Shown: positions 1-64,000, counted from the first letter of the stretch. The stretch is 64,000 nucleotides of DNA from a halophilic archaeon SHRA6 (GCA_005239175.1 ML241294.1:755275-819274); one strand, 5' to 3'. Notes: generated from the letters alone by a model not told the origin. Numbers and translations are program-made.

Positions 1-357
1 GTCGTCAGCCTTCGATTTGGCCTCACGCAACACGTCGATGATCCGACTCCGCGTATCTTCGATCTCCTCGGTAAGCCGAGATTCGACCGCCTCGATCTCG
101 GCGTCGGCTGCTGGAGTGTCCGGGTGAAGGTCAGTCTCGATCGAATCCACTCGCGTCTCGATCGTGGCCAGTTGATCGAGCAGCTCGTCGAGCCGATCGT
201 CGAGTTCGCCGCGTGGATCCCCTTCCTCAATCAGCCTGAACGCCATGACTGCGCGAGCGAGGGCTGACTCGAACGTCCGATCGTGCTCGGCCGCATAGTC
301 ATCGAGCCACGACTCGAGGTCTGCGGGCAGCTCGATCGACTGGGCGTCACGAGACAT
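1..357 (-). CDS. Coiled-coil protein downstream of KaiC-like ATPase (3' end outside window)
   Basis: This reading frame starts with ATG at 357 and is still open at base 1, giving at least 119 residues beginning MSRDAQSIELPADLESWLDDYAAEHDRTF. The N-terminal 35-40 residues look like a ribbon-helix-helix-type stretch. The rest is a run of heptad-like D/E/L/R-rich helix (residues about 50-119), best read as coiled coil. It lies 53 bases after the KaiC-like ATPase on the same strand, so the two are probably co-transcribed and may work as partners. Function is unknown. The real length cannot be judged because the gene runs off the window. Confidence 0.75.
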   Translation of the reverse strand, partial: MSRDAQSIELPADLESWLDDYAAEHDRTFESALARAVMAFRLIEEGDPRGELDDRLDELLDQLATIETRVDSIETDLHPDTPAADAEIEAVESRLTEEIEDTRSRIIDVLREAKSKADD

Positions 358-410
358 CTACACCGATACTGGTTGGTCTGGCTACTTAAGCGTACACCGG
401 AAAATATCAA

Positions 411-1247
411 TCAGCGAATCTTCCTGACGTCGCTGATGTCGAAGCCGCCATCGTGTATTTCGGTCTCGAACTGGACGATGTTCTCGGATTCAATCCGTGA
501 AAGAACACCACGGAACTCGCGGATGATCATAACACGGGCGCGTTTCGAGCCGCCAGTCTCCCACGAAAACACGAACGTGCCGCCGGAAGCGTCCATGAGC
601 TGGCCGAACTGCGGCTCCGAAATCGTCTCGGTGTTGACGACGACCAAGATAAGCCCGCCCCACTCGTAGGCGGCACGCTTGAGTCCGCGCATCAACATGG
701 CAATGTCACTCCACTGGGTGTCCTCGTTGATCGAGCCGATTAGATCGGTTAATGAATCCAAGACAACGAGGTTGCCCGGGGCGTGTTCGGAGAGGTACCC
801 ACCGAGGGAGCCAAACACCGAATCTCGACGCCGGTCCTTCGTGAGATCGGTGATTTTCACCGCCTGTCCGGAGTACCACTCGCGGGGAATAGCACTCGCG
901 TGGAAGTACTCGGCGGAGAAGTCACGGAACGTGATCTTCGGGACGGCTGCCTCGACGATCTCCTCGTCGAGGGTGTACCGCAGCTCCCGCTCGATCGCCC
1001 CTTGACTCGCAGTAATCGACAGATAGTGAATCTCATCGGGAAGTCGCGTCTCCGCTGCCGGCTCGCCGTAGTACAGTTCGAACAACTCAGGGTCCGTGTG
1101 GCCGATCGCGTGCATCGCCGCGCTCGTGTGAATGAACTCGCGAGCACCCGCTCCGGACTCGCCGGCCAAGAGGACGACGTTGCCGGGTGGCGCACCGCCT
1201 TTGAGCGTCTCGTCCAGCTGTGAGATCCCGAACGGGATATTCTGCAT
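411..1247 (-). CDS. KaiC/RecA-superfamily ATPase-like protein with degenerate Walker A (HTR-like family)
   Basis: A 278-residue RecA-fold protein. The start MQNIPFGISQLDETLKGGAPPGNVVLLAGESGAGAREF is the classic KaiC/RadA entry (fixed-target phrase, then P-loop), but the P-loop reads GESGAGAR, so the lysine of GxxxxGK[ST] is replaced by Arg. The Walker B-like strand is NLVVLDSLTDLI (about residues 157-168), and ILVVVNTET follows where RecA proteins have a glutamine-bearing strand. Haloarchaea carry such proteins under the name HTR-like; the role is not established. It may bind nucleotide weakly or act as a scaffold. It forms a likely operon with the coiled-coil gene downstream. Confidence 0.8.
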   Translation of the reverse strand: MQNIPFGISQLDETLKGGAPPGNVVLLAGESGAGAREFIHTSAAMHAIGHTDPELFELYYGEPAAETRLPDEIHYLSITASQGAIERELRYTLDEEIVEAAVPKITFRDFSAEYFHASAIPREWYSGQAVKITDLTKDRRRDSVFGSLGGYLSEHAPGNLVVLDSLTDLIGSINEDTQWSDIAMLMRGLKRAAYEWGGLILVVVNTETISEPQFGQLMDASGGTFVFSWETGGSKRARVMIIREFRGVLSRIESENIVQFETEIHDGGFDISDVRKIR

Positions 1248-1298
1248 ACCTTTTCGTCTCGCTTGCGGCGCTTAGCCGTTATGGCCGTCTACGAGGGC

Positions 1299-1427
1299 CG
1301 ATCGCTGCGACATAGGACGATCGCTGCGATGCAGGACGATCGCTCGGACACAAGACGATCGCCACAACACAGGACCGCTGCGACACAGAAAGATCGCACC
1401 AATACAAGACGATCGCTGCGACGACAA
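1299..1427. repeat. 19-bp imperfect tandem repeat, about 7 copies
   Basis: Consecutive units start at 1299, 1318, 1337, 1356, 1375, 1392 and 1410. The consensus is close to CGATCGCTGCGACACAGGA. The fifth and sixth units are 17 and 18 bases long, the others 19. The array fills most of the gap between the start of the KaiC-like gene and the stop of the beta-RFAP synthase gene (1441). It has no spacers and no dyad structure longer than CGATCG. The frames through it give only low-complexity Arg/Ser-rich peptides, so it is not coding. Confidence 0.85.
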
Positions 1428-1440
1428 CCGGCGGGCGCGA

Positions 1441-2406
1441 TCACTCGGGAGCGACGGTCGCGCCCTCGTTGCGGCCGGAAACGACACGAACCTCGCCGTC
1501 GTGACCGCTCGCCGCAAGCGCCTCTCGGCCAGCATCCGCCGCAGCGTCGGCGTTTTCGGCGTCCGTGACAGCATAGACGATCGGCCCCCACGAGGACTGT
1601 CCCGCGCCGTAGACGGCCGCGGTGGTGTCGAGTTTATCAACGATTTCGCCGACCGGTGGACGATAGACACCGCCCTGTTCGTCGGCATACCACGCGCCGT
1701 TGAGCCGGCCGAGCTCGGAAATCGCGTCGCCGAACGCCTCCGCGTGGCCGTCGGCGATCGCCGGCAGCACTCGCCGGAGCACCAGTCCCGCGATCCGATC
1801 GGCCATCGCAGGATCGGCGCGTTCGACAACCGATCGCATACTTTCGTCTTCGGCCACCCCGTCGCGGCCGCTCTCTGCGTTTGGAATCACGAGGAGGAAC
1901 CGCCACCGCTCAGGAATCTGGTGGCGGGCGAGTATCGGCGGGACACGCCACGTTCCATCGGCTGGTCGCTCTGTGGTGAATCGTGCGGTCGGGTGCCCAC
2001 CGTCGAGAATGAAGCCCCCAGTCTCGAAAGCCGCAACGCCAACGCCCGATCGACCACCGCGTCCCAGCCGTGGCGCATACTCGCGGATGTCGACCGATCG
2101 ATCGTAACAGCCGGCGGTTGCCCGAAGCGTTGCCAACGCGAGTTGGGTCCCGCTGCCGATCCCCGAGTGTCTGGGGAGTCGTGACTCGACACTGACGGCG
2201 ACTCCCGGCAGATCAAGCGCCGCACAGATCCGTTCTGCATACTCTCTAACCGTTGGGTCAGTGCAGTCGATCGTCTCCGCGGGCGTCGCCTCGACGACGG
2301 TCTCTGGTCCGTCGATCGCGGCGCCGAGCGCTCCGTACAGCCGCGAGTGCGAGAGGCTCAGGTTCGCGAAGCCAAAGTGCAGCCGTCCCGGGGCGATGAC
2401 GCGCAT
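1441..2406 (-). CDS. Beta-ribofuranosylaminobenzene 5'-phosphate synthase family protein (GHMP superfamily)
   Basis: A 321-residue protein beginning MRVIAPGRLHFGFANLSLSHSRLYGALGAAI, which is the signature N-terminus of the beta-RFAP synthase family. The GHMP glycine-rich loop PRHSGIGSGTQLALATLRA lies near residues 79-97. In methanogens this enzyme condenses phosphoribosyl pyrophosphate with 4-aminobenzoate (or 4-hydroxybenzoate) in tetrahydromethanopterin synthesis. Haloarchaea have homologues although they are generally regarded as folate users, so the physiological product here is uncertain. The start is set by the family N-terminus. The gene is divergent from the 2566 gene, with the promoters in the 2407-2565 gap. 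Confidence 0.85.
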   Translation of the reverse strand: MRVIAPGRLHFGFANLSLSHSRLYGALGAAIDGPETVVEATPAETIDCTDPTVREYAERICAALDLPGVAVSVESRLPRHSGIGSGTQLALATLRATAGCYDRSVDIREYAPRLGRGGRSGVGVAAFETGGFILDGGHPTARFTTERPADGTWRVPPILARHQIPERWRFLLVIPNAESGRDGVAEDESMRSVVERADPAMADRIAGLVLRRVLPAIADGHAEAFGDAISELGRLNGAWYADEQGGVYRPPVGEIVDKLDTTAAVYGAGQSSWGPIVYAVTDAENADAAADAGREALAASGHDGEVRVVSGRNEGATVAPE

Positions 2407-2565
2407 TCGCGCTCACGTACGGTGCTGTAACTCATTCACTTTTCGGCGGCGGCAATACAAAGCCACCGCTGGGGATGTGAAAACATCCACCTCGGACTCC
2501 GAACGCGATCGAGAGGTCACCGCTGGATCGCCAGCATTTACGCGATCGCTGCCGAAGCGACCTGC

Positions 2566-2958
2566 ATGCCCAAACCCAAATCCGACTTCGACGCGCTCTA
2601 CCCGTGTGATTTCTACACGCCAGCAGAGTTACTCGATGCCGACCAGATGTACACGGTCTACGAGATCGCCCGGCTCTTGCAGGGACTTGACCCGGACGCG
2701 GCGATCGACGAGGGCGTCGAGGACGTGTTGTTGGACTGGGCGATTCCCTGGGTGATGCAACACGCCGACGAGCTGGTCATCGCAGAGCCACCGACCGATG
2801 AGGAACCCGGCTACTACGGGCTGAAAACAGATACCAAAGCCGATACTAACGCGGACACCGACGCCGATACCGACGCTGACACCGACGCCGGCACCAATAC
2901 AGGTGCCGACACCGGAACCAATACCGAGGCCAACACCGGCACCGACACTGACGAGTAG
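2566..2958 (+). CDS. Haloarchaeal conserved protein with T/D/A/N repeat tail
   Basis: A 130-residue protein. Residues 1-88 (MPKPKSDFDALYPCDFYTPAELLDADQMYT... to EEPGYYGL) form a compact conserved-looking domain that I recall as a haloarchaea-specific family (possibly DUF5827, not verified). Residues 89-130 are a low-complexity tail of KADTNADTDADTDADTDAG-type dipeptides, encoded by a 6- to 12-base tandem repeat at 2824-2955. The stop codon is followed at once by the ATG of the next gene (2959), so the pair is translationally adjacent and likely one operon. A putative TATA element (CATTTAC) lies about 26-32 bases before the ATG. Function is unknown. Confidence 0.8.
   Translation: MPKPKSDFDALYPCDFYTPAELLDADQMYTVYEIARLLQGLDPDAAIDEGVEDVLLDWAIPWVMQHADELVIAEPPTDEEPGYYGLKTDTKADTNADTDADTDADTDAGTNTGADTGTNTEANTGTDTDE
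2824..2955 (+). repeat. Coding microrepeat (GAYACC/GACGCC units)
   Basis: The last 132 coding bases of the gene at 2566 are built from six-base units of the type GACACC, GATACC or GACGCC and encode alternating Thr/Ala and Asp/Asn. Variation between units is mostly at third positions, so the array is old or has been diversified while keeping acidic character. Confidence 0.8.
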
Positions 2959-3786
2959 ATGAAGCTGCTCGTCGCCGGCGGTGCGCGCGTTGACGCCGGC
3001 AAAACCACGTTCTCTGTCGGGCTCCTCGAAGCGATCGACGGCGCAATCGGTTTCAAGCCGCGTGCGGGAAACGACTACTGGTTCGACCACGACGACGTCT
3101 GCCGGGCGATCGAGGAGGGCCGCCTGTACGGCAAAGACGTCCACCGCCTGGCTGCCACAAGCGATCGCGCTGGAGAAGAAGAGCGGCTCAATCCCGTCCA
3201 TCGGCTGTGGCGACCGACCCCCGGTCGTCGCGGCATGCTGGGTGAGGACGGGCGAACGTTTCTCGTCGATCGGGTCCGGACGAGATCGGGGGACAGCTTC
3301 GTGGTCAACGCGAACGCGATCGATGCCGACCTGTTCCCGGCAGCCGTCCGGGAGTCGCTGCCGATCGACGAGGCCGTGTGGGTACAGACAGTTCCGGAGT
3401 TCAACGAGGTTATGGCTGACCGGTACGTGCCAGCGTTCGACCGCGTCGAATCAGCGATTGCGACGACCGACCCCGTCGTGGTTGAGTCCTACGGCGACAT
3501 CGCAGTCCCAGTCTCGGGAGTGTCATTTGACGCGGTCGCGATCGTCGAGCCGAGTCGCGTCCGAGTGTACGATGGCGAACGGTACGCGAAGGCCCACGAA
3601 ATCGTCAGCGGCAGCGCCCACGAAGGCCAACTCGAAGAGCGTGTCGAGCGGGTTGTCGACCCCCTCGACCCGCAAGCGACTCACGAACTGCCAGCGCTCA
3701 CGAGCGACGAACGGGCCGATTCGACTGCGATCGCTGCCGCATATACAGACGCGTATCGATCGCTGCTGGATATCGCCTTCAGGTAG
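2959..3786 (+). CDS. Predicted P-loop ATPase (haloarchaeal)
   Basis: A 275-residue protein whose N-terminus MKLLVAGGARVDAGKTTFSVGLLEAI contains an intact Walker A (ARVDAGKTT), resembling the SIMIBI/dethiobiotin-synthetase-like class in which the P-loop is at the extreme N-terminus. Later segments include DEAVWVQTVPEFNEVMADRYVPAFDRV and DPVVVESYGDIAVPV (about residues 172-186), the latter a candidate Walker B-type strand. The ATG directly follows the stop of the preceding gene. It is predicted to be cytosolic. The substrate is unknown. Confidence 0.75.
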   Translation: MKLLVAGGARVDAGKTTFSVGLLEAIDGAIGFKPRAGNDYWFDHDDVCRAIEEGRLYGKDVHRLAATSDRAGEEERLNPVHRLWRPTPGRRGMLGEDGRTFLVDRVRTRSGDSFVVNANAIDADLFPAAVRESLPIDEAVWVQTVPEFNEVMADRYVPAFDRVESAIATTDPVVVESYGDIAVPVSGVSFDAVAIVEPSRVRVYDGERYAKAHEIVSGSAHEGQLEERVERVVDPLDPQATHELPALTSDERADSTAIAAAYTDAYRSLLDIAFR

Positions 3787-3804
3787 CCCGCAGAACTGCC
3801 CGGG

Positions 3805-4389
3805 TCACATGCTCCGAGCTATCCGTGCGGCCAGATCAATGTGGGAGGCGGGGTCCTCGAGCACGTCCGGCCCATGGCCGACGTACATTGCCGCCAGATC
3901 GGCTCCGACGACCGAGCGGATCCGATCGATGCTTTCGATCAGCGCCTCGCGATCGCCTTCGGCGAGGTCTGTCCGCCCGAACGAGCCGTTTTGGAACACC
4001 AGATCGCCAGCGAAGAGTGTGCGCGACGCCTCACCGTAGAGACAGATGTGGTCGTTCTTGTGGCCAGGAGTATGCACCGCGACGTACTCATCATCGCCCA
4101 GTTTGACGGTCTCGCCGTCGGCGATCGGGTTGTCGACCGCAGGCTGATCCGGGTCGTATCCCCACGTTTCGACCCCGAAGGCATCCCTGACTGCATCGAC
4201 GTTGCCCACGTGGTCCGGATGGGTGTGCGTGAGCACGACCGCTTCAAGCGTGTCGACGGACGTTCGGATTCGCGGTACGATGTCGAAGTTCGCGCCCGTG
4301 TCGATGAGGACAGGCCGATCGCCATCGACGAGAAAGGCGTTGGCCGTGAACGCCTGCACGCCCGCCGCGAGGTTCGTGATAGATGCCAT
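3805..4389 (-). CDS. MBL-fold metallo-hydrolase (glyoxalase II-like)
   Basis: A 194-residue metallo-beta-lactamase-fold enzyme. Metal ligands visible are THTHPDHVGN (HxHxDH, about residues 54-62), HTPGHKNDH (about 106-114), the bridging aspartate in LFAGDLVF, and a C-terminal YVGHGPD. The compact size and the TPGH/GHG pattern fit hydroxyacylglutathione-hydrolase-like or general thioester MBL hydrolases. The natural substrate cannot be told. It is convergent with the P-loop ATPase gene, 18 bases apart. Confidence 0.88.
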   Translation of the reverse strand: MASITNLAAGVQAFTANAFLVDGDRPVLIDTGANFDIVPRIRTSVDTLEAVVLTHTHPDHVGNVDAVRDAFGVETWGYDPDQPAVDNPIADGETVKLGDDEYVAVHTPGHKNDHICLYGEASRTLFAGDLVFQNGSFGRTDLAEGDREALIESIDRIRSVVGADLAAMYVGHGPDVLEDPASHIDLAARIARSM

Positions 4390-4586
4390 GTGGAAGCTAC
4401 GGGAGCGATCGGCTTTGGAATTTTCTCATTAAAATTTGCTCGGCGAGAGTAACCGACTCCAAACGCTATCGCTCCGGCACTCACTGTGCGGTCTATTGGA
4501 GTTGCCACCAGATCAATCGATGTACGTTAGTCGATCGACCGGTAATTCGCTACAGTAAACAGACTCAGTCGACGGAACCGGAACTG

Positions 4587-5072
4587 CTACGGAAGGTACC
4601 GCACGCTCACGACGCCGGTAGTCGAACGAACCTCGACGCGGTTGACCCCGAGCCGAGCGGCCCGCGAGAGTGTTGCCTCCCGATCGTCGACGACATCGGA
4701 AACGGCCGCTTCGGTCGTTTCTTCCGGCACGGTTACCACGTGTAGCTCGCCGATTCCCGCCCGTGGTTGTCGCGTCAGTTCGCCTTCAGGTTGGCTGTCG
4801 GCGATCGCACGCTCTTGTTGGGTCGGTGGCTCCTCGCTCACCTCGATCGACAGCGATCGACGGTCGGTGACTTCGACGAGTTGCCAGGAGACCTCGAGCG
4901 GCGGATCCGGCGCGACGATCCCCTCGATCGCGTCGTCGACGTCGACCCCGGGGTTCGTCGAGAGCGCGTGGACTTGTCCGTCGTGAACGTCTTTCAACAC
5001 CGCCGAGTGCTCGTCGGCGTGGGTCACGAGAAACGTACTCTCTTTGCCGTCGGATGAGGAATCATCAGTCAT
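4587..5072 (-). CDS. Haloarchaeal conserved protein of unknown function
   Basis: A 161-residue acidic protein. Two recognisable blocks are an N-terminal STFLVTHADEHSAVLKDVHDGQVHALS and a C-terminal EATLSRAARLGVNRVEVRSTTGVVSVRYLP. I associate it with a haloarchaea-only family (possibly DUF5812, from memory). The central segment (residues about 50-90) is variable and Glu/Pro-rich. There are no catalytic motifs, signal peptide or membrane segments. It stands alone between gaps of about 200 and 70 bases. Confidence 0.75.
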   Translation of the reverse strand: MTDDSSSDGKESTFLVTHADEHSAVLKDVHDGQVHALSTNPGVDVDDAIEGIVAPDPPLEVSWQLVEVTDRRSLSIEVSEEPPTQQERAIADSQPEGELTRQPRAGIGELHVVTVPEETTEAAVSDVVDDREATLSRAARLGVNRVEVRSTTGVVSVRYLP

Positions 5073-5139
5073 TTGCCAGGGGTAGATCGCTGAGCCGTTT
5101 GGAGGTTTCGACAGCGCAGCCTGTCACCACCGTGATCGC

Positions 5140-5658
5140 TCATGTGGGTTTCGAGAGTACATAATGGACGACAAAAATTGCGATCGCGCCGAAAACAGGA
5201 GGGAGCAGTCCGAACGGCTGGGCGAGCCCATAGAGCACGTCGACGATCGGCCCGAAGACCCCGCCGACCGGCTCCTGTTGCTCGGGCGGCACGGTGATGA
5301 TGAGTCCGACGTACACTGACACGAGAAAGCCAAATCCAGTCAGGGCCAAGGCTGGATCGTATCGGTCAGCCACCGTTCGTGCGGTCCGATGGCGACGGGC
5401 AACAAACAGCGTGGGCGCGAGAAGCGGCCCGGCAAACACCAATCCCAACAGGACGTACAGCGATCGAGATAGCGTGAGCGAACCGCCGGGGACCTCGGCA
5501 GTCTCGCCGATGAGGACGATGAGTCCGAACAGGACGATAAGCCCGATCAGCGCCGCCGCGAGCGTTCCGACCACGACGTACAATTTAAACAGCACCGATC
5601 GGCTCTGCCGGAAGGCGTAGGGGATGGCGCCGAACAGCCCACCGTAGCTGTCTTCCAT
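5140..5658 (-). CDS. Membrane protein, four to five predicted TM segments
   Basis: A 172-residue protein starting MEDSYGGLFGAIPYAFRQSRSVLFKLYVVV. The reading frame is open for 29 more codons upstream, but that extension (Cys/Arg/His-rich) is uncharacteristic, and the region before 5658 carries an AT-rich promoter-like element (CTTAATCA) 25-35 bases out. Hydrophobic segments are at about residues 21-50, 62-85, 103-122 and 145-165. It diverges from pgi. No family recognised with confidence. Confidence 0.7.
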   Translation of the reverse strand: MEDSYGGLFGAIPYAFRQSRSVLFKLYVVVGTLAAALIGLIVLFGLIVLIGETAEVPGGSLTLSRSLYVLLGLVFAGPLLAPTLFVARRHRTARTVADRYDPALALTGFGFLVSVYVGLIITVPPEQQEPVGGVFGPIVDVLYGLAQPFGLLPPVFGAIAIFVVHYVLSKPT

Positions 5659-5777
5659 ATGCGCTGGTAGGCTGTGTGGTCGCTTAATCACACGGATTTG
5701 GCTCGCACACGAGCCGGCTGGGTAGCGGCACAACAGAGACGACAACTGCTATATTGGTGGCTACCGCGGAAGTACAC

Positions 5778-7070
5778 ATGCGAGTAGACCTCGGCAACGC
5801 GATCGACACCGTCCCCGGCGTCACGGCGGACGTGCTCGATCGCCTCGACGAGCGGGTGGCGACCGCACACGAACGAATCGACACCGGCCGAGAGGCGGCC
5901 GAACACGGCTACGCGGCGTTGAACCTCCCGGAGACAACCGATCCAGCGGCGATTGAGGCCGCCATCTCGGGGTTCGACGAGCCCGAATCGATTCTTACGG
6001 TCGGGATCGGCGGCAGCGCGCTCGGTGCGGCGACGATCGACGCCGCGCTGTCGGGTCCAGAGCACGCGGACACGTACTACCTCGACAACGTCGACCCCGA
6101 GGCGATCGATCAGCTGTTGTCGACGATCGATCTCTCACAAACGGTTGTGAACGTCGTGAGCCGCTCGGGAACGACCGCGGAAACGCTGTCGAACTTCCTC
6201 GTCGTCCGCGATCGGATGACCGACGCCGGCGTCGACTGGACGGACCGGACGTTCGTCACGACCGGTGACTCGGGTAACCTCCACGAGCTAGCAGCGACAC
6301 ACGATCTCCCAACCCTGCCGGTTCCCGACGGCGTGCCGGGTCGCTTTTCGGCGCTGTCGTCTGTTGGCTTGGCGGTCGCAGCCATCCAGGGCCACGATCT
6401 TGAGGCGATCCTCGCGGGTGCGGCGAGTGAGGCGTCGAAGCTCTCGGGATCACTGTACGAGTCGCCGGCGTACGCGTACGGGGCCGTCTCGTATGCACTG
6501 GCTGAACGCGGCGCGCTCACAAACGCGATGATGCCATACAGCGAGTCACTCGAGTACTTCGCCGAGTGGTTTGCCCAGCTGTGGGCCGAAAGCCTCGGCA
6601 AGGACGGAATTGGGCAGACGCCCGCCCGTGCGCTCGGCGCAACCGACCAGCACTCGCAGCTCCAACTGTACCGCGCGGGCCCGCGGGACAAGCTCGTCAC
6701 GCTCGTGCGGCCGCAGGAGCGATCGGACATTGCGATTCCCGAAACGGAGCTGTCGGGGCTGTCCTACCTCGGAGGCTCCTCGCTGGGATCGCTTCTCGAC
6801 GCGGAGTTCGAGGCGACGGAGGCGAGCCTCGCAGAGGCGGGTCGGCCCTCCGTCAGGATCGAGATTGATGCGGTCGACGAACGGGGGATCGGCGAACTCC
6901 TGTACGCGATGGAAGCCGCGTGCGTGCTCTACGGGGAGCTTGCAAACGTGTCGACGTTCACCCAACCCGCCGTCGAGTGGGGCAAACGAGCCGCTCGCGG
7001 GCTGTTGGGCGGCGGTGACTTCGAGGAGGCTGACGCCGTTTCTGACAAGCGAACCCTCGTCGTCGACTGA
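5778..7070 (+). CDS. pgi: Glucose-6-phosphate isomerase
   Basis: A 430-residue cytosolic phosphoglucose isomerase that interconverts glucose-6-phosphate and fructose-6-phosphate. Sugar-phosphate-binding motifs are clear: VGIGGSALGAATI, VVSRSGTTAETLSNF, and ATDQHSQLQLYRAGPRDKLVT, which holds the catalytic His region. I chose the start MRVDLGNAIDTVPG at 5778 because it matches the usual haloarchaeal N-terminus; the frame is open from 5754. In haloarchaea the enzyme serves mainly gluconeogenesis and interconversion, since glucose is broken down by the semiphosphorylated Entner-Doudoroff route. It is transcribed alone, divergent from the membrane protein gene. Confidence 0.95.
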   Translation: MRVDLGNAIDTVPGVTADVLDRLDERVATAHERIDTGREAAEHGYAALNLPETTDPAAIEAAISGFDEPESILTVGIGGSALGAATIDAALSGPEHADTYYLDNVDPEAIDQLLSTIDLSQTVVNVVSRSGTTAETLSNFLVVRDRMTDAGVDWTDRTFVTTGDSGNLHELAATHDLPTLPVPDGVPGRFSALSSVGLAVAAIQGHDLEAILAGAASEASKLSGSLYESPAYAYGAVSYALAERGALTNAMMPYSESLEYFAEWFAQLWAESLGKDGIGQTPARALGATDQHSQLQLYRAGPRDKLVTLVRPQERSDIAIPETELSGLSYLGGSSLGSLLDAEFEATEASLAEAGRPSVRIEIDAVDERGIGELLYAMEAACVLYGELANVSTFTQPAVEWGKRAARGLLGGGDFEEADAVSDKRTLVVD

Positions 7071-7142
7071 CGCGCAGAAGTCGCGATCGCCGACGGCCAG
7101 GATCGGTGCGGCTAACAGGATCGAGCGTGTACGCTGAACCCA

Positions 7143-7892
7143 ATGGCGGATACCTCGGATTGGGATATGCAGTTGTGGATACGTCGCGGCTCGGCGCTGT
7201 TTGAGGGCATCTTTGTCGTTCTCGCCGCGTTAGTCACCGCGAGCCTCGCGGTCGCCGCAGTTCGTGAACCGCTCGTCGCTGCGACCGGCGGGAACCCCGA
7301 TGCGACGATCGTCCGGCTGTCGATAACGGCGATCCAGTTCCTCCTATTTGGGTTCGTTGTGCTCTGGTATCTTCGGGTTACCGATCGCTGGGAGATGGTC
7401 GGCTTCGACGGGTTAGCGCCCAAACATACGATCGCGATCGTGGTCGGAACCGCCGTCCTGTTGGGTGGGCAGATGGGAATCTCTGCGCTGTTTAATTCGC
7501 TTGGCATCTCGACAGGGGCAAACCGCGCGATCATCGACGGCCTCGGCAACCCGGACTACTTTTTGGGGATGATCGTGCTTTCGATCCTGCTCGTTGGGCC
7601 CGCCGAGGAGCTGTTGTTCCGTGGGGTGTTACAGGCGCGGCTTCGCGACTCGTGGGGCGCGTGGCCCGCAATCGTGCTCGCAACGGTGGTTTTCGGCTCG
7701 ATCCACCTTCCGGCGATTATCGGCGATCCGAGCCAGCAGTACGCGACGCTGGTTGTCATCGCGCTGTTGGGACTCGTCTTGGGCTATCTCTACGAGCGAA
7801 CCGGAACGATCTGGGTTCCGGCGATCGCACATGGTGCGAACAACGCCGTGATATTTGGCATTCAGTACGCCGGCGCGGTCGGCCTCTTGTAG
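7143..7892 (+). CDS. CPBP-family intramembrane protease
   Basis: A 249-residue polytopic membrane protein of the Rce1/Abi (CPBP) family. The diagnostic motifs are in order: EELLFRGVLQARLR (EExxxR), SIHLPAI (the FxxxH motif), and HGANNAVIF (HxxxN/B). Six to eight hydrophobic segments surround them. Family members are membrane glutamic proteases with roles in peptide processing or prenyl-protein cleavage; the substrate is unknown. A second, distinct family member lies at 61977-62813. The start is 72 bases after pgi on the same strand, so read-through is possible. Confidence 0.88.
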   Translation: MADTSDWDMQLWIRRGSALFEGIFVVLAALVTASLAVAAVREPLVAATGGNPDATIVRLSITAIQFLLFGFVVLWYLRVTDRWEMVGFDGLAPKHTIAIVVGTAVLLGGQMGISALFNSLGISTGANRAIIDGLGNPDYFLGMIVLSILLVGPAEELLFRGVLQARLRDSWGAWPAIVLATVVFGSIHLPAIIGDPSQQYATLVVIALLGLVLGYLYERTGTIWVPAIAHGANNAVIFGIQYAGAVGLL

Positions 7893-7942
7893 TCACCGGT
7901 GGCGATTTGCTTCTTTTGACCACCGACTGTGATCGACGACCG

Positions 7943-8401
7943 TTAGCTTGGGTTTTTGCGCGTGAGTTCGCTCCCGCAGATCGGACACCGCTCGTGGTGC
8001 TCATCGAACTCCCGGCCACAGCCAGCACACTGGAAAATCCAGGCCCGCTCCTCTGAAATTCCGTCGCGAGCGATGACATCGACGGAGATCCCGAGGTGTT
8101 CGGCGACGTTCTGCATCGCGTAGTCGTCGGTCACCAGAACGCCATCGAGTTCGAAGGCGGCCGCGAGCAGTCGGGTATCGGTTTCTGAGAGCTCGTTTGC
8201 GTCACCGGTTTCGACGGCCGCACGACCGATCTTCTCGACAGTCCCCTCTGCGGGAATGTGAATGTGCATCCCAGCACCCTCGTCGGCGTCGAACCGGAAG
8301 GCGTGTTCGCCCTCAAGCTCCTCACGGACGAGCGGGATCGACGCAGTCGGCGCGTCGGTGTGATACTCGTGGATAAACGCAGACGTATCGAGAATATGCA
8401 T
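7943..8401 (-). CDS. nob1: rRNA maturation endonuclease Nob1 (PIN domain plus zinc ribbon)
   Basis: A 152-residue protein: PIN domain with acidic active-site residues in ILDTSAFIHEY (Asp4), SETDTRLLAAA and VLVTDDYAMQNVA, followed by a C-terminal zinc ribbon CAGCGREF...CPICGSEL. This architecture is Nob1, which cleaves the 3' end of pre-16S rRNA during small-subunit maturation. The gene begins immediately at the stop of the PRC-barrel gene upstream (TAA at 8402-8404 next to ATG ending 8401), so the two are read from one leaderless promoter. Confidence 0.9.
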   Translation of the reverse strand: MHILDTSAFIHEYHTDAPTASIPLVREELEGEHAFRFDADEGAGMHIHIPAEGTVEKIGRAAVETGDANELSETDTRLLAAAFELDGVLVTDDYAMQNVAEHLGISVDVIARDGISEERAWIFQCAGCGREFDEHHERCPICGSELTRKNPS

Positions 8402-8647
8402 TTAACGGGCGACGACAATGTAATCTTTGACTGCCTGCACCGCGCCGACCGGGAGCCGAATGCGGCCACGATCGTTTGTCTCGAGTCCGTGTTCAGCAGG
8501 AACGATTCCCTCTTGTGGCGTCACGAGCAGGGCTTCGAGCGCGCCGGTCTTGAGGTCCATCGTGATGTTGTACAGCTCACCGAGTTCGGTACCATCCGCG
8601 CCCATGACGGACTTCCCCGAGAGGTTCTCCGCTAGGATATCTACCAT
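8402..8647 (-). CDS. PRC-barrel domain protein
   Basis: An 81-residue single-domain PRC-barrel protein (MVDILAENLSGKSVMGADGTELGELYNITMDLKTGALEALLVTP...). Archaeal PRC-barrel proteins are small RNA-metabolism or adaptor proteins, structurally related to the RimM barrel domain. The direct end-to-start arrangement with nob1 suggests a shared role in ribosome maturation. Its promoter is the TATA element at 8670-8678, 24-30 bases before the ATG. Confidence 0.88.
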   Translation of the reverse strand: MVDILAENLSGKSVMGADGTELGELYNITMDLKTGALEALLVTPQEGIVPAEHGLETNDRGRIRLPVGAVQAVKDYIVVAR

Positions 8648-8669
8648 ACTCCGCGTATTCGCGTGTAAT

Positions 8670-8678
8670 CATATAAAC
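8670..8678 (-). promoter_or_regulatory. TATA box for PRC-barrel/nob1 operon
   Basis: On the minus strand the sequence reads GTTTATAT, centred about 27 bases before the ATG that ends at 8647. This is the spacing of a haloarchaeal leaderless promoter. Confidence 0.6.
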
Positions 8679-8730
8679 ACTGGGGAGCGTCAGACGCTGA
8701 CCAGAGCGAGCCATAGCAGTCAGGCACGAC

Positions 8731-8740
8731 GCTTAAATAC
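8731..8740 (+). promoter_or_regulatory. TATA-like element before antiporter gene
   Basis: GCTTAAATAC lies 32-41 bases before the GTG start at 8772, which would give a leader of only a few bases. Confidence 0.45.
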
Positions 8741-8771
8741 GACACAGAGCTATGGATTGTAGGGACCTTCG

Positions 8772-10631
8772 GTGGCAACAGGACTGCTCACAATCGTTAC
8801 GATAATTCTCGTCGCCGGTATCGGAACCCAGATTCTCGCAAAGCGACTCAAAATCCCGAGCGTGCTGTTTCTCATTCCGATCGGCGTGCTACTCGGGGAG
8901 GTAGGACTGGGCCTCATCACGCTCGAGACGTTCGGGACTGGCGGTGGGCTATCGACACTCGTCGGCGTGAGCGTCGCAATCATCGTGTTCGACGGTGCGT
9001 TTCAGCTCCGCCGCGACAAACTCGAACGCGCGCCCAAGGCAATCGGCGGGCTGATCACGATCGGTGCGATCGGCAGCCTCGTCGGAACGGCACTTGCGGT
9101 GCGGTTCTTTATTGGTGCGTCGTGGGGAGTGTCCTTCCTGATCGGCGCGCTCCTCATCGCCACCGGTCCGACAGTCATTACCCCAATCCTCGACGTCGTT
9201 CGCGTCCGCGAACACGTCGGGACGACGCTTGAGGCCGAGGGTATCTTCAACGACGTAACGGCGGCCGTGCTCGCGATCGTGGTGTTCGAACTGCTCGTGT
9301 TGGAGACGGAGCTGCTCGCGGTGCCGACGGGCTTTCTCGTTCGGGTTGGCCTTGGCGTCGCCGTCGGGGTTGCCGTCGCGCTTGCGGTCCGTGAGACGCT
9401 GCAGCGGCTCGACGTTCCCGCAGACGCTGCCCCCCAGACAGCGCGGTTTGTCGTCCTCGCCGGCGCGGTACTCTCGTACGGACTCTCGTCTAGTATCCTC
9501 GCAGAGACGGGTGTCGCTGCGGCAGCCGCTGCTGGAATCGTGCTCGGGAACGCAGAGCTTGACCACGAGGAGGCGATCGACGAGTTCGCCCGCGACCTCA
9601 CGCTTCTCGTCCTTTCGTTCGTATTTATTTCTCTCGCGGCGCTCGTCGACATCGGGGCGCTCATCGGGCTCGGGCTCGGTGGGTTCGCGGTCGTTGCGGT
9701 CGTCACACTCGTCGTCCGGCCACTCGCGGTGTTTGCGTCCGCACGCGATCGCCAGTTTACCCGAAACGAGCGGTACTTCTTGAGCCTTGTCGGGCCGCGT
9801 GGAATCATTCCCGCAAGCGTGGCTACGCTGTTTGCGATCGAACTGCAAGAGGTTGGCCGGACGGCTGACGCGCAGGTGCTTTTGGGGACTGTCTTCCTCG
9901 TGATTTTCGCGACGGTTGTGTTCGAAGCTGGGCTGTCGCGACAGATCGCACAGCGACTGGATGTGATACCGATGCCAACAATAATCGTCGGCGGGGGCCG
10001 CGTCGGGCGCGCGCTCGCCACACGACTGGAGAACCGCGGAGAGAATATCATCGTTGTCGATGAGCGTAAAGAGACCATCGAGTCACTGCAGGTCGACGGA
10101 TTCGAGGCTGCCCTCGGCGACGGAACTGACGCCAAAACCCTTGAGGATGCGGGGATTGCCAATGCCAAGACGGTCGTCGCCGCGACTGGCGACGATGACA
10201 CGAACCTCCTCGTCTGTCAGCTTGCGCGGACAAAATTCGGTGTCAGCCAGGTTCTCAGCCGGGTCAACCAGCCGGACAACGTCGAGGCGTTCGAGGCGCT
10301 CGACGTGGGCGCGATCGACGCGTCGATGGCCACCGCGTGGTCGATCGACAACGAAATCGAGCGGCCATCGATCTTCCACTGGATGAGTGAACTCGGCGAC
10401 GGTCATGACGTGCAAGAGATTGCCGTCACCGCCGAGGATCTCGTCGGACGAACGATCAGAGAGGTCAACGAAGAGATCCCCGACGGCTGTATCGTCGCGG
10501 TGATCGTCCGTGGCGGCGACTCACACGTCCCGAAGGCTGACGAAGCATTACAGCACGGCGATCGGATCACGTTCCTCGGTGAGTCGAAGGCCGTTCGTGG
10601 TGCAGTCCGCCGATTCCACCCGCACGACTAG
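8772..10631 (+). CDS. Cation/proton antiporter (CPA family) fused to TrkA-N/TrkA-C regulatory domains
   Basis: A 619-residue protein starting at GTG. Residues 1 to about 400 form 12 or so membrane segments of a CPA-type Na+(K+)/H+ antiporter, with the ND-containing helix EGIFNDVTAAVLAIVVFE near residues 155-172. Then comes a Rossmann RCK_N domain (PTIIVGGGRVGRALATRLENRGENIIVVDE, about 400-430) and an RCK_C domain (VTAEDLVGRTIREVNEEIP... to the end). The RCK module implies gating by NAD(H), nucleotide or another ligand. The role is cation homeostasis in the cytoplasmic membrane. Another soluble RCK protein is encoded at 16350. Confidence 0.9.
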   Translation: MATGLLTIVTIILVAGIGTQILAKRLKIPSVLFLIPIGVLLGEVGLGLITLETFGTGGGLSTLVGVSVAIIVFDGAFQLRRDKLERAPKAIGGLITIGAIGSLVGTALAVRFFIGASWGVSFLIGALLIATGPTVITPILDVVRVREHVGTTLEAEGIFNDVTAAVLAIVVFELLVLETELLAVPTGFLVRVGLGVAVGVAVALAVRETLQRLDVPADAAPQTARFVVLAGAVLSYGLSSSILAETGVAAAAAAGIVLGNAELDHEEAIDEFARDLTLLVLSFVFISLAALVDIGALIGLGLGGFAVVAVVTLVVRPLAVFASARDRQFTRNERYFLSLVGPRGIIPASVATLFAIELQEVGRTADAQVLLGTVFLVIFATVVFEAGLSRQIAQRLDVIPMPTIIVGGGRVGRALATRLENRGENIIVVDERKETIESLQVDGFEAALGDGTDAKTLEDAGIANAKTVVAATGDDDTNLLVCQLARTKFGVSQVLSRVNQPDNVEAFEALDVGAIDASMATAWSIDNEIERPSIFHWMSELGDGHDVQEIAVTAEDLVGRTIREVNEEIPDGCIVAVIVRGGDSHVPKADEALQHGDRITFLGESKAVRGAVRRFHPHD

Positions 10632-10689
10632 TTTTCACCGACCGCGGCGGCTGATCGGGAAGTTGAAAGGCTTAACTCCAATCGCGGAT

Positions 10690-10706
10690 AGTCTTCGGCA
10701 AAGACT
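10690..10706 (+). promoter_or_regulatory. 6-bp hairpin in infB leader region
   Basis: AGTCTT (10690-10695) and AAGACT (10701-10706) are perfect complements around the loop CGGCA, 18 bases before the ATG of aIF5B. A TATA-like GGCTTAACT lies at about 10668-10676, so the hairpin would be at or just after the transcription start. Confidence 0.35.
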
Positions 10707-10724
10707 TCTTTGGGGTGTGTTCCA

Positions 10725-12515
10725 ATGTCAGATAACTCATCTGCGTCGCTGCGTACACCGATCGTCGCGGTTCTCGGCCACGTCGATCACGGCAAAACGA
10801 GTCTACTCGACAAGATCCGTGGCTCGGCCGTGAGCGAGGGCGAGGCCGGTGCGATCACCCAGCACATCGGCGCGACGGCGGTACCGCTCGAAACCGTAGC
10901 AGAGATGGCTGGCGATCTTGTCATGGTCGAAGACTTCGATCTTCCGGGATTGTTGTTTATCGACACGCCCGGTCACCACTCGTTTTCGACGCTTCGCGCT
11001 CGCGGGGGCGCACTCGCGGACATCGCGGTCCTCGTCGTTGACGTCAACGATGGCTTCCAGCCACAGACCGAGGAAGCGATCGACATTCTCCGACGCACCG
11101 GTACGCCGTTCGTCGTCGCTGCCAACAAGGTCGACACAACGCCGGGGTGGAATCCCAACGAGGACTCGGCGATCAAACCCAGTTATGACGCCCAAAGCGA
11201 CAACGCGCGGAAGCGGCTGGACGAGAACCTCTATCAGATCATCGGTGAGCTCTCAGACAGCGGCTTCTCAGCGGATCTGTACTGGCGCGTCCAGAATTTC
11301 CAGAAGAACATCGGCGTCGTCCCCGTCTCGGCGATGACAGGCGAGGGGGTCGCAGACCTGCTGGCGGTGCTTATGGGACTCTCCCAGCGGTTCATGAAAG
11401 CCGAGATGGAGATCAACGTGGCAGGTCCCGGCGAGGGGACCGTTCTTGAGGTGAAAGAAGAGCGCGGCTTTGGCTCGACACTCGATGTCGTTGTCTACGA
11501 CGGCACGATCACCGAGGGAGACACGATCGTCGTCGGGGCGTCGAACGAGCCGATCGTCACCGAGGTCCGTGCGCTGTTGCAGCCGCGGCCGAACGCCGAG
11601 ATTCGCGTCGAAAAGCGGTTCGATCGCGTCGAATCAGTGGGGGCTGCCGCAGGGATCAAGATCGCTGCGCCGGATCTTGACGCCGCCCTCGCGGGCGCGC
11701 CGGTTCGGGTCGTGCGCGATCAGTCCGTCGAGGACGTGATCGCCGAGGTCGAAGCCGAACTCGCCGAGATCGAGGTCGACACCGAAGAAAACGGCGTCGT
11801 CGTCAAGGCCGACACCCTCGGGAGTCTCGAGGCGATGGCCAACGCGCTCAAAGAGGCGGAGGTCCCGATCCTCCGCGCGGAGGTCGGTGACATTGCACCG
11901 CGGGACGTCGCGGTCGCGGGGACTGCGAACGAGCCCGAGAACCGTGCGATCTTGGGATTCAATGTAGACGTGTTAGCGAATGCCGAACGCGAGCTCGAAA
12001 ACTCCGAAGTCAAGCTGTTCGTCGACGACGTGATCTACCAGCTCGTCGAGGAGTACGACGGCTTCGTCACCGAACTCAAACGCGCCCAACAGGAGACGAT
12101 CCTCGATAAGATCGTCCGCCCGGCCCGATTCCGGATCCTCGAAGACCACGTGTTCAGACAGTCGAACCCGGCGGTCGTCGGCGTCGAGGTGATGGCTGGC
12201 ACGATGAAAAACAACATGCGCGTGGTCAAATTCGAGGGCAACGAGCCGACCCGCGTTGGTGAACTCTCGGGGATTCAAGAGCAAGGCGACGACGTCTCCG
12301 AGGCCCGGGCTGGCTCGCGGGTCAGCGTGGCGATCGACGGCCCAACGGTTGGTCGCCAGATCGACGAGGGCGACGAGCTGTGGATCGAACTCCCCGAAAA
12401 ACACGCGAAGATCCTCGAACAGGAGCTAAAAGGCGAAATTCCGGCTGACGAACTCGAAGCACTCTCCGGGTATCTGGCCAAGCGACGCAAGCGCGATCCG
12501 TTCTGGGGGAAGTGA
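10725..12515 (+). CDS. infB: Translation initiation factor aIF5B/IF-2
   Basis: A 596-residue translational GTPase. The G domain shows G1 GHVDHGKT (about residues 19-26), G3 DTPGHHSF and G4 NKVD. The beta-barrel domain II and the C-terminal IF-2 domains follow (VVVKADTLGSLEAMANALKEAEV, RPARFRILEDHVFRQSNPAVVGVEV). The start [25 protein letters not shown] was chosen over an upstream TTG at 10710 because the ATG gives the usual short N-terminus. It acts in subunit joining and initiator-tRNA positioning. It is monocistronic, with a terminator-like hairpin just after the stop. Confidence 0.95.
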   Translation: MSDNSSASLRTPIVAVLGHVDHGKTSLLDKIRGSAVSEGEAGAITQHIGATAVPLETVAEMAGDLVMVEDFDLPGLLFIDTPGHHSFSTLRARGGALADIAVLVVDVNDGFQPQTEEAIDILRRTGTPFVVAANKVDTTPGWNPNEDSAIKPSYDAQSDNARKRLDENLYQIIGELSDSGFSADLYWRVQNFQKNIGVVPVSAMTGEGVADLLAVLMGLSQRFMKAEMEINVAGPGEGTVLEVKEERGFGSTLDVVVYDGTITEGDTIVVGASNEPIVTEVRALLQPRPNAEIRVEKRFDRVESVGAAAGIKIAAPDLDAALAGAPVRVVRDQSVEDVIAEVEAELAEIEVDTEENGVVVKADTLGSLEAMANALKEAEVPILRAEVGDIAPRDVAVAGTANEPENRAILGFNVDVLANAERELENSEVKLFVDDVIYQLVEEYDGFVTELKRAQQETILDKIVRPARFRILEDHVFRQSNPAVVGVEVMAGTMKNNMRVVKFEGNEPTRVGELSGIQEQGDDVSEARAGSRVSVAIDGPTVGRQIDEGDELWIELPEKHAKILEQELKGEIPADELEALSGYLAKRRKRDPFWGK

Positions 12516-12576
12516 CCAACCCGTGAAGGGCTGGTCCGTTATTTTTGCTAGTGGGCAAACGTCCCGTTTTTTTATG
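12515..12576 (+). terminator. Probable terminator after infB
   Basis: ACCAACCC / GGGCTGGT can pair (one mismatch) just after the infB stop, followed by T-rich tracts at about 12541-12547 and a run of seven T at 12568-12574. T-runs are the main archaeal termination signal. Confidence 0.6.
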
Positions 12577-12668
12577 ATTAGTTAGGACGATCATTTGCTT
12601 TGGTTCGGCTCAGCTTCGTGGGTGAACCGGTAGCGAACAGTATTCGATATAGAACAAGCTACCTCAAT

Positions 12669-12682
12669 CTATATGTAGATAG
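12669..12682 (+). promoter_or_regulatory. TATA box overlapping an imperfect palindrome, upstream of winged-helix gene
   Basis: CTATATGTAGATAG has matching CTAT/ATAG arms. It includes a TATA-like element 24-30 bases before the ATG at 12700. This is a natural place for autorepression by the encoded regulator, but this is inference. Confidence 0.4.
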
Positions 12683-12699
12683 TGTGTAAACAGTAGCAT

Positions 12700-13239
12700 A
12701 TGGCCGAAGACGAATCGAGCTCCGAAAATCTGATTGAACGGCAGACAACGGGCGAAGATCGTGTCCGAATGGTCGCACGGCAACTGTCGGAGCCACGGAC
12801 CACAAACTGGATCGCCTCCGAAGCGGGCTGGTCACACGAGCCGACCAAGCGCGTCCTCGAACGCCTCGTCGAGGATGGGATCCTCCACCGTGACGAGAGC
12901 GGCACCCACACCACATACTATCCCGACTACCGTCGTCAGGCGATGCAGGAAGCGATGCGACTTCGGGACAGCGGCCACACTGTCGAGGAACTCACCGATC
13001 GCCTCGCGAATATGAAGGCGCAGATCCGCGACTGGGAGGAAGAGTTCGATGTCGAGTCACCGAACCAGCTTCGCGGAACACTCGCCGAGGAGGCGCTCGA
13101 CGCAGACGAAGAAGACCGTCGCCGTGAGATCGCACGCGAATGGGAACACCTCCAGCGTCGCATCAAGATCGTCGGCTTTGCTATTCGTGAATGGGACTTT
13201 CTCACGCCGACAACAGCGTCCACCGAAGTAACCTACTGA
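12700..13239 (+). CDS. Winged-helix transcriptional regulator (haloarchaeal family)
   Basis: A 179-residue protein. Residues about 20-70 (RVRMVARQLSEPRTTNWIASEAGWSHEPTKRVLERLVEDGILHRDESGTHTTYYPDY) form a winged helix-turn-helix with a clear recognition segment. The remainder is helical and coiled-coil-like (RDSGHTVEELTDRLANMKAQIRDWEEEFDV, then REWEHLQRRIKIVGFAIREWDFL), probably for dimerisation. I recall this type as a common haloarchaeal family annotated as ArsR-like or DUF7342. It is monocistronic, and the ligand and targets are unknown. Confidence 0.82.
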   Translation: MAEDESSSENLIERQTTGEDRVRMVARQLSEPRTTNWIASEAGWSHEPTKRVLERLVEDGILHRDESGTHTTYYPDYRRQAMQEAMRLRDSGHTVEELTDRLANMKAQIRDWEEEFDVESPNQLRGTLAEEALDADEEDRRREIAREWEHLQRRIKIVGFAIREWDFLTPTTASTEVTY

Positions 13240-13242
13240 TCG

Positions 13243-14172
13243 CTACCGACTATGCTCCCCGTCAAACCGATCGAGTACCGTCGTCTCGACGCTGCCATCT
13301 GCCGATCGAACCACCGCTGACAGCGCTTCGGGCGTCTCGAAAAACACGCCTTCGCCGCCGTCGCGATCGAGGTTGCTCTGGATGATGTTTTGGCAGTACA
13401 CTGACCCTTTTCGTTGCGGCGTATTGTGCCGGGTGTGGCCAACGACCTGCGGCGGGGCATCCGGCGGGAGGTGATCGAAGTGCAGCCAGACGAGTCCCGC
13501 ACCAGGCCCCTTGAGATGATCCTGACCGACCCCAAGGACAATGGGATGTTTGGTAAGGACCGATCGCTGCGTCGGGACGTCCTCGTTCGTCCCCACCGCG
13601 GCCGAAAGCGACACTGCCGCCGATCGGAGCGACTCGTTAACCGACGCGACGTCGTAGGGGACCGGCGATCCCGCGTGGGCGTACGTGACGTTGTGGCCCT
13701 CGTAAGCGGCGATGACGTGGCCATTACGGATCGCCTCAAGGAACGTTGCGCGGGCGGGCGAATCAGCTTGCCCGGAGAACCACTGCCGAAACCCGAGCGG
13801 TTCGGGCGTGAGCACGATCGCCTCGTGGTTTCCGAGGGTCACCCTGACTCGGCCGGGGGGCGCGTCGATGACAAGTCGTGCAACGAGATCGAGGACCTCC
13901 TCGTTGTGCGGCCCGCGATCGATCAAATCTCCGTTAAACACGAGCACGTAGTTCTCACCGGCCCACCGGAGCGTCCCGTCGCGATCGCTTGTCACGACTG
14001 GCGGGTACTCGGGATGATCCGAGAGCGTCTGCAGCGCGCTGCGGGCGGCCCCGAGGTGGCCGTGGATGTCGCTCACGCTGACGATCGCGGGCGGGTCACC
14101 GTCCCCGAACGCGGAGACGCGATCGCGGGCCGGTGGGTCGACGGCCGATGCCGTCGAGAGATCCAATACCAT
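13243..14172 (-). CDS. Metallophosphoesterase, PPP-type serine/threonine phosphatase-like
   Basis: A 309-residue calcineurin-like phosphoesterase. The metal-binding signatures are complete: SDIHGH (about residues 34-39), GDLIDRGP (81-88), LGNHE (113-117), and a later GHTRHN (about 250). The order and spacing match the PPP phosphoprotein phosphatase family rather than simple nucleases. It is probably a cytosolic protein phosphatase or a diadenosine-polyphosphatase-like enzyme. It is convergent with the regulator gene, with only 3 bases between them. Confidence 0.85.
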   Translation of the reverse strand: MVLDLSTASAVDPPARDRVSAFGDGDPPAIVSVSDIHGHLGAARSALQTLSDHPEYPPVVTSDRDGTLRWAGENYVLVFNGDLIDRGPHNEEVLDLVARLVIDAPPGRVRVTLGNHEAIVLTPEPLGFRQWFSGQADSPARATFLEAIRNGHVIAAYEGHNVTYAHAGSPVPYDVASVNESLRSAAVSLSAAVGTNEDVPTQRSVLTKHPIVLGVGQDHLKGPGAGLVWLHFDHLPPDAPPQVVGHTRHNTPQRKGSVYCQNIIQSNLDRDGGEGVFFETPEALSAVVRSADGSVETTVLDRFDGEHSR

Positions 14173-14243
14173 CGTATGCGATCACTGCATGCGCATGCAA
14201 AAGAATGTACAGATCCGAACCGTTTGTGCCGTATCCACCGCGC

Positions 14244-14504
14244 TTAGCCGTAGTGTGTTTTGAGGTACTCGACGATTTCATCGCTCTCGTACATCGCCAC
14301 GCCGCGATCGGTGTCGACCAGATACGGAATCTGGTCTTCCCCGCCAGCAACGAGTTCCTCATGAGTGACTTCGTTGGTCGTGTCGCCACCGACGTTTCCG
14401 GGCAGCCGTGGGTTGTGTGTCACGTACGAGACGCCAAGCTCCGAAAGCGTCTGTCTGACCTTCCCACAGTGCGGACAGCCCTCTGATTGGTACAGTTCCA
14501 GCAT
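14244..14504 (-). CDS. Glutaredoxin / GST-N-like thiol-disulfide protein
   Basis: An 86-residue thioredoxin-fold protein with the active site CPHC at residues 10-13 (MLELYQSEGCPHCGKVRQTLSELG), the cis-proline segment DQIPYLVDTDRG, and the C-terminal helix ESDEIVEYLKTHYG. It fits haloarchaeal glutaredoxins that act with gamma-glutamylcysteine or other small thiols. It is divergent from the DCC-family gene at 14641, another redox-type protein. Confidence 0.88.
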   Translation of the reverse strand: MLELYQSEGCPHCGKVRQTLSELGVSYVTHNPRLPGNVGGDTTNEVTHEELVAGGEDQIPYLVDTDRGVAMYESDEIVEYLKTHYG

Positions 14505-14608
14505 ACGATCGGCTCATCGTGTTGATCGGATATCAACCTTCGTTCAATTCTCGGCGGGTGGGTGTACGCTTTGGGTTGCTGGGACGGGCGTCGTCTGGGC
14601 GATCGGAA

Positions 14609-14617
14609 TACTAAATC
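14609..14617 (+). promoter_or_regulatory. TATA-like element for DCC protein
   Basis: The AT-rich ATACTAAAT stretch is 24-32 bases before the ATG at 14641 and predicts a leaderless transcript. Confidence 0.45.
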
Positions 14618-14640
14618 CGGTGGCAACCTAACGATCATGT

Positions 14641-15057
14641 ATGAGCGAGGACATCTCAGAGGGACATCCAATCGTCCTCTTCGACGGCGTGTGTAACCTC
14701 TGTACGGGATTCGTTCAGTTTCTCATCCCTCGTGATCCAGAAGGGCAGTTCAAGTTTGCGTCGCTCCAGTCGGACGTTGGCGAGCAGCTACTCGCCGAAC
14801 ACGATCTCGACACCAAGCGGCTCGACTCGATCGTCCTCGTTGATGGCGACGACGTCTACGTCAAATCCAGCGCGGTGATCCGCATTGCGAGCCGCCTCGG
14901 CGGCGTCTACGCGCTCGCGCGGCCGCTTCGGTTCCTCCCACGGGTGCTGCGTGACTGGGGATACAACGTCGTCGCAGCCAACCGCTATCGAGTGTTCGGG
15001 AAAAAAGACCAGTGTATGATGCCAACTGAGGATATCCAGTCGCGCTTTCTCGAGTAG
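14641..15057 (+). CDS. DCC-family thiol-disulfide oxidoreductase (DUF393, YuxK-like)
   Basis: A 138-residue protein with the family signature FDGVCNLC near residues 14-21 (D-x-x-C-x-x-C), followed by the usual FASLQSD...LDSIVLVDGDDVYVKSSAVIRIASRLGG block. The DCC family is predicted to have a thioredoxin-like fold with a CxxC redox pair; physiological partners are mostly unknown. It is cytosolic, with no signal peptide. Confidence 0.88.
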   Translation: MSEDISEGHPIVLFDGVCNLCTGFVQFLIPRDPEGQFKFASLQSDVGEQLLAEHDLDTKRLDSIVLVDGDDVYVKSSAVIRIASRLGGVYALARPLRFLPRVLRDWGYNVVAANRYRVFGKKDQCMMPTEDIQSRFLE

Positions 15058-15089
15058 GAGTGCGGTGTGTCCAACTTGTTGCTGTATTA

Positions 15090-15893
15090 TTAATGACCGC
15101 TGCCAGCGGCACCGACAGGATCGATCGGGTCCCAGAATGGCAACGACGGGTGCGGCACGTGAATCCCGAGGCTCATGAGCCCGTGGGCGAAGAGCACGTA
15201 CCCAAGGATAACAAAGGCGACACCGAGCGCACGGTACAGCCACTGTCTGTGGGCCGCGTCGATCGACTCGATCACCGTCCCGTAGCCGAAGACGGCGGGA
15301 ATCGTTCCGATACCAAGCGCTGCGAGGGCGATCGCTCCGGCGGTCGCCGACCCACTCGCGAACGCGTACAGGTACGCCGGATAGATAATCGGACATGGCA
15401 ACAGGCCGTGGACCGCGCCGAGCGCAACGATTCCCGGACCGTTTGCGAGCCGATCGACTCGGTGGGTCAACCACGTGGTGAGCCGCGAGAGGCCGGGGAG
15501 GGGAATCCCACTGTGTGCCCGCCCGAGCGCGTGGCGGATTCCGATCACTACGATCGCGATTCCGATCACGATGCCGACGATCCCACGAACCGTTCCTGCG
15601 GCGTCGCTCACGCGGCCGACCGAGACAAACGCCACGCTGCCGATCGCGCCCATCAACGCGCCGATCGCGGTGTAGCTCGCCGCTCGTCCGAGGTTGAACA
15701 GCCCGTGTTGTCTGACTTCGTATACCGAGAGGTAGCCGCCGTCGGGTTCGACACCCCGGGAGCGACCGTCGTCCATGCGGTTCGCGTAGACGGTGACCAG
15801 CGGTCCACACATGCCGATACAGTGTGCGCCGCCGAGCAGGCCGACGATGAAAAACAACACCACATCTGTCCCGAGTAGTGCTTGGAGTGTCAT
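15090..15893 (-). CDS. Sulfite exporter TauE/SafE family (urease accessory UreH/DsbD-TM-like) membrane protein
   Basis: A 267-residue protein with six to seven membrane segments. The motifs GLLGGAHCIGMCGPLVTVYANR near the N-terminus and GAVHGLLPCPIIYPAYLYAFASGS in the second half are those of the DsbD_2/SafE-type family, in which paired Cys or His-Cys-Met residues lie in membrane helices and are linked to metal (Ni or Cu) or redox transport. The start MTLQALLGTDVVLFF at 15893 is preferred to an upstream ATG at 15920. Substrate unknown. Confidence 0.8.
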   Translation of the reverse strand: MTLQALLGTDVVLFFIVGLLGGAHCIGMCGPLVTVYANRMDDGRSRGVEPDGGYLSVYEVRQHGLFNLGRAASYTAIGALMGAIGSVAFVSVGRVSDAAGTVRGIVGIVIGIAIVVIGIRHALGRAHSGIPLPGLSRLTTWLTHRVDRLANGPGIVALGAVHGLLPCPIIYPAYLYAFASGSATAGAIALAALGIGTIPAVFGYGTVIESIDAAHRQWLYRALGVAFVILGYVLFAHGLMSLGIHVPHPSLPFWDPIDPVGAAGSGH

Positions 15894-16040
15894 GCGAGCC
15901 GACCAGTTGGTCGTACCCACCGATGGGGAGAGATCGACCTTGACTGTGTTGGTACAAGCGTCGACATGCTATCAGATACGACAGCGGTGATACATTGAGT
16001 GAAACACAGCGTTTACCACGGTGAATCACAAACGACCGCT

Positions 16041-16283
16041 ATGGCCACATTCGAGGTTCCGATTCCCGATCGGATTGACTCCGAGATCGACCGGCTCGTC
16101 TCACAGGGTGAGTTTATCAACCGCGACCAGGCGATCGAGGAGCTGTTGACGATGGGGGTTTCGACGTACAACACGCCCGAGGAGACCGAGGACGAACTCG
16201 AAGACGATCTCTTCTCGCAGGTCACAGAAGACCAACAGGACCCCGCACGACGAACTGAGGGCGACGACGGCTACTCGTTTTGA
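16041..16283 (+). CDS. Small conserved haloarchaeal protein, ribbon-helix-helix-like
   Basis: An 80-residue protein: MATFEVPIPDRIDSEIDRLVSQGEFINRDQAIEELLTMGVSTYNTPEE, followed by an acidic tail. A beta strand plus two helices with the I-D-x-L-V-x-x-G-x-F-x-x-R-D-x-A pattern resemble ribbon-helix-helix (CopG/MetJ) proteins, so a DNA-binding or antitoxin-like role is possible. No toxin gene is adjacent. The start was placed at 16041 because the 14-residue upstream extension is not protein-like. A T6 run at about 16321-16326 downstream is a likely terminator. Confidence 0.75.
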   Translation: MATFEVPIPDRIDSEIDRLVSQGEFINRDQAIEELLTMGVSTYNTPEETEDELEDDLFSQVTEDQQDPARRTEGDDGYSF

Positions 16284-16349
16284 TCGCGCGGTAAGCGAGA
16301 GGCCACAGCAGGCTACACCTTTTTTACACCCACGATCATACGCAATACC

Positions 16350-17006
16350 ATGGTACTGATTATCGTAGGGTACGGCCGGGTTGGCGCTCGAACCGCGCGG
16401 GTGTTGGCCGAAGAGGGATACGATGTCGTCGTCGTCGAGATCGACCATACAAAGGCCGAACGCGCTCGATCGAGCGGCTTGCAGGTCATCGAGGGGGATG
16501 GCTCCGATCGATCGGTGCTCGAAGCTGCCGGCCTTGCGGAGGCGGTCGCGATTGGTGGGTTAACGGGCGATGTCGAGACGAACTACGAGATCTGTTCGAT
16601 CGGCCACGAGGCTGGCTGTCGAACGGTGCTTCGGATCAGCGAGGACGTCACCCAAGAGCGCTATGAAACCTACGACGCCGTTGCGGACGACCTGATTTAT
16701 CCCGAACGCCTCGGCGCGGCCGGGGCAAAAACCGCGCTGTTGGGCGGCAGCCTGAACGCGATCGGGGACATAACCGAAACCCTCCAGTTGACCGTCGTGA
16801 CAATTGATGACGGCTCCCCGGTGATCGGCGAGCGCGTCAACGATCTCGAGCTGCCAACCTCGGCGCGGCTGTACGCACACGGTCGCAGCCGCGAGCCACT
16901 GACGATTCCGCTGCCCGGCACGGTTGTCGAAGCCGGCGATCGTGTCGCGCTGTTGATCGAACGCGACGCCGAAGCCGACGTTCGCAAGGCACTGTTGGCC
17001 TCGTGA
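16350..17006 (+). CDS. TrkA-family potassium-uptake regulatory protein (RCK_N + RCK_C)
   Basis: A 218-residue cytosolic protein. A Rossmann nucleotide-binding domain opens with MVLIIVGYGRVGARTARVLAEEGYDVVVVEID (GxGxxG, acidic residue after beta-2), and an RCK_C domain covers residues about 135-218 (GDITETLQLTVVTIDDGSPVIGERVNDLEL...GDRVALLIERD). Such proteins bind NAD(H) or adenine nucleotides and gate Trk/Ktr-type K+ channels. No membrane subunit is adjacent. Confidence 0.9.
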   Translation: MVLIIVGYGRVGARTARVLAEEGYDVVVVEIDHTKAERARSSGLQVIEGDGSDRSVLEAAGLAEAVAIGGLTGDVETNYEICSIGHEAGCRTVLRISEDVTQERYETYDAVADDLIYPERLGAAGAKTALLGGSLNAIGDITETLQLTVVTIDDGSPVIGERVNDLELPTSARLYAHGRSREPLTIPLPGTVVEAGDRVALLIERDAEADVRKALLAS

Positions 17007-17027
17007 GCACTGCGCACCGAAAAGCCG

Positions 17028-17075
17028 GGGCGCGCTGAAAACGGGAGGATGGGAACTGAGGAACCCGGCGCGCCC
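17028..17075. other. Long-range inverted repeat in intergenic region (possible structured RNA or terminator)
   Basis: GGGCGCGC (17028-17035) and GCGCGCCC (17068-17075) are perfect 8-base complements enclosing 32 purine-rich bases. It follows the trkA-like stop. It has no T-tract, so it is not a typical archaeal terminator. Confidence 0.35.
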
Positions 17076-17094
17076 GATGATCGATAGCAACCCC

Positions 17095-17104
17095 GAATAT
17101 AAAA
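17095..17104 (+). promoter_or_regulatory. Strong TATA-like element
   Basis: AATATAAAAG lies about 82-91 bases before the ATG at 17186. A transcript starting about 25 bases downstream would carry a leader of around 60 bases, unusually long for this organism. That leader contains the hairpin AGCCC/GGGCT. Confidence 0.5.
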
Positions 17105-17185
17105 GAATCCGTCAGACGGGCGGCTGTCGATCCGCTGACGACGGACCGATAGCCCCAACTCCGACGGGCTGGTACGCTCATAGAG

Positions 17186-17848
17186 ATGTCCTGGACAGCA
17201 CTGTTTGATCGCGCGCGCTCTCACGACGCGACGATCGAGACGATCAGTTCGGTGGTAAATGGCCGTCGTGACGCGCCATCAAGTGCCGAGCCAGCCCAGC
17301 AGGCGGATACGCCCCAAGAGCCCTCGCCAGCGGCGATCGTTGTCGATGCAGACGTGTGGGCTGCAGATTTGTTTGGCGTCGACGAGGCGGCAACCACGGC
17401 GATCGACCAACTGTGGCAGCACACGTGGATCGACGTGATCGCGAGCGACGCCCTCCTCGCCGATGCGGTGGCGGTTATCGACGCAGTCGTTGACGCAAGT
17501 GACGACGACACTGCGACGGCAACCGATGTATCGAACGAACCCCAGACGTCCCTGGCGACGGGGTGGCGATCGACCCTCGATGCGTGGCGAAGGCGGGTAA
17601 CCCATCCCGCAGGCGATCACCCGGCACTCGGATCGGCCTACCGCGGCGGCGCAATGCACGTGCTCTCGTACGACGATCGACTCACAGGGGCGGGAGCCGC
17701 AGCGGCGCTCAACGATCGGTTTCCGATTAGCGTCCGCGAGCCGGCGGCGTTCGCGGCCGTGTTCAACGCAGAGTCACTATTTGCGTCAGTTCACGAGGCG
17801 TCCTACGAAGGTCCTGATCGGCCGCCACGAGCCAGTGAGGCCGAGTAG
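17186..17848 (+). CDS. Predicted PIN-like domain protein (haloarchaeal)
   Basis: A 220-residue protein. After an N-terminal 45-residue region, AAIVVDADVWAADLFGVDEAATTAIDQLWQHTWIDVIASDALLADAVAVI resembles the first half of a PIN domain (Asp in the first strand). HPAGDHPALGSAYRGGAMHVLSYDDRL resembles the second half, with acidic positions in an LxSYDD strand. I recall such haloarchaeal proteins (possibly DUF7384). Ribonuclease activity would be inferred only. The insert DDDTATATDVSNEPQTS is low complexity. It is convergent with rdgB, 23 bases apart. Confidence 0.72.
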   Translation: MSWTALFDRARSHDATIETISSVVNGRRDAPSSAEPAQQADTPQEPSPAAIVVDADVWAADLFGVDEAATTAIDQLWQHTWIDVIASDALLADAVAVIDAVVDASDDDTATATDVSNEPQTSLATGWRSTLDAWRRRVTHPAGDHPALGSAYRGGAMHVLSYDDRLTGAGAAAALNDRFPISVREPAAFAAVFNAESLFASVHEASYEGPDRPPRASEAE

Positions 17849-17871
17849 GAGGCCTGCATCTGCATCTATCG

Positions 17872-18498
17872 CTAGCGCGTTTCGTACCACTCGGCGAACT
17901 TCGCGAGCGCTCGGCCACGGTGTGATAGCGCGTTCTTTTCGGCAGCGTTCATCTCTGCGAAGGTCGATCCGTCGTGTTCGAAGATCGGGTCGTATCCGAA
18001 TCCACCGGTGCCGCGCGGCTCAACGATCGTGCCGGGTACCGATCCCACGAAGAGCTTAACGGGCAGCGGTTCGCGCTCTGTGGCGTCCTGTTCGGCGCCT
18101 GCCGCAGCCGCGGTTGTGCGATCGTCGCGATCGATCGGATCTGGTGATGCCGAAAACGGCTCGCCGTCGCAGTACGCCAGCGCACACCGAAACGACGCCG
18201 AGCGATCCGCCAGCGGTTCAGCGAGTGTCTGGACTCGTTCGATCCCGATCGTTTCCTCAACGTACGCCGAGTAGGGGCCGGGGAACCCGTCGAAGGCGTC
18301 GATGAAGAGGCCAGCGTCGTCGACAATCACTGGGCCGCCGACCTCGCGGTACGCCTCGCGCGCGCCGGCCGCAGCGATCGCTTCGAGATCGTCGTGTTGA
18401 ATCTCGGTGTAGTCGAAGTTGTAGCCCTCGATCGAATCGCCGAGATAGTCGCGGGCTTCCCGAAGCTTGCCGTCATTGGTCGTCACGTACCGAAGCAT
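17872..18498 (-). CDS. rdgB: Non-canonical purine NTP pyrophosphatase RdgB/HAM1
   Basis: A 208-residue ITP/XTP/dITP pyrophosphatase that cleans deaminated purines from the nucleotide pool. Motifs: MLRYVTTNDGKLREA (SxNxxK-type substrate loop, here TTNDGK), VIVDDAGLFIDAFDGFPGPYSAYVEE (catalytic Asp region) and RGTGGFGYDPIFEHDGSTFAEM...LSHRGRAL. The start at 18498 matches the family N-terminus; the open frame extends 22 codons further. A 25-30-residue hydrophilic insertion (PIDRDDRTTAAAAGAEQDATERE, about residues 122-144) is unusual and is probably a surface loop. Confidence 0.92.
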   Translation of the reverse strand: MLRYVTTNDGKLREARDYLGDSIEGYNFDYTEIQHDDLEAIAAAGAREAYREVGGPVIVDDAGLFIDAFDGFPGPYSAYVEETIGIERVQTLAEPLADRSASFRCALAYCDGEPFSASPDPIDRDDRTTAAAAGAEQDATEREPLPVKLFVGSVPGTIVEPRGTGGFGYDPIFEHDGSTFAEMNAAEKNALSHRGRALAKFAEWYETR

Positions 18499-18553
18499 AC
18501 CACGTGATTCGTGGCGAAAAAAATAGGCACGTCGATCGACGCTGGTGACCGCC

Positions 18554-18835
18554 TCAGTCCTCAACGATGACTTCGACGGGCTCGTCGTCGGTTTCGGCCG
18601 CTTCGTCCGCCTCGCGGCTGTTTCGTTCCTGGACGAGAAGCGCGCCGGCGACGAGAAGGACAGCCCACGATCGCCAGTTCGCGAGGTTCACCGTGTAGCC
18701 GATGCCGAACGGCTTCTTGACGAGCATGCCTTTGCCGGGCTGCCAGTATGACGACAGCATCCGCCCGAGGCTCGGGCGCTCGAAGTTGTACGGGATACCG
18801 AGAATCTCTCCACGATCTGGTTTGTCTTTTGCCAT
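18554..18835 (-). CDS. Small conserved protein with C-terminal TM segment (DUF5808-like)
   Basis: A 93-residue protein beginning MAKDKPDRGEILGIPYNFERPSLGRMLSSYWQPGKGMLVKKPFGIGYTVNLANWRSWAVLLVAGALLV and ending in an acidic tail. The pattern of a short soluble block followed by one hydrophobic helix (residues about 55-73) resembles what I remember as DUF5808. The role is unknown, possibly a membrane-anchored accessory protein. It is 50 bases after the 861-residue membrane protein gene and probably in the same operon. Confidence 0.75.
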   Translation of the reverse strand: MAKDKPDRGEILGIPYNFERPSLGRMLSSYWQPGKGMLVKKPFGIGYTVNLANWRSWAVLLVAGALLVQERNSREADEAAETDDEPVEVIVED

Positions 18836-18885
18836 ACTTCCCTCTACGCCGGGGGGCGTATTGAAAATTGGTATCACTATCGGGC

Positions 18886-21471
18886 TCACACAGCGTCCTC
18901 GGATTGGGTTGGCTGTATGATTGTTTCAGCGGCCACAGCGAGTTCGTCGGCGCGATCGATCCACACCGCGACGAATGCAGACAGTGACTCGGTGGCCGCT
19001 AGATCCCCAAGCGGATCCGCATCCAGGACTGCCGGCCGGTCGCCAACGCCCTCACGATCGCGTTCGTGTGTTGCCTCAAGCTCCCCCGCAAGCCGATCGA
19101 TCACAGCCGCGAGCGCGTCTGTCAGTACCTCACGGGAAACAGCCTCTAGCCCGTCGAGGTCCGGGGTGCCGAAAAGCGGATCCATCGTCGCGACCACTGT
19201 CGCCATGGACTCGACGGTTCCCGCAGTCGCTTCGTCGTAGGCTGCTGATACGGGATGAGACTGCGCGTCCAACAGTACATCCCGGAGTGTGACGAGCCGA
19301 TCGCCAGCCAGCGCTGCCCGGATCTCGTCGCCGATCGGTTCGGGATCGGGTGGCGGCGTTCGCTCGCTGTCTCCGATCGAAAGGTCGACAGGCTCGATAT
19401 CGGCTGAACCGGCGTGCAGGGTTGCTGCGTTTTGTTCACACTGAACGACGGCGCGCGAAAGCGTCGTCGCTGCGTCGGCCAGTCCTGCGGCGCTAGCGCG
19501 CTCTGAGAGCGTCTCGAGCCGATTGGCGGCCTCCCTGTAGGCGCTCGCAGCTTCCGAGCGATCGCCGGCGTGGGCGGCAGTTACTGCGGCGTCAGTGGTT
19601 GCATTGATCTGCTCGACTCGGCCGCGTAGCTCACCCCGTCGGACGAACAGCCGGACTGCACGGACTCGATCCGACTGGATTCCGGCCTGCGTTCTGGCCG
19701 CCCGTAGCGCCGAAAGGCCGATCGAGAGTGTCTGCCGGCGAACCGATCGATCGTGCGTGTGGGCGTCGCCGTGACCGCGGTCCTCAGTCGAGCGATCGTG
19801 GTCTCCACTCCACCGATAGCCGTGACCACTATCACTAATCGAGCGATCGCCATACGTTTCGATTGCGACGGCGTGCAACACCGTCGCCTGTCCATCAATG
19901 AGGAGAGATAGCGTTCGGCTGATCCGCTTTTCGTCGGTATCAAGCCCGCTCTCGATCGCGGCGGCGTGCCCACGCAGGTATGCCTCGATCGCGATCGTGT
20001 ACGCGTTTGCCGCCGCAGTAAGCGCGCCGTGGTCGATCGCACGATCACCCCGGCAGATCGCTTCCCAGCCAGTTCCGGCGGCCGACCGAACCGTCTCCCG
20101 CGACGTCGTGACTGACCGATCCTCGACCGCGGCTAATCGGGTGAGCAACTCGTCGATCGACAGGTCGGACTGCTCAGGGCCGGCAGTCTCGATCGCGGCT
20201 GCGGAACTCAGCGCAAGCGCTGCTTCCAGCCGTGCGAGCAACGCATCGATCGGCAGCGATCGCCGCGACTTCTGCACCGAATCGAGCTGCTGGACGACGA
20301 GTTCGACCAGCCCGCCTGAGCCGCCGATTGCAGCCGCAACCGCGTCCTCAGACAGCGATTTTGCCGTCTCCTGATCCCCAGCGTCACGTGCAGCTCGAAC
20401 GTCCGAGAGATCGACCGTTGCGATCGACAGCGACCCGGCCTCGGGTGCGAGCGCCTCCATGAATCGTGAGACACTGTCGAGATAGGCGTCAACTGGTGGC
20501 GTCAACTCGGCGATCGACACTGCCAGCGCCGCTGCGGCCGCTGCCTTCGTTTTATTTCCACCAACCAAGCTTCCCTGGGCGGTTTCGAGGAACCGATCGG
20601 CCGCCGGGAGACGCACCGGCGCGGCGGCGACGATCGATTCGGCATCCTCGACGGCGGTGGCCGCGTCGGTGTGCGTTTCGCCCCGGGCAGTACTCATCGA
20701 GACAGCGTTTGCGATCGCCTCCATATCCCGGATTGCCGCAGTGACGAACCGATCGCGGTACCACGCAAGCCTCGATTTGTCGAATACGACGGAACATTGC
20801 CGGGCGGCCACAACGACTACCCATGGTGCGGCGACTCCCACAAAGAATGAGCCGATGCCGCCGGGGTGACCGGCGATCCACGCAGCTGTGACGGGCACGA
20901 TCGCAACCACGGCGAGGGCGGTGAGCGCCTCGAACGCGATCGCAATTGGATCCGTTCGGACGGCGCGGGCGTCTTCGAGAAACGCCGTCCGCAGTGCGAT
21001 CGACAGGAGGTACAACACGACACTGGCCGCCGCACCGGCCGCGAGGTACCTAGCGAACGCAGCCGTCTCGGGGAGTGCCCAGGTCGCGGCAAACGTCGTC
21101 AGCACGAGTGCGATCGCCGTGGTGATCATTCCGTTCAGCCCAAACTCGAGCACAGCGACCGCGAGGATGAGCCCCCACAGCCCGAGCAGCCCGATCGCGA
21201 ACCCAGCAGTTGCGGTCCCGAGCGACGGCTGTCCGATCGAACCGAGGAGGATTGCAGCGATCGGCGCAACCGCGATGACGCTTGCAGCGGCGGCCATACC
21301 CAGCCCTGTGACCGTTGAGTCGACCTGTCGAGCCACGCGGTGGGTGCCATACAAGAGTGTCCCGACAGCAACACCGATCGCTGCGGGTAGCGCCCACTGG
21401 GAGGCAAGCCACAGGAGCCCAACTACAACGATACCCGCGAGCGCGGCTGTCCAGAGCTGCCGACCCGTCAT
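18886..21471 (-). CDS. Large membrane protein of unknown function
   Basis: An 861-residue protein that I do not recognise. Residues 1 to about 225 contain six or seven hydrophobic segments (for example LWTAALAGIVVVGLLWLA, ASVIAVAPIAAILLGSI, GLLGLWGLILAVAVLEFG). The remaining 630 residues are soluble, alanine-rich and predicted helical, with repeated features of the type ALAxAAxAxxxAIExYLRG that resemble TPR or helical-hairpin arrays. A His/Asp-rich linker (DHDRSTEDRGHGDAHTHDRS) is near residues 565-584. It is encoded between kae1-bud32 and the DUF5808-like gene on the same strand. A membrane-anchored scaffold is the simplest guess. Confidence 0.75.
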   Translation of the reverse strand: MTGRQLWTAALAGIVVVGLLWLASQWALPAAIGVAVGTLLYGTHRVARQVDSTVTGLGMAAAASVIAVAPIAAILLGSIGQPSLGTATAGFAIGLLGLWGLILAVAVLEFGLNGMITTAIALVLTTFAATWALPETAAFARYLAAGAAASVVLYLLSIALRTAFLEDARAVRTDPIAIAFEALTALAVVAIVPVTAAWIAGHPGGIGSFFVGVAAPWVVVVAARQCSVVFDKSRLAWYRDRFVTAAIRDMEAIANAVSMSTARGETHTDAATAVEDAESIVAAAPVRLPAADRFLETAQGSLVGGNKTKAAAAAALAVSIAELTPPVDAYLDSVSRFMEALAPEAGSLSIATVDLSDVRAARDAGDQETAKSLSEDAVAAAIGGSGGLVELVVQQLDSVQKSRRSLPIDALLARLEAALALSSAAAIETAGPEQSDLSIDELLTRLAAVEDRSVTTSRETVRSAAGTGWEAICRGDRAIDHGALTAAANAYTIAIEAYLRGHAAAIESGLDTDEKRISRTLSLLIDGQATVLHAVAIETYGDRSISDSGHGYRWSGDHDRSTEDRGHGDAHTHDRSVRRQTLSIGLSALRAARTQAGIQSDRVRAVRLFVRRGELRGRVEQINATTDAAVTAAHAGDRSEAASAYREAANRLETLSERASAAGLADAATTLSRAVVQCEQNAATLHAGSADIEPVDLSIGDSERTPPPDPEPIGDEIRAALAGDRLVTLRDVLLDAQSHPVSAAYDEATAGTVESMATVVATMDPLFGTPDLDGLEAVSREVLTDALAAVIDRLAGELEATHERDREGVGDRPAVLDADPLGDLAATESLSAFVAVWIDRADELAVAAETIIQPTQSEDAV

Positions 21472-21535
21472 TCGCGCTCACCACCACGCAGCGTTCGGGG
21501 AGTTGTGCGATCGCCATCGGGAGATCGACGCCCGG

Positions 21536-23176
21536 TCACGCATCGGCCTGATATCGACCGCGGCCCTCGACCGTTCGGAGCCGCTCGATCGTCGCCGGAT
21601 CGCCGACGGATCGATAGCCCGATTCGACCGCCTTGTATAACGCGTCTGGGTCACTAGCGGTCCCCCCGAGGCTCTGTTTGAACACGTGGATGTCCATCGC
21701 GTGATCCTCGACGTGGCCCGTGTGAAAGCCCAGCCCAAAGTCGATGAGGTAGGTCCGATTGGCGCCAATCCGAACGTTTCGGGTCGTCGGATCGCCGTGG
21801 ACGATGCCCGCCTGGTGGAGCCGCGCGAGATGTGCACCGACGGTTCGGACGCGATCGGCTGTCAGCGCCGCGGCAAGGTCGTCGGTGCCGACGTAGTCGA
21901 AGGTGATCGTCGCGGCAGTGACGTCGACGTCGAAAACGAGCGGTGTCGGCACGCCTGCGCGTCTGGCCTCGCTCGTGAGCCGCGCCTCTGAGACAGTCCG
22001 CTCGCGCCGCAGGGTCTGATCGAGCGTCGGATGTCGGTACGGTTTCTCAAGGCGGCGCTTACGGACGAACGGCGGATCGATCGTCTCACCGGTTGGAGCG
22101 TCACGAACGATCTCGACGATCGCTTCTGCGCCCCGAAGCGAGTCAGCGGTCGCCCCGCTCCGAGCGACGGACTCCTCGTCGCCTCGCCAGGTCACCGGAA
22201 CCTGATCTGGCCGGAAGTTCGGATCGATCGCAGAGTCCGCGATGTCGACTGTATCGTCGGCCGCGTACATCTTCGCGCCAAGGACGGCGATCATCCCGGC
22301 GTTGTCCCGCAAAAACCGCGGTTCTGGCGCGTGAAACGACGCGCCGCGGGCCTCACACATCGTCGTCAGCATCTCCTGTAGCCGGGCGTTCTGTCCGACA
22401 CCGCCGCCGAGGACCAGCTCGTCGGTCCCGGTCAGCGACAGTGCACGTTCTGTGACTTCCGTCAGCATCGCAAAGATGTGTTCTTGGAGCGAAAAACAGA
22501 TGTCTTCGATCGCTTCGCCGTCGTCAGCGGCCTGTTTAGCCGCGCTCATGATCCCCGAAAACGAGAAATCCATTCCTTTGACCACGTACGGCAACTCGAT
22601 GAACTCCCCATCGCGGGCGGCCTGTTCGACCTTTGGCCCGCCTGGATGCGACCACCCGATGTGGCGCGTGAACTTGTCGATCGCGTTGCCGACGCCGGTG
22701 TCCATCGTCTCGCCTAACACGCGGTACCGGCCGTTGTGATACCCCAGCAGGTGCGCGTTTGCGCCGCTCGCGTTCAGACACACCGGTGAGTCAAACCCCG
22801 ACTCGTGTCGACCGATCTCGAGGTGGGCGACCATGTGGTTGACCCCCACAAGCGGAATCGAGAGTGTCCCGGCAAGCGCTCGGGCGGCGGTCCCGACGAT
22901 CCGCAGACACGGTCCGAGTCCCGGTCCTCGTGAGAACGCGACACAGTCGATCGGCGGCCCGTCGCGGCTCGCTGGGGCTGTTTCGGCGGCCAACTCAAGG
23001 ACGTGTTCGACGACCTGCGGGATCGCCGTTCCCATGTGCTCTGCGGCCTCGCGCGGGTGAATGCCGCCGCTGTCTGGCTCGTAGGGGTCAGATTCGATAT
23101 GAACGGTGTCGGTCTCGGTATCGTACAGGGCCGCGCTCGCAGCCCACGCGGTTCCCTCGATACCGAGGACGCGCAT
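21536..23176 (-). CDS. kae1-bud32: KEOPS complex Kae1-Bud32 fusion (tRNA t6A synthesis)
   Basis: A 546-residue fusion. The Kae1/TsaD half (1 to about 330) begins MRVLGIEGTAWAASAALYD, has the metal-binding HMVAHLEIG motif, the nucleotide-binding ASGANAHLLGY, and VLGGGVGQNARLQEML. The Bud32 kinase half (about 345-546) has RKRRLEKPYRHPTLDQTLRRERTVSEARL, the catalytic HGDPTTRNVRI and the DFG-equivalent LIDFGLGFHTGHVEDHAMD. Together with Cgi121 and Pcc1 it transfers threonylcarbamoyl to A37 of ANN-decoding tRNAs. The fusion is known in haloarchaea. It begins 6 bases after the stop of rps24e. Confidence 0.96.
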   Translation of the reverse strand: MRVLGIEGTAWAASAALYDTETDTVHIESDPYEPDSGGIHPREAAEHMGTAIPQVVEHVLELAAETAPASRDGPPIDCVAFSRGPGLGPCLRIVGTAARALAGTLSIPLVGVNHMVAHLEIGRHESGFDSPVCLNASGANAHLLGYHNGRYRVLGETMDTGVGNAIDKFTRHIGWSHPGGPKVEQAARDGEFIELPYVVKGMDFSFSGIMSAAKQAADDGEAIEDICFSLQEHIFAMLTEVTERALSLTGTDELVLGGGVGQNARLQEMLTTMCEARGASFHAPEPRFLRDNAGMIAVLGAKMYAADDTVDIADSAIDPNFRPDQVPVTWRGDEESVARSGATADSLRGAEAIVEIVRDAPTGETIDPPFVRKRRLEKPYRHPTLDQTLRRERTVSEARLTSEARRAGVPTPLVFDVDVTAATITFDYVGTDDLAAALTADRVRTVGAHLARLHQAGIVHGDPTTRNVRIGANRTYLIDFGLGFHTGHVEDHAMDIHVFKQSLGGTASDPDALYKAVESGYRSVGDPATIERLRTVEGRGRYQADA

Positions 23177-23182
23177 GCCGCG

Positions 23183-23497
23183 TTAGGCTTCCTCTGGTTC
23201 CGCGTCGGCGCCCTCGTCGGCCTCGATCTTGTTCCGATCGAGCATGTACGCCTGTTCGACGTCGCGAGCGAATTCGGCGGACTCGTAGACCTTCGCGTAG
23301 CCAACGGTCTTTCGCATTCCGAACTTGGTCTTCAGTTCGTGGACGACAACTTCCGAAGACGACTTGTCGAGTTTGGCCGCTAGCGAGTCACGAACCGACA
23401 GCCGTGAAGGCGTTGCGTCGTCGTGGACGATCTGGAATCGGACGTCTGAGCGGTGCAACATCGGATTTTCTTCCTGGGAGATGATTTCGACTTCCAT
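23183..23497 (-). CDS. rps24e: 30S ribosomal protein S24e
   Basis: A 104-residue ribosomal protein: MEVEIISQEENPMLHRSDVRFQIVHDDATPSRLSVRDSLAAKLDKSSSEVVVHELKTKFGMRKTVGYAKVYES matches S24e throughout, with an acidic haloarchaeal C-terminal tail. It is followed after 6 bases by kae1-bud32. In haloarchaea as I remember them, a short S27ae gene normally sits between the two; it is absent here. A TATA-like TTTTACTG sits 33-43 bases upstream. Confidence 0.95.
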   Translation of the reverse strand: MEVEIISQEENPMLHRSDVRFQIVHDDATPSRLSVRDSLAAKLDKSSSEVVVHELKTKFGMRKTVGYAKVYESAEFARDVEQAYMLDRNKIEADEGADAEPEEA

Positions 23498-23699
23498 TGG
23501 TTAGTTACCCTAATGTGCCGGCGAAAGCAGTAAAAGGATTTCGAAGGGACGTTTCGCGGCGGTTTGCGGCGTTCGAGCCGATCGTGGCCGTCTCGGTCGA
23601 TCGGCGTTGAGCGCCGGATTCGATCGACCGCTGCGGTATTCCCGTCCGATGAGATTCCGAGCGACGCTTTTTGAACCTCGTTGCGTAGCTCTAATTGTC

Positions 23700-24368
23700 A
23701 TGAGTTCACACGACACGCGTCCGCCGAAGGCGCTTCCCCCGGGGGAGGCGGTTGGCTGTCTGCCCGAATCCCCGCGAACGCAGGTCGACGGGTGGGATCC
23801 TCGCGAGTGCGTCGGGACACCGCACTGTCCGCCGCGGTGTCCGGTGTTCGTCGACAAGACGGGTGTTCGGACGATCGTTCGGCCGATGCGGTCGTTCGAT
23901 CGTGAGCCGCTCATTGCGATGTACGAGACGTTTGATCGGGCCCACGTCGCCCAATCACTCCCACCAGCAACGACAGCCCGAATCGAACAGTGGCTCGACA
24001 TGCTTACAGCAGACGGCCACAACGTCGTCGCCGAACGCCACGGCGAACTCGTCGGCCACGCCGTCTACACCCCGACAGACGATCCCGATCCGGAACTCGC
24101 GGTGTTTGTCGATCCAGACTACCACGATCGGGGGATCGGAACCGAACTGTGCAAACACGTCATCGCCCACGCGGCGGCCAACGGCCACGAGGCGATCGTG
24201 TTAGAGGTTGAACGGACGAACCACGCGGCGCTGTCGGTCTACAGACGACTCGGGTTCGAGACCACGGAGACCAACCGCTTCGTCAAATCAATGCGATTAT
24301 CGCTGTCAAAAGACGTGGCGACGATCGTCCAGCTTCCGCCGAACGCTAGACAGCACCACGAACGCTGA
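23700..24368 (+). CDS. GNAT-family N-acetyltransferase with Cys-containing N-terminal extension
   Basis: A 222-residue protein. The GNAT domain occupies about residues 60-200, with the acetyl-CoA loop DPDYHDRGIGTELCKHVIAHAA (V/D-x-x-x-R/Q-x-x-G-x-G/A) and NHAALSVYRRLGFETTETNRFVKSM. The first 55 residues include CLPESPRTQVDGWDPRECVGTPHCPPRCPVFVDK, a Cys-rich stretch that could bind metal. I start it at 23700, where a TATA-like CTTTTTGAA lies 25-32 bases upstream; the open frame extends 31 codons further. The acceptor substrate is unknown. It faces the opposite way to, and splits, the spt4/rps24e gene cluster. Confidence 0.82.
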   Translation: MSSHDTRPPKALPPGEAVGCLPESPRTQVDGWDPRECVGTPHCPPRCPVFVDKTGVRTIVRPMRSFDREPLIAMYETFDRAHVAQSLPPATTARIEQWLDMLTADGHNVVAERHGELVGHAVYTPTDDPDPELAVFVDPDYHDRGIGTELCKHVIAHAAANGHEAIVLEVERTNHAALSVYRRLGFETTETNRFVKSMRLSLSKDVATIVQLPPNARQHHER

Positions 24369-24420
24369 CTCGAAGCTCAGGCGGGCATTTCCGCTACCGA
24401 TCGCCGACGAGCCTCATAGT

Positions 24421-24625
24421 CTGCAATCAGCCGATCGTACATCCCCTTCGTGTCTCCTACTCTGCAATCAGCCGATCGTACGTCCCCGACGAGCCTCCTA
24501 CTCTGCAGTCAGCCGATCGTACGTCCCCGACGAGCCTCCTACTCTGCAGTCAGCCGATCGTACGTCCCCGACGAGCCTCCTACTCTGCAGTCAGCCGATC
24601 GTACATCCCCGTCGTGTCTCCATCA
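24421..24625. repeat. 41-bp tandem repeat, five copies, overlapping 3' end of the dephospho-CoA kinase gene
   Basis: Units start at 24421, 24462, 24503, 24544 and 24585 with an exact 41-base period; 24396-24420 looks like a sixth, deleted copy. Each unit carries CTGCAGTCAGCCGATCGTAC or a close variant, then CCCCGACGAGCCTCCTACT. The last unit on the plus strand encodes the C-terminal residues of the kinase on the minus strand and the repeat junction includes its stop codon. Because 41 is not a multiple of 3, added copies fall after the stop and do not extend the protein. Confidence 0.92.
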
Positions 24626-25137
24626 AGTTGGCTGAACAGCTCACGGGCCTCGTTCTGCGCCGTTTCTGTCACTGCCACTAGCACCATTCCCTCGTCTGGC
24701 TGGCCATAGACAATAGACGCACCGAGTGGCGCAGCCAAGATTGCCGGGAGGGTCAACAGGTCTTCCTCGCCAGTGACGTAGATTACAGTCGAATCGTCCG
24801 CTGTGAGGGCGTCTCGGAGGGCGTCGATCGCTTCGGGGCTGATCGCCGCCGCGGGATTCTCGACGGCAATTCGATCGGCATCGCCGTCGAGTACCCGAGC
24901 GATATCCTCGCCGACGGCCTCGCGTTTCGTCTTTCCGTCGATAATCGCGACTGCGGGGTCGACGCCGGCGACGCGGAGGTGGTAGGTAACGACGTCACCG
25001 ATCGCAACAATCAGCCGCTCGCGATCGTACTCAGCGGCAGTCGAGTCGGCTGCTGCAAGGAGCTCGTCGGTCTCGGTGTACACCGGACCAAGAGGCTCCT
25101 TAAACGCTGATCGAAGCGACTCCGGGAGCGTGAGCAT
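24580..25137 (-). CDS. GTP-dependent dephospho-CoA kinase (DUF359)
   Basis: A 185-residue protein of the archaeal GTP-dependent dephospho-CoA kinase family, which makes CoA from dephospho-CoA. Visible blocks are PLGPVYTETDELLAAA (N-terminal), LIVAIGDVVTYHLRVAGVDPAVAIIDGKTKREAV, ENPAAAISPEAIDALRDAL, VTGEEDLLTLPAILAAPLGASIVYGQPDEGMVLV. It is 11 bases after spt4 in the rpoE1-spt4 operon, its usual archaeal position. The last residues and stop codon lie inside a 41-bp tandem repeat. Confidence 0.93.
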   Translation of the reverse strand: MLTLPESLRSAFKEPLGPVYTETDELLAAADSTAAEYDRERLIVAIGDVVTYHLRVAGVDPAVAIIDGKTKREAVGEDIARVLDGDADRIAVENPAAAISPEAIDALRDALTADDSTVIYVTGEEDLLTLPAILAAPLGASIVYGQPDEGMVLVAVTETAQNEARELFSQLDGDTTGMYDRLTAE

Positions 25138-25148
25138 CGTCCGATCGC

Positions 25149-25346
25149 TCAGCGAACCTTCAGGGCGTAGCCGCCGGGTTCAGTGACATTCATCTCCTCG
25201 GCGACCTCGCTTTGTTCGGGATGGGTAATCACGACGTATCCCGACCAGTCTTCGGTGAGACTCGAGGAGCCACACAGCTCACAGCTTTGGGCGTCGGGGT
25301 CGTTCACGAAGTGACACTCCCGACACGCCATCCGCGTCCGTGCCAT
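25149..25346 (-). CDS. spt4: Transcription elongation factor Spt4
   Basis: A 65-residue zinc-binding protein: CRECHFVNDPDAQSCELCGSSSLTEDWSGYVVITHPEQSEVAEEM. Two Cys pairs coordinate zinc; the rest is the Spt5 NGN-binding surface. Spt4-Spt5 clamps RNA polymerase for processive elongation. Its first base overlaps the last base of rpoE1 (25346), so translation is coupled. Confidence 0.95.
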   Translation of the reverse strand: MARTRMACRECHFVNDPDAQSCELCGSSSLTEDWSGYVVITHPEQSEVAEEMNVTEPGGYALKVR

Positions 25347-25924
25347 CAGTCTTCACCCGCCGGTGCGTCCTGTGCGCGGCGACGCCTGTCGCGTTCGAGC
25401 CACGCGTGCTTGCCCAACCCCGGTTGTTTCGCCGTCAGGCCGATCTTCGAGTCCCGAGGGTTCCGCTCGTCGATGCTCTTCGTGACGATTCGGACCCGAA
25501 CGGGATCTTCGACCCCGAGCGTCTCGTTCGATTCTGTCGACGCGAGCTGTTGATTCTCGCCGTCGAACGCGAGGTACTGGTCGGAGATCTGCGAGACGTG
25601 CAACAGCCCGTCGATCGGGCCGATCCCGACGAACGCGCCGAACTCGACAACCTCGACGACGGTCCCGTCGGCGACCTCCTGCATGTCGGGGTCGAACGTG
25701 ATCGCGTCGAACTCCGCTTCGTAGTAGACGCCGGGTCGGTTCGGCAGCACCGCTCCCTCGCCGATGTCGTGAACCTCAGTGACGCTCACGACGCTGCCGA
25801 CGTCTTCGTCCATTCGTCCTTCGAGTTTGTCCTGAAGCAGGGCTTTCACCCGCTCCGGGGTTACATCCGCCAAGTGTTTCGGCGGCACCTCGACCGTATC
25901 CTTGAGTCGTACCCGTTTGTACAT
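25346..25924 (-). CDS. rpoE1: DNA-directed RNA polymerase subunit E' (Rpo7/RpoE1)
   Basis: A 192-residue Rpo7 homologue. The N-terminal tip domain (MYKRVRLKDTVEVPPKHLADVTPERVKALLQDKLEGRMDEDVG) is followed by an S1/OB RNA-binding domain (GTVVEVVEFGAFVGIGPIDGLLHVSQISDQYL). With Rpo4 it forms the stalk that contacts emerging RNA. The C-terminus carries a basic segment ERDRRRRAQDAPAGED. It is in the operon between a PIN protein and spt4. Confidence 0.96.
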   Translation of the reverse strand: MYKRVRLKDTVEVPPKHLADVTPERVKALLQDKLEGRMDEDVGSVVSVTEVHDIGEGAVLPNRPGVYYEAEFDAITFDPDMQEVADGTVVEVVEFGAFVGIGPIDGLLHVSQISDQYLAFDGENQQLASTESNETLGVEDPVRVRIVTKSIDERNPRDSKIGLTAKQPGLGKHAWLERDRRRRAQDAPAGED

Positions 25925-25925
25925 G

Positions 25926-26312
25926 TTATGGCTCTGTTATTCTCAGTGTGTGCTCACCCCTTAAACCGATTACGCGAACGCCGCGTTCGAGCAATCGATC
26001 GCGCAGCGGGGCGTCGTTCGTCACGACGTAGTCGATATCACCGTTCGAAGCGAGTTCGACGATCGCGTCGTCTGCGTACGACGCGTCGGTCCGAACCGTC
26101 CGACACCGCGTTGCCAGGTCGCAGCCGACCGCCGCGGCGGTCGCTTCCGCACCAGCGCCCACAGAGAGCGATCGCAACTCCTCGAGGACCGCCTCGGGGA
26201 TCACGAGCTCGATCGAGCCGAGCCCGAACAGCCGATCGAGCTCGTCGAACACCCGAACGTCGAGTTCGACCGGCATCATGAGCGCGTTCGTATCCAGTGC
26301 GACCGTCGGCAT
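25926..26312 (-). CDS. PIN-domain protein of Fcf1/Utp24 type
   Basis: A 128-residue PIN domain: MPTVALDTNALMMPVELDVRVFDEL (Asp7), ELVIPEAVLEELRSL (conserved Glu), YADDAIVELASNGDIDYVVTNDAPLRDRLLERGV (acidic cluster and TND). It resembles archaeal homologues of eukaryotic Fcf1/Utp24, the rRNA-processing endonuclease, and it occupies its usual slot between aIF2-gamma and rpoE1. Ribosome-biogenesis nuclease activity is likely but inferred. Confidence 0.9.
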   Translation of the reverse strand: MPTVALDTNALMMPVELDVRVFDELDRLFGLGSIELVIPEAVLEELRSLSVGAGAEATAAAVGCDLATRCRTVRTDASYADDAIVELASNGDIDYVVTNDAPLRDRLLERGVRVIGLRGEHTLRITEP

Positions 26313-26318
26313 ACCCGG

Positions 26319-27551
26319 TCAGTCTCGCAGTGTTCCGACGCCGATCAGCCGCCAGCGTGCGCCCACACGGCGGTTGATCGCGATCTTCGCCCCATCGGCC
26401 GCACAGACTGGCCGCTTGAGTTTGACCTCGCACTCGCCGCTGCGAGCGCTTGTGACCGCCCCGACGGTGGTCGCAGTCCCAACGGTGAGCATCAGCGGCT
26501 CACCGGTCGAGATCTCGTCGACTTCGCCGTCTTCGCCGACGACGCGATCGAGCAGTTCGACCTCCATTTCGAAGGCTTCTCGCGTTGGCGGCAGCGTTCC
26601 GGGCGTACCGGCGACCTGTCCAGCCAGCGCATCGCCCTTCGTGAGGCTCGGATCAAGGCCGGTGCCGACGCCGATCAGCCCGCCTGGCGTGACCGTTTCG
26701 GCGCTTTTGCCGCCGGCCTGCAGCGATCGGACGGTCGTTTCGAGCGCGGTCCACTCGGTTTTGCCTCCCTCTTCGACCTGTCGGCCCGGTCGAAGCTGGA
26801 TTTCGTCGCCGACAGACAGCTCACCGTCGACGAGGCTCCCCCCGACGACACCGCCAGAGAGGTTCTCCCAGGTCGTTCCCGGGCGGTTGATGTCGAAACT
26901 GCGGGCGACGAACATCCGTGGATCGTCCGCACTGTCGCGGTCTGGCGTGGGGATCGTCTCCTCGATCGCGCCGATGAGCAGGTCCATGTTGACGTTTTGG
27001 CCCGCGCTCACGGGGACGATCGGGGCGTCCTCCGCAACCGTTCCGGCGACAAACTCCTGGATCTGCTCGTAGTGGTTGATCGCTCGCTCGCGATCGACGA
27101 GGTCGACCTTGTTCTGGGCGATAACGATGTTGTCGATCCCGATGATGTCGAGCGCCATGAGGTGTTCTTCGGTTTGTGCCTGCGGCACATCCTCGGTCGC
27201 ACTCACGACGAGCACCGCGCCGTCCATGAGCGCGGCACCCGACAGCATCGTCGCCATCAGCGTCTCGTGTCCGGGGGCGTCGACGAACGACACCGTCCGC
27301 AACACTTCGCTTTCTTCGCCGTTCGGACATGTCTTCTCGACAGTGTAACACTCGGGTTCGTCCACGCCGGGACACTTGCGGAATGTCGCGTCCGCGTAGC
27401 CCAGTCGGATCGAAATCCCGCGCTTCATCTCCTCTGAGTGCTTGTCGGTCCACGACCCACTCAATGCTTGGACGAGCGTCGTTTTTCCGTGGTCGACGTG
27501 GCCGACGAGTCCGATGTTCACCTCCGGTTGTGTGTGTTCTTGTGTCACCAT
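26319..27551 (-). CDS. eif2g: Translation initiation factor aIF2 subunit gamma
   Basis: A 410-residue translational GTPase that delivers initiator tRNA. Motifs: [13 protein letters not shown] (G1, about residues 14-26), zinc-binding knuckle [25 protein letters not shown] (G3), QNKVD (G4) and SAG (G5), then domains II and III ending [14 protein letters not shown]. It heads the minus-strand cluster PIN, rpoE1, spt4 and dephospho-CoA kinase, with 6 bases to the next gene. Confidence 0.97.
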
Positions 27552-27620
27552 TGACCTCCTAAGAGCAATCGTGTGGTGGATTTGCCCTGAGCGACTGATA
27601 AAGTTGCTGTTCTGTCGACG

Positions 27621-27690
27621 AACGTGGTGGACAGTCTCACGCTGTGCGTCCGAAAAACGTGATAGACAGTCTCACGCGGTGCGCGCTGTG
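27621..27690. repeat. 35-bp direct repeat, two copies
   Basis: AACGTGGTGGACAGTCTCAC at 27621 recurs as AACGTGATAGACAGTCTCAC at 27656, followed in both by GC(T/G)GTGCG. About 25 of the first 28 bases are identical. It lies 35 bases beyond the 3' end of the small membrane protein gene at 27725. Confidence 0.75.
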
Positions 27691-27724
27691 ATCGATCGGT
27701 TGGCGTTCGGCCTCGTTGCTGTGT

Positions 27725-28060
27725 TCAGCCGATCGCCGCGACAATCGTCACGAGATTCCACCCTGTCACGGCGATTCCGACAACTGACAGCGCAAGCGGC
27801 ACCGCCGATCGAGGTGGCGACCAAAGTACCCACCAGATCGCTGCAAACCCACACAGTGAGCCGACCTTCGCGGCGAGGAGTCCGACGAGCCCGTAGGTGT
27901 CGACAAGCGGCGCGACGATCGGACCGGTCTCGGCGACACCAACGACCGAGAGTCCCCAGATCGTCGTTGTCGTATCTCCGACCCCGTACGTGAGCACGGC
28001 GATGAGCCAGAGCGTCCGCTCGCGATCGACGAGCCAATCAACCACAGACGATGAGGACAC
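27725..28060 (-). CDS. Small membrane protein, paralogue of the one at 41891
   Basis: A 111-residue protein with about four hydrophobic segments: LWLIAVLTYGVGDTTTTIWGLSVVGVAETGPIVAPLVDTYGLVGLLAAKVGSLCGFAAIWWVL... The core TYGVGDxxTT, an N/G-P pair, and DTYGLVGLLAAKVG match the protein at 41891-42253 (ATYGVGDIVTTV...DSYGLSGLAAVKLSG). They belong to a haloarchaeal family I recall as DUF5658-like. Function unknown. The promoter has a strong TATA box at 28083-28092, giving a leaderless mRNA. Confidence 0.82.
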   Translation of the reverse strand: MSSSSVVDWLVDRERTLWLIAVLTYGVGDTTTTIWGLSVVGVAETGPIVAPLVDTYGLVGLLAAKVGSLCGFAAIWWVLWSPPRSAVPLALSVVGIAVTGWNLVTIVAAIG

Positions 28061-28082
28061 ACCCCGTGGTACCGTCCGGAAG

Positions 28083-28092
28083 AATATATAAC
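28083..28092 (-). promoter_or_regulatory. TATA box for small membrane protein
   Basis: On the minus strand TTATATATTC is 23-32 bases before the ATG ending at 28060. Confidence 0.6.
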
Positions 28093-28140
28093 CTTACTTG
28101 ACAGCGAACCGACAATCCGCGGCGGCGGTCCGCAATCGAC

Positions 28141-28287
28141 TCACACAGGGCCGAGAAGCGCGACCGTCATAAGCGCAAGCGCGCCGGTTGCGAGAAACAC
28201 GAGCAGAAAATCGACCCGCGGAGAGACGATCGACCGGTGTACGGCAGTGTCACCGTCGCGATCCTGCTCTGTTGAGTTCACCGTCAT
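28141..28287 (-). CDS. Small single-span membrane protein (48 residues)
   Basis: A short open frame, ATG at 28285-28287 to TGA at 28141-28143. It encodes a hydrophilic N-terminus MTVNSTEQDRDGDTAVHRS, then SPRVDFLLVFLATGALALMTVALLGPV, one clear membrane helix at the C-terminus. Codon use is like neighbouring genes, and a TATA-like GATAT lies about 24-30 bases upstream. This is a typical haloarchaeal tiny membrane protein. No family recognised. Confidence 0.6.
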   Translation of the reverse strand: MTVNSTEQDRDGDTAVHRSIVSPRVDFLLVFLATGALALMTVALLGPV

Positions 28288-28359
28288 ACTGGGTACAATG
28301 TAGACACGACATATCAAGCTTCACTCGAAATTATCAGAAATGATTTCACGCGGGTGCGC

Positions 28360-28776
28360 TCAGAGGTGGTCTCGGTACACCCGACCGAACGCCTGCCGTC
28401 GGAGCGTGCCTGCGGCGGCGACAGGCTCGTGTTGAAACGTCGCGGCGAGGACCGTCTCCGCGAACGGGATCGGATGCCAGACGACGTTGTCGACGTTCTC
28501 GCCGCCGATCACCTCCCGGTCGTAGTCGGGGTGTTCGCCACACCACGCCTCAAACTCCTCTTGGGAGCCACTGTGCACTTCGAGCAGTGACGCGAACAGC
28601 GCGTCCCGGGCGGTTTCGACTACGTCGCTCGTGACCCGATCGCGGTACTCCTCGCTGTCGAAGTCCATCGCGCTCGCGGTCTCTCGGACGACGACCTGCG
28701 CGGCCGGGCCGACCGCCTCGTAGGTATCCCTCGCGGCTTCGATCGTCTCGGGCGAAAAGACACCATCTGTGTCCAT
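28360..28776 (-). CDS. Conserved haloarchaeal protein of unknown function
   Basis: A 138-residue acidic protein (MDTDGVFSPETIEAARDTYEAVGPAAQVVVRETASAMDFDSEEYRDRVTSDVVETARDALFASLLEVHSGSQEEFEAWCGEHPDYDREVIGGENVDNVVWHPIPFAETVLAATF...). I associate it with a haloarchaea-only family (possibly DUF5809). It is 24 bases downstream of the zinc-knuckle gene at 28801, and these two are usually partners. No catalytic motif. Probably cytosolic. Confidence 0.8.
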   Translation of the reverse strand: MDTDGVFSPETIEAARDTYEAVGPAAQVVVRETASAMDFDSEEYRDRVTSDVVETARDALFASLLEVHSGSQEEFEAWCGEHPDYDREVIGGENVDNVVWHPIPFAETVLAATFQHEPVAAAGTLRRQAFGRVYRDHL

Positions 28777-28800
28777 ACGAAAGGTATCTGTCCGATCGAG

Positions 28801-28985
28801 TTACTCCGTTTCGGTTTCGTTGCTCGTTTCCGCTTCTCCTGTTTCGGTTTTATCTCCCGGTTCCGCTTCTCCCGTTTCTGTTTCGCCGCTCGTTTCCGCT
28901 TCTCCCGCTTCCGCCTCGCCGCTCGTTTCCGCTTCGCCGCTCGTTTCGGTTTCGTCGCTCGTTTCCGCTTCTCCAGCCGACGTGC
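28801..28985 (-). repeat. Coding repeat for acidic Glu/Thr/Gly tail
   Basis: The 3' end of the gene consists of imperfect 15- to 18-base units of the type GGAGAAGCGGAAACGAGC (minus strand). The units are in phase with the reading frame and encode S/T-G-E-A-E-T blocks. Confidence 0.75.
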
Positions 28986-29433
28986 CGTCCGATCCCGACT
29001 CGCGATCGGCGCCGCCCAACAGTTGGGCGGTGAGTTCCTCGGCCTCCCGAATAATTGCCGCCGTCTCCTCGTCAAGCGCCGACTCCGCATCTACCCGACG
29101 GTTGCCTCCCATACCGCCAGGGACCGTTTGTTCGGCGTACTCGTCGGCAAACAGCGCGCCCCCACGCTCGCTTGCGGGGTCGTCATGGTCGTGGCCGTGG
29201 CCGTCGCCGTCATGGACCGTATCTTCGAATACCTCGTCGAACTCAGTCTCTGTCGCGTGTTCGGTGACCCGATCGGCCAGCCCCCCACGGGACTCCTCGT
29301 CCCAGCCGGGGGCGTGTTCGTCCAGCCACGCCTCGTGTTCGTCGCCGTGGACCAGCGCAGTGAGCGCGAGGTGGTCCGCAAGGTGGACGCCGTCGCGCTG
29401 GGGAACGTCACAGACCGGACACGCGTATCCCAT
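28801..29433 (-). CDS. Zinc-knuckle haloarchaeal protein with Glu/Thr repeat tail
   Basis: A 210-residue protein starting MGYACPVCDVPQRDGVHLADHLALTALVHGDEHEAWLDEHAPGW. The CPVC plus the two His form a C2H2-like zinc site. The middle holds an H/D-rich stretch (HDGDGHGHDHDD, about residues 91-102), a possible metal-binding segment. The last 60 or so residues are a low-complexity repeat (GEAETSGEAEAGEAETSGETETGEAE...). I start it at 29433 rather than 29490 because the CPVC N-terminus is the family start (DUF5810-like, from memory). It probably forms an operon with the gene at 28360. Confidence 0.78.
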   Translation of the reverse strand: MGYACPVCDVPQRDGVHLADHLALTALVHGDEHEAWLDEHAPGWDEESRGGLADRVTEHATETEFDEVFEDTVHDGDGHGHDHDDPASERGGALFADEYAEQTVPGGMGGNRRVDAESALDEETAAIIREAEELTAQLLGGADRESGSDGTSAGEAETSDETETSGEAETSGEAEAGEAETSGETETGEAEPGDKTETGEAETSNETETE

Positions 29434-29471
29434 ACCCGTCTGTCGGCCTTCGCAGACAAAAAGCGGTCGGC

Positions 29472-29999
29472 CTAGGCCGATCGGGCCCACTGGTCCATCT
29501 CGACGGTGAGGATCAACGCCGCCTCGCCGTCCTGATAGTACCGCGGCACGCGCCGGATCTGTGAGAACCCCTCTGAGTAGTACAGCGACTTCGCGGCTTC
29601 GTTGTTTGCTCTGACCTCGAGTTTCGTGATCGCCGCGCCGTCAACGTACATCCCCACCAGAGCGCGCTGGAGAAGTTGTCGGCCAATGCCGTACCCTTGC
29701 GCATCCGGATGGACCGCGAGGTCTTTGACGTGGCCGATGTCGCGGCCGTGATTCGGCGTGACGTCCGAGACGACGAACCCGAGCACGCCGCCGTTTCGCG
29801 TCGCGACGAGGAATCCCTGCTCACCGAGAAATCGTTCGAACGCCGCGTAGGGCCACGGCTGCTCGAAAGCCGCCTGTTCGATCCGGTGGATCGCCAGAAG
29901 ATCGGCCCGTTCGGCTGGCCGAATCGTGACGCTCGGGTTGTTCGGGTCGTCCGAGAGAGATGCCACACCCGGTGTAGACTGTCGACCAATAAAAGCCAT
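29472..29999 (-). CDS. rimI: Ribosomal-protein-alanine N-acetyltransferase (RimI-like GNAT)
   Basis: A 175-residue GNAT. Start MAFIGRQSTPGVASLSDDPNNPSVTIRPAERADL; acetyl-CoA motif VKDLAVHPDAQGYGIGRQLLQRAL; then AAITKLEVRANNEAAKSLYYSEGFSQIRRVPRYYQDGEAALIL, where the last block is the hallmark of RimI-type N-terminal acetyltransferases. The archaeal enzyme acetylates protein N-termini broadly. The open frame extends 42 codons upstream of 29999 through a promoter-like region, so I reject the longer start. Confidence 0.88.
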   Translation of the reverse strand: MAFIGRQSTPGVASLSDDPNNPSVTIRPAERADLLAIHRIEQAAFEQPWPYAAFERFLGEQGFLVATRNGGVLGFVVSDVTPNHGRDIGHVKDLAVHPDAQGYGIGRQLLQRALVGMYVDGAAITKLEVRANNEAAKSLYYSEGFSQIRRVPRYYQDGEAALILTVEMDQWARSA

Positions 30000-30033
30000 C
30001 GGGAGAGACACTGCTCGATCGGGCTGCGCCAGA

Positions 30034-30046
30034 GAGTATATAAACA
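30034..30046. promoter_or_regulatory. Near-palindromic TATA element between rimI and doxX
   Basis: GTATATAAAC at 30036-30045 reads as a TATA box on both strands. It is about 37-46 bases before the rimI ATG and about 110 before the DoxX ATG, so a doxX transcript from it would have a leader of around 85 bases. Confidence 0.45.
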
Positions 30047-30152
30047 CCCCAGATATAGGGGAGTAAATTGGCCTGGCACCCACCTGCTGAGAATTGCCTC
30101 TCGGGTATATCCCCCCAGCCAGCAACAGTCTATTTGTACGAGGAAAACTCCA

Positions 30153-30710
30153 ATGTCAACTCAAACTCGAAATCAACTCGAAAGCCGCTTCGGTGGAATC
30201 ACGCTCGAAGGAACGCCCCACGCCCTGTCAGCGTGGTTTGTTGTCGCGCTGCGGTTCGTCATCGGTGGCATGATCCTCTTTGCGGGGATCGGAAAGGTCT
30301 CTGAGTGGCCCTTCGACGCCAGCGGCTACCTTGTCCACGGTGTCGACGCTGCGAGTCCGGTCAGCGGCCTGTACGCTGCGATGGCGGCAAGCCCAGCGCT
30401 GATGGAGATTGTTAACGTCATCATTCCGGTCACGCAGGTGTTGATCGGTGTCGCGCTGATCTTTGGCGGCTTCGTCCGCCTGGCCGCACTCGGCGGGGCA
30501 ATGCAGATGTTCGCGTTCTACCTCGGTGGCTGGAGCGGCGAATGGCTCGCACTGTTCGACTCGACGCTCATCTACGCGATCGTCTTCCTGGCAGTCGCGG
30601 CGTTCGGCGCGGGTCGAATCCTCGGCGCGGACAAATACATCGAACAGCTCAATGTCGGCGGCCAACCGCTGATCGAACGCTTCCCGAAGATGCAGTACCT
30701 CCTCGGGTAG
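30153..30710 (+). CDS. DoxX-family membrane protein
   Basis: A 185-residue DoxX/DoxD-like protein with four membrane helices: FVVALRFVIGGMILFAGIGKVSEWPFDASGYLV, a central LMEIVNVIIPVTQVLIGVALIFGGFVRLAALGGAMQMFAFYLGG, and a C-terminal LIYAIVFLAVAAFGAGRILGADKYIE. Family members are quinone- or thiosulfate-linked redox proteins, or unknown. The start MSTQTRNQLESRFGGIT at 30153 was chosen over the much longer open frame because upstream sequence overlaps rimI. Confidence 0.85.
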   Translation: MSTQTRNQLESRFGGITLEGTPHALSAWFVVALRFVIGGMILFAGIGKVSEWPFDASGYLVHGVDAASPVSGLYAAMAASPALMEIVNVIIPVTQVLIGVALIFGGFVRLAALGGAMQMFAFYLGGWSGEWLALFDSTLIYAIVFLAVAAFGAGRILGADKYIEQLNVGGQPLIERFPKMQYLLG

Positions 30711-30750
30711 TTGCAGTCGATCGCCTGTTTGTACAACGGCGATCGATCCG

Positions 30751-30806
30751 TTTTTGACGTTTTCACTTTTTCAATTCTTCACTTCTTCACGTTTTCACTT
30801 TTCGAC
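30751..30806 (+). terminator. T-rich terminator region with GTTTTCACTTTT direct repeats
   Basis: Several T-runs occur within 56 bases after doxX, with CGTTTTCACTTTT present twice and CTTCAC-type units between them. T-rich tracts without hairpins are typical archaeal terminators. Confidence 0.6.
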
Positions 30807-30937
30807 GACATAGAAACCCGCTGTAGAGACATCGTCGTGACTCCGAACTCCGTGATTGCCCCAGAGCCGTCTGTCATCGGTGCAGTTGGCCGACCCAGAT
30901 GAGTTCGATCGGCATCTTCGCTCTATAGGTTGTTGAG

Positions 30938-31624
30938 CTACGAGAGACTCGAGTCAGAGACAGTTGGCGTCAACGATTTCAGCTTGAAATCTGATTTGCT
31001 ACAGTATTGTTCAGCAATAGATGCCAGTGCAGCAGTTCGGAGTATGTCGGCAATATTGTGCTGGAGGAGCTTCTCGAAGTCGCCAGCGTCGAATGCGTCA
31101 ACGGCCTGTTTGCTGTCTGCGAACGGATCAAGTGCTGTTAGTCCATCGCCGACGATCGTTTCGTACACCTGGGTGAGGTCAGCAGCTGATTCGTCACCGA
31201 CCTGCGTGTTGAAGCGGTGTTGAAAGATCGGCATGAGGTCCGCGTACGGAACATCAACGAATGGCCACTGAACGCCTTGTAGTGTATATCGGGTGCGAAG
31301 AAACGGCAGATCGAAGCCGCTTCGGAATCGTTCGCCGTTGTACGCAACGAGGAGATACTCCTTCGGAGTCAGGGATACAGCGGTGAACTCGGTGAAGGCT
31401 TCGAGAAGTCCTCGTTCTGTCTGGTGACAGCTCAACTTAACGGTCGTGTCGAACCGCTCCGCTAGCGCCGACACCACTGTCGGCTGTGCAACCGCTCGCT
31501 GATCGGTATTGAGCAGGACACGACAGCCAAGCGGGAGTACGATCCCGATCACGGTGACGACCGCATCGATCTCGAATCCCGAGGTTTCAATGTCGAATGC
31601 GACTGGTGTGAGTTTTTGTCCCAT
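30938..31624 (-). CDS. Stand-alone DEDDh 3'-5' exonuclease (PolB/DnaQ-type)
   Basis: A 228-residue RNase H-fold exonuclease. Exo I: VAFDIETSGFE (DxE at residues 11 and 13). Exo II: AYNGERFRSGFDLPFLRTRYTL (NxxxxxxxFD), as in B-family polymerase proofreading domains. Exo III: LLQHNIADILRTAAL (HxxxD, so DEDDh). The start MGQKLTPVAFDIETSGF at 31624 was chosen over the frame start at 31648. It diverges from orc1/cdc6. CGATCG is nearly absent and the codons look less GC-rich than in core neighbours. With the exonuclease-less PolB2 nearby it could supply proofreading or end-trimming in trans. That is inference. Confidence 0.82.
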   Translation of the reverse strand: MGQKLTPVAFDIETSGFEIDAVVTVIGIVLPLGCRVLLNTDQRAVAQPTVVSALAERFDTTVKLSCHQTERGLLEAFTEFTAVSLTPKEYLLVAYNGERFRSGFDLPFLRTRYTLQGVQWPFVDVPYADLMPIFQHRFNTQVGDESAADLTQVYETIVGDGLTALDPFADSKQAVDAFDAGDFEKLLQHNIADILRTAALASIAEQYCSKSDFKLKSLTPTVSDSSLS

Positions 31625-31673
31625 CGGTGGTGCTGAGGTATCGCGCACGTTCGTATCAGCGTATGCGTGCGCT

Positions 31674-31687
31674 TTCCGGAATTCCGG
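31674..31687. promoter_or_regulatory. TTCCGGAA palindrome upstream of exonuclease gene (candidate operator)
   Basis: CCGGAATTCCGG at 31676-31687 is a perfect 12-base palindrome and, shifted by two bases, gives TTCCGGAA at 31674-31681. It is 50-57 bases before the exonuclease ATG, just upstream of where the TATA box should be. The same 8-base core is at 33813-33820. Confidence 0.5.
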
Positions 31688-31734
31688 TTCGAAGGCGTAT
31701 CACTGTCAAAAAGCCAAAGAGGCCAAAAAGGCTG

Positions 31735-31770
31735 AAAAGCGGAAAAAGCGGAAAATGCCCACTTCCGCTT
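31735..31770. repeat. AGCGGAAA repeats with inverted copy upstream of orc1/cdc6
   Basis: AAAGCGGAAA occurs twice in tandem (about 31736-31754). AAGCGGAA at 31746-31753 is matched by the inverted TTCCGCTT at 31763-31770 with a 9-base gap. The preceding stretch (31707-31735) is an A/G-rich run. Direct and inverted repeats beside an orc1/cdc6 gene can be origin recognition boxes or an autoregulatory site. I cannot match them to the published haloarchaeal ORB consensus by eye. Confidence 0.5.
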
Positions 31771-31776
31771 ATTACC
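31767..31776 (+). promoter_or_regulatory. TATA-like element for orc1/cdc6
   Basis: GCTTATTACC lies 24-33 bases before the ATG at 31800 and overlaps the inverted TTCCGCTT half-site. Confidence 0.45.
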
Positions 31777-31799
31777 ATGGAGCGTAAACACACCCAGCA

Positions 31800-32804
31800 A
31801 TGATTCGGGATGCGCGTGTCTTGCGGGCAGACTTCGTCCCCAAAGAGATCGTCCACCGTGATCCCGAAGCGACCCAGCTTTCGAACGCGCTGGAACCGAT
31901 CACCCGCGACGAGCCGGCGGAAACAGCGTTCCTCTTTGGTCCATCAGGGACCGGGAAAACCTGCCTGGCAAAGTGTATGCTCGAACGGCTTCGTCGGGAA
32001 GTCATCAACATCGAACACCAGTACGTCAACTGCTGGCAGAACTACACCCGCTTTCGGACCATCTACCGGATCTTAGAGGGGATCGGCCAGACACTCGATG
32101 TCCACCGGCAATCGACCCCGAAAGACGAGCTGCTTGAACGACTCCGACAGTACGACGGCCCGCCGTACGTCGTCATCCTCGATGAGGTCGATCAGCTTGA
32201 GGATATGAATGTCCTCTACGACCTGTACACCCTGTCGAACATCTCGATGGTGCTCATCGCAAATCGTGAAGAAGAGCTGTTCGCCCGGATCGACGAACGA
32301 CTCGCGAGCCGGCTGATGAACAGCACGCGCATCCAGTTCGACAAGTACGGCACCGACGAGCTAGTGGCGATCCTGCAGGCTCGCGTCGATCGCGGCCTCG
32401 CTGCCGATGCGATCGACCACGCACAACTCGAACGAATCGCTGACGCCGCAGCCGGTGACGCCCGCGTGGCGATCGGCATTCTCCGGAACGCCGCCCAGCA
32501 GGCCGAACGAGACAACGCTGATCAGATCACCCACGGGGCGATCACGGACGCGATCCCAGACGCCAGAGCAGAGGTCCAACAGCGGACCGTCGAAACACTA
32601 ACGCCGCATCAACAGCAGCTGTACGAGATCATAACCGAAAACGGCAGTATTCCACCGGGAGCACTGTACGAACGGTACTGCGAGCAGGTCGAGGAGCCGA
32701 AGACAAAGCGCACAATTCGGAATTACCTCTCGAAGCTGTGTCAGTACAACCTCATCGTCGCTGACGGCGAGAACCGCGGGCGCACATATCGGCCGATTTC
32801 GTGA
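31800..32804 (+). CDS. Orc1/Cdc6-family replication initiator protein
   Basis: A 334-residue AAA+ ATPase. Walker A GPSGTGKT at residues 47-54, Walker B VVILDEVDQL at about 124-133, sensor 1 ISMVLIANREEE, arginine-finger region RIDERLASRLMNSTRIQF, sensor 2-type GDARVAIGILRNAAQQAE. A C-terminal winged helix (ETLTPHQQQLYEIITENGSIPPGALYERY...TIRNYLSKLCQYNLIV) binds DNA. It is shorter than typical 400-residue initiators and belongs with the accessory orc paralogues haloarchaea carry in numbers. It sits in a module with an exonuclease and PolB2. The local origin, if any, would be the repeat region upstream. Confidence 0.92.
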   Translation: MIRDARVLRADFVPKEIVHRDPEATQLSNALEPITRDEPAETAFLFGPSGTGKTCLAKCMLERLRREVINIEHQYVNCWQNYTRFRTIYRILEGIGQTLDVHRQSTPKDELLERLRQYDGPPYVVILDEVDQLEDMNVLYDLYTLSNISMVLIANREEELFARIDERLASRLMNSTRIQFDKYGTDELVAILQARVDRGLAADAIDHAQLERIADAAAGDARVAIGILRNAAQQAERDNADQITHGAITDAIPDARAEVQQRTVETLTPHQQQLYEIITENGSIPPGALYERYCEQVEEPKTKRTIRNYLSKLCQYNLIVADGENRGRTYRPIS

Positions 32805-32861
32805 TAGCCAGCGCAGCAACAGTCTACCACCAAAATCCGTAGAGAGCCAAGAGAACCCGCG

Positions 32862-33251
32862 TTACGCGCTGGGAACGACGGTTACCGAGAGCGATCGGTC
32901 ACGGGGGCCGTCGCACTCAATGAGGAGAATTGACTGCCACGTGCCCAGTGCGAGCTCACCATCACGAACGGGGATTGAGACGCTTCGCCCGAGGAGGGAC
33001 GTACGAAGATGTGCGTCAGCATTCCCGTCAAGCTCGTCGTGCGCCCACCCATCAGGCGCTGCGAGCGTTTCGACGAACTGTGCAATATCCTCGATTAAGC
33101 GCGGTTCGGCCTCGTTGATCGAAACAGCCGCAGTCGTGTGGTTGACAAATACGGTACAGACGCCACTCGCAATCCCGGACACATCCGCAGCGACCTGATC
33201 AGTCACATCGACAACATCGATCGGGCCGTCCGTTTCAACGTGGATCGACAT
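32862..33251 (-). CDS. YjbQ/UPF0047 family protein
   Basis: A 129-residue YjbQ-family protein: MSIHVETDGPIDVVDVTDQVAADVSGIASGVCTVFVNHTTAAVSINEAEPRLIEDIAQF...HDELDGNADAHLRTSLLGRSVSIPVRDGELALGTWQSILLIECDGPRDRSLSV. The conserved NHTTA, HLRTSLLG and LGTWQ blocks are present. Bacterial members have weak thiamine-phosphate synthase activity; the true role is unsettled. The ATG at 33249-33251 is used, since the upstream 31 codons run into a promoter-like AT-rich zone. It separates orc1/cdc6 from the HalOD1 gene. Confidence 0.9.
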   Translation of the reverse strand: MSIHVETDGPIDVVDVTDQVAADVSGIASGVCTVFVNHTTAAVSINEAEPRLIEDIAQFVETLAAPDGWAHDELDGNADAHLRTSLLGRSVSIPVRDGELALGTWQSILLIECDGPRDRSLSVTVVPSA

Positions 33252-33400
33252 ACGTCGATGATTAGCGTTTGCGCCCTTCAGTTGTTCGGCATCTGCGGGA
33301 TGTATACTGCACCAGTTTGTCGAACTGATGGAAGTGGTTATCAAAAGTGTAGGATTTTTGATTAGTCATTTTAATATTAGTGTACTGTGTAGCAACAGCA

Positions 33401-33727
33401 ATGGCGGCTACCGATCTAGCGGTGTACCGAGAGTGTCCACCGGTTGTAGATACTGTATTCACAGTGGAACCCGATCAATCGCCGGTTGAAGCAATCGTTG
33501 AGGCGATGACAGCAGCTACCGACGTTAATCCGTTGGAGACGACTCCCTTGTACGAGTATGTCGACGCTGACGCGTTGAACAGTCTGTTTCATCATGACGG
33601 ATCCGAAAACGCTGAAATACTACTTCATTTCCAGATCGAAACATGGAAGATATTTTTCCGGACTGACGGAAGGATACGCGTCTGTGATGCGACGCAGACA
33701 ACAAGTCCGGAACCAGTCTTTGAGTAA
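33401..33727 (+). CDS. HalOD1 output-domain protein
   Basis: A 108-residue protein consisting of one HalOD1 domain (haloarchaeal signalling output): PVEAIVEAMTAATDVNPLETTPLYEYVDADALNSLFHHDGSENAEILLHFQIETWKIFFRTDGRIRVCD. Start MAATDLAVYREC at 33401, 24-33 bases after the AT-rich TTTTAATATTAG. Many haloarchaea have dozens of such stand-alone HalOD1 genes with unknown partners. It is upstream of the RecA-like/PolB2 operon, with a 137-base gap. Confidence 0.85.
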   Translation: MAATDLAVYRECPPVVDTVFTVEPDQSPVEAIVEAMTAATDVNPLETTPLYEYVDADALNSLFHHDGSENAEILLHFQIETWKIFFRTDGRIRVCDATQTTSPEPVFE

Positions 33728-33812
33728 ACCACGAGCTATTCAAGCAGATAGCGTCCGTGATTTTTGATTCCCAGCAGGATCGCAACGAGCTCGCAAAGTG
33801 AAGAATCGGAAG

Positions 33813-33820
33813 TTCCGGAA
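33813..33820. promoter_or_regulatory. TTCCGGAA palindrome upstream of RecA-like/polB2 operon (candidate operator)
   Basis: The palindrome extends to GTTCCGGAAC (33812-33821). It is 45-52 bases before the ATG at 33865 and about 14 bases upstream of a TATA-like CTTATT at 33834-33839. It matches the core upstream of the exonuclease gene. Confidence 0.5.
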
Positions 33821-33864
33821 CCCACGCGCCACGGCTTATTCCGCAGGTCTGTCTCTACCGGTAT

Positions 33865-34545
33865 ATGGAGCCAAGCACTGCCACGCAAGTACCACCGACA
33901 CTGCCGTCGCTCAGTACCGACTGCTACGTACTCGAAACAGACGACACGCCGATCGGCCCGTTACAGGCGCTCGTCGTTGATCACCTGTTGATGAATGAGC
34001 ACACCGCGTACTGGGTTGATGCTGCCGGGCACGCACGAACAGACACGCTGGCCCGCATCGCCCCGAGCACGCGGCTGCTGGATCGGATTCAGGTCGCCCG
34101 CGGCTTCACCGCCTGTCAACACGCGGCGCTCATTGACCGTGTCAGCGATCGACTCACAGCGGACACACCACTCGTTGTCGTCCCGGCGATCGATGCGATG
34201 TACCGCGCCGAGGATAGCCACGGCGTAGATGCCGAGCGACTATTCCGATCGGCGGTTTCAACACTCACCACGCGGTGTCGTGCGTCCGATACCCCACTCC
34301 TCGTGACCTGCCAGCGTCAAGATGAACTCACGGCACCGCTTGCCCGCCACGTTGACGAGACGCTTCGGTGTGAGACCACACGGTTTGGCCCTCGATTCGT
34401 CAGCGATCGCTTCGAAACGCTAGTGTACCCACGCACCGACGGGACCGTCCAGACGACGATCGCGTTCTGGGCGCACGTCCTCACCCAGCGGGCAACTGTC
34501 GCAGCGACCGGTCAGCAGGAGGTGTTGGTCCATGGGTCGAACTAA
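33865..34545 (+). CDS. RecA-fold protein lacking the Walker A P-loop
   Basis: A 226-residue protein. The order of secondary-structure-like blocks follows RadA/RadB: TAYWVDAAGHARTDTLARIAPSTRLLDRIQVARGFTACQHAALIDRV (equivalent to the post-P-loop strand and the ...VARAYN... segment), LVVVPAIDAMYR (Walker B position), LLVTCQRQDELTAPLARHVDETLRCE (the strand with conserved Gln, then an Asn/Asp-rich loop), and a final FETLVYPRTDGTVQTTIAFW. No GxxxxGKT is present before residue 60, so ATP binding is doubtful. It overlaps the next gene by 14 bases and heads the polB2 operon. It may be a structural or regulatory partner of the polymerase. Confidence 0.7.
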   Translation: MEPSTATQVPPTLPSLSTDCYVLETDDTPIGPLQALVVDHLLMNEHTAYWVDAAGHARTDTLARIAPSTRLLDRIQVARGFTACQHAALIDRVSDRLTADTPLVVVPAIDAMYRAEDSHGVDAERLFRSAVSTLTTRCRASDTPLLVTCQRQDELTAPLARHVDETLRCETTRFGPRFVSDRFETLVYPRTDGTVQTTIAFWAHVLTQRATVAATGQQEVLVHGSN

Positions 34546-34807
34546 TCCAACCTACCGAGACGCGATTCGGGTAGTAGAACGCCGCTGGGAGGATTTCAAA
34601 CGCCCTCTCCGACGCCGCGACCAACCACGATTTGAGCGGCTGTTCGAATACGCACACGCCCACGCCGATGCCGGTGGATATCTGAATCACGACGAACCGC
34701 TGTTTCCGATACTGGTCGCTGTCGATCTCGAACAGGAGAGACGGCTCGACGAACTCGAAGACCGCATCGCCACCGTAGAAACAGCGCTCGAATCCAACCG
34801 CGAGTAG
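34532..34807 (+). CDS. Small conserved protein co-encoded with PolB2
   Basis: A 91-residue helical protein: MGRTNPTYRDAIRVVERRWEDFKRPLRRRDQPRFERLFEYAHAHADAGGYLNHDEPLFPILVAVDLEQERRLDELEDRIATVETALESN. The N-terminal basic helices could bind nucleic acid and the C-terminal part is coiled-coil-like. I recall similar proteins in other haloarchaea (possibly DUF8156), annotated only as hypothetical. It overlaps the RecA-like gene (34532-34545) and ends 9 bases before polB2, so all three are one translationally coupled unit. Confidence 0.8.
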   Translation: MGRTNPTYRDAIRVVERRWEDFKRPLRRRDQPRFERLFEYAHAHADAGGYLNHDEPLFPILVAVDLEQERRLDELEDRIATVETALESNRE

Positions 34808-34816
34808 CCGATTCCC

Positions 34817-36913
34817 ATGCCGTACAAATTCGATTACCACGATGGAGACGTTGTGGCGTGGACAGCGACCGACGACGGCGCAACCGCAACGCGAATCGAC
34901 GGATACACGCCGACAATCTACGTCGGGGCGGATGAACACGACCACTTGGCAACCGCCAAACAGCATATTGCTGAACTCCCTGCAGTCACTCGGACGACGG
35001 TTGAGCAGTGGCGGACTGGGTTTCGACACGACGCCGAGGCTGTGGTTCGGGTCGATATCCAGCACATTGATGCGGTCCCCGATGTTGCCAGCACGATCGC
35101 CGGATGGGGCACGCCCGGGACGTACCGGTTGTACAACGTCGATCTCACGCGTGAGTTCCGCGTCTGTCTCGAAGCCGGACATGATCCGGTGCCTGCCCGG
35201 CCGTTACGAACCGTTTCAATCGACGCGCCTCCAGCCCACCGCGCCCGTGAGGACCTGGAAACAATAACCATCGATGGCGTCACGGTCGAGGGCGAGACAG
35301 CAATCCTCGAAACGATCGCCGAACGGCTCGAGACGATCGACCCGGACGTGCTCAGTCTCTCATCGAGCCGGCTCATCCCGCAGCTGTACGAGATGGCCGA
35401 CCAGTGTGGCATGGCAGCGTTCGATCTCGGTCGCCTATCAGGGTACGAACAGCTGGCCGGGCGATCGACGTACGAAAGCTACGGGCAAGTCGGGCACTCG
35501 CCCGCCCGCTACAACGTACCTGGTCGGGTGATCGTCGATCGATCAAACACGTTCATGTGGAGTGAGACGAACCTCGAGGGGTGTCTGTACTTGATTGAAC
35601 AGTCGGGACTTCCGCTGCAAGAGTTGGCGTGGGCGAGCATCGGGCGGATTCTGACAGCCATACAGATCAGTCATGCTCGCGATCGGAGCGTCTTGGTGCC
35701 GTGGCAGTCCTGGCGTCACGAGCGCTTCAAATCGATGCGGCAACTCAACGACGCTGACCGCGGCGGCTTCACGTTCGCTCCAGATGTTGGGCGCTGTGAA
35801 GACGTCCACGAACTCGATTTTTCGAGTCTGTATCCGAATATCATTGTCACCCGGAACGTGAGCCCGGAAACAGTCCGGTGTGAGTGCCATCCCGATCGTG
35901 CGGACGTCCCTGGTCTCGACTACAGCATCTGCCCAGAGCCGGGGTATCTCCCCGACGTGCTGGAACCGCTCATCGAAGATCGGGATGCGATCAAGCGGGA
36001 ACGCCGCGAGACGGACGATCCAAAACGGCGTGCTGCGCTCAACGGCCAATCAAGCGCAATCAAGTGGGTTCTTGTCTCTTGTTTCGGCTATCAGGGCTTC
36101 TCGAACGCGAAATTCGGCCGGATCGAATGCCACGAAGCGATCAACGCGTTTGCCCGTGAGATCCTGCTTGAGGCGAAAACCATCCTGGAGTCGAACGGCT
36201 GGCAGGTCGTCCACGGGATCGTAGACAGTCTCTGGGTGACGCCACAGCCAGATGCCAGCCAGACGCCGATCGACACGCTTTGTGAGCGGGTTACTGACGC
36301 GTCGGGCATTCGATTAGAGCATGAAACCGCCTACGACTGGGTCGCATTTGTGCCGCAGCGCCACAGCAATACCGGTGCGCTGACGAAATATTTCGGTCGA
36401 TCGACTGACGGCGAGTACAAGTATCGCGGCATCGAGTGTCGCCAGCGAAGCACGCCGGCGTTCGTCAAAGACACCCAACGAGCGCTCATCAAGACACTTG
36501 CTGAACACGAATCCCCAGAGCGTGTCTGTGAACTGCTGTCCGCACGGCTCGATGAGCTTCGATCGGGAGCAGTTCCAACAGACGAGTTGTGTGTGACGAT
36601 TCGCGTCTCAAAGTCTGCAGAGGCGTATACACGGAACACGCGCGTCGCTGCGGCAACCGCTCGCGCAACGCAGTTAGGCTGTCGAAAATACCCCGGCGAG
36701 CAGGTCTCATTTGTCGTCGTTGACGATGAGGTATCGACCATCGATCGCGTTCGACTGGCGTTCGAACAGCCCGATACGTACGATCCGGCGTTCTATGCGA
36801 CCCAACTGTATCGGGCTGCAGAAAGTGTCCTCTCGCCGCTGGGGTGGAGCGAGGAACAGATCCGTTCGTATCTCTCCGATCGGACGGACACGAGCCTCAT
36901 TCGATACCAGTGA
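34817..36913 (+). CDS. polB2: B-family DNA polymerase, PolB2 type, with altered catalytic motifs
   Basis: A 698-residue B-family polymerase. Motif A is intact: HELDFSSLYPNIIVTRN (D334, SLYP 337-340). Motif B is SSAIKWVLVSCFGYQG, with Lys416 kept but the usual N-S-x-Y-G read as SCFGY. Motif C reads HGIVDSLW (466-473) where canonical polymerases have Y-G-D-T-D-S, so the first metal-binding Asp is Ile468 while Asp470 is kept. No Exo I DxE is seen (closest is SIDAPPAH at 134-141), so proofreading is probably lost. Archaeal PolB2 proteins are known for such degenerate motifs; some have been reported active in lesion bypass or extension. It is the last gene of the operon with the RecA-like and small proteins. 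Confidence 0.92.
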   Translation: MPYKFDYHDGDVVAWTATDDGATATRIDGYTPTIYVGADEHDHLATAKQHIAELPAVTRTTVEQWRTGFRHDAEAVVRVDIQHIDAVPDVASTIAGWGTPGTYRLYNVDLTREFRVCLEAGHDPVPARPLRTVSIDAPPAHRAREDLETITIDGVTVEGETAILETIAERLETIDPDVLSLSSSRLIPQLYEMADQCGMAAFDLGRLSGYEQLAGRSTYESYGQVGHSPARYNVPGRVIVDRSNTFMWSETNLEGCLYLIEQSGLPLQELAWASIGRILTAIQISHARDRSVLVPWQSWRHERFKSMRQLNDADRGGFTFAPDVGRCEDVHELDFSSLYPNIIVTRNVSPETVRCECHPDRADVPGLDYSICPEPGYLPDVLEPLIEDRDAIKRERRETDDPKRRAALNGQSSAIKWVLVSCFGYQGFSNAKFGRIECHEAINAFAREILLEAKTILESNGWQVVHGIVDSLWVTPQPDASQTPIDTLCERVTDASGIRLEHETAYDWVAFVPQRHSNTGALTKYFGRSTDGEYKYRGIECRQRSTPAFVKDTQRALIKTLAEHESPERVCELLSARLDELRSGAVPTDELCVTIRVSKSAEAYTRNTRVAAATARATQLGCRKYPGEQVSFVVVDDEVSTIDRVRLAFEQPDTYDPAFYATQLYRAAESVLSPLGWSEEQIRSYLSDRTDTSLIRYQ

Positions 36914-36931
36914 GCCAACCAATACAGTTGG

Positions 36932-37741
36932 TTAACTCCCGCCACGGATGACGTGACCGTATTTGAGCAACGCAACAAATATTGCGCCCCCGGCGGCATT
37001 CCCGATCGTTGCGAGGACGAGAAAGACAACGTAGTCCGAGAGTGATACCGCAGGCGAAAGGAATAATCCAAAGAGCACCTCGACATTGCCCGCGATCGAG
37101 TGCGGAAGGTGAAGGAGGCCGATCGTTCCGGTGACGATCAATACGAGGAGGAGCCGGCTCACCGTCTCCTGTGCGGCCGTAATCAGCCACGCAAGCAGTC
37201 CCATCAACCAGCCGGCAAAGACGCCACCGATGAACAGCCAATGCAGCTCGTGGGTGACGAGTTTGAGTGCGATGCTTTCGAAGGCGTCTATTGAGACGAC
37301 GCCGAGCCCCGGCATCAAGAGGATCACGAGCAGGGTAAACAGGAATCCGCCGACGATGTTTCCGACGTAGACGAGTCCCCAGAGGCGAGCCAACTGTGAG
37401 ACCGACGCCTGCCTGTCGAGTACCGGAATCACCGCTAACGTGGTATGTTCAGTGAACAGTTCCGAGCGGCCAAGGATCACGAACATGAATCCAATGGAAT
37501 AGACGCTGGCCAGGAGTAATTCTGTCGTGAGATCGCCGAATCCCTGTTCTGCGAGGGTCAAGACGACCGCCATCATGAGCGGACCGAATCCGATATCAAG
37601 GCCAGCAGAGAATCCTGAAAGCAAGAGCCCGGATCGCTCGCGGTTCATTTCGTGAACCGCGCTCTCCATAAGCGAATCGAGGATGTTTCGCGACGTTTTT
37701 TGCCCCGAAGTAGCGGGCATATCGGGTTTGGAATCACTCAC
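36932..37741 (-). CDS. Formate/nitrite transporter (FNT) family protein
   Basis: A 269-residue membrane protein with six helices and FNT-type sequence: SAVHEMNRERSGLLLSGFSAGLDIGFGPLMMAVVL, GRSELFTEHTTLAVIPVLDRQASVSQLARLWGLVYVGNIVGGFLF, LITAAQETVSRLLLVLIVTGTIGLLHLPHSIAGNVEVLFGL, ATIGNAAGGAIFVALLKYGH. The FTEHTT and GNxxGG elements are family hallmarks. It transports small monovalent anions (formate, nitrite or similar). The first codon is GTG at 37739-37741; an internal ATG at 37720 is also possible. It is convergent with polB2. Confidence 0.88.
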   Translation of the reverse strand: MSDSKPDMPATSGQKTSRNILDSLMESAVHEMNRERSGLLLSGFSAGLDIGFGPLMMAVVLTLAEQGFGDLTTELLLASVYSIGFMFVILGRSELFTEHTTLAVIPVLDRQASVSQLARLWGLVYVGNIVGGFLFTLLVILLMPGLGVVSIDAFESIALKLVTHELHWLFIGGVFAGWLMGLLAWLITAAQETVSRLLLVLIVTGTIGLLHLPHSIAGNVEVLFGLFLSPAVSLSDYVVFLVLATIGNAAGGAIFVALLKYGHVIRGGS

Positions 37742-37889
37742 GGCTGTTCACCAGTGGTACGGTATGTATTGTCCAACTGTTTTGTTCTTGCCACTCAAGA
37801 CCGCAGCAGCCTTTGGTAACTATATGACAAATTAATATTACGTTTGCTCCAATTGAGCCTGTGACACGCGATCGGCACTCACGACCGGT

Positions 37890-39293
37890 TCAGTTTTTGA
37901 TGGACTCGGCTGCAGAGAGTCGAATCGTAATGTGATTCCCTCCGCGATCGCGTTCAGAAAACTCGATCGAGCCGCCCGAAAGATCGACCACACAGTAGAC
38001 AAACCACAGTCCAAGCCCGCTGCCGTGATACAACGGCCCGTGGGCACTCGGCTCTGTGAGCACCGCGATCTCCTGTTCGGGGATGGTCGGCCCGCGATCG
38101 GCGATCGAGATGATGACGGATCCATCAGCGGACTCGACAGCGATGTCGACGACAGGCTCGTTCGCGCCAGCGTACGTCACGGCGTTTCGTACCAGTTCGG
38201 CGATCGCCTCCTCGATCATGGGGACCGCAACGACAGGTGCGGCGTCCAGCCCGGAGACCTCGAACGGACTGAGGTCGTATTCACAGCAGACAGTATCGAT
38301 CGCGGCACTGGCAATAGCAACGAGATCGAGCCGTCGCTGTTCGGTCCGTCGCGTGAGCACGTCGACGATCTCGCGTTGTTTTTCCACCGTCTCGAGTAAG
38401 CGTTCGCCAGTGTTCCGAATACGGTCGATCGCCGACACCACCGTTTCATCGTCGCGCTCGGCGGCGATCTCCGCGTAGCCCAACATGATGTTGAGGTCGT
38501 TTCGGAGGTTGTGTCTGAGCACGCGATCGATCACGTCAAGATGGTGGGCCCGTTGTCGTCGCCGCGTGATATCGCGGACGAAACCGCCGACTCGCGAGAC
38601 CGTGCCGTCTTCGAAAATTGGCTGTCCTTGCGCCCACGCCCATCGGGTGCGGTTCGGTTCAGGCTGAATGCGAAACTCGATGTCGATCGGAACCCCCGCG
38701 GACAACCGCCCCATCGCGTCCATAGTTCGCTCGCGATCGTCTGGATGGACCACGTCGAGGAATGTCGTTGGCTTCGCTTTGAGCTGTTCAAGTGGCTGCT
38801 CCCAGACGGATTCGTACGCGGAGTTGATAAATAACAGCTGCTCCCAGTCGGCGGTGTACATCCACACGACGTCGTCGGTGCTCTCGGCCAGCTGTTTGAA
38901 CCGATCGTTTACCCGCTGTCGAACAGTACTGGCGCGTGCTCTGGGAGTGATATCGACCGAGCTGACCAGATACCCCTCGAGATCACTGATCGGATCGTTG
39001 ACCAGCCGGCTTCGAAGCCAGATGTGTTGGTCACATTCGGGCAGAAATCGGTATTCGACCTCGGTGACACGTGGAGATCCGTCCGCAATCGACTCGAACG
39101 CCGCAGTGACGACGCTGCGGTCGTTCGGATGCAGATGATCGACGAACTGTGTCGAGACGAGCGCAGCGTCGTCAATTGCGAGCACGCGATCGGCGCCGTG
39201 GGCTTCAGCGATGATCCCGTCGTCGACGAGCAGGTGCATCTCCTGGGTGTGCAGTGGGGCGGCGGTGTCGACGAAATCACCCAGGATGGGCAT
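37890..39293 (-). CDS. PAS-PAS sensor histidine kinase
   Basis: A soluble kinase of about 467 residues. Two PAS/PAC units are visible: the first with HLHPNDRSVVTAAFESIADGSPRVTEVEYRFL...GYLVSSVDITPR, the second with WEQLLFINSAYESVWEQPLEQL...DVVHPDDRERTMDAM...GGFVRDITRRRQ. Then an H-box of haloarchaeal type, VIDRVLRHNLRNDLNIMLGYAE, an N-box IAELVRNAVTYAG, and G-boxes IADRGPTIPEQE and GSGLGLWFVYCVVDLSGGSIEF. It has no transmembrane segment. The start may be 39293 (MPILGDFVDT) or 39320 (MYERFCIL); the longer frame to 39437 is unlikely. No response regulator is adjacent. Confidence 0.88.
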   Translation of the reverse strand: MPILGDFVDTAAPLHTQEMHLLVDDGIIAEAHGADRVLAIDDAALVSTQFVDHLHPNDRSVVTAAFESIADGSPRVTEVEYRFLPECDQHIWLRSRLVNDPISDLEGYLVSSVDITPRARASTVRQRVNDRFKQLAESTDDVVWMYTADWEQLLFINSAYESVWEQPLEQLKAKPTTFLDVVHPDDRERTMDAMGRLSAGVPIDIEFRIQPEPNRTRWAWAQGQPIFEDGTVSRVGGFVRDITRRRQRAHHLDVIDRVLRHNLRNDLNIMLGYAEIAAERDDETVVSAIDRIRNTGERLLETVEKQREIVDVLTRRTEQRRLDLVAIASAAIDTVCCEYDLSPFEVSGLDAAPVVAVPMIEEAIAELVRNAVTYAGANEPVVDIAVESADGSVIISIADRGPTIPEQEIAVLTEPSAHGPLYHGSGLGLWFVYCVVDLSGGSIEFSERDRGGNHITIRLSAAESIKN

Positions 39294-39427
39294 ACGAAGG
39301 ATACAAAAGCGTTCGTACATGAATCTCGCGGCCAAAATATCTATGTTGATAGTCACGGTATTGCCGGTACTCCAGCGGACTCGAACATAAGAAGGCTTAT
39401 TCAATGGCCACAACGACGCAAACGTAT

Positions 39428-40303
39428 ATGGCTGCATTCGAGGTACCGGAGATCGACTACACCGAATACAGCAACCGACAGCTCGCGGCTGTGCCGCTCG
39501 CGCTTCTTGCGGTGGCGCTTTTGATTCTCGGCGGCTGGTACGTTGCGACAGGCTATCCGGTCGATCCAGGGCTAGAGTTCACCGGCGGCACGGAGCTGCG
39601 GCTCGATATCGATGGTGATGATGCAGACGCACGCGCACAGATCGCCGAGGCGTTTGACGCCGAACCCGATTCGGTCCAACAGGTCGCCGCTGACGGGAGC
39701 TACATTGTGACGTTCCGGCAGGGCGATGCAACGACGACTGAACTCGAAACACAGGCGAACGACGCGGGCTTTGAGATCCGATCGATCGATTCGGTGTCTG
39801 GGAGCTTCGGATCAGACACCCAGTTTTTGGCGATCGCGGGCGTGCTCGTCGCGTTCGGCGGGATGAGCCTCCTCGTCTTTGCGATGTTTCGGACGTTCAT
39901 TCCGTCAGTTGCGGTTGTGGTGTCGGCGTTCTCTGATGTGATGATCCCGCTGGCGATGATGAACCTCATTGGGATTGAACTCACGCTGGGGACCGTCGCA
40001 GCGCTGTTGATGTTGATCGGGTACAGCGTCGACTCCGATATCCTGTTGAATAACAGCATCCTCCGACAGACGGGTGATTTCTACGAGTCGACAAACCGGG
40101 CGATGCGGACCGGTGTGACGATGACGATCACGTCGATCGCCGCGATGGCAGTGATGACGATCGGCGCGTGGGCGTTTGGGATCGATCTATTGCGAGCGAT
40201 TGGGGTCATTCTCGTCGTCGGATTGCTCGCAGATCTGATGAACACCTACCTGTTGAACGTGAGCCTGCTTCGATGGTACAAATACGAGGGGGTGAAACGA
40301 TAG
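39428..40303 (+). CDS. secF: Protein-export membrane protein SecF
   Basis: A 291-residue SecF. Start MAAFEVPEIDYTEYSNRQLAAVPLALLAVALLILGG matches the usual haloarchaeal N-terminus; an ATG at 39404 is also in frame. Key blocks: PGLEFTGGTELRLDI in the periplasm-facing P1 domain, and the membrane core FRTFIPSVAVVVSAFSDVMIPLAMMNLIGIELTLGTVAALLMLIGYSVDSDILLNNSILR, where the VDSD aspartates and Arg belong to the proton relay. SecD/F uses the proton (or cation) gradient to aid late export through SecYE. It comes 1 base before secD. Confidence 0.95.
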   Translation: MAAFEVPEIDYTEYSNRQLAAVPLALLAVALLILGGWYVATGYPVDPGLEFTGGTELRLDIDGDDADARAQIAEAFDAEPDSVQQVAADGSYIVTFRQGDATTTELETQANDAGFEIRSIDSVSGSFGSDTQFLAIAGVLVAFGGMSLLVFAMFRTFIPSVAVVVSAFSDVMIPLAMMNLIGIELTLGTVAALLMLIGYSVDSDILLNNSILRQTGDFYESTNRAMRTGVTMTITSIAAMAVMTIGAWAFGIDLLRAIGVILVVGLLADLMNTYLLNVSLLRWYKYEGVKR

Positions 40304-40304
40304 G

Positions 40305-41864
40305 ATGTTCGAGCGAATAAAGCGGAACTACCGGGTGACGCTGCTCGTTATCATCTGTTTGCTCGCCGCCTTCGCGCTGTTCTCGCCGACAATGGCACCC
40401 GAGACAGACGTTGGCGGAGAGGATGCGACCGCCCGTGAAGGGGTGACGAACCTCCGGTACGGGCTCGATCTGGCCGGCGGGACTCGGATCCAGGCGCCGC
40501 TCATCGGGCTGACCGCCGAGGATGTCGAATTCAACGGCGCGTCCGAAGCGACCGTCGCCAAGGAGGTTGCCGCCGAGTTGCCGGACACCGAAGAGACCGA
40601 CGTAATCGTTCGCCAGGAGTTCGAAGATGAGCCGGGGACTGTTGAAGTCGTAAGTCGAAACATCACCGAATCACAGTTCGACGATGCCCTCGACGCCGCC
40701 GGCTATGAGCACGGAGGGGTCTCTTCAGGCGTCACGCAGGCGACTCGCGAAGAGGCCATAAGCGTCCTTGAAGGAAAGGTCAACGAGGCCGGTCTCTCGG
40801 GCAGTACCGTCCAAGAGGTCACGAGCGGAACGGGCGAGTTCTTCATCATGACTGAGGTCCCCGGCGAGGGCCGACAGGACGTCATTGATCTCATCCAAGA
40901 GCGGGGATCAGTTCGCGTTGACATCTACCATCAAAATGACGACGGCGAATACGTGAACGAGACCGCGGTGTTGACCCAAGAGGACTTCCAGACAGTTGGG
41001 ACCGCACAACAGAACGATCGCCAGGGACCGCACGTGCCGGTTACGGTCCGGGAATCGTCTGCGACCGACTTCCAGCAGGCTGTCGTCGACACGGGGCTCG
41101 CACAGGGATCGCAGTGTACGTACTTCGAGAACCCCGAAAACACTGATCCGTGTCTGTTGCTCGTCGTCGATGACGAGGTCGTCAACGCCTTCGGAATGAA
41201 CCCAGGATTGGCAGACAGTATGCAGTCGGGCGAATGGGCTCAGGACCCGAATTTCATCCTCACGACGGGCAACTTTGAGGACGCCCAGCGCGTCGCGTTG
41301 AACCTCCGCGCCGGTGCGCTACCGGCGCCGCTTGATCTCGAGTCGGGAACCACCTCGTTCATCTCACCCACACAGGGTGAAGAGTTCCGAACGAACTCGC
41401 TCATTGTCGGTATCCTCGCGGTCTTTGGCGTCTCTGGGTTTGTCTTCCTGCGGTACCGTGAGCCGCGGGTCGCGGCACCGATGATCGTCACCGCACTCTC
41501 TGAGGTGTTCATCCTGCTCGGTTTCGCTGCCGCGCTTGGGTATCCACTCGATCTGGCGGTGATCGCCGGCTTCATTGCGGTGATTGGTACTGGGGTCGAC
41601 GACCTGATCATCATCGCCGATGGGGTGATGGCAGAAGGTGACGTCAAGAGCCGGAAGGTGTTCGACTCGCGGTTCCGGCGGGCCTTCTGGGTCATCGGCG
41701 CGGCCGCGGCGACGACGATCGTCGCCATGTCGCCGCTTGCGGTGTTGTCGCTCGGAGATCTTCGTGGCTTTGCGATCTTCACGATCCTCGGAGTGCTGGT
41801 CGGTGTCCTCGTAACCCGACCGGCGTACGGTGACATCCTGCGGTACCTGCTCACCGACAGGTGA
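40305..41864 (+). CDS. secD: Protein-export membrane protein SecD
   Basis: A 519-residue SecD. N-terminal TM (VTLLVIICLLAAFALFSP), P1 domain with LRYGLDLAGGTRIQAPL, large extracytoplasmic region to about residue 350, then five membrane helices with ALPAPLDLESGTTSFISPTQGEEF and AVIGTGVDDLIIIADGVMAEGD, the SecD metal/proton-coupling motif. Gene order secF-secD is the archaeal arrangement. Extracytoplasmic parts are strongly acidic, as expected in high salt. Confidence 0.96.
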   Translation: MFERIKRNYRVTLLVIICLLAAFALFSPTMAPETDVGGEDATAREGVTNLRYGLDLAGGTRIQAPLIGLTAEDVEFNGASEATVAKEVAAELPDTEETDVIVRQEFEDEPGTVEVVSRNITESQFDDALDAAGYEHGGVSSGVTQATREEAISVLEGKVNEAGLSGSTVQEVTSGTGEFFIMTEVPGEGRQDVIDLIQERGSVRVDIYHQNDDGEYVNETAVLTQEDFQTVGTAQQNDRQGPHVPVTVRESSATDFQQAVVDTGLAQGSQCTYFENPENTDPCLLLVVDDEVVNAFGMNPGLADSMQSGEWAQDPNFILTTGNFEDAQRVALNLRAGALPAPLDLESGTTSFISPTQGEEFRTNSLIVGILAVFGVSGFVFLRYREPRVAAPMIVTALSEVFILLGFAAALGYPLDLAVIAGFIAVIGTGVDDLIIIADGVMAEGDVKSRKVFDSRFRRAFWVIGAAAATTIVAMSPLAVLSLGDLRGFAIFTILGVLVGVLVTRPAYGDILRYLLTDR

Positions 41865-41869
41865 GCAGT

Positions 41870-41888
41870 CGGTCCTTCAGACGGACCG
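41870..41888 (+). terminator. Hairpin between convergent secD and small membrane protein genes
   Basis: CGGTCC (41870-41875) and GGACCG (41883-41888) form a 6-base perfect stem with a 7-base loop directly after the secD stop. No T-run follows, so its role in termination is uncertain. Confidence 0.3.
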
Positions 41889-41890
41889 GA

Positions 41891-42253
41891 CTATACAGTG
41901 AAAAGGAGCAGTCGCGTGTTGTGAACAGTCAAAAACAACCCGACGACAGTGAGAAGCGCCGGGGGAAAGTAGTACAACAGTCGATCGTTTTCTTTCGAAC
42001 CGAGCCAACTGATCCAAATCATGATCAAAAATCCGCTGAGTTTGACCGCTGCCAGCCCCGAAAGTCCGTAGCTGTCGATGGCCCACCTAACTAGCGGGTT
42101 CGCCTCTGTGAGGTCGGTGATAAAGAACACCATCGTAACGGTGGTGACGATATCGCCGACACCGTACGTCGCTGTCGCGGCGATCCACAGCCAGTAGAAC
42201 TCGTTTGGCCACCGGAGGTGTAACGGGGTTCGGCGTCGATCTCGGCTACTCAC
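41891..42253 (-). CDS. Small membrane protein, paralogue of the one at 27725
   Basis: A 120-residue protein with about four hydrophobic segments (WLWIAATATYGVGDIVTTVTMVFFITDLTEANPLVRWAIDSYGLSGLAAVKLSGFLIMIWISWLG...LLTVVGLFLTVHNTRLLLF). It shares the ATYGVGDxxTT, NP/GP and YGLxGLxAxK features with the protein at 27725. It is a DUF5658-like haloarchaeal family member of unknown function. The C-terminal end is convergent with secD, 26 bases apart. Confidence 0.82.
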   Translation of the reverse strand: MSSRDRRRTPLHLRWPNEFYWLWIAATATYGVGDIVTTVTMVFFITDLTEANPLVRWAIDSYGLSGLAAVKLSGFLIMIWISWLGSKENDRLLYYFPPALLTVVGLFLTVHNTRLLLFTV

Positions 42254-42311
42254 ACGATCACCTCAGATGGAATCGAGTAGTATTCATCGATTCTGTCGGG
42301 CGATCGCACGC

Positions 42312-43004
42312 TCAAAACGAGTCCAGTTCTGATTGAGCCGCGGCGTCGAGTAGGTCCGCACATGTCGACCACGATCGACGCGCGCAGGCAGGAACGGCAC
42401 CGTGTTCCTCGACGTACGTCTGCAGGAACTCGCGGGTGTTCGGATCGCTTGGATAGCCGCTGCCGATGTCGCCAAATCCGGAGTACTCCGCGGCGATCGC
42501 GTCAACGCGTCGATCGCGTTCGACTTTTGCAAGCACAGAGGCCGCCGAGACGATCGGATACGTGTCGTCAGCGCCGTGTTCAGCGATCGTCCCAACGGAG
42601 ATTCCCCGCTCGGAGAGCCCCGCAGTGACGCGATCGCCGAAGCGCTCTGCGACCACGTCGCCCGCATCGACCACAGCCAGATCGTCCTCACAGGCGATCG
42701 CCGCCAGCGCACGGACCTGTGCGGCGACGGTGAGTGTGTTCATATCGGTCTCTGGATCGTCGATCTCTTCGACCTCAACGATGCCGAAGCCAACGTCGAT
42801 CGCGGGATCCGAGCGGAGTGACGTTGCAATGGACGCTCGGCGGGCCGGTGAGAGTCGCTTCGAGTCGTCGACCTCGTCGGGAAGCACCGCGGGGTCCGCG
42901 CGGATCGCAGCGGCGACCATCGGACCGATCACCGGCCCTTTGCCGGCCTCGTCAGCGCCGAGGACAGGACCGTCTGAGAGCGCCCGCGCCGGCTGGTCAC
43001 TCAC
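42312..43004 (-). CDS. rnhB: Ribonuclease HII
   Basis: A 230-residue RNase HII, which incises RNA-DNA hybrids and embedded ribonucleotides. Catalytic residues: GPVLGADEAGKGPVIGPMVAA (DExGKG, typical of archaeal enzymes), LAVVDAGDVVAERFGD, and VSAASVLAKVERDRRVD, GSGYPSDPNT. The start is GTG at 43002-43004 (VSDQPARALSDGP), which overlaps the stop codon of pus10 by 8 bases. The open frame further upstream is merely a shadow of pus10. Confidence 0.94.
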   Translation of the reverse strand: MSDQPARALSDGPVLGADEAGKGPVIGPMVAAAIRADPAVLPDEVDDSKRLSPARRASIATSLRSDPAIDVGFGIVEVEEIDDPETDMNTLTVAAQVRALAAIACEDDLAVVDAGDVVAERFGDRVTAGLSERGISVGTIAEHGADDTYPIVSAASVLAKVERDRRVDAIAAEYSGFGDIGSGYPSDPNTREFLQTYVEEHGAVPACARRSWSTCADLLDAAAQSELDSF

Positions 43005-44280
43005 GGAAAAACTCCTCGCGCTCGAACGGTTCGTCCTCACCTTCGACGGCGAGCACGTCAAGGGCCGTCACCGTCGCCTCGACGCCGAGCAGTCCTGCGA
43101 GGCTCGGCTCGGTTCGACCGTCGTCTCCGGAGATCAGCTCTTTGATGTAGAGCCCGCCCTCGCCGTGGATCTCGACGGTTGCGTGGCGATCGTCTTCGCG
43201 GGTCGCGGTCGCCGAAAACACCTGCCGGGTGCGAGTGAGCCCTGCTCGGCGGTGATCGACCCGCTGTGGGGTGTACTGTTCGATCGTCGCGCCCTCGAGG
43301 TCGTCGATCGCTGCTGTGAGCGATTCTTCGTCAACGCGATCGCCGAATTCGACCGCAGCGCGGTAGGTCTTCGAGGCGTCGAGTTCTTTGACCCGCTCGA
43401 CCATATCGTAGCGTGCGAGTCGGAGCCCTTCAACTTCGATCGCCCCCTCGGCGAACGCGTTGATATCCTGCTCTAGGCGATCGGTGTCGATCCGGCGGCG
43501 GCGGGGCTCTTCGACTTCGACGACGAACGGCCGACCAGTCCCGAGCATCAACGCGTCGACGTCCTCGCGGCCTGCGCCGTGGAACGTCGAGTCGGTCCCG
43601 TCCATTACCTCTTCGGCGATCGGCGCGGTGTAGCCCTCGACGCTGTCTTCGTAGAGGTACCCCGACCCGCCGCAGTGGGTACAAACCTGCTGGCCGATTC
43701 GCCCACTGGCGTGACACTCCCGGCAGGGCCACTCAGTCTGGGGAATGTCGCGTTCGAGTTTGCGGTACCGGCCGTAGACGAACGCGGAGTTGACCGTGGT
43801 CTCGACGCGATCGCCGTCGAGATCGAGCGTGAACTGGATGTCCGGCCGGGTGAAATCCACCTCCGCGCCGGTGAGTCCCCCGACCCGCTTGCCAACCTCG
43901 CGATTGAACTCGGATTTGAACTGTTCGCCTGCGTCTTCGGGCAGGCCGGCGTCCTCACGGAACAACAGTTCGTTTTCTTCGATCAACGGCGGCGTCCGGG
44001 TGCCGACCTGGTAGGTTTCGAACTCGACACCGTCGACCGACGCGGCGGCTCGCTCCGCCCACGTATCGAACTCCGCACAGCGACCCTCACACACCCAACA
44101 GTCGCTGATTTCGACGGGCTCGTAGGGGTCGTCCTCAGCGATCGCAACCGCGACCCGCAGGCTCTTGCCGCGTTCTGTGTTCGTCAGTCCGAAGCTTCGA
44201 TCCGCGAAGGCCCGTCCCAAACAGGCGTCACAGACCGGCCCGGCGTCGATCGCGGCGCGTGCGTCGGCGAGAACGTTCAT
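42997..44280 (-). CDS. pus10: tRNA pseudouridine(54/55) synthase Pus10
   Basis: A 427-residue Pus10. The N-terminal THUMP-like/zinc region has CDACLGR and CWVCEGRC, with a second CRECHASGRIGQQVCTHCGGSGYLY knuckle. The catalytic domain includes STFHGAGREDVDALMLGTGRPFVVEVEEPRRR, with the active-site Asp in REDVD, and GGLYIKELISGDDGRTEPSLAGLLG. It makes pseudouridine 54 and 55 in the tRNA T-loop. The N1-methyltransferase for position 54, TrmY, is at 52778. The promoter TATA-like AATTATTCG is about 25 bases before the ATG. Confidence 0.95.
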   Translation of the reverse strand: MNVLADARAAIDAGPVCDACLGRAFADRSFGLTNTERGKSLRVAVAIAEDDPYEPVEISDCWVCEGRCAEFDTWAERAAASVDGVEFETYQVGTRTPPLIEENELLFREDAGLPEDAGEQFKSEFNREVGKRVGGLTGAEVDFTRPDIQFTLDLDGDRVETTVNSAFVYGRYRKLERDIPQTEWPCRECHASGRIGQQVCTHCGGSGYLYEDSVEGYTAPIAEEVMDGTDSTFHGAGREDVDALMLGTGRPFVVEVEEPRRRRIDTDRLEQDINAFAEGAIEVEGLRLARYDMVERVKELDASKTYRAAVEFGDRVDEESLTAAIDDLEGATIEQYTPQRVDHRRAGLTRTRQVFSATATREDDRHATVEIHGEGGLYIKELISGDDGRTEPSLAGLLGVEATVTALDVLAVEGEDEPFEREEFFRE

Positions 44281-44502
44281 GCCCGGTCATTCGGGGGGGC
44301 GAATAATTGTCTTGTCCTTCGACCCCGAGCACACCCACGGCTCGCGACACCACAGCACATGTGTCATGCTACCACCCCGAAATATATCGATTTTTCGATT
44401 AATCCGGCAATATAATCCGTGAGCAATGATAGCACGTTTCCGAGAAGACTCAAGTTTTAGCCACTCATACTACTGTTTAGAACCTCCACATCGGAATATA
44501 TA

Positions 44503-45543
44503 ATGTTACAAATAGTTACACAAAAACTGATACAATACAGAAATCTCGTCCTGTTCGCGCTGCTTTCAGTCCTGTGGGGATCGTCGTTCGTCGCGATTTC
44601 CGCTGGGCTTGAGACACTGCCGCCGTTGCTGTTTGCCGCGGTTCGATACGACATCGCCGGAGCGATTCTGCTCGGCTATGCGATCGTCGCTGCCGATCAG
44701 TGGCGTCCAAAAAGCATCAGCGAGTGGGTACTCGTAACCGTTGGCGGCCTGTTCGTGATCGGCATACACTACGCGCTGTCGTTCGTCGGCCAGACGTACG
44801 TCACGAGCGGTGTCGCGGCGATCGTCCTCAGCACGACGCCGATCCTCACGCCGCTTTTCGCGTGGCTGTTGTTGACCGACGAGCGGATCGGAATCTCCGG
44901 AGTGATCGGCACCGTCGTCGGGTTATTCGGCATTGTTCTCATTGCTGCCCCCGATCCGGGTGCGAGTGAGGGGACCGCGATCGGCGTCGTCCTCCTCGTA
45001 CTTTCGGCAGCGAGTTTCGCCTTCGGTGCAGTCCTGTTGAAACGACTGCCAGCCCGGATGGCGCTCGCCCCATCGCAGGCGTGGATGATGCTCATCGGCG
45101 CAGCGATACTCCACAGCCTGAGCCTGCTGTTCGGTGAACCACAGCTCCGAGCGGTCGCCTGGACCCCCATTGCTGTCGTCTCGCTCGCGTATCTCGCGAT
45201 CGTCGCCAGCGCGATCGGGTTCGTGATCTACTTCGATCTGCTCGATCGGATCGGCGCGATCGAGGCGAGTCTCGTCAACTACGCGGTCCCGATCGTCGCG
45301 GCAGTCGTCGGCTGGCTGCTGCTCGGCGAGTCGATTACCCCGGCGACGATCCTCGGATTTGCGCTCATCATCACGGGGTTTGTGCTGTTGAAAAGCGGAC
45401 GGATCTTCGCCGGCATCGTTGCGGTCGAAGCCCGACTCAGCCGCGGCTACGCGGTCAAAGACGAGTTCCTCGACGCTGAGGCGATGGCGTCGACCGATTC
45501 GCCTGCATTCGACGACTCGCGGCCGTACCACGCCGACGACTGA
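44503..45543 (+). CDS. DMT-superfamily transporter (EamA family)
   Basis: A 346-residue protein with ten membrane helices and two EamA repeats: LFALLSVLWGSSFVAISAGLETLPPLLFAAVRYDIAGAILL...TSGVAAIVLSTTPILTPLFAWLLLTDERI and ...YFDLLDRIGAIEASLVNYAVPIVAAVVGWLLLGESITPATILGFALIITGFVLL. It is an exporter of metabolites, amino acids or drugs; the substrate is unknown. A TATA-like AATATATAA ends only 2-3 bases before the annotated ATG, so the true start may be downstream, or transcription may begin elsewhere. The C-terminal 45 residues are a soluble tail. Confidence 0.86.
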   Translation: MLQIVTQKLIQYRNLVLFALLSVLWGSSFVAISAGLETLPPLLFAAVRYDIAGAILLGYAIVAADQWRPKSISEWVLVTVGGLFVIGIHYALSFVGQTYVTSGVAAIVLSTTPILTPLFAWLLLTDERIGISGVIGTVVGLFGIVLIAAPDPGASEGTAIGVVLLVLSAASFAFGAVLLKRLPARMALAPSQAWMMLIGAAILHSLSLLFGEPQLRAVAWTPIAVVSLAYLAIVASAIGFVIYFDLLDRIGAIEASLVNYAVPIVAAVVGWLLLGESITPATILGFALIITGFVLLKSGRIFAGIVAVEARLSRGYAVKDEFLDAEAMASTDSPAFDDSRPYHADD

Positions 45544-45579
45544 TCCGGGTCGACACTGTTCTTGAGGCGGCCACACCTG

Positions 45580-45888
45580 TCACTCGGGCGGCCCATCCCC
45601 GATAAGGCGTACCGTAGACGGCGAGACACCGAAGCCGGATTCGAGCCGATCGGCAACTGCCTCGCGGGTTCGATCCGCGAGTTGATCGACGCGCAGCTCG
45701 GCGTGGGCCTCGACCGTTAGGTCGTTGAGACCGGGCTGAAGCCCGGCGACGTCGATCGATTCGACGGAGACGCCGTCAATCCGTTCGACCTGTCGGCGGA
45801 CGCCCGTCTGCAGGTCGCCGGGGGCGTGTCGCGAGACGCTAACAGTGAGGTCGGCCTGTACAGCCAGCCGGTTGAGAGTTACTGACAT
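45580..45888 (-). CDS. Conserved hypothetical protein
   Basis: A 102-residue acidic protein: MSVTLNRLAVQADLTVSVSRHAPGDLQTGVRRQVERIDGVSVESIDVAGLQPGLNDLTVEAHAELRVDQLADRTREAVADRLESGFGVSPSTVRLIGDGPPE. The pattern looks like two beta-alpha-beta half-repeats, possibly ferredoxin-like. I do not recognise the family. I use the ATG at 45888 since the longer frame (to 45990) begins in non-protein-like sequence. It is convergent with the DMT transporter gene. Confidence 0.65.
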   Translation of the reverse strand: MSVTLNRLAVQADLTVSVSRHAPGDLQTGVRRQVERIDGVSVESIDVAGLQPGLNDLTVEAHAELRVDQLADRTREAVADRLESGFGVSPSTVRLIGDGPPE

Positions 45889-46059
45889 AATGCTTCCGTC
45901 GCGAGTCGAACACGTCAGGCCACGGAACCGCTGTGGTCGGTTCGTGGCCCGCTCCCGGGCAGTGCCCGCGGAAGCGATGTACTCGCTCAAACGCCGTGCT
46001 GTGCGGGAAAAGAGGCAGTCGATCGCACCCCTCGCGGCAGCCGCCGCGTCCCGCAGTCG

Positions 46060-46212
46060 TTATGCGGGGCGGAGCGAGCGATCGACCGTCCGGCCTGCAG
46101 GACCGCCATAGGGTCCCGCATTCGGGCCGGTCAGCCACACCCCGCCGCGTGCGGCGATCGCACTGGCAAGTGCCAGTGCGGTCGCGGTCGCGATCTGGAA
46201 TGTGGCCATCAT
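46060..46212 (-). CDS. Small hydrophobic/secreted peptide ORF (50 residues)
   Basis: The frame runs from the ATG at 46210-46212 to a TAA at 46060-46062 and encodes MMATFQIATATALALASAIAARGGVWLTGPNAGPYGGPAGRTVDRSLRPA. The first 20 residues look like a signal or membrane segment; the rest is Gly/Pro-rich. A TATA-like TTTATGATC lies 22-32 bases upstream on the minus strand. No family known, and it could be spurious. Confidence 0.45.
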   Translation of the reverse strand: MMATFQIATATALALASAIAARGGVWLTGPNAGPYGGPAGRTVDRSLRPA

Positions 46213-46377
46213 CGTCTTACAGCACAGGTGGATCGATCATAAACGTTTCTCAAGGTTGTCACATCTTCACACGGTCACGACGGCTGTGCTGGGACATACA
46301 TACGCCTCAATAGCACTATATATCAGATTTCTGGTGAGAACACAACGCTTATTCGCGGTGTCGCTCAACCGGGAGAT

Positions 46378-46800
46378 ATGTCAGCCGATCCAGTCCGACT
46401 CGGGTTCGTCTGTGTCCAAAACGCCGGCCGCAGCCAGATGTCTGCTGCGTTTGCCGAACGAGAGGTCGATCGCCGCGGCCTCTCGAACGTCGAGATCATC
46501 ACCGGCGGGACCCATCCCGCAGGACACGTCCACGAGGAGGTCGTCGAGTCGATGGCCGAACTCGACATCGACATCGGCGATCGGGTTCCGCGGGAGGTCT
46601 CAACCGAGGAGCTCGACGCCTGCGATGTGGTTGCGACAATGGGCTGTTCGACGCTGGAACTCGACGCGGACGTCGACGTTCGCGACTGGGCACTCGACGA
46701 CCCAGATGGGAAAGACCCCGAGGGGGTTCGGGCGATCCGATCGGAGATCGAAGCGAACGTCTCGGCGCTGTTCGACGAGCTGTTCGGCGAAGAGCACTAA
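46378..46800 (+). CDS. Low-molecular-weight phosphatase-fold protein, arsenate-reductase-like
   Basis: A 140-residue protein with the active-site loop GFVCVQNAGRSQMSAAFAERE (C-x-Q/N-N-A-G/C-R-S), the pattern of LMW phosphotyrosine phosphatases and thioredoxin-type arsenate reductases. The late block VVATMGCSTLELDADVDVRDWALDDPDGKDPEGVRAIRSEIEANVSALFDEL contains the DWxxxDP motif with the catalytic Asp of ArsC-type enzymes. No ars genes are adjacent, so the function could be tyrosine phosphatase or arsenate reductase. Confidence 0.88.
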   Translation: MSADPVRLGFVCVQNAGRSQMSAAFAEREVDRRGLSNVEIITGGTHPAGHVHEEVVESMAELDIDIGDRVPREVSTEELDACDVVATMGCSTLELDADVDVRDWALDDPDGKDPEGVRAIRSEIEANVSALFDELFGEEH

Positions 46801-46890
46801 TTTTTGTCAATCCACACTCACGAGGTTTTGAAATAGAACTGAGCACCAGTTGCCCAAACGGCTAATACAATTTAGATACAATAGTCGTAC

Positions 46891-47259
46891 ATGCCTGTCG
46901 ATTTCGAAACACATGAACCTGGAAACCCACGTATTGACCTGTCAGAAGGGACCAATGCGAGACAATTGTTGGAGTTCTTACTGCAGACGCCAACCGTTGG
47001 ATACACACCCGCAGAATTGGCGGCTGAAACCGGAATTCCGCGTGGAAGCATCGGACCGACACTGCAGCGTCTTGCGGCCGCAGGTCTCGTTCGTCATAAA
47101 GAACCGTACTGGGCAGCCGCTGAAGACGATCGGATCGCAGCAGCGACAGCTGCGTTCCTCGGGATCGAAGCGGCAGCCGCCAGATATACTGACGACTGGT
47201 ACGCACAGAATGAAGACTGGGCAGAAGAATTGCCCGACTTGAGCGAGGACGAACAGTAG
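46891..47259 (+). CDS. Winged-helix protein, likely antitoxin of a MazF-type pair
   Basis: A 122-residue protein. Residues 20-75 (GTNARQLLEFLLQTPTVGYTPAELAAETGIPRGSIGPTLQRLAAAGLVRHKEPYWAAAEDDR) form a MarR-like winged helix. The acidic C-terminal part (ARYTDDWYAQNEDWAEELPDLSEDEQ) could wrap the toxin. The stop codon is 2 bases before the ATG of the MazF-like gene. AT-rich promoter elements (CAATTTAGATACAATA) lie 15-30 bases upstream. Autorepression of the pair is expected from toxin-antitoxin precedent. Confidence 0.82.
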   Translation: MPVDFETHEPGNPRIDLSEGTNARQLLEFLLQTPTVGYTPAELAAETGIPRGSIGPTLQRLAAAGLVRHKEPYWAAAEDDRIAAATAAFLGIEAAAARYTDDWYAQNEDWAEELPDLSEDEQ

Positions 47260-47261
47260 CA

Positions 47262-47591
47262 ATGGTGTACGGCCAAGGCGCGGTGGTGATTGCCGAAGAC
47301 CCGTTCGGGAACAACCCGAAGCGCCCGTATCTAATTGTTTCTAACGATCGTACGCCCTTCCACGGTCAAGAGTATATTGCAGTAGTGATCACGACAACGG
47401 ATCGGACTGAAGCGGTCACACTCACCGCAGATAGGTTCGAAAAAGGACGGCTCCCAAGAACCTCCCACGTCTCTCCGTGGTCCATTCTCACGCTCAAGGA
47501 CTGGATGATCACCAAACAACCTGCAAAGGTGACTAGCGCGACTGTCGATGAGGTCCGGAAAAGAATGGGGGTGTATCTTCAGACAGAATAA
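47262..47591 (+). CDS. PemK/MazF-family toxin (endoribonuclease-like)
   Basis: A 109-residue protein with a MazF-type start, MVYGQGAVVIAEDPFGNNPKRPYLIVSNDRTPFHGQEYIAVVITTTDR, and a conserved middle, RLPRTSHVSPWSILTLKDWMITKQPAKVTSATVDEVRKRM. The G-x-V, PxLIVSN and S-x-V-x-P-x-x-L landmarks fit the PemK/MazF mRNA interferase fold. It pairs with the winged-helix gene directly upstream. Base composition is less GC-rich than core neighbours, in keeping with a mobile two-gene unit. Confidence 0.88.
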   Translation: MVYGQGAVVIAEDPFGNNPKRPYLIVSNDRTPFHGQEYIAVVITTTDRTEAVTLTADRFEKGRLPRTSHVSPWSILTLKDWMITKQPAKVTSATVDEVRKRMGVYLQTE

Positions 47592-47647
47592 GACGATAGC
47601 GTTCCGAATCCGCGCGTTTTAACCGGGCAACCGCCCTCTTTTCGACA

Positions 47648-48688
47648 ATGACACATGCGCTTGAGATCACCGATCTCCGGAAGTCCTACGGGGGCGTCCA
47701 GGCGCTCGACGGCGTCTCGCTGACGGTTCCGGAGGGCAGCTTCTTTGGGCTCTTGGGGCCGAACGGCGCGGGCAAGACCACATTCATCAATATTCTCGTC
47801 GGACTCGTCCGCAAAAGCGGCGGCGAGGCGCTGGTGTTTGGCCACGACGTCGAAGACGACTACCGGGCGGCCAGAGACGCGATCGGACTCGCCCCCCAGG
47901 AGTTCAACGTCGATCGCTTCTTTCCGATCCACGAGGTGCTCGAACACAAAGCCGGCTATCACGGGGTTCCCGCGAGCGAGGCCGAAGAGCGGGCTGCCGA
48001 AGCGCTCCAGCGGGTGGGCATCTACGACAAGCGAAACACCCGCTTCGACTGGCTCTCCGGCGGCATGAAACGGCGGTTCATGCTCGCGCGTGCGCTCGTA
48101 ACCGATCCTGATCTACTCATCCTCGACGAGCCGAGCGCCGGGGTTGACGTCCAGCTCCGCCGCGATCTGTGGGAGCTCGTCACCGAACTCAACGAACAGG
48201 GGACGACAATTCTGCTCACGACCCACTACATCGAAGAGGCCGAGCGGCTCTGTGACGAGGTTGCGATCCTCGATTCCGGCCGGATCGTCACCGTTGCGAC
48301 GCCCGAAGAGCTGAAAGACCGCGGTCTCGATCGCATCGTCGTTACGCTCAGAGAGCCGCTATCGGTCGCGCCAAGCGTGCTTTCAGACGACGATCGCGTC
48401 GAGTCGATCGAGTGCGAGGGCAACCGCCTCGTCGTCACCGCCAGACAGGGCGGGCTTCTCGCGCCGACGCTCGTCCGCGAACTCGATCGAGGCGGCTTCG
48501 AGATCGTCGACATGGAGATCGCCCGGACCTCCCTGGAGGAGGTGTTCGTCGAACTGACAAACTCCGGCGTCGATCGACCCGAGAACCAGCGCGACGAAGA
48601 GACATCTGCAGACGATCGCGATCGTGAGGAGGCCCCACTGGTCACCGACGGTGGCGACCCAGCGGATCAACGGGGGCGATCGCAGTGA
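47648..48688 (+). CDS. ABC-2 type transporter, ATP-binding protein
   Basis: A 346-residue ABC ATPase. Walker A GPNGAGKTTF (about residues 37-46), Q-loop LAPQEFNVD, signature LSGGMKRRFM, Walker B LLILDEPSAGVD, switch His TTHY. The C-terminal third holds the accessory domain common to DrrA/CcmA-type export ATPases (RIVVTLREPLSVAPSVLSDDDRVESIEC...LEEVFVELT), followed by an acidic tail. It overlaps the permease gene (GTG at 48685) by 4 bases. It exports an unknown substrate (drug, lipid or polysaccharide class). Confidence 0.93.
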   Translation: MTHALEITDLRKSYGGVQALDGVSLTVPEGSFFGLLGPNGAGKTTFINILVGLVRKSGGEALVFGHDVEDDYRAARDAIGLAPQEFNVDRFFPIHEVLEHKAGYHGVPASEAEERAAEALQRVGIYDKRNTRFDWLSGGMKRRFMLARALVTDPDLLILDEPSAGVDVQLRRDLWELVTELNEQGTTILLTTHYIEEAERLCDEVAILDSGRIVTVATPEELKDRGLDRIVVTLREPLSVAPSVLSDDDRVESIECEGNRLVVTARQGGLLAPTLVRELDRGGFEIVDMEIARTSLEEVFVELTNSGVDRPENQRDEETSADDRDREEAPLVTDGGDPADQRGRSQ

Positions 48689-49494
48689 GTGTTGTCGATC
48701 GGGTCGCGGCTCGGACGCCGCTGCCAACCGGATTTTACACGCTTACGAAGCGAGAGATTCTGCGGTTCGTCCGCCGACCGAAGAACACCTTCGCGCCGCC
48801 GGCGATCACGAACGTGCTGTACTTCTCCGTGTTCGGGGTCGTCCTCGGCGCACGGGTCGGCGAGATCATTGGCGTGCCGTACATCCTCTTCATCCTGCCG
48901 GGGTTGATCGTGCTCGGCGCAATTTCGAACGCCTTCGAGAACGCCTCGTTTTCGATCTTTCACGGCCGCTGGAACGAGTATATCCACGAGACACTGACCT
49001 CGCCGCTTTCGTACACCCAGATGGTGTGGGCGTACATCCTCTCCTCCGCGTTTCGTGGGCTGCTCGTCGGCGGAATCATCGCGGCGATCGGCGGCGGGAT
49101 TATCAGCTATCTCTACCAGCCGGTGCCGATCGAACAACCAGTCTACCTGCTCGCGTTCATGCTCGTCATCGTGTTGTTGTTTGCGAGCCTCGGAGTCGTC
49201 GGTGGCTTGCTCGCGACCGATTTCGACGATCTGACCATGATGAACCAGTTTATCCTCCGGCCGCTCGTCTTCTTCGGGGCGGTGTTTTATTCGCTTGAGG
49301 ACCTCACGCCGCTGCTGCGAGACGTGTCGATGCTCAATCCCATGGTGTACATGGTGAATGGTGTCCGGTACGGCTTCCTCGGCGTCGCAGAGGTCGATCC
49401 GAACCTCTCGCTTTTCGTGTTGGGCGGGGCGACGGTAGTCGTCGCGTCGATCGACGTCTGGCTGTTCAAACGCGGGTACGGGCTGACTGACTGA
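48685..49494 (+). CDS. ABC-2 type transporter permease
   Basis: A 269-residue permease starting at GTG and overlapping the ATPase stop. Six membrane segments; ABC-2 features include the amphipathic N-terminus GFYTLTKREILRFVRRPKNTFAPPAITNVLYFSVFGVVLG and FFGAVFYSLEDLTPLLRDVSMLNPMVYMVNGVRYGFLG (the P-x-x-Y motif). It forms the membrane channel of the exporter with the preceding ATPase. Confidence 0.92.
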   Translation: MSVVDRVAARTPLPTGFYTLTKREILRFVRRPKNTFAPPAITNVLYFSVFGVVLGARVGEIIGVPYILFILPGLIVLGAISNAFENASFSIFHGRWNEYIHETLTSPLSYTQMVWAYILSSAFRGLLVGGIIAAIGGGIISYLYQPVPIEQPVYLLAFMLVIVLLFASLGVVGGLLATDFDDLTMMNQFILRPLVFFGAVFYSLEDLTPLLRDVSMLNPMVYMVNGVRYGFLGVAEVDPNLSLFVLGGATVVVASIDVWLFKRGYGLTD

Positions 49495-49599
49495 TTTCGG
49501 TCGAGGATACAGATTGTCGGCGGATCTGCGCTGGTCTCGATCGAGGTTGACTGTTCCGGTGTCCGTAGCCTCTTGAGGAGCGACCACACACCCCTTCGT

Positions 49600-50949
49600 A
49601 TGAGTGAGCTACCGCCAGCGGTGATCGGCGATGCGCGAACGAGTTCGTTCGCGTGGGACGTACTGACTGATCTCGCCGATATCGGCAATCGAATGGCCGG
49701 CCAATCGGGCGAAAAGCGCGGGGCCGAACGGATCGCCCAGGCGTTCGAGACGGCTGGCCTCGACGACGTCGCGATCGACGAGTTCGAAATCCCCGGCTGG
49801 TGGCGCGACGCCGCTCGACTCGAAATTGAGACGCCACAGAGCCGTGAGTACACGGGAAGCCACGCCGTCATCGCGTTGCCCGGATCGCCGTCCGGAACGG
49901 TCTCTGCGCCGCTCGTCGACGTTGGCGCAGGCGGGTACGACGACTTCGAGGCGGCCGATGATCTCGACGGAGCGATCGTCATGGCCTCCAGTAAGACCCC
50001 TGAGACGGCCGACCGGTGGATTCACCGGATGGAAAAGTACGCAAACGCCGCCAACGCGGGCGCAGTCGGGTTCATTTTCCGAAACCATATCGACGGCTCG
50101 CTGCCGGCAACCGGCGAGGTCGGCTACAACAACCGCCCGGGGCCGATCCCCGCGATCGGTGTCAGCGCAGAGGTCGGCGCGCGATTGGCCCGGTATGCCG
50201 CCAACGAACCCACCGAGGTGACGCTCGAAACAGCCTGTCGGAACGAGCCGGCGACCTCACGGAATGTCGAGGGACAACTTGGGCCCAACGACGGCGAGGC
50301 GGTGCTCGTCACCGCACATATCGACGCACATGACATCAGCGACGGCGCACTCGACAACGGTGCAGGGTCGTCGATCGTCGGCGAAGTCGGTCGTCTCTTG
50401 ACCGCCGTCGAAGGTGATCTCGAACGACCAGTGCGGTTCGTGACGTTCGGCGCCGAGGAGATCGGCCTCCGCGGAGCATACCAGTGGGTCGAGACCCACG
50501 AACTCTCCGATGTCGCCTGCGTGATCAACGTCGACGGCGCTGGATCGTCCCGAGATCTCCGGGTGAACACGAATGGCTTCTGCTCGCTCGCGCGGGTCTT
50601 CGAGGAGGTCACCGATGATTTCGATGCGCCGCTGTCGACGAACGACGTGATCGCGCCCCACGGCGATCAGTGGGCGTTTGTACAGGAGGGCGTCCCCGCG
50701 GTCATGGCTGCGAGTGCGTCCGAATCGAGCGGTCGCGGGTGGGGCCACACCCACGCGGATACGCTCGACAAACTCGATAGCCGCGATCTCCGTGAGCTTG
50801 CCACCCTGGTCGCGGAGGCAACCTACCGAATCGCGACCACGGACGTGTCGACGCCCCACCGAAGCCGCGAAGAGATCCGCGAGCGGATCGACGACGGCTA
50901 CGTCACAGAGCTGAAGACCGGCGGTCGGTGGCCCTACGACGACCAGTGA
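49600..50949 (+). CDS. M28-family zinc metallopeptidase
   Basis: A 449-residue aminopeptidase-like enzyme. A PA-type insert (VDVGAGGYDDFEAADDLDGAIVMASSK...) lies in the first half. The zinc ligands are in VTAHIDAHDISDGALDNGAGSS (His and bridging Asp), FGAEEIGLRGA (Glu-Glu), VINVDGAG (Asp) and WGHTHADTLDKLD (His). No signal peptide is visible, so it acts in the cytosol. Start MSELPPAVIGDARTSSF at 49600. Its position before gamma-glutamyltransferase suggests peptide or glutathione-like turnover, but that is inference. Confidence 0.92.
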   Translation: MSELPPAVIGDARTSSFAWDVLTDLADIGNRMAGQSGEKRGAERIAQAFETAGLDDVAIDEFEIPGWWRDAARLEIETPQSREYTGSHAVIALPGSPSGTVSAPLVDVGAGGYDDFEAADDLDGAIVMASSKTPETADRWIHRMEKYANAANAGAVGFIFRNHIDGSLPATGEVGYNNRPGPIPAIGVSAEVGARLARYAANEPTEVTLETACRNEPATSRNVEGQLGPNDGEAVLVTAHIDAHDISDGALDNGAGSSIVGEVGRLLTAVEGDLERPVRFVTFGAEEIGLRGAYQWVETHELSDVACVINVDGAGSSRDLRVNTNGFCSLARVFEEVTDDFDAPLSTNDVIAPHGDQWAFVQEGVPAVMAASASESSGRGWGHTHADTLDKLDSRDLRELATLVAEATYRIATTDVSTPHRSREEIRERIDDGYVTELKTGGRWPYDDQ

Positions 50950-51045
50950 GCGACGGCGCCGGAGTACACAGCCCAACAACAACAGTTCCCAGCAAGCCAG
51001 ACGGATTACCGCGTGTTTTTGATCCGATCGGTCGAACGGCTATCC

Positions 51046-52680
51046 ATGGATGAGCAGACACCAGATGTCGATGCCTTCGGATCGCGGCGATCGACCGTCT
51101 ACGGGCAGCGGGGAATCGTCGCCACGAGCCAGCCGCTCGCAGCGGAGGCGGGGATCGAGACGCTCAGAAACGGCGGAAACGCCTTCGACGCGGCGGTCGC
51201 GACCGCGGCGGCGCTGAACGTCGTCGAGCCGACCTCGACGGGACTCGGTGGGGACGTGTTCGCACTGTACCGGACCGCTGACGGCGACGTCGGCGCGATG
51301 CGATCGTGCGGCGGCGCGCCGGCGGACGCGACGATCGATCGAGTCCGCGAGTCGGTCGCTTCCGAGGCCGAGGCCGATATCGACCCCACAGACGTCGAGA
51401 TGCCACAGACCGGTCCGCACGCTGTGACGGTGCCCGGAACCGCTCGCGGGTGGGAGCTGACGATCGAGGAGTTCGGCCGCACGTCGCTTGCAACCGCGCT
51501 CGAACCCGCGATCGGCTACGCGATCGACGGCTATCCAGTTTCAGAGATTGTCTCCGACCAATGGCAACACGGCGAGGAGCTGTTCGAGACCGATCACGCC
51601 AGAGAGGCGTTCCTCTTCGACGGGCAGGCCCCATCGGTCGGCCAGCGGGTGACGCTGCCGAAGCTCGGCCGATCGATGCAAAAAATCGCCGAACACGGCG
51701 CAGATATCGTCTATGAGGGCGAGATCGCCGAGGCGATCGCTGCGGAGATCCAGTCAGCGGGTGGGTTCATGACGACCGACGATCTGGCCGCCTTCGAGCC
51801 CGAACTGCTCGATCCAGTCTCGACGACGTACAACGGCGTGGAAATCTACGAACTGCCACCGAACAACCAGGGGCTGATCGCGCTCGAGGCGCTCAACATC
51901 GCCGAGGAGATCGGCGCAGGCGAGCATCCATACGGCTCTGCCGAGCGCGTGCACGCCTTCGCAGAGGCGACAAAGCTCGCCTTCCACGACGGGCACCGCT
52001 ACATCACCGATCCCGAATACGAGGAGATCCCGCCGCTTGGCTCGAAGCCGTGGGCACGATCGCGCGCGGAATCGATCGGCGACACGGCGAACAACGATGT
52101 CTCCTTCGGCGTCCCGGACGCACACGCCGAGGACGCCGACACGGTGCTGTTGACGGTCGCCGACGACGAGGGCAATGTCGTCTCGTATATCAACTCGCGG
52201 TTTGCAGGCTTCGGCTCGGGTGTCGTCGCCGGCGACACGGGGATCGCCCTGCAGAACCGCGGGGCGTCGTTCTCACTCGATCCAGATCACCCGAACCGCC
52301 TCGAACCCGGAAAGCGGCCGTTCCACACACTCATCCCTGCGATCGCCGAGTTCGGCCCAAACGACTGGGCCGCCTTCGGCGTGATGGGCGGATACATGCA
52401 GCCGCAGGGCCACGTGCAGGTCATCTCGAACATCGTCGACTACGACATGCCGCTGCAGGCGGCGCTGGACGCTCCACGGTGGCGCTACCTCGAAGATGGG
52501 CCGCTCGCGATCGAACCGCAGTTTGATGGGTCGATCGCCGCAAAACTCGCCCGCAAAGAACACACGGTTCAAGTGGTGCCGCCGCGGCAGTTCGGCGGTG
52601 CACAGATCGTCCGCAACAACGACGGCGTGCTGTCGGGCGCAACGGAGCCGCGAAAAGACGGGAACGCACAGGGGTACTAA
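51046..52680 (+). CDS. ggt: Gamma-glutamyltransferase family protein
   Basis: A 544-residue Ntn-hydrolase. N-terminal block RGIVATSQPLAAEAGIETLRNGGNAFDAAVATAAALNVVEPTSTGLGGDVFALY. The autoprocessing site is DADTVLLTVADDEGNVVSYINSRFAGFGSG, where the catalytic Thr starts the small subunit. Later GIALQNRGASFSLDPDHPNRLEPGKRPFHTLIPAI and GGYMQPQGHVQVISNIVDY are classic. It hydrolyses or transfers gamma-glutamyl groups; in haloarchaea gamma-glutamylcysteine is the main thiol. There is no signal peptide, so it may be intracellular. Start chosen at MDEQTPDVDAFGSRRSTVY. Confidence 0.93.
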   Translation: MDEQTPDVDAFGSRRSTVYGQRGIVATSQPLAAEAGIETLRNGGNAFDAAVATAAALNVVEPTSTGLGGDVFALYRTADGDVGAMRSCGGAPADATIDRVRESVASEAEADIDPTDVEMPQTGPHAVTVPGTARGWELTIEEFGRTSLATALEPAIGYAIDGYPVSEIVSDQWQHGEELFETDHAREAFLFDGQAPSVGQRVTLPKLGRSMQKIAEHGADIVYEGEIAEAIAAEIQSAGGFMTTDDLAAFEPELLDPVSTTYNGVEIYELPPNNQGLIALEALNIAEEIGAGEHPYGSAERVHAFAEATKLAFHDGHRYITDPEYEEIPPLGSKPWARSRAESIGDTANNDVSFGVPDAHAEDADTVLLTVADDEGNVVSYINSRFAGFGSGVVAGDTGIALQNRGASFSLDPDHPNRLEPGKRPFHTLIPAIAEFGPNDWAAFGVMGGYMQPQGHVQVISNIVDYDMPLQAALDAPRWRYLEDGPLAIEPQFDGSIAAKLARKEHTVQVVPPRQFGGAQIVRNNDGVLSGATEPRKDGNAQGY

Positions 52681-52777
52681 TCGATCGAGACGGTCGATCG
52701 CATTTACTCGCGATCGGCTATATGTGCGATCGCTGGCGAACAAACAGAGCCAAGCCCCGGGCGATCGTTGCGACGGT

Positions 52778-53377
52778 ATGCGACAGTTCGTCATCCTCGG
52801 CCACGACGTTCCGACCACACCCGATTTCTCACTCGACGACCTGCCGAGCGGCGCGGGTCGCCTCGATGTGCTCTGTCGATGCGTCAACGCCGCGTTCTTT
52901 CTCTCACACGGCCTTCGATCGGACGTCCGCGTGCATCTCGTCGTGGCAGACACCTATACGATCACCTTCGATGGGGGATCGCTGAAGCATCTCCATCCCG
53001 ACGAGCGCACGATCGCCTCGCGGATTCGCAACGCGCTCGATCGCGCCGACGAAGCGATCGGCCACATGCCCGCCGAGGTCTCTCCGGGGGTCAGCCTGTA
53101 CCGGTTCGGCTTTTCCGAACTGCTCGACCGGATTGCAGACAGCGGAACCGTCGTCGAACTTCACGAAGACGGGACGCCGATCGTCGAGGTCGACTCGCCG
53201 AGCGATCCGATCTTCGTGCTCTCCGATCACCACGATTTCACAGACGAGGAGGCCGCCACACTCGCTGATGCCGCGGCGTTGCGGGTCCGCGTGAGCCCAA
53301 AGCGCCTCCACGCCGATCACACGATCACCGTTGTGCACAACGCGCTCGACACCGACATTTACTGCACGTACGAATGA
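52778..53377 (+). CDS. trmY: tRNA (pseudouridine-54 N1)-methyltransferase TrmY
   Basis: A 199-residue SPOUT methyltransferase: MRQFVILGHDVPTTPDFSLDDLPSGAGRLDVLCRCVNAAFFLSHGLRSDVRVHLVVAD...YTITFDGGSLKHLHPDERTIASRIRNAL, and the knot-forming C-terminus PIFVLSDHHDFTDEEAATLADAAALRVRVSPKRLHADHTITVVHNALD. It methylates pseudouridine 54 (made by Pus10, encoded at 42997-44280) to m1-pseudouridine in the archaeal T-loop. Start at 52778, family-typical; the longer open frame is a shadow of ggt. It overlaps the next gene by 4 bases (ATGA). Confidence 0.95.
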   Translation: MRQFVILGHDVPTTPDFSLDDLPSGAGRLDVLCRCVNAAFFLSHGLRSDVRVHLVVADTYTITFDGGSLKHLHPDERTIASRIRNALDRADEAIGHMPAEVSPGVSLYRFGFSELLDRIADSGTVVELHEDGTPIVEVDSPSDPIFVLSDHHDFTDEEAATLADAAALRVRVSPKRLHADHTITVVHNALDTDIYCTYE

Positions 53378-53712
53378 GTCTCGACGATCGGTTCGCGGTC
53401 CCGCTCGCTGGCGTCGACATCGACGAACAGACCCGTTGTGCACACTACAGCACCGATCGCGACGTGATCGCGATCCGGTTTCCCTGCTGTGACACTTACT
53501 ACCCGTGTTATCAGTGTCACGAGGCGATCGCCGAACACCCGACCGAGCAGTGGCCGCGCGATCGGTTCGACGAGCCGGCAGTGCTGTGTGGCCGCTGCCG
53601 ATCGACGCTATCGGTCACGGCGTATCTCGACTGCGAACACGAGTGTCCGAACTGTGGTGCGGCGTTCAATCCCGGCTGTCTGACCCACAGCGCGCGGTAT
53701 TTTGACGGCTGA
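53374..53712 (+). CDS. CHY zinc-finger protein
   Basis: A 112-residue protein. Cys/His positions: VDIDEQTRCAHYSTDRDVIAIRFPCCDTYYPCYQCHEAIAEH...AVLCGRCRSTLSVTAYLDCEHECPNCGAAFNPGCLTHSARYF, the CHY zinc-finger pattern that binds three zinc ions. Eukaryotic relatives (Hot13, Pirh2) act in redox or ubiquitin processes; archaeal function unknown. Translationally coupled to trmY through the ATGA overlap. Confidence 0.92.
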   Translation: MSLDDRFAVPLAGVDIDEQTRCAHYSTDRDVIAIRFPCCDTYYPCYQCHEAIAEHPTEQWPRDRFDEPAVLCGRCRSTLSVTAYLDCEHECPNCGAAFNPGCLTHSARYFDG

Positions 53713-53750
53713 TCGCTCGTCGGGTTGACCGCTCGCCAGATCGACCGCCC

Positions 53751-53804
53751 GACCACGGCTGTTTGTGCGACCACGACTATTTGTGCGACCACGGCTGTTT
53801 TGTT
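53751..53804. repeat. 18-bp tandem repeat, three copies
   Basis: Units at 53751, 53769 and 53787 follow the consensus CGACCACGGCTGTTTGTG. The second copy has GACTATTT and the third an extra T near its end. The array lies between the CHY gene stop (53712) and the NUDIX start (53827), close to the 3' end of the upstream gene. Confidence 0.8.
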
Positions 53805-53826
53805 GACAGCACGCGTCGGTATCAAC

Positions 53827-54387
53827 ATGGCCGACGAGACAGCCGAATGGGTGACGCGAGCGTCGTCGATCGACTACGAGTGTCCCGGGTTCGAGGTTCG
53901 AAAAGACGACGTAACGTTGCCCGATGGTACCGAGACCGACTACCACTACGTCGACGAATCACCTGCGGTCGTGATTCTCCCCTTCCTCGACAGCGAAGGG
54001 ACCGGTACTCGGGAGGTCGTCACCATCCGTGAGTGGCGCCAGGCCGTCGGCCGGACGAACCGTGGGCTGCCAGCGGGCTCGATCGAGGGAGACGAGGACG
54101 TGCTCGTGGCCGCACAGCGGGAACTCCACGAGGAAACCGGCTACGAGGCCGATCGGCTCGAACCCCTCCTCACTGTCGAGCCAACGAACGGGATCACAAA
54201 CTCCGTGCATCACCACTTCGTCGCCTACGGCTGCCAGCGGGCCGATGAGCAGTCGCTGGATTTCAACGAGACGATCGACGTGCGTACTGAGCCGTACGAC
54301 GAGCTGCTTGCGGATGTCGTCGACGATCGAATCCGTGACGGGCGGACTGCGACCGCGGTGTTACAGTACGAGCTCACGCATCGCTGA
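53827..54387 (+). CDS. NUDIX hydrolase (ADP-ribose pyrophosphatase-like)
   Basis: A 186-residue protein: MADETAEWVTRASSIDYECPGFEVRKDDVTLPDGTETDYHYVDESPAVVILPFLD..., Nudix box GSIEGDEDVLVAAQRELHEETGYEA (G-x5-E-x7-R-E-L-x-E-E-x-G), and upstream RQAVGRTNRGLPAGS as in ADP-ribose diphosphatases. The likely role is to hydrolyse ADP-ribose or related nucleotide diphosphates. Start at 53827; the open frame before it runs through the tandem repeat. Confidence 0.9.
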   Translation: MADETAEWVTRASSIDYECPGFEVRKDDVTLPDGTETDYHYVDESPAVVILPFLDSEGTGTREVVTIREWRQAVGRTNRGLPAGSIEGDEDVLVAAQRELHEETGYEADRLEPLLTVEPTNGITNSVHHHFVAYGCQRADEQSLDFNETIDVRTEPYDELLADVVDDRIRDGRTATAVLQYELTHR

Positions 54388-54396
54388 GCAGCACCA

Positions 54397-54417
54397 TTTC
54401 TTTTTAAAAAAGAAGTA
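54397..54417. terminator. AT-rich bidirectional hairpin/terminator
   Basis: TTCTTTTT and AAAAAAGAA pair almost perfectly just downstream of the NUDIX stop, with T- and A-runs on both strands. The gap to 54559 is the most AT-rich part of the window and separates two transcription units. Confidence 0.55.
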
Positions 54418-54558
54418 GACCCTCTCGAAGTACTACAGAGTCAATATAGATCTCAATATCACTGTGTATATTTCAATTGTAGATCAAATAAGTTTGGAAC
54501 AGCGTCAGTTTTGACAGGAGCCGATATATTTTGTTAGCACACTCACACATCCTTAACT

Positions 54559-56400
54559 GTGCCTGAGACAGATCCACAGGACGGGGCGCCGCGACGAACA
54601 TTTCTCAAAATCGCTGGCAGTGTCGGTACTGTTGGGCTTGCGGGATGTACCGGAGGCGACACTGGTGAAGCGGATGGAAATGGTGACACTGACACAGAGA
54701 CAGATACAGACGGGTCGGAGACGAACACCGAGGATGAGACCGCCGGAAATACGCTGTCACTCTCAATTCCGGACGCATCGAACTTCGATCCAGTCCAAAT
54801 CAAAGACGATGGCTCACAGCTCGTTTCGGACCACGTGTTCAGCGAGCTGTTTACCCTCCCTGCAGAGAGTATTGAGCCAACAGCGCAGCTTGTAAGCGAC
54901 TACACGGTTTCTGAGGACGGACAAACATACACGTTCGAACTCCGTGAAGACGTTACCTTCCACAACGGTGAACAGTTGACCGCACAGGATGTCGTGTATT
55001 CCTGGGAGCGGTTGGCCGCCTCAGAGAACAGTCAAGAGGGGGAAAATATCCTCGAAGGGGGCTTTCAGATCGCCCACGAGACGACGACCGAAACCGTCGA
55101 CGGCGAAGAACAAGAGGTCTACGAGCCCGGAAGCTTAGCCGTCGAAGCGATCGACGAGTACACCGTCGAAACCACGCTCGAGAGTCCGTTCTTCGACGCG
55201 CTCTTCTGGTTCGCCTACGGCTCGCTGAGTCCAGTTCCAGAGGGTATTGTCGGAGACATTGAGGGATACGATGGTGAGATGGAGTACTCGGAGTTCTCCT
55301 CACAGAACCCGATCGGAACAGGCCCGTATCGGATTGAGTCGGTTTCGACCGGGACGGAAGTGGTGCTGGCAGCTGACGAGGAGTACCACGGCGAGCAACC
55401 CGGCCCTGATCAGCTCAGCATGCAGGTCGTCACCGACACTGACGCGATCCACCAGCGCGCGATGAACCGAAATGTCGACGTGTTTCAGCTGCCAAACTCC
55501 CGGTTCGACCCCAGTAAAGTCTCGATCGACGAGACCGATGATCTGGGCCAGGAAATCGGGACGTACGGTCCCCTCGATAACGGTGATACGGTCAATTACT
55601 CCACGTGGGACGAGGCATACACGGCCTACTTCATCTTCGACTGCTCGCGCGTCGAGAAACCGATTCGACAGGCGCTCAACTACGCGGTGAACCAGGAGAA
55701 CTTTGTCGAACAGGGCTTCCGTGGCGTCGGCGAGCCTGCGTTTCACCAGGCCCCACCGTCGGTGTACCCTGGCGGAAAGGAGGCGTACGATCGCCACGCC
55801 GAAGAGAACTTCCCCTACGGCTACCGCGAAGCACAACTTGATCAAGCACGAAGCGTCATGGAAGACGCAGGATACGGCGAGGATAACCGAGCGTCGATCA
55901 CGCTGTCGCTGTACAACGACCGCAATCCGGATGCCTACTCGCGGATCGCTGATCTCATTCGATCCAAAGCCCAGTCGATCTACATTGATCTTGAGATCAA
56001 CCGTGCCCCGTTCAACACCATCATCGACGAGGCAGTGAGCGGCAACCTCGACATGTACACGCTCGGGAACGGCCTCGAGTACCCATCGCCGATGGATATG
56101 CTCAAATTCGGTCGACCGTACGACGGGAACCTCGTCCGCTGGCGAGAAGATCCCTCGGATGCCTCCGAACGCGCAGCCGAGGCCTGGGAAGAGATCCAAG
56201 ACAATCTCGGGCCAACCGATGCCGAGCAAGAGGCTCGAAACGAGGCGTTCATTCAGATGGAGGAGGCGATCTGGGAAGATGCGATCTACCTGACGAACTA
56301 CCATCCCCGTGGCCGGCAGTGGTGGTATGATCACGTCGACGTGCCGATCCAACCCAGTGGGTTCCACGATCGCCTGTTCGACGGTGTCACATTCGAATGA
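54559..56400 (+). CDS. Peptide/oligopeptide ABC transporter, substrate-binding lipoprotein (Tat-exported)
   Basis: A 613-residue SBP_bac_5 protein starting at GTG. The N-terminus has a twin-arginine signal with lipobox: PRRTFLKIAGSVGTVGLAGC, where the Cys at about residue 31 is the predicted lipidation site. A Gly/Asp/Thr/Glu-rich linker follows (to about residue 65). The binding domain shows DGQTYTFELREDVTFHNGEQLTAQDVVYSWERLA, QNPIGTGPYRIESV, and IRQALNYAVNQENFVEQGF. It captures peptides or related solutes outside the cell and delivers them to the permeases encoded next. It is the first gene of a five-gene operon. Confidence 0.94.
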   Translation: MPETDPQDGAPRRTFLKIAGSVGTVGLAGCTGGDTGEADGNGDTDTETDTDGSETNTEDETAGNTLSLSIPDASNFDPVQIKDDGSQLVSDHVFSELFTLPAESIEPTAQLVSDYTVSEDGQTYTFELREDVTFHNGEQLTAQDVVYSWERLAASENSQEGENILEGGFQIAHETTTETVDGEEQEVYEPGSLAVEAIDEYTVETTLESPFFDALFWFAYGSLSPVPEGIVGDIEGYDGEMEYSEFSSQNPIGTGPYRIESVSTGTEVVLAADEEYHGEQPGPDQLSMQVVTDTDAIHQRAMNRNVDVFQLPNSRFDPSKVSIDETDDLGQEIGTYGPLDNGDTVNYSTWDEAYTAYFIFDCSRVEKPIRQALNYAVNQENFVEQGFRGVGEPAFHQAPPSVYPGGKEAYDRHAEENFPYGYREAQLDQARSVMEDAGYGEDNRASITLSLYNDRNPDAYSRIADLIRSKAQSIYIDLEINRAPFNTIIDEAVSGNLDMYTLGNGLEYPSPMDMLKFGRPYDGNLVRWREDPSDASERAAEAWEEIQDNLGPTDAEQEARNEAFIQMEEAIWEDAIYLTNYHPRGRQWWYDHVDVPIQPSGFHDRLFDGVTFE

Positions 56401-56463
56401 GCCGTCGACAGCGGTTTGAAGCGCTGACAGCCGACACTCGAAGCGGACGAAACCTCGTGTGAG

Positions 56464-57489
56464 ATGAATCGCTTGGCATACCTCCTCCGACGGATCGTCC
56501 TCTCAATCCCCGTGGTGTGGCTCGGCGTCACGGCGACGTTTCTCATCATCCGGGTTGGACCACTCAATCCTGCTGCGGCGATCGTCGGACCAGTCAACAG
56601 CGCACAGGCCCAAGAGCGGCTCGACCAGATCGAAGAACAGCTCGGATTGAATGACCCGATCCACGTCCAGTACGTCGAATATATCGTCGATCTGGTGACG
56701 TTCAATCTCGGGCAGTCGTGGGTGTTGTATCCCGGCCAAGATACGGTCGCACTGTTGGTGCAGTTCGGACCGCGGACGATCTGGCTCGGCTTCTGGGCAG
56801 TTTTGATCCCGATTTTCATTGGAATCCCACTGGGCATCTATTCGGGACTCAATGTGAATACGAAACGTGATTACGCCGCATCGATCACGGGAATTGTCTG
56901 GCGAGCGATGCCGAACTTCTGGCTTGCGGTCATTTTGTTGGCGTTACTTTCTCGAACAGAGACGCTCTTTTTTGGAACCGGATGGGAGTCGTTTCTCGTC
57001 GAAACGCAGCTGATCGGCGCGCCAGACCTTTCGAATCTCTGGACGATCGAGGGCTTTACGATCGCGACCAAACAGATCCTGCCCGCCGCGTTTGTGCTTG
57101 GCTCTGCGTCGATGGGAAACGAACTGCGACTCTCGCGAACAGCAGTCCTCGAGATTATCACCGAAGATTACATCGACACCGCACGGGCGGTCGGTGTCTC
57201 ACGGTATCGGCTCATCGGCAAACACGTGCTCCGAAACGCCATGATCCCGTTGATTCCGATCATCACGAGCGAAGCGTACCTGCTGGTCGGCGGCTCGGTG
57301 TTAGTCGAGGTCGTCTTCGGGATCAACGGGATCGGTACACTGTTTTTCGACGCAATGACGAGCGGCGATCTGCCGCTGGCGGGGTCGCTCATGTTCGTGT
57401 TCATTCTGCTCACCGTCTCAATAAACATCGCACAGGACCTGTTGTACACGCTGATTGACCCGCGGATTGGATACGCTGAACACCGATGA
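56464..57489 (+). CDS. dppB: Peptide ABC transporter permease (DppB type)
   Basis: A 341-residue inner-membrane permease: MNRLAYLLRRIVLSIPVVWLGVTATFLIIRVGPLNPAA is the classic DppB start. The binding-protein-dependent transport signature is ELRLSRTAVLEIITEDYIDTARAVGVSRYRLIGKHVLRNAMIPLIPIITSEAYLLVGGSVLVEVVFGINGIG (EAA loop). Six helices. It overlaps dppC by 4 bases. Confidence 0.94.
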   Translation: MNRLAYLLRRIVLSIPVVWLGVTATFLIIRVGPLNPAAAIVGPVNSAQAQERLDQIEEQLGLNDPIHVQYVEYIVDLVTFNLGQSWVLYPGQDTVALLVQFGPRTIWLGFWAVLIPIFIGIPLGIYSGLNVNTKRDYAASITGIVWRAMPNFWLAVILLALLSRTETLFFGTGWESFLVETQLIGAPDLSNLWTIEGFTIATKQILPAAFVLGSASMGNELRLSRTAVLEIITEDYIDTARAVGVSRYRLIGKHVLRNAMIPLIPIITSEAYLLVGGSVLVEVVFGINGIGTLFFDAMTSGDLPLAGSLMFVFILLTVSINIAQDLLYTLIDPRIGYAEHR

Positions 57490-58916
57490 CTGAGACAAAC
57501 CCAACCCCACATACGGCGAAGCAGTCCGGTTCGAGCATGGTCGATCGGCTGCCAGTCACCCCAACCCAAGGCTGGGTCCTTGTTGGTGTGTCGTTGCTAC
57601 TTTTGGAAATCGGAGCGATCGCACAGTTTCTGGCTGGCGTGCTGCCAGTTGGGACCGGCGCGATCCAACTGGCTGAACAGATCCCGGTCCTCCTCAGCCG
57701 CGAGACGATCCCGAATCGGGGAACCCACGTTCCAGGCTCCGGCTGGCAGGGAACGTTTCTTGGGCTGTCGCCGGCACGCGCGTGGGGACTGCGGGTCGGA
57801 CTGACGTACCTGTACGGAGCTGTGGTGTTATACTGGCTCTGGCGTGGGTATCTGCTCTACCGAAGTCGGTATCGAACCGCCGACTGGACGCCGTTCGATG
57901 ATGTCGTCCGGCGGTTTCGCCATCACCGCTGGGGACAGTTCGGATTGGTCGTCGTCCTCGCGTTTCTCATCCTCGCGATGTTCGCGCCGGTGCTCGCGCC
58001 GACAGGGTTGGAGCAAAATGCCATTGACCCATACAGCCACGAACTAGAATACTACGATGAGACAACCGAACAGGTCGAGACCATCACCATCGGCACGGCG
58101 AATCAAGACTCGACCTCACAGGGAACCGAAGAGCGGAACATCGGGTTGATGAGTTACGACGACTACGATCGATTCCATCCATTTGGAACGCTTCCTGAGG
58201 GACAAGACCTGTTTACCCAGGTTGCGCTGGGTGCACGGGTATCGCTCTTTATTGGGCTTGTTGCGATCAGTATCAGCGCAGTAATTGCGATCACCCTCGC
58301 GCTAGTGAGCGCGTATTATGGCGGCGTTATCGATCTCGCGACCGTCTTGGTGAGCGACGCGACACAGTCGCTACCCCAGTTGCTCGTCGTGATCTTGTTG
58401 TCGGTCGTTTTTGCACAGACATGGATTGCTGGCCTGTATAGTGGAGCAGCGCTGCTTGCGCTTATTTTTGCGTTCACCGGCTGGCCGTCGCTATGGCGTG
58501 CCATTCGGGGACCAGCCTTACAGGTCTCTGAACGGACATGGGTCGACGCCGCAGACAGCTACGGACTCGCCCCACGGACGACAATGCGGCGACACATCCT
58601 CCCGTATATCATCGGCTATCTGTTGGTCTACGCCTCAATGAGCCTTGGTGGGATCATTATCGCGGCGGCCGGGTTGTCGTTTCTCGGACTTGGCATCTCA
58701 CCACCGACACCGGAATGGGGTCGGCTCGTCAACGTGGGACAGCCGCTCTTGACGACCGTCTCGTGGCACATCGCCGTGATGCCCGGCGTGTTGATTGTGA
58801 TCGTTGTGACAGGGTTCAACGCACTCGGCGACGGGGTTCGTGACGCGATCGACTCCGAGACAGATCTTGGGGATGAAAAAGAAGCAAGCGCCGCAGCCAG
58901 CGGCGCAGGAGGGTAA
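57486..58916 (+). CDS. dppC: Peptide ABC transporter permease (DppC type) with long N-terminal extension
   Basis: A 476-residue permease, against 280-320 for usual DppC. Residues 1 to about 130 add two hydrophobic segments (GWVLVGVSLLLLEIGAIAQFLAGVL and LRVGLTYLYGAVVLYWLWRGYLLYR). The normal DppC start (FDDVVRRFRHHRWGQFGLVVVLAFLILAMFAPVLAP) follows near residue 137. The EAA loop reads SERTWVDAADSYGLAPRTTMRRHILPYIIGYLLVYASMSLGGIIIAAAGLSFLGLGISPPTPEWG. The extracytoplasmic loop after residue 175 is about 70 residues. The extension may contact the lipoprotein or DppB. This gene ends in a Lys/Glu/Ala-rich tail. Confidence 0.93.
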   Translation: MTETNPTPHTAKQSGSSMVDRLPVTPTQGWVLVGVSLLLLEIGAIAQFLAGVLPVGTGAIQLAEQIPVLLSRETIPNRGTHVPGSGWQGTFLGLSPARAWGLRVGLTYLYGAVVLYWLWRGYLLYRSRYRTADWTPFDDVVRRFRHHRWGQFGLVVVLAFLILAMFAPVLAPTGLEQNAIDPYSHELEYYDETTEQVETITIGTANQDSTSQGTEERNIGLMSYDDYDRFHPFGTLPEGQDLFTQVALGARVSLFIGLVAISISAVIAITLALVSAYYGGVIDLATVLVSDATQSLPQLLVVILLSVVFAQTWIAGLYSGAALLALIFAFTGWPSLWRAIRGPALQVSERTWVDAADSYGLAPRTTMRRHILPYIIGYLLVYASMSLGGIIIAAAGLSFLGLGISPPTPEWGRLVNVGQPLLTTVSWHIAVMPGVLIVIVVTGFNALGDGVRDAIDSETDLGDEKEASAAASGAGG

Positions 58917-58925
58917 CTGTAACTG

Positions 58926-59378
58926 ATGACAACAGAGACACCGCGTACGACCGCATGGCATCGAATTCGAGCGCAAGTCGAACAGACAGCAGAGGCATAC
59001 CGAGCAGACGGAAACACAGTTATTGAAGCGATCGCCGACCACGGAACCGTTCACACACCAACTGACGGACCCGCAACGTTCGTGTTCACACTCCCGGGTG
59101 AGACGATCGAGCGGCTCCGCCAGCGAGTCAGTGAAGATGCGATCTCGCAAACGGAGATCCAGTACGGTGACGTCGACACACATCGACTGTATCTGCTTAC
59201 TGTCCAGACAACAACCAAGGTGACGGTAGTTATTGCCGGTGGGGTTCGACACGATCGGCTCAGCGCCTGTGCGAACGCGTCTGGCCGGGCGCAAACCCGG
59301 CTGCGGGGGATTGATGGAACAGTTGGGTTACAGCTAGAACACGATGACGTCGCGCCGTTCGTGTGTGATCTCGAATGA
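58926..59378 (+). CDS. Small conserved protein inside the dpp operon
   Basis: A 150-residue cytosolic protein: [150 protein letters not shown]. The alternating strand/helix pattern is compact; I recall similar haloarchaeal proteins (possibly DUF7529). It overlaps the ATPase gene by 4 bases (ATGA), so it is co-translated with the ATPase. It could regulate or assemble the transporter. No catalytic motif. Confidence 0.82.
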   Translation: MTTETPRTTAWHRIRAQVEQTAEAYRADGNTVIEAIADHGTVHTPTDGPATFVFTLPGETIERLRQRVSEDAISQTEIQYGDVDTHRLYLLTVQTTTKVTVVIAGGVRHDRLSACANASGRAQTRLRGIDGTVGLQLEHDDVAPFVCDLE

Positions 59379-61756
59379 GTCGCACAGACAGTCCACAGAA
59401 AGAAACCACAGGAGCAGCCGCGTTGTTGAGCGTACGCGATCTCAAAACCGTGTTTCGGACGGGCAAAGAGACCGTGTATGCCGTTGACGGCATTTCGTTC
59501 GATATCGACAGTGGTGAAACGGTTGGGTTGGTTGGTGAGTCGGGCTCTGGAAAATCAGTGACTGCGCGCTCGATCCTCGGGCTGGTTGATTCCCCAGGTG
59601 CGATCGAGGGGGGGTCGATCCGATTTGATAACAGAAATCTCGTCGAGACCGGCTGGGACGATTGCCGAGGTGACATTTCGATCGTGTTTCAGGATCCGCT
59701 AAACTCGATCAATCCGGTCTACACGATCGGCAACCAGATCCGCGAGGCACTCCGGATTCACCAGGACCTCACTGGCCAACCGGCCCGCTCTCGCGCAATT
59801 GAACTACTCGAATCCGTTGGGATCCCGGACGCATCACGTCGGGTCGATGAGTATCCTCACCAGTTCTCCGGTGGGATGCAACAGCGTGCGATGATCGCGA
59901 TCGCGTTGGCGTGTGATCCGGATCTACTCGTCTGCGATGAGCCAACGACAGCGCTCGACGTGACGATACAAGCTCAGATTCTCGATCTCCTCGACGAGCT
60001 ACAGGAGCGCGAGGACCTCGCAATCCTGTTTATTACGCACGATATGGGCGTGATCGAGGAGACTGCAGACCGCGTGAACGTGATCTACGCGGGCAATATC
60101 GTCGAACGAGCACCAACGGAGACGCTGTTTTCGAACCCACAGCACCCATACACCCGCGCGTTATTAGAGAGCGTCCCGGGGCGGTCCTCGACAACGGAGA
60201 CGCTGCCGACAATTGACGGAGAGGTGCCGACGCCAACCGCGCCGGCAACAAACTGCCGGTTCGCGCCGCGGTGTCCGGCAGCGAAACCAGCCTGTTCGGA
60301 GCGCCTTCCAGAACACATCCCGATCGACGATTCGAACGAGCATTCCGCCGCCTGCTTCATTCACGACGAGTCACAGCCGTCGGTCATTGATGTGGGCACA
60401 ATCGGGAACGAATCGGTTGAGCAGACCCCGACAGGAGCGACAGCCGCAGCAAGAGAGGAGCACGCCGAGGCATTCGTTGAAATAAACGATCTGCGGACGT
60501 ACTACGAGGACGATGCCGTGCTGAATCGGGATCCACCCGTGCGAGCGGTTGACGGTGTGTCGTTTACGATTCGTCGCGGGGAGATCCTTGGGCTGGTCGG
60601 CGAATCAGGCTGTGGGAAAACGACGCTTGGACGGACGATCGCCGGACTTGAAACGGCAACAGACGGATCAATTCGTGCGAGCGGCCGTGATATCACGGAA
60701 CTGTCCGGGCGTGAGTTACGGGAGTGGCAACGGGAGGTCGGCGTTGTGTTTCAGGACCCCGAGGAGAGCCTCAACGATCGGATGACTGTCGGCCAGATCA
60801 TCAAAGAGCCCCTCGAGGCGCACAGTTGGGGGACATCGAGCGAGCGCGACGACCGTGTGTTCGAACTTCTCGATCGCGTCGGACTGCTCGAAGAGCACTT
60901 CTATCGATACCCCCACCAGTTCTCCGGCGGGCAGCGACAGCGAATCGGCATCGCCCGAGCCCTCGCGCTCGAACCCGAGTTTCTCATCCTCGACGAGCCA
61001 GTCAGCGCACTCGACGTGTCGGTGCAAGCGCGGATCATCAATCTCCTCCAAGAACTCCAAGAGACACTCGGGATTACAATGTTGTTCATTGCACACGATC
61101 TCTCCGTCGTGCGGCACATTACCGATCGTGTCGCGGTGATGTACCTCGGTAATATGCTTGAGATCGGCCCGACCCAGACAGTATTCGAATCGCCTGCAAA
61201 CCCGTACACACTGTCGCTGCTCTCTGCAATTCCGGGCGCTGAAACGCCTGCGCCGAGCGATCTCGATCGGGTTACGCTTCACGGATCGCCACCAAATCCT
61301 CGATACCCCCCGTCAGGGTGTCCGTTTTCGACCCGCTGTCCGGTGAAAATTCGCCCAGAGCACACCGCTGCCCTCTCAACTGATGCGTGGGAAGCAGTTG
61401 AAACGTTCCGTCAGTTGCTGATCGAGCGGTCACGAAACAAGTCGTCGTTTGCACAGTCGATCAAACGCCGGATTGGCATTGGAGACAATACGGAGGCTGT
61501 TCAGGCAATCGCGACAGAGCTCTTTGCCGATGTGACACTCCCCACGGAGATTGCGACGACGATCGATGCCGCCACCGAACAGGCAGCGATCAACCCAGAA
61601 AAGGCGGCTGAGCGCCTCGCAGCTGAATTCGGCTCCGTCTGCGAGGAAGACCGAGTGGATATACATTCGATCGGAGACACAGCGCATCAAAGCCGATGTC
61701 TTCGGCATGGCGAGGAGTATACCGATCCGTCCGCGGAGCTACGACGGCGATCGTGA
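59375..61756 (+). CDS. dppDF: Fused double ATPase of the peptide ABC transporter (DppD-DppF)
   Basis: A 793-residue protein with two ABC ATPases. First: [57 protein letters not shown], with a Cys-containing oligopeptide-transporter C-domain ([18 protein letters not shown]). Second: [61 protein letters not shown], then [12 protein letters not shown] further 130 residues after residue 660 are helical and not part of standard DppF. Both nucleotide sites look intact. It powers the DppBC permeases. Confidence 0.94.
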
Positions 61757-61936
61757 ATGTGTTCAACCCACTCAGTCGGAGCGTATTTTCAAAACGCTGC
61801 TCCTTCGGACCACGCAACTGGTACTAACTCAAGATGCGGGAGTCGAGGGAGCGGAGACACGCACAGGGTGTGACCGGATCGATCGTCGAACGCGTTTGAG
61901 CTGTGACGCTACGCGTGGCAGTACTCGTCGTGTGTA

Positions 61937-61983
61937 GACGGCTCAGAACAGACCAACGGATGGTCACTTGGACGGCTCAGAAC
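61937..61983. repeat. 13-bp direct repeat (period 34) including a stop codon
   Basis: GACGGCTCAGAAC occurs at 61937-61949 and 61971-61983. The second copy contains the stop codon of the CPBP gene (61977-61979, minus strand). Confidence 0.7.
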
Positions 61984-62813
61984 GGAACGATCGCCGCCTG
62001 GCCGGCCATCTCGCCGAGTTCGTCGCCGTAGACGATCGTGATGTACAACAATCCAAGCAACACGGAGTTGTGCAGCCCGTGTAACAACGCCGGCACAACG
62101 ATGTTACCAGTGTACTCGTAGATCGCCCCGAACACGAGGCTTGGTACAAACAGGATCGACACCGTGAGCGCCATCGCACCCGCACCGCCGGTCAGCGCCA
62201 TCACGTGGACGACCGCGAAGATCGCAGAGGCGATGGCGATCGACGGGATCGCCGGCAGCGATTCTCGAAGCCGTCCCTGGACGACCCCACGGTAGAGAAT
62301 CTCCTCACACGGACCGACGACGAGGAACATCGCAAGGATCAACGGCAGGATTATCCCTGGATTCTCGCCGGCCAGTACGGCGGTTTGGTTTTCCGCGGGC
62401 TGGGTCCCGATCGCCTGGATGATTGTAGAAATGATCAAAATCAACGCGAAAATAACGATCCAGCCGCCGATCACCAGCCCGAACTCTTTGAGCGACGGGA
62501 ATCGAACGCCGAAGTACGACCGGACGGCTGGCCACTCGAGCCCGCGGTACCGGAGGTACGCGATCGCAAGCCCCGCAAAAGCGACGTACTGACCGAAGAA
62601 CAGCCCAAGCGCGAGGGCGACTCCAAGCGAGAGCTGGACCACCGTCGAGAGGAGTGCGATTCCAAGACTTGACAGGAGTGCGATTGCGGGACCGCCGAGA
62701 CCGAGTCCAAGCGCTGCGGCGATCGCCCGGCCAGGCGAGTCGGTTGTCGTCTCGGCCGCAGGCGGTGCAGTGCCGGAGACGGTCTCACCGCCCGGCGGAG
62801 GGGAGTCGTTCAT
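61977..62813 (-). CDS. CPBP-family intramembrane protease
   Basis: A 278-residue membrane protein. A Pro/Thr-rich N-terminal stretch of about 28 residues precedes eight hydrophobic segments. Motifs: GPCEEILYRGVVQGRLRES (EExxxR), AIFAVVHVMAL (FxxxH) and LLHGLHNSVLLG (HxxxN). It is the same family as the protein at 7143 but clearly different in sequence. Substrate unknown. It is divergent from tgtA, with promoters in 62814-62945, and convergent with dppDF. Confidence 0.9.
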   Translation of the reverse strand: MNDSPPPGGETVSGTAPPAAETTTDSPGRAIAAALGLGLGGPAIALLSSLGIALLSTVVQLSLGVALALGLFFGQYVAFAGLAIAYLRYRGLEWPAVRSYFGVRFPSLKEFGLVIGGWIVIFALILIISTIIQAIGTQPAENQTAVLAGENPGIILPLILAMFLVVGPCEEILYRGVVQGRLRESLPAIPSIAIASAIFAVVHVMALTGGAGAMALTVSILFVPSLVFGAIYEYTGNIVVPALLHGLHNSVLLGLLYITIVYGDELGEMAGQAAIVPF

Positions 62814-62945
62814 ACGTCATATAACGCGGCCACGAAGAAAGGCTTTGTTTCACTTGTTCTGTCCAACAGAACACATCGGTGCGGTGGGACCGTCTTGAGC
62901 GTCGCCGAACGCAATCCTTACTGACGCCCTCGGCGAACCGGTGGT

Positions 62946-64000
62946 ATGCGCGAGCACTTCGAGGTCCGAGACGCCGACGCCGCCGGGCGAATCGGCCGCC
63001 TCTCGGTTCCGCGACGAGGGGTCACCGTCGAGACGCCGGCGCTTTTGCCCGTCGTCAATCCAAACCTGATCACGATCGAGCCCGCCCGCCTCGAATCCGA
63101 CTTCGACGCGGAGATTCTCATCACCAACTCCTACATCATCCGCAACACGGAGGCGGTCAAAGAACGTGCGCTCGACGTTGGCCTCCACGAACTGCTCGGG
63201 TTCGACGGGGCGATCATGACCGACTCGGGATCGTTCCAGCTCGCGGAGTACGGCGACATTGACGTGACGACCGCCGAGATCATCGACTTTCAGCGGGCAA
63301 TCGGCTCGGATATCGCAACCCCAGTGGACATTCCGACCCCGCCAGACGTCTCCCGCGATCGCGCCCACAAAGAGCTACAGACGACACAGACGGCGTTGCA
63401 GGACGCCGAGGCCATTGACGCCGGCGACATGCTGCTCAACGCGCCAGTGCAGGGATCGACGTATCCAGCGCTCCGCGAGGAGGCGGGAGCATTCGCGGCC
63501 GAAACGTCGCTAGACGTGTTCCCGATCGGCGCGGTCGTCCCGCTGATGAACGGCTACCGCTACGCCGACATGATCGACGTCGTTGCAGCCGCCAAACGCG
63601 GCCTCGCGGTTGACTGTCCGGTCCACCTCTTCGGCGCGGGCCACCCGATGATGCTCGCGCTTGCGGTCGCCGCCGGCTGTGATCTGTTCGACTCCGCAGC
63701 GTACGCGCTGTACGCCCGCGACGATCGATACCTGACCGTCTCGGGAACCGAACACCTCGACGAACTCGAGTATCTGCCGTGTTCGTGTCCGATCTGTACG
63801 AGCCACAGCGCCGCAGAACTCCGATCGGCCGGCGAGAACGACCGCGAAAAGCTCCTGGCTGAACACAATCTGCACGTCACGTTCGAGGAGATCGATCGCA
63901 TCAAGGCGGCGATCCGCGCGGGCGACCTCCTCGAGTTGGTCGAACGCCGCGCGCGATCGCACCCGGCGATGTGGGACGGCTACCGCGCGCTGGTCGATCA
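62946..64000 (+). CDS. tgtA: Archaeosine tRNA-guanine transglycosylase TgtA (3' end outside window)
   Basis: The frame opens with ATG at 62946 and runs 351 codons to the window end. It starts [40 protein letters not shown] and contains [18 protein letters not shown] (nucleophile region), [79 protein letters not shown], and the zinc site [11 protein letters not shown]. The enzyme swaps guanine 15 in the tRNA D-loop for preQ0, the first step to archaeosine. The C-terminal PUA region is probably beyond the window. Confidence 0.96.

Follow-up and report, generated by a model that had tools for sequence, protein, structure and literature searches.

Five genes at a haloarchaeal locus, arranged in three transcription units, share a promoter element of the form CGGAA-N3/4-CGGAA, which suggests that their expression is turned on jointly, in all probability through the Orc1/Cdc6 paralogue that one of them encodes. 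The locus lies in a stretch of 64,000 nucleotides from the halophilic archaeon SHRA6 (the window), and its units are a gene for a free-standing exonuclease (exo), a divergent orc1/cdc6 gene and the iRadA-PPB2-PolB2 operon (Table 1). On balance, we favor the reading that they form a local, Orc-controlled and SOS-like regulon made up of orc, the mutasome operon and the exonuclease gene. The iRadA-PPB2-PolB2 mutasome and the presence of an Orc gene near polB2 are already known. The association with the exonuclease and the promoter element common to the three units appear to be unreported, as we found no publication on them, with a mention of the exonuclease being possible in the supplements of PMC11791011 or in the HRAMP paper PMC6702361.

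Table 1. Genes and promoter features of the locus in window coordinates (L numbers denote other loci in this study)
Feature	Position	Strand	Evidence and remarks
exo, open reading frame	30938-31648	-	open reading frame; position confirmed
exo, likely coding extent	30938..31624	-	likely start ATG 31624 (MGQKLTP), matching the starts of relatives
Box 1, CGGAATTCCGGAA	31674..31686	-	62 nt before exo ATG; same in L086, L018, L065, L170
Box 2, CGGAAAAAGCGGAA	31740..31753	+	60 nt before orc ATG
TATA-like CTTATTAC, putative orc promoter	31768..31775	+	sequence reading; position conserved in relatives
orc1/cdc6, polB2-linked subfamily, proposed regulator	31800..32804	+	TIGR02928, Walker A, PDB Cdc6/Orc1 matches
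YjbQ/UPF0047, apparent passenger	32862..33344	-	family match
HalOD1 protein, apparent passenger	33380..33727	+	family match
Box 3, CGGAAGTTCCGGAA	33807..33820	+	58 nt before iRadA ATG; 20.7 bits
TATA-like CTTATTCC, putative iRadA-PPB2-PolB2 promoter	33835..33842	+	sequence reading
iRadA, Rad51/RadA fold without P-loop	33865..34545	+	family matches, motif check, model
PPB2 (arCOG07300-like), 91 aa	34532..34807	+	ORF, tblastn, MGRT arm as in PMC11791011
PolB2	34817..36913	+	NF004418, motif check

An earlier sequence-only reading of this DNA had given the gene order, positions and orientations, and all of its open reading frames proved to be real and located where it had placed them; the overlap it reported between the RecA-like (iRadA) and 91-residue (PPB2) genes at 34532-34545 was likewise confirmed. 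The genes iRadA, PPB2 and polB2 are adjacent on one strand in the published order (33865-36913). PolB2 was recovered with the NCBIfam profile NF004418 (E 3e-297), and displays the motif A DFSSLYP, an IVD in place of the DxD of motif C and the DR motif, while a profile search detected neither PF03104 nor any other exonuclease domain in the window's protein. The profile matches of iRadA are weak (RadB/Rad51, 6e-5 and 3e-3), its predicted model best matches RAD51/DMC1/RadA chains, and a motif check found GxxxxGK[ST] to be absent, pointing to a RadA fold devoid of the ATPase motif. PPB2 begins with MGRTNPTY, and so possesses the N-terminal MGRT arm. This operon was described by Makarova et al. in 2014, with arORC2 as a frequent neighbor (PMC4104785), and Timinskas et al. 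in 2025 introduced the name PPB2, drew attention to the protein's MGRT arm and to a D(K/R) motif in PolB2, presented a model of a heteropentamer and noted that orc1/cdc6, SRAP and DUF72 genes occur nearby (PMC11791011). Hence, the claim in the sequence-only reading that no description of the set had been published does not hold for iRadA-PPB2-PolB2 with Orc nearby. Judging by the shared order of the trio, the MGRT arm, the IVD for DxD, the D(K/R) motif, the inactive RadA and the nearby Orc1/Cdc6, the window's trio is almost certainly a copy of the known translesion mutasome, beyond which the window has a free-standing exonuclease of the PolB type and one promoter element common to three units.

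Relatives of PolB2 were detected in 256 of the 391 haloarchaeal genomes searched. tblastn searches of 80 haloarchaeal polB2 neighborhoods, a non-random sample in which priority went to the loci of highest similarity and one batch had been enriched for linkage to exo, recovered iRadA in 78 and PPB2 in 79. The sequence-only reading had proposed a conserved gene set, to be seen in a comparison of polB2 neighborhoods, and this is borne out by these counts, by a linked Orc at 58 loci and by exonuclease linkage above chance. Pfam and NCBIfam profiles additionally identified UPF0047/YjbQ, HalOD1 and an RNase_H_2 / PolB-exo-like nuclease. The YjbQ and HalOD1 genes look like passengers, as had been supposed, because copies of them are not interposed in other polB2 loci and neither is preceded by the box.

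The pattern CGGAA-N3/4-CGGAA occurs exactly three times in the window, once per transcription unit, as against 27 occurrences genome-wide; the probability of the three units acquiring it by chance 58-62 nt before their start codons is about 3e-10. The shared upstream palindromes noticed in the sequence-only reading are therefore real. From 46 non-redundant orc upstream regions we derived the motif GAAGTTCCGGAAACGACCCGGT, which nearly always lies 54-66 nt 5' of the ATG and directly precedes a TATA-like stretch; the short distance between box and ATG suggests that the transcripts are leaderless. At a threshold of at least 9 bits the motif precedes 55 of the 61 orthologous orc genes, compared to none of the 23 genes for other Orcs and 4 of 1,544 genes of other kinds. 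As it was trained on orc promoters, that set taken alone is circular, and the independent sets are the upstream regions of iRadA and exo. The box is present in 45 of 76 iRadA upstream regions (Fisher p 3e-62, with related genomes treated as independent), and also stands before the exo genes that have their own promoter, in the window, L086, L018, L065 and L170, and at -177 in L007. Furthermore, the orc and iRadA boxes of the same locus differ on average at 5.1 of 14 nt, compared to 6.2 for permuted pairs (0 of 2000 permutations as low), with CGGCA seen in both promoters of L102 and TGGCA in both of L052. A stricter version of the pattern yielded 49 matches in 54 genomes and none with a reversed control. 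Several of the off-locus matches that were read fall within coding sequence; others lie 57-59 nt before the starts of a second iRadA-PPB2-PolB2 operon (L187) and an unlinked orc gene (L188). We have very little doubt that this is a genuine element common to these promoters.

Certain other candidates were considered and set aside. A wider box regulon in the window's genome is unsupported, the sole other strong match (L119) being within coding sequence. The published UV motif TTTCACTTTCA (PMC2556686) was rejected as the shared element, since the boxes differ from it. Runs of repeated TTTTCACTTTT / CTTCAC between convergent genes at 30755-30810 of the window do resemble that motif and are not promoter-positioned. 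SRAP was rejected as a further box-bearing member, with the box in 0 of 15 SRAP promoters. Many plasmid-type loci (L042-L058 and others) do carry the gene for this abasic-site protein in the interval from orc to iRadA, in the reverse orientation to these two.

The window's Orc is an intact member of its family (TIGR02928, E 3e-60; Walker A GPSGTGKT; matches to PDB Cdc6/Orc1 structures), and is only 29-32% identical to the other Orcs of its genome. It belongs to a single subfamily that is encoded at 58 polB2 loci, mostly with 50-93% identity to the window's protein and usually upstream on the same strand, while most of the remaining Orcs at polB2 loci show about 23-30% identity. In its sequence the box resembles an Orc-binding (ORB) element minus the G-string: one published haloarchaeal ORB has CGGAAAC followed by a G-string (PMC3528665). 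This likeness, the intact AAA+ initiator homologue, the tendency of haloarchaeal origins to adjoin orc genes and the residence of many polB2 loci on small replicons could together be explained if the boxes were origin recognition elements and if replication of an integrated element or plasmid started, or once started, at this locus; Orc would then act as the initiator, with PolB2 and the nuclease in accessory replication roles. We consider this very unlikely, given that the element stands at a fixed distance of 55-66 nt from start codons in dozens of loci, including those of iRadA, exo and unlinked genes, that the two intergenic stretches flanking orc contain no run of four or more G or C as expected of inverted ORB repeats that carry a G-string and enclose an AT-rich stretch, and that the other Orcs at these loci lack the element (0/23). 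Replication of an integrated element, which the sequence-only reading had offered as one role for the set, is likewise disfavored by the fixed promoter distance, the missing G-string and the absence of an origin-like arrangement. Since the box combines an ORB core, without the G-string, with a fixed promoter distance, we think it most likely that the Orc1/Cdc6 paralogue linked to polB2 regulates transcription and does not initiate replication at origins.

There is a precedent for such a role in Saccharolobus, where Orc1-2 activates Dpo2/PolB2 (PMC9738581). The two systems resemble each other in having an Orc1/Cdc6 paralogue beside a PolB2 system and a common element that is also found in the paralogue's own promoter. 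They differ in that the haloarchaeal element is CGGAA-N3/4-CGGAA rather than ANTTTC (DDRE), and in that the putative haloarchaeal regulon is confined to one locus in the window's genome. The linked Orc is, to us, the probable binder of the box. A different, unlinked regulator could instead bind it, with Orc merely one target among others, as are LexA-regulated genes in bacteria; the linked Orc is a candidate binder, and would be a target in either case. This we regard as unlikely, because the linked Orc is a constant companion of the system, the box variants change together within a locus, and the ORB-like core and the Sulfolobus precedent both point to an Orc protein.

The exonuclease displays five residues, D11, E13, D105, H189 and D193, that are invariant in the alignment of its homologues. 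Its third motif is HxxxD and not the HxxxxD of textbook DEDDh enzymes, with H189 taking the place where a tyrosine is expected in the PolB type. Of the earlier description the reading frame stands, whereas the 5' end at 31648 was corrected to the more likely ATG at 31624 and the assignment as a textbook DEDDh enzyme was dropped. A sequence-profile search against the PDB gave no match, and matches came from the fold search alone: the predicted model (pLDDT 91) best matches the exonuclease domains of family-B polymerases (Foldseek E 3.5e-8, TM 0.65; Z 18-20). Given these PolB-type fold matches, the predicted protein is a free-standing PolB-type DEDD 3'-5' exonuclease.

Homologues of exo were found in 103 of the 391 haloarchaeal genomes, and 43 of their 131 places are within 10 kb of polB2, where about 1 would be expected by chance; 41 of these are on the same strand and 40 are upstream. 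The linkage anticipated in the sequence-only reading is therefore far above chance, but most polB2 loci lack exo, which is a minority partner linked to polB2 in about 41 of the 256 genomes that have the polymerase. The linked loci, some of which are known by position only, display at least four gene arrangements, namely exo divergent from orc (the window, L086), iRadA-EXO-PPB2-PolB2 (L027), iRadA-PPB2-EXO-PolB2 with or without inserts (L044, L049-L051, L054, L055, L060, L064), and PolB2 followed by orc and exo (L007, L018, L065). L170 has a divergent orc-exo pair and no polB2 within the stretch examined.

A second context of the family is provided by an operon of the form c11-c6-c8-c7-EXO-HNH (L066-L084, L132-L166), which accounts for 43 of the 73 exo homologues at the loci examined and for the majority of those remote from polB2. 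It encodes RAMP-like proteins, one of them a Cmr3 match (7e-5), and an HNH protein, and by its sequence content is consistent with HRAMP, the CRISPR-derived haloarchaeal system (PMC8730458). This prevalence, and the presence of many polB2-linked copies on plasmid-like contigs, would be explained if exo were an independent defense or mobile-element nuclease that repeatedly landed near polB2 on plasmids and did no joint work with PolB2. We find this rather doubtful. In the phylogenetic tree the 43 HRAMP-linked proteins form a single clade (100/99), and the polB2-linked ones fall outside it in two groups. The box stands before the polB2/Orc-linked copies that have their own promoter, as against 0 of the 43 HRAMP-linked copies. 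The linkage survives at least four gene orders, and distances between exo proteins rise and fall with those for PolB2, iRadA and Orc (r 0.87-0.91; 0 of 2000 permutations as high), in line with co-inheritance. The window locus and HRAMP both have a member of this exonuclease family, but the window locus lacks the RAMP-like (Cas5/Cas7-like) and HNH genes, and proteins encoded around the window's exo gave no match to reference HRAMP-like proteins.

In the mechanism that we propose, the linked Orc would bind the ORB-like box that immediately precedes the TATA region and, upon DNA damage, would regulate orc itself, the mutasome operon and the divergently oriented exo gene, in the manner in which Saccharolobus Orc1-2 controls Dpo2/PolB2. 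By this analogy, damage inducibility of the regulon seems to us the better supposition. PolB2, once made, would extend damaged or mismatched primer ends; the Dpo2 enzyme of the Sulfolobales can elongate ends that are mismatched and is devoid of 3'-5' exonuclease activity (PMC8764526). The co-regulated exonuclease would probably trim or proofread 3' ends in trans, as may be conjectured from its fold, the shared promoter element and the proofreading domain missing from PolB2. This is the least certain step of the mechanism, and we put forward the joint action of the exonuclease and PolB2 tentatively. In the published UV arrays of Halobacterium NRC-1, polB2 and orc were not among the genes reported, as far as these were accessible to us; the polB2 gene of its plasmid pNRC200 (L206) is an orphan beside an IS200/IS605 transposase with no iRadA or PPB2 annotated adjacent to it, and these data are consequently uninformative as a test.

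The arrangement is reminiscent of the SOS mutasome cassettes of bacteria (Pol V; lexA next to the bacterial polB2), in which a regulator, an error-prone polymerase and a RecA-fold partner are placed under one operator. The likeness is an analogy only, as the polymerase (Pol V) and regulator families are unrelated. A haloarchaeal counterpart of the LexA or Sulfolobus Orc1-2 regulon for PolB2 was not described in the literature that we searched. Because a sharp promoter element here has a candidate binder encoded beside it, the control of error-prone synthesis in euryarchaea becomes directly testable. The apparent co-regulation of a PolB-type exonuclease with a neighboring polymerase in which no exonuclease domain can be detected also raises the testable question of whether a mutasome can have a separable proofreader. 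If our reading is true, a homologue of replication initiators regulates PolB2 in both Sulfolobales and haloarchaea.

More speculatively, and with somewhat less conviction than for the local regulon, a haloarchaeal SOS-like regulon can be envisaged in which a repurposed Orc1/Cdc6, by way of an ORB-derived CGGAA box placed directly before the promoter, would govern its own gene, the mutasome and a trans-proofreading exonuclease. In some genomes this regulon would also have taken in a cassette with an integrase, a protein of the HNH type and a further kind of exonuclease. Among the off-locus matches, a box at position 1500 of L186, on the reverse strand, lies 58 nt upstream of the start of a 253-aa RNase_H_2-type exonuclease that belongs to a different family, and another 59 nt upstream of the start of a 270-aa HNH protein (L195). 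In L190 and L191 the box precedes a leader ORF of 14-15 aa, followed by a zinc-ribbon ORF and an integrase, with similar leaders in L175 and L200; the combination of box, leader and integrase might possibly reflect a damage-linked induction of a mobile element.
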